From Deltaproteobacteria bacterium RBG_13_61_14 (lineage in GTDB: Bacteria > RBG-13-61-14), in contig MGQK01000075.1 in the NCBI GenBank assembly GCA_001797815.1, forward strand, positions 1-14,847: 14,847 bases of DNA, read 5' to 3'. Within the stretch, counting starts at the first letter, position 1. Every line of letters starts with the position of its first letter. Below, one piece after another: positions 1-14,847 of the stretch. The notes beneath the pieces were generated by a model. It searched no databases. It was not told the origin of the DNA and saw only the letters and a program-made list of their open reading frames with translations. Both the position numbers and the translations under genes were made by a program.

Positions 1-2
1 AT

Positions 3-242
3 GCGCTGGTTCTTGTTCAATTGGTAATATTACTTGTGATAAATGTTGTGAGGAATAAATTGAGAAACCCTCTTTCAAAGAAAATGACATTATTATTAAT
101 TGCAATTATTAATTTATTCATTGCAATTGTTAATTATATTACGAATCACTATAATCTTTTTCTTTATTGGTCTGTTAATGTTATTATTATTCTATTTTTG
201 TTTGTGGTAATAACTCATTTAAATAGAAAAGCTAATAAATAG
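3..242 (+). CDS. Partial hydrophobic membrane protein, 5' end outside the window
   Basis: I do not recognise the family. The frame is open from base 3 to the TAG at 240-242. A TTG at 21 could serve as a start, but no ribosome binding site precedes it and the hydrophobic reading continues upstream, so the gene is most likely cut by the window edge. The visible 79 residues contain about three very hydrophobic stretches, rich in Ile, Leu, Val and Phe and separated by basic or Asn-rich turns, and end in a basic tail (RKANK). This is the look of a small integral membrane protein or of the C-terminal part of a larger one. Base composition is strongly AT-rich, unlike the GC-rich genes after 3400, which suggests acquisition by transfer together with the nuclease gene downstream. 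It is convergent with that gene. Low-complexity AT-rich DNA can mimic hydrophobic coding, so confidence is moderate. Confidence 0.45.
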   Translation, partial: ALVLVQLVILLVINVVRNKLRNPLSKKMTLLLIAIINLFIAIVNYITNHYNLFLYWSVNVIIILFLFVVITHLNRKANK

Positions 243-248
243 CTGGAT

Positions 249-286
249 ATATCGGTATCGGTGAAAGTTGAAAGTTGGAAAGTTGG
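249..286. repeat. Short-word tandem repeats
   Basis: Two short tandem series follow each other. TATCGG occurs twice at 249-260, and three near-copies of GAAAGTTG lie at 263-286. They run straight into the GGGGTCAG end of the neighbouring element. They are non-coding as far as I can see. Confidence 0.6.
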
Positions 287-525
287 GGTCAGAGCTTCAC
301 ATAATACATAACGAGGATGGTCCTTAATTGAACAATGAAATTACCATGAGTTTCAAGCACGATAACAGCGGACGGAGATTTTGCTCCACTTCTCCCAGCA
401 AAATCCTCCGAAAAAATAGGAAAAAATAGGGACAGTCACCTATTTTGCAAATGCGTCCTCCATGCCATGGCGTGTTCATTGCAGAGTTCACTTTCCCCTC
501 AGGTTTAAAGTAACGATCTGACCCC
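285..525. mobile_element. MITE-like or REP-like element with GGGGTCAG inverted ends
   Basis: The segment begins with GGGGTCAG (285-292) and ends with its exact reverse complement CTGACCCC (518-525). Inside are a perfect 8-bp hairpin (423-446) and a tandem duplication of AAAAAATAGG (411-420 and 421-430). It ends five bases beyond the stop codon of the nuclease gene. The only long reading frame inside (minus strand, 324-533) looks like a translation of repeat DNA rather than a protein. From memory, phrases of this kind occur around REP-associated transposase genes in deltaproteobacteria, so a non-autonomous copy or remnant is plausible. No transposase is present. The 8-bp ends are short, so chance cannot be excluded. 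Confidence 0.5.
423..446 (-). terminator. Hairpin followed by T-runs, candidate terminator for the nuclease gene
   Basis: On the minus strand an AAAATAGG arm, an 8-nt loop and a CCTATTTT arm form a perfect 8-bp stem. It is followed by TT and then a second T-run after CCTA. It lies about 85 bp beyond the nuclease stop codon. The stem is AT-rich and therefore weak, and it may simply be the palindrome of the surrounding element. Confidence 0.4.
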
Positions 526-529
526 GGAT

Positions 530-2161
530 TCATTCTTCACTGATCCCAGCCACTTCTGCTTCCGGCATTTTAAAAAGCTTCAATTCTGGCTGCTTGTTTA
601 TCCATGCTTCACGAGCGGCGGGGTTCTCTTTAATTGCTTTTTCTATCGCTAAAGTTTCCCTATATTCTGTTGCCTCAGCGGTCATTGTCCATTTTGCCGC
701 AAGTTCCATCTTTTCAACCTCCTCGCGAATATGCTTGAGATCTACCTTAAAAAATTCTTTGCGATAATTTACTTTGTTCATCTGCATCAAAAGCAAATGT
801 TTGTGTAGCCTATTTTCCAGCCCTGGGGCATCATCGCTGAAAATCAGCGCATGGACATCGAATTCAAATGGAACGCTTGAATCCCCCAGTTCACGAATTC
901 TATCAAGCGGTTCCAATCGGCGGGTAAGACCGATTTTATAGACATTCTCGCCGAATGATCCAATGTTGGAAATAATGTATACATGACCTCTCTTGGTCTG
1001 CTGCGCCATTGAAATGGCCCTCTGATTCCGTTCCTCGGCTTCTTTCAAACGTTGTGAAAGCTCTTGAAGCTGTTGTTCATATTTCCCCTTCTGCTCAGCG
1101 GTTGCTTTTTCAATCTGTTGTTGCGCCTTTTCCATTGCCTTGCGCAGAAGTTCTTCTTCCTTCTCGGCTTCCCTCATCGCGCGTTCATATTCTCTACGAG
1201 CTTTTTCCTCCTCACGAATCTGCTCTTTGATACGCCTTTGCTCCTCTCGCTCCTCCAACTTCAACTGTTGAGCAACGGCAGCCCACTTCAATTCATCCAT
1301 TCTTGCGGCAAGATATTCTTCTGTTATGCGAGCGTCCCGGAAAGCCTTTCCATTTAAATTCACGAGATTGAATGAATCCCGTATTTCCTGCTCCAGAGTC
1401 CCGGCATTATCATGTCGAACCCGAGACAAAGAGCTGTCCACTTTGCCGTTGAATGCATCAAGTACGAAGTTGGTGGCTGTTTCGCGCCTGTTTTGCTCAA
1501 CATATTCGCAAGTTGCAGCAGTGCTACTACGAATCAGGGATCTGGTTCGTTCTCTGGCTTTCTTTAATTCTTCGCCGGCCTGTGTGTGGCCAAAATCTTG
1601 GGCAAGATCATCAAGTAAGCTATGTCCAGGAATGATGTACTGGTCGCCATATCCCTCAATTATGTTTTTCATGGCTTTGACCGTCTGTTCATACAAGGAG
1701 GCGTTTTTCATCGCCTCATAAGCGCTGCCAGCGATTTCCTCTGCACGTTTATTGGCGTCTTGAACAATTTTAGCTGCCTCCACACTGGCCCGATCAAGTT
1801 GAGCTTTTGCCTCCTCTTTCGATGTTTTGGCTTTCTCTCTGGCTTCGGAAGCGACTGTTTTTGCTTCCTGATTTGCTTTTTCTAAGGTTGTCTGAGCGCC
1901 CTGATTGGCTTCATTGTAGATATTGACTGAGTCAGCTTTTGCTTTCTCCAATGTTTCTTGAGCGTCTCGGAGAATTTTTGCAGCTCTTTCATCAGCGTCT
2001 GCAATACCCTCGTATTTCGCAAGATGCTGGTTTCTAATTATTTGACTTTGAAGTTCAGATTCAAATTTATTCTTTTGCTTCCGTAAATTAAGCAGGGATA
2101 CAGATAAATAAATCGCTGTGGCAAACCCGAAAATTAATAAGATGATTAATAAGCTATTCAT
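530..2161 (-). CDS. Membrane-anchored DUF4041 and GIY-YIG-like (Mug113/T5orf172) nuclease, SNIPE-like anti-phage protein
   Basis: The 543-residue protein has four visible parts. One N-terminal membrane helix (about residues 3-24) has a basic stop after it (LRKQK). A long charged coiled coil rich in Ala, Lys and Glu spans about 25-150. A DUF4041-type region at about 150-300 contains GYGDQYIIPGHSLLDDLA, DAFNGK and an ARITEEYLAAR-type stretch. A second coiled coil (300-385) precedes a GIY-YIG-like Mug113/T5orf172 nuclease domain (392-475). Nuclease hallmarks are HVYII at 393-397, VYKIGLTRR at 407-415, R421/R423, and E449 in the metal-binding Glu position. A tail of about 65 residues follows. The ATG at 2161 has a strong AAAGGAGAG site seven bases upstream. 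Membrane helix, DUF4041 and GIY-YIG in this order match SNIPE, a membrane nuclease reported to cut phage DNA as it is injected. Function here is inferred from architecture. AT-rich composition suggests transfer. Confidence 0.88.
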   Translation of the reverse strand: MNSLLIILLIFGFATAIYLSVSLLNLRKQKNKFESELQSQIIRNQHLAKYEGIADADERAAKILRDAQETLEKAKADSVNIYNEANQGAQTTLEKANQEAKTVASEAREKAKTSKEEAKAQLDRASVEAAKIVQDANKRAEEIAGSAYEAMKNASLYEQTVKAMKNIIEGYGDQYIIPGHSLLDDLAQDFGHTQAGEELKKARERTRSLIRSSTAATCEYVEQNRRETATNFVLDAFNGKVDSSLSRVRHDNAGTLEQEIRDSFNLVNLNGKAFRDARITEEYLAARMDELKWAAVAQQLKLEEREEQRRIKEQIREEEKARREYERAMREAEKEEELLRKAMEKAQQQIEKATAEQKGKYEQQLQELSQRLKEAEERNQRAISMAQQTKRGHVYIISNIGSFGENVYKIGLTRRLEPLDRIRELGDSSVPFEFDVHALIFSDDAPGLENRLHKHLLLMQMNKVNYRKEFFKVDLKHIREEVEKMELAAKWTMTAEATEYRETLAIEKAIKENPAAREAWINKQPELKLFKMPEAEVAGISEE

Positions 2162-2192
2162 GATTCTCTCCTTTGGCAGTTAGTAATATTTT

Positions 2193-2203
2193 CCTATAAT
2201 AGG
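2193..2203. promoter_or_regulatory. Short palindrome upstream of the nuclease gene
   Basis: CCTAT-A-ATAGG is a perfect 5-bp inverted repeat about 32 bp upstream of the nuclease start. On the minus strand it contains TATTAT, which matches five of six bases of a -10 box. I found no convincing -35 box at the right distance. It could be a promoter core with an overlapping operator, or chance in AT-rich DNA. Confidence 0.3.
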
Positions 2204-2245
2204 ATCATTGTAAAAATAAATAATTAATTGATCGAGAATTAGAGA

Positions 2246-2420
2246 GACACCATACTTAATTCCACCAATTGAGTCCAAGGCTATAGGCTTCCGGGTCTTG
2301 GCCGGGAAAAAGGAGGGCAGGAGCCGGCATTTCCATTTCCGGCTGTCATTCAAGTTTTGGTTTTCAGAACCTTGCCTCATCTTGGCCTCCGGAATTCAAG
2401 TGGACGCCATACTTAAGTCC
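2246..2420. repeat. 18-bp direct repeats bracketing repeat copy 1
   Basis: Bases 2246-2263 and 2403-2420 are direct repeats that agree at 16 of 18 positions (GACRCCATACTTAAKTCC). They enclose the whole of copy 1 of the 125-bp repeat. The right-hand copy contains the stop codon region of the broken toxin gene. The arrangement resembles a target-site duplication made by insertion of the repeat. An 18-bp duplication is long for most small elements, so a local duplication is the alternative. Confidence 0.55.
2265..2390. repeat. Structured intergenic repeat, copy 1
   Basis: This is a 126-bp copy of a sequence found again at 2972-3096 in the same orientation. I count about eight substitutions and one single-base gap. 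It contains the hairpin AGCCGG (2322-2327), an 11-nt loop and CCGGCT (2339-2344), which is identical in both copies. A second inverted pair (CCAAG with CTTGG) is partly degraded here. The minus-strand frame across it shares peptide words with the frame across copy 2 only because the DNA is repeated. It lies between the nuclease promoter region and the 3' end of the toxin remnant. Confidence 0.8.
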
Positions 2421-2746
2421 GAATAATTTCAACGACCTTCTCGATAATGGCATTGAGTTTTGTCCGGTAGAGTCTCCCGACCCGATAAAGGACAATCTGG
2501 CTATCCGCGGTAAAGATGCGATTAGGTCTGACTTTAACTTGGCCGTTTCAACCCGCCTTGGTCAAAGTCCTCGTCCTGAAGCGGGACCGCATATTGATCC
2601 TGGATGGCTTGGCTGGTGATCTGGCAGAGGATGAGGTCATCCCCTTCCAATCCTGCCAAGACCAGAGCCGGCCGCCTTTTGGAGGTGGATAAACCCGAAA
2701 AAGGAAAGGGCACTACCACCACTTCTCCTTTTACAAATTTCGCCAC
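2413..2746 (-). pseudogene. Frameshifted MazF/PemK-family toxin
   Basis: The first frame starts at GTG 2746 and encodes a typical MazF/PemK N-terminus: KGEVVVVPFPFS, then SKRRPALVLA and ICQITSQ-like core strands. It meets TAA at 2534-2536 after 70 residues. The next 39 codons in the adjacent frame, from GTC at 2532 to TAA at 2413-2415, read VRPNRIFTADSQIVLYRVGR and onward to EKVVEIIRT, which is exactly the missing MazF C-terminal half. One extra base in the TTAAA tract at about 2533-2537 explains both pieces, and a repaired protein would have about 110 residues, the family's normal size. MazF toxins cut mRNA. The broken frame should remove the RNA-binding C-terminal part, so the toxin is probably inactive unless the extra base is a sequencing error. 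The start overlaps the antitoxin gene by 16 bp. Confidence 0.85.
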
Positions 2747-2925
2747 GCCTCATCTTCCTCTGGGCTCAGCCAATCTTTTTTCAGGGAGGATTCACTGGCC
2801 AGAGCGGTATCCAGCCTTTCTTGGGCGGTCTTGGTCTTGAGAAAATGAACAAAGTCCAAGACCTCTTCCAGAAAAGCCTCGGGAACCTCTTCAATTTCAT
2901 GCATCAATAATTCTTTCTTGCTCAT
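2731..2925 (-). CDS. Antitoxin of a MazF/PemK-type toxin-antitoxin pair
   Basis: This 64-residue acidic protein begins MSKKELLMHEIEEVPEAFLE and ends in the segment LSPEEDEAWRNL. Such N-terminal helices and PEEDEAW endings are common in small antitoxins of the DUF2281-like or RelB/VapB-like kind encoded just before MazF-family toxins. The gene order antitoxin then toxin, with a 16-bp overlap, is standard for type II modules and implies translational coupling. Its role would be to bind and neutralise the toxin and to repress its own promoter. The ATG at 2925 has GGGAG eight bases upstream. A weak promoter (TTGGAT, 17 bp, TATCCT) lies at the edge of repeat copy 2. The antitoxin frame is intact although the toxin is broken, so it may be a leftover or may still act on related toxins. 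Confidence 0.75.
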   Translation of the reverse strand: MSKKELLMHEIEEVPEAFLEEVLDFVHFLKTKTAQERLDTALASESSLKKDWLSPEEDEAWRNL

Positions 2926-2971
2926 GACGCAGCTCCCTTTCTATGCAGGATACCACAAATTCTGGGGACAT

Positions 2972-3096
2972 CCAATTGAGGCCAAGGCTATCGGCTTTCG
3001 GGTCTTGGCCGGGGAAAATGAGGGCCTGAGCCGGCATTTCCATTTCCGGCTGTCATTCAAGTTTGGGTTTTCAGAACCTTGCCTCATCTTGGCTCC
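2972..3096. repeat. Structured intergenic repeat, copy 2
   Basis: This 125-bp direct copy of 2265-2390 lies just upstream of the antitoxin. Two hairpins are visible: GGCCAAG (2980-2986) with CTTGGCC (3004-3010), and AGCCGG (3029-3034) with CCGGCT (3046-3051). The first hairpin is perfect here and imperfect in copy 1. No 18-bp flanking repeats are seen around this copy. The two copies bracket the toxin-antitoxin pair. Confidence 0.8.
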
Positions 3097-3411
3097 AATA
3101 ATCAGGAGGAGAGTTTCACGCAAAGGCGCAAAGGAGCAAATACGCAAAGGTTAAGAAAGGTCAAGAAACCTGGGGCCAGGAGAATTCAGCCTGCATCCTG
3201 CCGGGAGCAGGACTGAAAGAGATCGCCCGGCCGCCAAGAGTTTCAAGCCGGCAAGGGCTTCTAGCCTTAGCGCTTTGGCCTTCTTTAGAGGCTATTCTAG
3301 GCCAGGAGCTTTGGGAAAGTCAAGAAAAAAGTAGATTGGTTCCTGGTTTCTGGTTCCTGGTTTCTGGTTTTTGGTCTAAAGCCCAAAGCCTAATGCCTAA
3401 CGCCTCTCTTC
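3097..3411. other. Non-coding gap with short-word repeats
   Basis: I see no credible gene in these 315 bases. CGCAAAGG occurs three times (3119-3126, 3127-3134, 3143-3150). A perfect two-copy tandem of the 14-mer TGGTTCCTGGTTTC lies at 3337-3364 and continues as TGGTTTTTGG. Near 3380-3400 there are near-tandem words of the type AAGCCTAATGCCTAACGCC, running up to the TPR gene stop. Small imperfect inverted repeats occur around 3233-3290, but none has the stem and T-run of a clear terminator. The gap marks the border between the AT-richer island and the GC-rich gene block. Confidence 0.6.
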
Positions 3412-4473
3412 TCAGGGCTTGGCCGTCGGAGAAGGTGGTTCCAGTTTGAAGCCGAGGGATTGGGCGCGCTGGAATTCAGAGTTGGCGCGGGTGCGGTCGC
3501 CCTGCAGGGAATAGGTTTTGCCCAGGTAGAAATGCCCGGCCGGGTCGTCGGGGAATTCCCGCAGAAGTTCCAGCAAAATTTTTTGCGCCTCGGCCGGCTC
3601 CTTCTCGCTGATATAGACAATGGCCAGGTTGATCCGGGCCCGGCGGTTTTGGGGTTCGAGGCTCAGCACCCGCTGGTATTCGCGGACCGCCTCCGGGAAG
3701 CGGCTTTGGGTCGCGTAAATGTTGCCCAGGTTGAGGTGGGCCGGAAGGTGGTCGGGGTTGATCGCGGTCTCCAGGGTAAAGGCCGACTCGGCCCGGGGGA
3801 GGTTGTTCTGGTAAAGGAAGGCGATGCCCAGGTTGGAGTAGAGGGAAAGGCCGGCCAGCTCCGGGTGGAGCTTGATCGCTTGCTGGTAAAGCTCCACCGC
3901 CCGGTCGAACTCTCCCAGGGTGGACAGGCTCACGCCCAGGTTGTTGTAGGCCGCGAACAGCTTGGGATCGAGCTCGATCGCGCGCTGTAAATAGGCGATC
4001 GCTTCCCGGTGCCGGCCGAGGTTCTGGAGGGTCGAGCCGATTTCGAGTTGGATCCCGGCGTTTTTCGGATCGAGCCGACCGGCCCGCTCGAAAACATCCA
4101 GCGCCGGCGAAAGCCCCTGGGCGCCCTGCGAGGTCTCGCAGATCCCCAGGGAAAAAGGGTAGCCCGGGTTGGTCGGGTCCAGGGCCTGGGCGCGGGAAAA
4201 AGCCGACCGGGCCTCCTCTAGCCGGCCCAGTCGGCAGGAGCTGATGCCGAGCCCGTCATAGGCCGGCGCCAGGTCCGGATCGAGCCGGACCGCTTGCTGG
4301 AAGGCTTGCCGGGCCAAGGCGTTGTCTTGGAGCTGGAGCAGGGCCTGGCCGCGATGAAGCTCGGCCTCGGCCCGCTCGCGTCGGCGGGGGCAGCCCCGGC
4401 TTCCTGCCCCCAATGCCAGGATCATGGTCAAGGCCAGCAGCTTGGAGCCGGCCCTCCGGCAGTGCCGGTTCAT
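3412..4473 (-). CDS. Secreted or lipid-anchored TPR-repeat protein
   Basis: The 353-residue protein starts with a basic segment and a hydrophobic stretch (residues 11-24) followed by GSRGC, so Cys28 could be a lipoprotein cysteine. The lipobox is not canonical, and a plain signal peptide is the alternative. From about residue 35 to 343 it is made of roughly nine TPR units of 34 residues with the usual pattern. Examples are the AYDGLGISSCRLGRLEEA unit near 71-88, the AAYNNLGVSLSTLGEFDRA unit near 174-192 and the AHLNLGNIYATQSRFPEA unit near 245-262. TPR arrays form protein-binding superhelices, probably in the periplasm here, and the partner is unknown. The start ATG overlaps the glgA stop codon as ATGA and has GGAGG four bases upstream, so translation should be coupled to glgA. 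A link to glycogen metabolism is only suggested by this position. The hydrophilic C-terminus ends in SPTAKP. Confidence 0.85.
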   Translation of the reverse strand: MNRHCRRAGSKLLALTMILALGAGSRGCPRRRERAEAELHRGQALLQLQDNALARQAFQQAVRLDPDLAPAYDGLGISSCRLGRLEEARSAFSRAQALDPTNPGYPFSLGICETSQGAQGLSPALDVFERAGRLDPKNAGIQLEIGSTLQNLGRHREAIAYLQRAIELDPKLFAAYNNLGVSLSTLGEFDRAVELYQQAIKLHPELAGLSLYSNLGIAFLYQNNLPRAESAFTLETAINPDHLPAHLNLGNIYATQSRFPEAVREYQRVLSLEPQNRRARINLAIVYISEKEPAEAQKILLELLREFPDDPAGHFYLGKTYSLQGDRTRANSEFQRAQSLGFKLEPPSPTAKP

Positions 4474-5942
4474 GCCTCCGCTTTTTTACTGAGCGCCCGC
4501 TGATACAGGTCGAGGTATCGCTTGGCCGCGGCCGCCCAGGAGTGGTCTTCCTGCATGGCCTTCTTGACCAGTTTCTCCCAGGCCTTGGGATTTTTCTGGT
4601 AGAGCTTGACCGCTTCCAGGAGCTTCTTGAGCATGGCCGCGGACGAATATTCCTTGAACTTGAACCCGTTGCCCTTGCCCGTGCGCGGGCTGTAATTCTG
4701 GATGGTGTCGTCCAGGCCGCCGGTGGCGCGGACCACCGGGATGGTCCCGTACTTGAGGCTGATCATCTGGTTCAAGCCGCAAGGCTCGTAGAGCGAAGGC
4801 ATCAGGAAGAAGTCGGCGCCGGCCTCGATCTGGTGGGCCAGGGTGTCGTCGTAGGCGATCTTGATCCCCGCCTGCTTGGGATAGCGCCGGCCCAGTTCCT
4901 CGAACAGCGCGTGGTAATGCTTTTCCCCGGTGCCCAGCAACACAAACTGGACCCCCGCGGCCATCATCTGGTCAAAGGCGCGCTCGATCAGGTCAAAGCC
5001 CTTCTGGTCCGCCAGCCGCGAGATGCATCCCACCAGCGGCGCCCGGGGCTCCTCGGGCAGGCCGAAGCGCTTTTGCAGGTCCCGCTTGCAGGCGGCCTTG
5101 CCCTTGAGGTCTTTGACCGAATATTTGCTCGCGAGCTTTCCGTCGGTCGCCGGGTTCCAGATCGTGTAGTCTATGCCGTTGAGCAGCCCGTGGAGGTCTT
5201 TCTGGCGGCTTTGCAGCACGCCCTCCAGGCCGCAGCCGTATTCGGCCGTCTGGATTTCCTTGGCGTAGCCCTTGCTCACGGTATTGATCAGGTCGCTGAA
5301 GAGCAGGCCGCCCTTGAGGAAATTGACCTGGCCGTAGAATTCGAGGTAATCGGGGGTGAACCATTCCCAGTCCAGCCCGATCAGCTTCATGTCCCATTTC
5401 CAGAAGCTGCCCTGGTAGCCCAGGTTATGGACGGTGAAGACCGTCTTGACCCCGCCCAGCAAGGGATCGTCCTTGAGCAAGGTCTTCAAATAGACCGGGA
5501 TGAGCGCGCTCTGCCAGTCATGGCAATGGATCACGTCCGGCTTGAGCCCCCGCGCTTGGAGGAACTGGAGGGTAGCCCGAGAGAAAAAGGTGAAGCGGGC
5601 GGCGTTATCGGGAAAGTCACCCTCGGGCGTCCCGTACAGGGTGGGCCGGTCGTAGTATTCGTCGCATTTGACGAAATAGACCGGCACCGCGTCGTTCAGC
5701 CGGGTCTCCAGGATTTGGCCCTGTTTCTCGACCACTTGGTCCCCGATCAGGATGGGCACCTGCGCGCGGACTCCGGTATCCTTCGGATTCCACTTCTTCT
5801 CCATCCCCTGGTAACAGGGCAGGATGATGCTCGCTTGCACCCCTGCCCGCGAGAGCGCCAGCGGCAGCGCCCCGGCCACGTCGGCCAGTCCCCCGGTCTT
5901 GGCAAAGGGGACCACTTCGGAACTCGCTATCAAGACTTGCAT
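4470..5942 (-). CDS. glgA: Glycogen (starch) synthase, GT5 family
   Basis: GlgA transfers glucose from ADP-glucose to the non-reducing end of a growing alpha-1,4-glucan in the cytoplasm. The 490-residue product has the normal family length. It opens MQVLIASSEVVPFAKTGGLA, with the KTGG nucleotide-sugar loop at 15-18. Other hallmarks are HCHDWQ at 139-144, TVHNLGYQG at 170-178, GIDYTIWNPATD at 256-267, SRLADQKG at 308-315 (R309 and K314 bind phosphate), LLGTGE at 335-340 and YEPCGLNQM at 385-393 with catalytic-site Glu386. I place the start at ATG 5942, not at the longer frame start 5990, because the family begins at this Met and AAAGGAG lies seven bases upstream. It is the first gene of a coupled pair with the TPR protein. 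No other glycogen gene (glgB, glgC, glgP) is in the window. All key residues are intact. Confidence 0.96.
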   Translation of the reverse strand: MQVLIASSEVVPFAKTGGLADVAGALPLALSRAGVQASIILPCYQGMEKKWNPKDTGVRAQVPILIGDQVVEKQGQILETRLNDAVPVYFVKCDEYYDRPTLYGTPEGDFPDNAARFTFFSRATLQFLQARGLKPDVIHCHDWQSALIPVYLKTLLKDDPLLGGVKTVFTVHNLGYQGSFWKWDMKLIGLDWEWFTPDYLEFYGQVNFLKGGLLFSDLINTVSKGYAKEIQTAEYGCGLEGVLQSRQKDLHGLLNGIDYTIWNPATDGKLASKYSVKDLKGKAACKRDLQKRFGLPEEPRAPLVGCISRLADQKGFDLIERAFDQMMAAGVQFVLLGTGEKHYHALFEELGRRYPKQAGIKIAYDDTLAHQIEAGADFFLMPSLYEPCGLNQMISLKYGTIPVVRATGGLDDTIQNYSPRTGKGNGFKFKEYSSAAMLKKLLEAVKLYQKNPKAWEKLVKKAMQEDHSWAAAAKRYLDLYQRALSKKAEA

Positions 5943-6019
5943 TGTTCGCTCCTTTCCTTCTGGGCTAACACGATGCTGGACACCCCCCACAAACAGATCC
6001 TTGTTCTTTCCAGAATTAG

Positions 6020-6039
6020 GGGCGCGATTTATCGCGCCC
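6020..6039. other. Perfect 9-bp inverted repeat upstream of glgA
   Basis: GGGCGCGAT and ATCGCGCCC are separated by two bases. The repeat lies about 78 bp upstream of the glgA start. Neither side has a convincing T-run on the glgA strand, while TTTCCATTTTTT follows on the plus strand. It could be a regulatory hairpin in the glgA leader, an operator, or a dispersed palindrome. No gene on either strand clearly ends here. Confidence 0.5.
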
Positions 6040-6054
6040 TTTCCATTTTTTCCC

Positions 6055-6083
6055 TTGTCCTATCTTACGGCAACAGTTATAAT
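6055..6083 (+). promoter_or_regulatory. Sigma-70-type promoter, plus strand
   Basis: TTGTCC (6055-6060) and a perfect TATAAT (6078-6083) are separated by 17 bp. Transcription would start near 6090. There is no protein gene downstream on this strand, but a terminator follows at 6137-6157, so the likely product is a short RNA. Confidence 0.5.
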
Positions 6084-6089
6084 AAAAGC

Positions 6090-6157
6090 AATCCAGGTTA
6101 CTGGAGGCGGATGGCCCGGGATGGACTAGCGTGGACAAGCCCCGCAAGGGGCTTTTT
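6090..6157 (+). ncRNA. Candidate small RNA with five GGA motifs, divergent to glgA
   Basis: A predicted transcript of about 68 nt runs from a good promoter to a strong terminator. Its 5' part forms a hairpin TCCAG-GTTA-CTGGA (6092-6105), and the 3' part is the terminator hairpin. Five GGA trinucleotides lie between 6103 and 6135. Repeated GGA motifs are the binding mark of CsrA/RsmA-type proteins in RsmY/CsrB-like decoy RNAs, and CsrA is a known regulator of glycogen synthesis in other bacteria. The position beside glgA makes this suggestive. Only one GGA lies in or next to a stem-loop, and I have no homology support. A 20-codon plus-strand frame with GGAGG before its ATG at 6111 overlaps the RNA, so a leader peptide is another reading. 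Confidence 0.35.
6137..6157 (+). terminator. Rho-independent terminator
   Basis: AAGCCCC (6137-6143), loop GCAA, and GGGGCTT (6148-6154) form a perfect 7-bp stem capped by a GNRA tetraloop and followed directly by TTT, then CATTTTCT. The T-run is on the plus strand, so it ends plus-strand transcription. On the minus strand the hairpin lies eight bases past the ferredoxin stop and could help end that operon, but only TTGT follows it there. Confidence 0.75.
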
Positions 6158-6164
6158 CATTTTC

Positions 6165-6371
6165 TCAATATAACTTCTCAATCCGAATCCCACCCGCGGG
6201 GCAGCGCTCCAGGCACAGCTCGCATAACGTGCACTCGTCCTCTTCCGCCTCGAGCACGGCGAGCCGGCCCTCCTTCCACTCAAAGATCTTCACCGGGCAG
6301 ACCTGGGCCACCGCCGCCGCTTTTTCGCCCAGCTTGGCCTCATCCACGTGAATCTTGATGAACATCCCCAT
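6165..6371 (-). CDS. Small single-cluster [4Fe-4S] ferredoxin
   Basis: The 68-residue protein has one CxxCxxCxxxCP motif, CTLCELCLERCP, giving Cys47, Cys50, Cys53 and Cys57. A remote CP sits at Cys25. The other three cysteines expected for a second cluster are missing. In ferredoxins of this build the fourth ligand of the remaining cluster is usually the remote Cys followed by Pro, so Cys25, Cys47, Cys50 and Cys53 are the likely ligands and Cys57 a spare. It would carry single low-potential electrons in the cytoplasm. ATG 6371 has AAGGAG six bases upstream; a second ATG two codons later is possible. It follows the SucD-like gene by about 80 bp that are mostly an inverted repeat, so it may be the last gene of the set with the citryl-CoA lyase-like protein. 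The redox partner is not in the window. Confidence 0.9.
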   Translation of the reverse strand: MGMFIKIHVDEAKLGEKAAAVAQVCPVKIFEWKEGRLAVLEAEEDECTLCELCLERCPAGGIRIEKLY

Positions 6372-6382
6372 TTCTGGCTCCT

Positions 6383-6449
6383 TTTTGGATTTTAGATTTT
6401 CGATTTTGGATTAGCTGCTGATTTTGAATCCTCAATCTAAAATCCAAAA
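6383..6449. repeat. GATTTT-word inverted repeat between SucD-like and ferredoxin genes
   Basis: A perfect 16-bp inverted repeat is formed by TTTTGGATTTTAGATT (6383-6398) and its complement (6434-6449), with a 35-nt spacer. The right arm ends one base from the SucD-like stop codon. The same words occur again at 14609-14639. As RNA it could form a long AU-rich stem between the two genes. Confidence 0.8.
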
Positions 6450-6450
6450 T

Positions 6451-7350
6451 CTAAAATTCTTTCAGCGCCCGCCGCACCGCCTCGGGCAACTCGGAATAGC
6501 GGTCCACCACCTCGGCCCCGGCCTCGCGGAACCGGCGGACCTTGTCCCCGGCTGAGCCCGAGCCGCTCCCCGGCCGGACGATCACCGAGGCGTGGCCGAA
6601 GCGGGTGCCGGGCATCCGGTCCACGAACTTGCCGCCGACAAAAACCACCACCGGCTTTTTGAACTCCCGGCCCAGCTTTGTCGCCAGCACTTCCTCCTTG
6701 CTCCCGCCCGGCTCCACGTAGAGCACGATCACCTTGGTCTCAGGGTCGGCTTCAAAGAGCGGGAAGAAATCGAGGTAGGTGGACCCCACCACCGGGTCGC
6801 CGCCCATGCCGATGGCGGTGGAGACACCCAGGCCATGCCGGTGGAGCAGGTTGGCGACTTCGGTGGTCATGCCGCCGCTGCGGGAGATCACGCCCGCCGG
6901 TCCGGGCAGGAAGGCGCGCTCCGGGTTGGAGCCGCCCAGGTAGCCGAGCCGGGTCTTGCCTGGGCTGATGATCCCGGGCGAGTTCGGGCCGATGATGCGC
7001 ATGCGCCGGCTTCCGGCATAGGCCACCATCTCGATCACGTCCTGCTTGGGAATGCGCTCGGTCAGCACCACCGCCAGCCTGATCTCGTGGGTCGCGGCTT
7101 CCATCACCGCGTCTTTGGCCATGCGCGCCGGGACTGAAACTACCGCCGCGGTGGGGTGGTGCTTCGCGCAAGCCTCGGCCACCGTGTCATACACCGGGAT
7201 CTCGTGCACCTTCTCTCCGCCCTTGCCCGGGGTCACGCCGGCCACCACCTTGGCCCCGTAGTCCAGCATCTCCCGGGACATGCTCGCGGCCTCCCGGCCG
7301 GTGATGCCCTGGATCAGAATCGTCGTGTTCTCGTCCGCTAAAATCGCCAC
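6451..7350 (-). CDS. Succinyl-CoA synthetase alpha-subunit family protein (SucD-like)
   Basis: The alpha subunits of acyl-CoA synthetases carry the CoA site and the phosphohistidine of the nucleotide-dependent ligation of an acid to CoA. The 299-residue protein has the normal length. It shows QGITGREA (14-21) and TPGKGG (40-45) in the CoA-binding Rossmann part, GPNSPGIISPG (121-131, with Ser in place of the usual Cys), SRSGG (156-160), and GHASVIVRPGSGSGSAGDK (252-270), in which His253 matches the phosphohistidine. GTG 7350 is the start, with AAGGA about ten bases upstream. The preceding gene encodes a citryl-CoA lyase-like protein, so the acid could be citrate, as in the CcsB subunit of citryl-CoA synthetase. 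Succinate and malate (MtkB-like) are alternatives. The ATP-grasp beta subunit that such a protein needs is not in the window. Confidence 0.9.
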   Translation of the reverse strand: MAILADENTTILIQGITGREAASMSREMLDYGAKVVAGVTPGKGGEKVHEIPVYDTVAEACAKHHPTAAVVSVPARMAKDAVMEAATHEIRLAVVLTERIPKQDVIEMVAYAGSRRMRIIGPNSPGIISPGKTRLGYLGGSNPERAFLPGPAGVISRSGGMTTEVANLLHRHGLGVSTAIGMGGDPVVGSTYLDFFPLFEADPETKVIVLYVEPGGSKEEVLATKLGREFKKPVVVFVGGKFVDRMPGTRFGHASVIVRPGSGSGSAGDKVRRFREAGAEVVDRYSELPEAVRRALKEF

Positions 7351-7372
7351 CGCTCGCTTCCTTCTTTGTAGC

Positions 7373-7400
7373 CCCCCCTTCGCAACCGGGCGAAGGGGGG
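7373..7400. other. Perfect 11-bp hairpin between the lyase-like and SucD-like genes
   Basis: CCCCCCTTCGC (7373-7383) and GCGAAGGGGGG (7390-7400) are exact complements with a 6-nt loop. In the minus-strand messenger it begins five bases past the lyase stop codon and ends about 22 bases before the SucD-like start. No T-run follows on the minus strand, so it is more likely an RNA-stability or processing element, or a partial attenuator, than a full terminator. On the plus strand TTCATTT follows. Confidence 0.75.
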
Positions 7401-7405
7401 TTCAT

Positions 7406-8167
7406 TTACCGATCCGCCGGCCCGTCGTAAACTACTTCCTTAAGATCCACGGCGCGGAAGGGCCGCTCCCGCGTGATCTCCTCGTAGGCGTGGGCGGAAA
7501 GTCCGGCCGCCCGGCTGATCACGAAGAAGCCCCGGGCCAGTTGCCAGGGGAATCCCAGCTCGGCCAGGACCGCGGCCTGGGCCGCGTCGGTGTTGACCAC
7601 CAGCTTGCGGCCCATCGCCGCCTCGCTTTTAGCGCCGATCGCCTCAGCCAACTGGATATGCGGTCCGTCCTGCTTCAGCTCCCGCGCCAGGTTGAACAGG
7701 GCCAGGGTGCGCGGGTCCGCGGTGTGGTAGGGATGGCCAAACCCGGGGATGCGCTTCTTGGTCTGCTTATGCTCGCGGAGCAAGGTCTCGGCCATCTCCT
7801 CCGCCGATTTCCCCTCCGCCTGCATCCGCCGCACGCCCTCTTCCAGGAGTTTCTGGCACTGCTCGATCGCCCCCCCGTGATGGTCGCCCAGGGCCGAAAG
7901 CCCGGCCGCCACCGCGGACTGGATCGGCACCCCGCCCGAGGCCACAAACCGGGCCGCGCAGGCCGAGGGCGCAAAAACGCTGTGGTCCACCGTGGCCACC
8001 AGCACGGCCTCGATCAGTTTTCCCTGGGCCGGCGTGGGCATCTCACCCTTGAACAAGAGGTAAACCACTTCCCCGAACGAATGTTTCCCGATCAAATCCT
8101 GGATGGCGTAGCCCCGGATGTGAATGTGGTTCGGCTCCACTTTGGTAATCGCGGTCTTCCACTCCAT
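7406..8167 (-). CDS. Citryl-CoA lyase-like protein (short citrate synthase family)
   Basis: The 253-residue protein is a short member of the citrate synthase fold, close in length and motifs to citryl-CoA lyase, which splits citryl-CoA into acetyl-CoA and oxaloacetate. Visible active-site segments are GDHHGGA (94-100, His96/His97), PGFGHPYH (141-148) with His145, then DPR at 151-153, NTDAAQAA (192-199) with Asp194 in the position of the catalytic Asp, and ARGFFVISRAAGLSAH (211-226). Full-length citrate synthases have about 370-430 residues; the missing part is the N-terminal and small-domain insertions, as usual for the lyase. ATG 8167 has AAGGAG seven bases upstream. It is the first gene before the SucD-like protein and the ferredoxin. 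Together with a citryl-CoA synthetase it would replace ATP-citrate lyase in a reverse TCA cycle. It could also be a citrate or methylcitrate synthase relative. Confidence 0.82.
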   Translation of the reverse strand: MEWKTAITKVEPNHIHIRGYAIQDLIGKHSFGEVVYLLFKGEMPTPAQGKLIEAVLVATVDHSVFAPSACAARFVASGGVPIQSAVAAGLSALGDHHGGAIEQCQKLLEEGVRRMQAEGKSAEEMAETLLREHKQTKKRIPGFGHPYHTADPRTLALFNLARELKQDGPHIQLAEAIGAKSEAAMGRKLVVNTDAAQAAVLAELGFPWQLARGFFVISRAAGLSAHAYEEITRERPFRAVDLKEVVYDGPADR

Positions 8168-8200
8168 GTTCTTCTCCTTGCGAAACTCGATAAGGGCAAC

Positions 8201-8284
8201 GTGTCAGGTGTCGGGTGTCAAGTGTCAGGTAGAAGAGAACGGTAGCCATTTCTTACTTGACACCTGACACTTGACACCTGACAC
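8201..8284. repeat. GTGTCAGG-word inverted repeat between chemoreceptor and lyase-like genes
   Basis: The left arm (8201-8230) is built from near-tandem GTGTCAGG or GTGTCAAG words, and the right arm (8256-8284) is their reverse complement, with about four mismatches over 30 bp. The loop is about 25 nt. It lies 24 bp past the chemoreceptor stop codon and 33 bp before the lyase-like start, so it may end or protect the chemoreceptor messenger. Confidence 0.8.
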
Positions 8285-8307
8285 TCCCTCATTGGGTTGC
8301 CGGGCGT

Positions 8308-11028
8308 CTAAAGAGTAAAAGATTGTTTCGATTCGGATGCCTTCTGATTGTTGCGCTTGCGGCTGAGCTGGAATTGGTGGACCAGCTCGCGGAGGTCGTC
8401 GGCCAGGAACTTGAGGTTTTCCATGGCCTGGGTCATCCCCTGCACCCGGTCGCGGTTGGCATCGGCCACCTGCCGGATCTGCTGCATGGCGATCACCACC
8501 GCCTTGCTCCCCTTGAGCTGTTCCGCCTGCGCGGTGTTGATGAAGTTGACGATCTGGGAAATGTTCTCGATCGCCTGGGTGATCTGGCGCGAGCCCTGGG
8601 CCTGCTCCTTGGTCGCCCGCCGCACCTGGCGGGACACTTCCTCCATCTTCTGCGCCGCCCGCAGAATCTGATCCCCGCCCCGGGTCTGCTGCTGGGTGGC
8701 CGTCGCCACCTGGCTGATCAGCGCGTTGACTCCCTCGAAGAACTCCATCACCTGCTTGGCCTTTTCCGATTGCATGGCCGTGGCCTGGGCGATCTCCTGG
8801 GTCTTCTGGGTGGACTGGCGAATCCGGTTCAAAATCTGCTCCAACACTGTGCCCGCGCCCTCGGACAAAACCACCCCTTCTTCCACCGCCCGCGAGGCCT
8901 CGGTGATCGCTTTCACCGCCTTGCCCGATTCCTCCTGGACCGCCCGGATCAAGTCGGTGATCTCCGCGGTGCTGGCCTGGGTCCGCTCGGCCAGATCCTT
9001 GATCTCGTCCGCCACCACGGCAAAGCCCCGGCCATGCTCGCCGGCCTGGGCCGCAATGATGGCCGCGTTCAAGGCCAACAGGTTCGTCTCCTCGGTCACG
9101 TCCTCGATCACGGTCAGGATGTTCCCGATCTCCTTCGCCCGCCGGCCCAGGCTGCCGATCACCTCCGCCGCCTCCGCAGCCGAAACCCGGATGCGGCCGA
9201 TCCCGGCAATGGTCTTGGAAACCGAGCTCGCCCCTTGCTCGGCGTCTTCCGCCACCCGCTCGGACAGCCGCGCCGTATCCTGGGCGCCCGCTCCCACGCT
9301 CCAGATGGCGTTTTCCATCTCCTGGAGCGAGTTCATGGCCCGGCCCGCCTGCTGGTTCAGGCTCTGGACGTTTTCGGCCACTTCCTTGATCGAGGCGTTC
9401 ATCTCCTGGATCGAGGACGTGGTCTGTTCCACGGCGTTGGACAGCCCGCCCACGCTCTCGGCCACCTCTTCCACCGAGGCGCTCATCTGAAGGATCGAGG
9501 CGGATGACTCCTCCGCGGAGCGCGCCAGGGTCTCGATACTCTCGGCAATTCCCTGGATGCTCTGGTTCATTTCCTCCATCGCCGAAGAGGTCTCTTCGAC
9601 CGAAGCCGCCTGGGTGGAAGCGCCCGAAGCCATTTCTTCGGTGTGCTCGGTCATCTGGTGGGAGGCCTTTTCCAGGCCCTCTGAGGCCTCGCCGATCCGG
9701 CCCAGCATCGCCCGCAGCCGCTGCACCATTCGGATGTGGCTCCGGGCCAGGACCCCCAACTCGTCCTGGCTGATCACGGCCACGATCCCGCTCAGGTTGC
9801 CCTCGGCCACTTCCTGGATCGAGCGCATGATGCTCTGCAGCGGCTGGTTGATCTCCATGGCGGCAAAGTAGGTGTAGAAAAAGGCCAGGAACAGGGCCAC
9901 CACAATCGCGATGACCAGGAACCAAAGCAGGGTGCGGAGCTCTTTCTTGAAGGAGATCGTTGAGGAGACGAACACCAGGTCGCCCTTGTTCTCGGGCAAG
10001 ATGAAATGAACCAGCGTAAAGCGCTGGCGATTGAAGATGCCGCAAAAGACCCCGCTGTCATCCAGCCGGGTAATCAAGAGCCGGCCCCGTTTCCGGGTCC
10101 GATCAAATCCCTTATCCAGGTATTGAAAAATCAGGGTTTCTTCCTGGGTCCAGGCGGTGACCAACGGGTTTGCGCCCGCGCTATTCCGGAGAAGAATTCG
10201 GTCATCGGGGGATCGCTTCAGATCACCCAGCAGACCCGAAAGTTCCTCGGCCGAGGCCCCGGTCTCCAGGGCGGCCAGCAATCGCGGCGCCAGGATCGCG
10301 CATTCGTGAAGGACGCCATTTCCTCTTTGCATCTGATGAGCCTGGATGGACAGACTGTAGCCGAGCACGCCGGTCAGGGTGACCAGCACCACGCACAGGA
10401 TGACGATGGCCACCAGGAGTTTGGAGCGGATGCCCACGCGCAGTTGGTTGTATCTTTCCTCTAAGGCCAGGCCGGGGAAATCGGCCACCAGTCGTTCCAT
10501 ATAGGGATGGAGGGCGCGCTTGGAGGTGAAGAACTGGAAAAAGGACACCACGGCCCCCGCGGAGACGGAGCCGATAAAGAGCATCACGGTTTGGGCCCAG
10601 GTGAAGGAGTAGACGATTTGGATTGCGACCAGGAGGAACCCCATCCCGAAGAAATAGAAAGCGATGGACCAGGTCATCGCCCGGAAAGGGGTGGCCAGGA
10701 TCGAGTCCATCGCGGCCCTTGCCGCATCCAGGGAAAGGGTTTTCGTGTTTTCCCCGAGCCAATAGTTCCGAACCGGTTTTAAAAACCCCCAGACCAGATA
10801 AAAATGGGTTAAAACCAGGGAAAGGGCGACGCCGCCGATCAGAGTTAGGCTGAAGGGAAGAAAGACCTTGTCGGCCCGTAAGTCATAAAGCAGGTTCCCG
10901 ACGCGGAAGTTCAGCACGCTGCCGATAAACAGCACCAGGAGCGGCAGGCCGATCATGTTGGTGGGATAGATGGCCCATTGCAGATTCCGTTTGAATTGCT
11001 GGATATCGGCTGCTCGTCCTTCTGCCAT
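8308..11028 (-). CDS. Methyl-accepting chemotaxis protein with six predicted membrane helices
   Basis: Chemoreceptors control CheA kinase through CheW. From ATG 11028 the product has 906 residues. Predicted membrane helices are at about 19-40, 56-80, 117-140, 145-168, 203-226 and 366-389. The only large external part lies between the last two (227-365). A HAMP-like region follows (390-445), then a long coiled-coil signalling domain. Its hairpin tip is at about 634-684, with [19 protein letters not shown] and [12 protein letters not shown], the signature of the family. No CheR-binding pentapeptide ends the protein (it ends KQSFTL). I chose ATG 11028 because GGAG lies seven bases upstream. An ATG at 11070 overlaps the preceding stop as ATGA but lacks a spaced ribosome site. 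Standard receptors have two membrane helices, so the extra four are unusual. The ligand is unknown, and no other che gene is in the window. Confidence 0.92.
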
Positions 11029-11066
11029 CAGGGTCTCCGTTCGCCGGTCGGGCCGAGCCGGGCGGC

Positions 11067-11498
11067 TCATTCCTGGGCCAGAATCCAAAGCACGGTGAAG
11101 AGCGCGATCAGGCCCTCGCCCAAAACCGCCAGCGCGCCCAGCCCGATCCGCCACCCGCGCCGGGGACCCACCGCATAACCCAGCGGGCCGCCCACCACCA
11201 GCCCGGCGATGATGCAGGCCAAGGCCCGTTCGTTGCCCATCAACATGAAATCATACCGGTTGGGATAGAGGGTGGGCCGGTTCTCCAAGACCCCGGCCAG
11301 GTGGAGCAGGACCAAAAGGCCGTAGGCCAGGCAGATGACGGTTACCGCCGCGTAATTGATGGTCTGCACCCGCACCGGCACATGAAAATCCTCCAGGAAA
11401 TTCGAGACAATGGCATACAGCGTCCAGTTGATCATGATCGTCACCAGGATGACGTTCACGTCAAACAACCCGGGCGTCAGCCATTCCTTGATCGTCAT
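11067..11498 (-). CDS. Four-helix membrane protein of unknown function
   Basis: I do not recognise this 143-residue family. Four hydrophobic segments are visible at about 12-34, 48-70, 90-110 and 116-138. Between the second and third is a polar loop with [13 protein letters not shown], and RRGWR stands before the last helix. It has no signal peptide, no cysteine motif and no known enzyme motif. The start overlaps the lipB stop codon as ATGA, with GGAGG five bases upstream, so it is translated with lipB. Its own stop overlaps an alternative chemoreceptor start at 11070. The tight packing between lipB and a six-helix chemoreceptor suggests co-expression, and a membrane partner of the receptor is possible, but there is no direct evidence. 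Confidence 0.82.
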
Positions 11499-12211
11499 GC
11501 TTCCTCCTCCCCCGCTTGCACCAACAGTTCCTGTCTGGATAACTCTTCCATTGCCGCCCCAAAATTCAGGCCGAAGATCCGCACCAACTCCGGGATCACC
11601 TGCTCCGGCTCTGGCGCCCGCCCCAGCACTCGCGCCACCGAGGTCACCTCCCGGTCCGGCAGGCCGCAGGGCACAATATGCCGGAAATGCTTTAGCTCCG
11701 GGTCCAGGTTGATCGCAAAGCCATGGGTGGTCACCCGATCCTCAATGTGCACACCCAACGCCGCGATCTTGGCATCCTCCACCCACAGGCCGGGAAACCG
11801 GGGATCCTGCCTCGCCTCCACTTTCAACTCCCGGAGCAGGGCCAGCAGGAACTCTTCCAGCTTGCCCACGTAGCGCTTGGCTCCCAGGCGCAGCCGCTTG
11901 ATGTCCAGAACCGGGTAACCCACCAGTTGCCCGGGCCCGTGAAAAGTGGCCTTGCCGCCCCGGTCGGCCTGGTGCAACGTGATCCCCTCCTGGGCCAACG
12001 TTTCCCGGTCGGTTCGCAGTTCCGAGCGGCCTTCGTCTCCCCGCAGGGAATAACCGAAGGTGATGACCGGAGGATGCTCCAACAGCAAGAGATAACCGCA
12101 CCGCTCATCCTGACGCACCCGCTCCCGCAGCCGCTCTTGCCAGCGCATGGCACGCTCATACTCCACCGGCCCCAGCCACGCCCAGCCGATCCGCCGCGAC
12201 TCGCAACCCAT
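11495..12211 (-). CDS. lipB: Octanoyltransferase (lipoate biosynthesis)
   Basis: LipB moves the octanoyl group from acyl carrier protein to the lipoyl domains of target enzymes, the first step of lipoic acid synthesis; LipA then adds sulfur. From ATG 12211 the product has 238 residues, normal for the family. Motifs are HPPVITFG (46-53), RGGKATFHGPGQL (84-96), KIAALGVHI (148-156) with catalytic Lys148, HGFAINLDPEL (163-173) and IVPCGLP (179-185) with catalytic Cys182. A longer frame starts at 12322, but its first 37 residues translate a GCCT-word repeat and do not look like LipB. ATG 12211 has no ribosome site and sits inside a TATAAT box, which is odd. The gene follows the response regulator gene by about 130 bp and overlaps the next gene by four bases. 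lipA is not in the window. Confidence 0.93.
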   Translation of the reverse strand: MGCESRRIGWAWLGPVEYERAMRWQERLRERVRQDERCGYLLLLEHPPVITFGYSLRGDEGRSELRTDRETLAQEGITLHQADRGGKATFHGPGQLVGYPVLDIKRLRLGAKRYVGKLEEFLLALLRELKVEARQDPRFPGLWVEDAKIAALGVHIEDRVTTHGFAINLDPELKHFRHIVPCGLPDREVTSVARVLGRAPEPEQVIPELVRIFGLNFGAAMEELSRQELLVQAGEEEA

Positions 12212-12238
12212 TATATAAGCATAGCCTCGCAAAGACAA
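12210..12238 (-). promoter_or_regulatory. Sigma-70-like promoter overlapping the lipB start
   Basis: On the minus strand TTGTCT (12238-12233), a 17-bp spacer and a perfect TATAAT (12215-12210) are present. The end of the -10 box is the AT of the lipB ATG. A transcript from here would begin near 12203 and would lack that ATG. Either the promoter is a chance match, or lipB uses a downstream start that would cut into the conserved N-terminus. Confidence 0.35.
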
Positions 12239-12302
12239 GGCTTGAGGCTGAAAACCTCGGATAAAATATCGCAGTTCATCTCCATGACCCTCTTCTCTGC
12301 TG

Positions 12303-12347
12303 CCGAAAGCCTCTTGCCTCAAGCCTCCTGCCTGAGGCCTGCCTCAT
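12303..12347. repeat. GCCT-word repeats between the response regulator and lipB
   Basis: The gap is filled with near-tandem words of the form AAGCCTCTTGCCTC, AAGCCTCCTGCCTG and AGGCCTGCCTC. They run into the stop codon of the response regulator gene. A similar word set, with AAGCCTAATGCCTAACGCCT, occurs near 3380-3400 beside the TPR gene stop. Confidence 0.6.
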
Positions 12348-14461
12348 CCCCGCAGCCGACCCAGCAACCCTTTCTTCTCTTTCTGTTTGTGCTCCTCAAT
12401 CAGCTTCATCTCTTTCAGGGCGTGGCGGAAACGGGGGTTGAGCCGGAGCGCCTTCGAGAGCTCCGCCTCGGCCAAGGCATACTTTTCTTCCTGGATCAAG
12501 AGCGTGCCCCGATAGGCGTAGGCCGCCGCGCACTGGGGCTTGAGCTTGAGCGCCCGGGTCAAAAGCTCGTTCGCCTTCACCTGCACGGTCTTGCTCCGGC
12601 GGTTTTTCATGAAAGTGGCAAAAGCCAGGTGGGCGAGAGCGTCCCCGTTTTTCGGGTCCAGGCCCGCGGCCTCAGCCAGCGACTTCTCGGCCCCGTCCCA
12701 GTCCTCCATCTCCAAAAAGGCCAGGCCCGACTGAAAAGCCACCTCGGCCTGCATCTTGTCCTGGGCCTTGCCGCCCGGCAGAACCGGGTATTTCTTCGGC
12801 AGCAGCTCGTCATACTTCTCTTTGCTGACCACGTTCGACAGCGTGTTGAACGCCGTGGCCAGCCTGGTCAAGACTTCCTCGGACTTGGCCAGGATGTCGC
12901 CCGAGCTCATCAAAAACTTATCCGGGCTGAACTTCTTGCTCAGCTCGAAATACCGGCTCTTGTACCGGCTGAAATCAAAGGTCTGCGGCGTCATCCCCAT
13001 GATCTCGTAATAGTTCTTGTCCTTGATCTTCTCGAAAAACTCCAAAAGCTCGTCTTCCCGCCGGCGCTGTTGGTCAGCTTCTGAAGCTCCGGGCTCAGCC
13101 GCGGCCGGGACCGGAGCCTCGGCGGCTGGCTTCAACTCCGCAACCGGCGCCGCCGGGCCGGCCTGTTTGAGGTTATCCACCACCTCGGTCAGCGCGCCGC
13201 TCAAATCACCGGCCAGGTCTTCAAACCCTTCCGCCTCCTCGGCCACGGCCGGCGCCTTGGCTGCCGCTTCCGCCTCCGCCGCCGCCTCCCGGATCGGGAA
13301 CGGCGCCGGCGGCACTTCCGAGACCGGCTCCGGGCTCAGCCGCAGCATCTCCAGCACCAGGAAGGTTTGCAGCCCTTTGATGACCTCTTCCGAGTCGTCC
13401 GGGTCAGCCGGGGTCAGGTCCAAGAGCGTCTTGGTGCCGTCCACCGCGTCCAGGAACACCGCCTCCGCCTGCGAAAGCGAGAGCAGCATCTGGTGCTCGT
13501 AAAAGCCCGGGGCCAGGGCCAGGTAGCGCCGGGCCACTTCCTGATACAACTGCCCCTGCCGCGCCGGGCTGAAATGGCGCCGAAAACCCTGGTGGATCAC
13601 CCGGGGCAAATTGATCTCCGCCGGCCCGGCCGCCGCCGCCGCCTGGGCCTGGAACCCATACTCGCCTTCGGTCCAGCCGAACAGGCCGATCAGCTCATCC
13701 TCCGCCCATTGCCGCAACTGCCGGTGATACTCCTCGAACTTGAGGCAGCCCATCTTGACAAACAGCTCGGTCGGGTCTTGACCCCCCGCCGCCTTCCGCC
13801 GCGCCTCATAGGCCTGGTATTCCTGGAGAGAAATCTTTCCCTGGGTGAGCAGATACTGGCCGAAGTTGCCCTCGCCTTGGTCCAGGCTCAGCCAGCGGGG
13901 CGCGCCCGCCAGGAAAGAGATCGTCTTTTTCTCGCCGTTGCGGGCCACGCTCAAGAAGCCGGACATTTGTTTCTTCATCACCTCGACCAGCACCTGGTCA
14001 AAGGGTTTGGCCTGGAGCTTGCCCCGAAGCGGAGGCGCCGCCGCCGGCTTCGCGGCCGGGGCTTCCCGGGGGGCGGCAGCGGTCTCCGCCGGCTTGAGCG
14101 AAGCCTGCACGGCCTTGAGAAGCGCATCGTAAGTGAAAGGCTTCTCCAGGTAGTGCTCCACCCCCAACTGCTTGCGCGCCTGTTCCCGGTAGGGCTCGCC
14201 TTTGTAAGCTCCGGAAATGATGATGACCGGGAGCTTGGATCCCCGGTGGGTCTGCCGCACCTTTTTCAGGACTTCAATGCCATTGAGCCGCGGCAGCCGC
14301 AGGTCGAGGATCAGGAGATCGAACACGGTCTGGGCATAGGCCTTGAGCCCCTCGATCCCGTCCGGCGCGAGCGTGACCTCATAGCCGCGGCCGGCGAGGA
14401 AGTTCTTGAGCGCCTCCCGCAGCTTCTCGAAATCTTCAACAATCAAGATCTTCGGGGCCAT
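12344..14461 (-). CDS. Response regulator with PATAN/DUF4388-like, degenerate J-like and TPR regions
   Basis: The 705-residue protein begins with a complete receiver domain (1-122): acidic pair Glu9/Asp10, phosphorylation site Asp53 in LLILDLRLPRLNG, Ser83 and Lys107 in LEKPF. After an Ala/Pro linker comes a PATAN/DUF4388-like region (about 145-375) with FDQVLVEVMKKQMSGFLSV and GQYLLTQGKIS, then a second long Ala/Pro/Glu linker (380-465). A J-like segment follows (about 483-555, from NYYEIMGM to KYDELL) and TPR helices (570-690). The J-domain HPD motif reads SPD here (512-514), so the His needed to stimulate DnaK is absent. There is no DNA-binding domain, so the output is probably protein binding. 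I chose ATG 14461, the family-like start MAPKILIVED; a TTG at 14494 is the longer choice. Only a weak AGGG precedes the ATG. No histidine kinase is in the window. Confidence 0.88.
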   Translation of the reverse strand: MAPKILIVEDFEKLREALKNFLAGRGYEVTLAPDGIEGLKAYAQTVFDLLILDLRLPRLNGIEVLKKVRQTHRGSKLPVIIISGAYKGEPYREQARKQLGVEHYLEKPFTYDALLKAVQASLKPAETAAAPREAPAAKPAAAPPLRGKLQAKPFDQVLVEVMKKQMSGFLSVARNGEKKTISFLAGAPRWLSLDQGEGNFGQYLLTQGKISLQEYQAYEARRKAAGGQDPTELFVKMGCLKFEEYHRQLRQWAEDELIGLFGWTEGEYGFQAQAAAAAGPAEINLPRVIHQGFRRHFSPARQGQLYQEVARRYLALAPGFYEHQMLLSLSQAEAVFLDAVDGTKTLLDLTPADPDDSEEVIKGLQTFLVLEMLRLSPEPVSEVPPAPFPIREAAAEAEAAAKAPAVAEEAEGFEDLAGDLSGALTEVVDNLKQAGPAAPVAELKPAAEAPVPAAAEPGASEADQQRRREDELLEFFEKIKDKNYYEIMGMTPQTFDFSRYKSRYFELSKKFSPDKFLMSSGDILAKSEEVLTRLATAFNTLSNVVSKEKYDELLPKKYPVLPGGKAQDKMQAEVAFQSGLAFLEMEDWDGAEKSLAEAAGLDPKNGDALAHLAFATFMKNRRSKTVQVKANELLTRALKLKPQCAAAYAYRGTLLIQEEKYALAEAELSKALRLNPRFRHALKEMKLIEEHKQKEKKGLLGRLRG

Positions 14462-14539
14462 GGCGTTGACCCTAATCTTAATGCGGAACCTCAATCCGAG
14501 TCAATCAGGGGTGGAGACACCAGTGGACAATAATCAATG

Positions 14540-14553
14540 CACTGTAAACAGTG
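14540..14553. promoter_or_regulatory. Palindrome upstream of the response regulator gene
   Basis: CACTGT and ACAGTG are exact complements separated by AA, 78 bp upstream of the response regulator start. The size and symmetry fit a dimeric repressor site. TTTACA on the minus strand inside it could be a -35 box, but I see no good -10 at the right distance. Confidence 0.35.
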
Positions 14554-14608
14554 ATGAAGTCTCGTGAACTTGAACGGAAGACCAGCAGGCAGCAGTCAGG
14601 GGCCCGTC

Positions 14609-14639
14609 ATTTTAGATTTTGGATTTTTGATTTTGGATT
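14609..14639. repeat. GATTTT-word repeat, second site
   Basis: ATTTTAGATTTTGGATT and TTTGATTTTGGATT are near-tandem words of the same family as the inverted repeat at 6383-6449, but here there is only one arm. Apart from this repeat, the palindrome and the plus-strand promoter, I see nothing in the gap 14462-14788. Confidence 0.7.
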
Positions 14640-14714
14640 GAAGAGAGAAAAAGCATCAGACGGAAGGCAGAAGGGTAAAGGCTTTCTCCCCTTCCCCCTC
14701 CCTTCAAGTTCCGC

Positions 14715-14743
14715 TTGACAAGCTCCTTTTTGCCTCTGCTAAT
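14715..14743 (+). promoter_or_regulatory. Promoter for the plus-strand gene at the right edge
   Basis: A perfect TTGACA (14715-14720) is followed after 17 bp by GCTAAT (14738-14743), four of six matches to the -10 consensus. It lies about 45 bp upstream of a start codon with a good ribosome binding site. Confidence 0.5.
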
Positions 14744-14788
14744 CTGACTCTTGCCCTGATCCTGGAGGATTTGATTACCGGAGGCAAG

Positions 14789-14847
14789 ATGCAGACCCAT
14801 GCGAAAAGTTCCCCCAGCGCCCGAAGGCTTCCCCTCGCAACCGGCCC
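14789..14847 (+). CDS. Start of an unidentified plus-strand gene, cut by the window edge
   Basis: ATG 14789 has GGAGG five bases upstream (14780-14784) and a promoter at the expected distance. The first 19 residues, MQTHAKSSPSARRLPLATG, are polar and basic and do not identify a family. The frame is open to the end of the window. It is divergent from the response regulator gene. The call rests on the promoter, ribosome site and start together, not on homology. Confidence 0.5.
   Translation, partial: MQTHAKSSPSARRLPLATG

Follow-up and report, generated by a model that had tools for sequence, protein, structure and literature searches.

The window, a stretch of 14,847 nucleotides from Deltaproteobacteria bacterium RBG_13_61_14, carries what is, by its sequence, an intact relative of SNIPE (PD-Lambda-1), a known bacterial defence protein of the inner membrane that cleaves phage DNA during its entry. 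Taken together, the evidence makes it very probable that the product is an anti-phage nuclease of the SNIPE family, tethered to the membrane and cutting injected DNA, whose gene probably arrived horizontally. We find an intact frame, the domains of the family, its catalytic residues and membership in the PD-Lambda-1 profile family. The open reading frame occupies positions 530–2161 of the minus strand and encodes 543 amino acids from an ATG start. It is open from end to end, and an AAAGGAG Shine-Dalgarno motif, read directly from the sequence, lies about 5 nt upstream of the ATG. The protein matches the PADLOC PD-Lambda-1 model PDLC03977 nearly over its full length (E 9.6e-117, profile positions 39–491 of 496), the second PD-Lambda-1 model PDLC03976 (E 4.6e-114) and phrog_1847 (E 8.7e-126). 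On the two PADLOC models it scores 380 and 389 bits, compared with 658 and 647 bits for the protein of phage PhiR26_1. SNIPE was formerly called PD-Lambda-1, as is evident from the SNIPE plasmids having been derived from pKVS45-PD-lambda-1 (PMC13190303). Assignment to SNIPE follows from the agreement of the two dedicated PADLOC models with the Pfam domains and the alignment of catalytic residues, which bears out the proposal of a SNIPE-like membrane nuclease made in the first-pass annotation. The profile search suggested there for DUF4041 (PF13250) and MUG113/T5orf172 returned all of these domains above the curated cut-offs.

Domain architecture and catalytic residues

The protein had been described as one N-terminal membrane helix followed by a coil, DUF4041 and a GIY-YIG domain with Glu449, and hydropathy, Pfam and alignment concur in this order (all coordinates below are on the minus strand). 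A single transmembrane helix is predicted at about residues 3–25 (2087–2155), at the same position as in homologues. By hydropathy alone this is the sole such stretch in the protein (mean hydropathy 2.44), and the positive residues that follow it (LRKQKNK) suggest an N-out, C-in topology. A variable, Ala/Glu-rich coiled coil of low conservation spans about residues 26–150 (1712–2086; helix 2–168 in the structure model). It is followed by a region conserved within the branch, residues 151–231 (KAMKNIIEGYG..., 1469–1711), in which conservation reaches 0.66–0.85. The DUF4041 core, residues 232–287 (1301–1468), matches PF13250 with an E value of 3.6e-14 and 52.8 bits against a cut-off of 27; with respect to the positive, DNA-binding surface expected of a SNIPE DUF4041, a simple charge count over residues 232–294 gives 9 K+R and 11 D+E. 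The GIY-YIG nuclease domain, residues 392–485 (707–988), is recognized by both MUG113 (PF13455, 3.9e-15, residues 408–485) and T5orf172 (PF10544, 6.2e-14, residues 392–485). A C-terminal tail, residues 486–543 (533–706), completes the protein and has a length common to homologues. The label "chromosome segregation ATPase" carried by homologues was rejected, because Pfam places no ATPase domain in the window protein.

Glu449, encoded at 815–817 within the GIY-YIG domain, corresponds to Glu414 of E. coli SNIPE in an alignment of 18 sequences and is invariant in all 18. Residues Y395, K409, R421 and N465 of the window protein also match E. coli SNIPE in this alignment. Conversion of E414 to alanine abolishes the defence conferred by E. 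coli SNIPE (PMC13190303). The residue of the window protein opposite SNIPE Trp257 is Lys292; no gap interrupts the alignment at this point, but an adjacent Trp leaves the pairing ambiguous by one residue. The change of Trp257 to Arg strengthens SNIPE defence against Bas14, and W257R is frequent among homologues (PMC13190303).

The full-length AlphaFold2 model, of low confidence at pLDDT 71, has a helix at residues 2–168 and a centre that is also helical, followed by a long helix and, from residue 392, a beta-alpha domain. When only the nuclease domain was modelled (pLDDT 65), the best eight structural matches are all Slx1/HIGLE GIY-YIG nucleases (Z 4.2–5.1), proteins with roles in DNA repair and related processes that share the fold with the window protein and, in contrast to it, have neither a membrane helix nor DUF4041. 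These matches agree with a GIY-YIG fold, although a Z of about 5 for a low-confidence model is weak when taken alone, so the assignment is made on the sequence evidence. A Foldseek search with the full-length model was dominated by noise from long helices, and Slx1 appeared further down the list. Sequence searches for solved structures found none for the nuclease domain and only coil-driven matches for the whole profile.

Relationship to E. coli SNIPE and to the branch of homologues

For E. coli SNIPE (PMC13190303, PMC9519451) we used the 500-residue protein XSB42081.1 of phage PhiR26_1, a lambda derivative in which the gene is labelled PD-lambda-1 and the glutamate is at position 414. The two proteins are collinear in membrane helix, coil, DUF4041, GIY-YIG domain and tail, with E414 in the place of E449. 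Overall identity is 34% and is distributed very unevenly: 63 of 94 positions are identical in the GIY domain (67%), 13 of 55 in DUF4041 and 14 of 74 in residues 151–231. The window protein is longer by 35 residues ahead of the GIY domain, which starts at residue 392 rather than 357, and its tail after RKEFF has 72 residues rather than 64. The weak identity in DUF4041 and residues 151–231 implies that the phage or partner recognized may differ from that of E. coli SNIPE.

A pattern scan with the window protein as seed retrieved 17 homologous loci, a set that favours the branch of the seed by its construction and is no census of SNIPE. The genome collection contains a further fifteen intact homologues (538–592 aa), from at least six phyla, all of which have the helix, the coil and the tail; they are assigned to Pseudomonadota, Bacteroidota, Planctomycetota, Ignavibacteriota, Thermodesulfobacteriota and Abyssobacteria (under Hydrogenedentota). 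The closest found, from Candidatus Abyssobacteria SURF_17, is 68% identical, has the same architecture and at 563 aa carries about 20 residues more than the window protein, in the N-terminal coil. Interrupted frames are seen in two homologues, from Dyadobacter (L018 8220–9083) and a Myxococcales MAG (L017 7896–9266), the latter stopping just past the catalytic Glu; these reflect decay or assembly error.

The very long coil and the 65-residue tail had been put forward as marks of a separate branch. Both are present in the 15 homologues, in which the tail after RKEFF has 65–77 residues, and the tail of E. coli SNIPE is comparable, so neither feature serves this purpose. As judged by alignment, what separates the branch from E. 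coli SNIPE is instead the region 151–231, in which the window protein is 54–78% identical to its branch and matches E. coli SNIPE at only the 14 of 74 positions given above. The phrog_1847-type branch, including the E. coli P2-prophage form, might represent a functionally distinct SNIPE subtype, a tentative reading that we regard as rather doubtful. Its residues 151–231 (KAMKNIIEGYGDxYIIP...) are highly conserved from one phylum to the next, and E. coli SNIPE matches them poorly. Such a pattern would be consistent with a single conserved partner being recognized, as opposed to the fast-changing N-terminal adapter of SNIPE. Should the branch see a different injection partner, one of its members would be the obvious second protein for studying how SNIPE works. 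In the tree E. coli SNIPE sits on a very long branch, which makes its position uncertain; the experimentally studied protein is divergent relative to the branch seen here across many phyla.

Members of this branch also occur in E. coli itself. A similar gene is present in about 178 of the 5,426 complete E. coli genomes (64% of the query matched, at about 65% DNA identity). The one copy that was opened (L041 5413–7089) belongs to the same branch and is placed, within a P2-like prophage, between cI and the integrase; its product, WP_022645415.1, is now named "SNIPE associated domain-containing protein". The gene URC10493.1 of the P2-like phage vB_EcoM-813R9 is likewise placed between cI and integrase. 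Its product shares the domain order of the window protein and is 53% identical to it over its own length, residues 151–231 included, but has a shorter tail, with 52 residues after RKEFF. Across a wide range of hosts, homologues were found on plasmids as well as in phages and prophages. A published survey (2026) places SNIPE homologues in 33% of well-sequenced clades, with about 500 distinct homologues from many phyla, 59% of them with a single membrane helix (PMC13190303).

This breadth bears on the earlier description of the gene as lying outside the described hosts of SNIPE. The family was already known from many phyla (PMC13190303), and homologues of the same branch occur in Bacteroidota, Planctomycetota, Pseudomonadota and others, so the description holds only in the trivial sense that the host phylum is hardly sampled. 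The phylum is represented by three genomes in the collection, of which the other two are without DUF4041; in the relatives search DUF4041 was found in 2 of 145 genomes, the host included. The window protein is a further member of a known family in a poorly sampled phylum. With the branch present in many phyla and in E. coli prophages, the annotation is sound and no surprise, and what is gained is a clean SNIPE annotation for a barely sampled bacterial phylum.

Surroundings of the gene and base composition

The contig of 48,401 bp starts at window position 1, so that just 529 bp are available beyond the end of the SNIPE gene. On the right side follow, in order, a 122-bp repeat, a MazF/VapB-like remnant, a second copy of the repeat, a TPR protein, glycogen synthase, a ferredoxin-like protein and a CoA ligase. 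The toxin-antitoxin remnant and repeats noted earlier were all recovered. The MazF/PemK toxin remnant is a frameshifted 70-aa frame at 2534–2746 of the minus strand (PF02452, E 1e-5; three-frame reading), the C-terminal coding of which is still readable in another frame (region 2400–2746). The DUF2281/VapB-like antitoxin retains an intact frame at 2731–2925, also of the minus strand (Pfam 26.4 bits against a cut-off of 26.5). The two copies of the 122-bp dispersed repeat, at 2265–2386 and 2972–3093 of the plus strand and 93% identical, bracket the remnant. A third copy is found elsewhere in the genome (C79:46608–46728), the three being 87–93% identical. Beside the stop of the SNIPE gene, window positions 265–529 present inverted ends, GGGGTCAGA ... 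TCTGACCCC, at 285–307 and 503–525, and short pieces of this segment recur at 14 further sites in the genome. It looks like a degraded repeat element, and the repeated pieces past the gene may be the reason the assembly stopped nearby.

The proposal that the gene lies in a defence island fared less well, since the right flank is housekeeping apart from the MazF remnant and the left flank is cut off where the contig stops. The assembled surroundings of the gene show no defence island; the left side, beyond the contig, could contain one. Among the neighbours of the 17 homologues, a survey recommended with that proposal, there are scattered matches to defence genes (PD-T4-4, AbiH, N6-methylase) and phage genes (integrase, RecT, tail), together with metabolic genes and many that are neither defence nor phage. 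No recurrent partner gene emerges from this picture: no family accounts for more than 3 of the 111 neighbours in the tables shown.

The AT-rich surroundings that had been reported are confirmed by measurement, with a GC content of 0.41 over positions 1–2260 against 0.62 over 3412–14847, and a GC3 of 0.42 for the SNIPE gene against 0.83–0.84 in two flanking host genes. The patchy distribution and the low GC3 suggest horizontal arrival, probably as a single-gene module.

Proposed mechanism and alternative explanations

Membrane-anchored cutting of injected phage DNA is the most likely function. E. coli SNIPE has been shown to be located at the membrane, to cleave DNA during injection and to contact the tape measure (PMC13190303), and from that protein we infer the topology, the DNA cutting and the phage target of the window protein. 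During injection of a phage genome, the N-terminal region, DUF4041 or both would meet the injection machinery, either the tape measure protein or a pore protein of the host. The incoming DNA would be held by DUF4041 and cut by the GIY-YIG domain, Glu449 being the catalytic residue, while tethering to the membrane would spare the chromosome.

The same nuclease might instead have been the superinfection-exclusion gene of a prophage of which only a remnant persists, serving that now-lost prophage and not the cell. In P2-like phages and prophages, homologues are placed between cI and integrase, which speaks for this, as do a homologue in a Marinitoga phage near genes for a CI-like repressor, a methyltransferase and an integrase, another in a lambdoid phage, and the AT-rich, foreign-looking DNA in which the SNIPE gene resides. 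Yet no neighbouring gene in the window is recognized as a phage gene, the flank present in the assembly consists of housekeeping DNA, and many homologues lie outside prophages amid unrelated genes, so that we hold a prophage origin of this kind to be possible but on the unlikely side. That the protein is a housekeeping coiled-coil and GIY-YIG protein, for example in chromosome segregation or repair, is scarcely credible. The "chromosome segregation ATPase" label on phage homologues and weak, coil-driven FliH and DivIVA matches would favour it, but those matches reach 20 bits against cut-offs of 200 and 260, the profile matched over almost its whole length represents a defence protein that has been tested, and the occurrence is sparse (2/145 genomes in the relatives search, with the other two genomes of the phylum lacking the domain), the gene being linked, as far as seen, to no conserved locus across the host clade. 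A decayed, non-functional copy might be suspected from the frame-broken MazF remnant that adjoins the gene, but decay of the SNIPE gene itself is very improbable in view of its full-length open frame, its ribosome-binding site and the retention in the window protein of all columns invariant among homologues.
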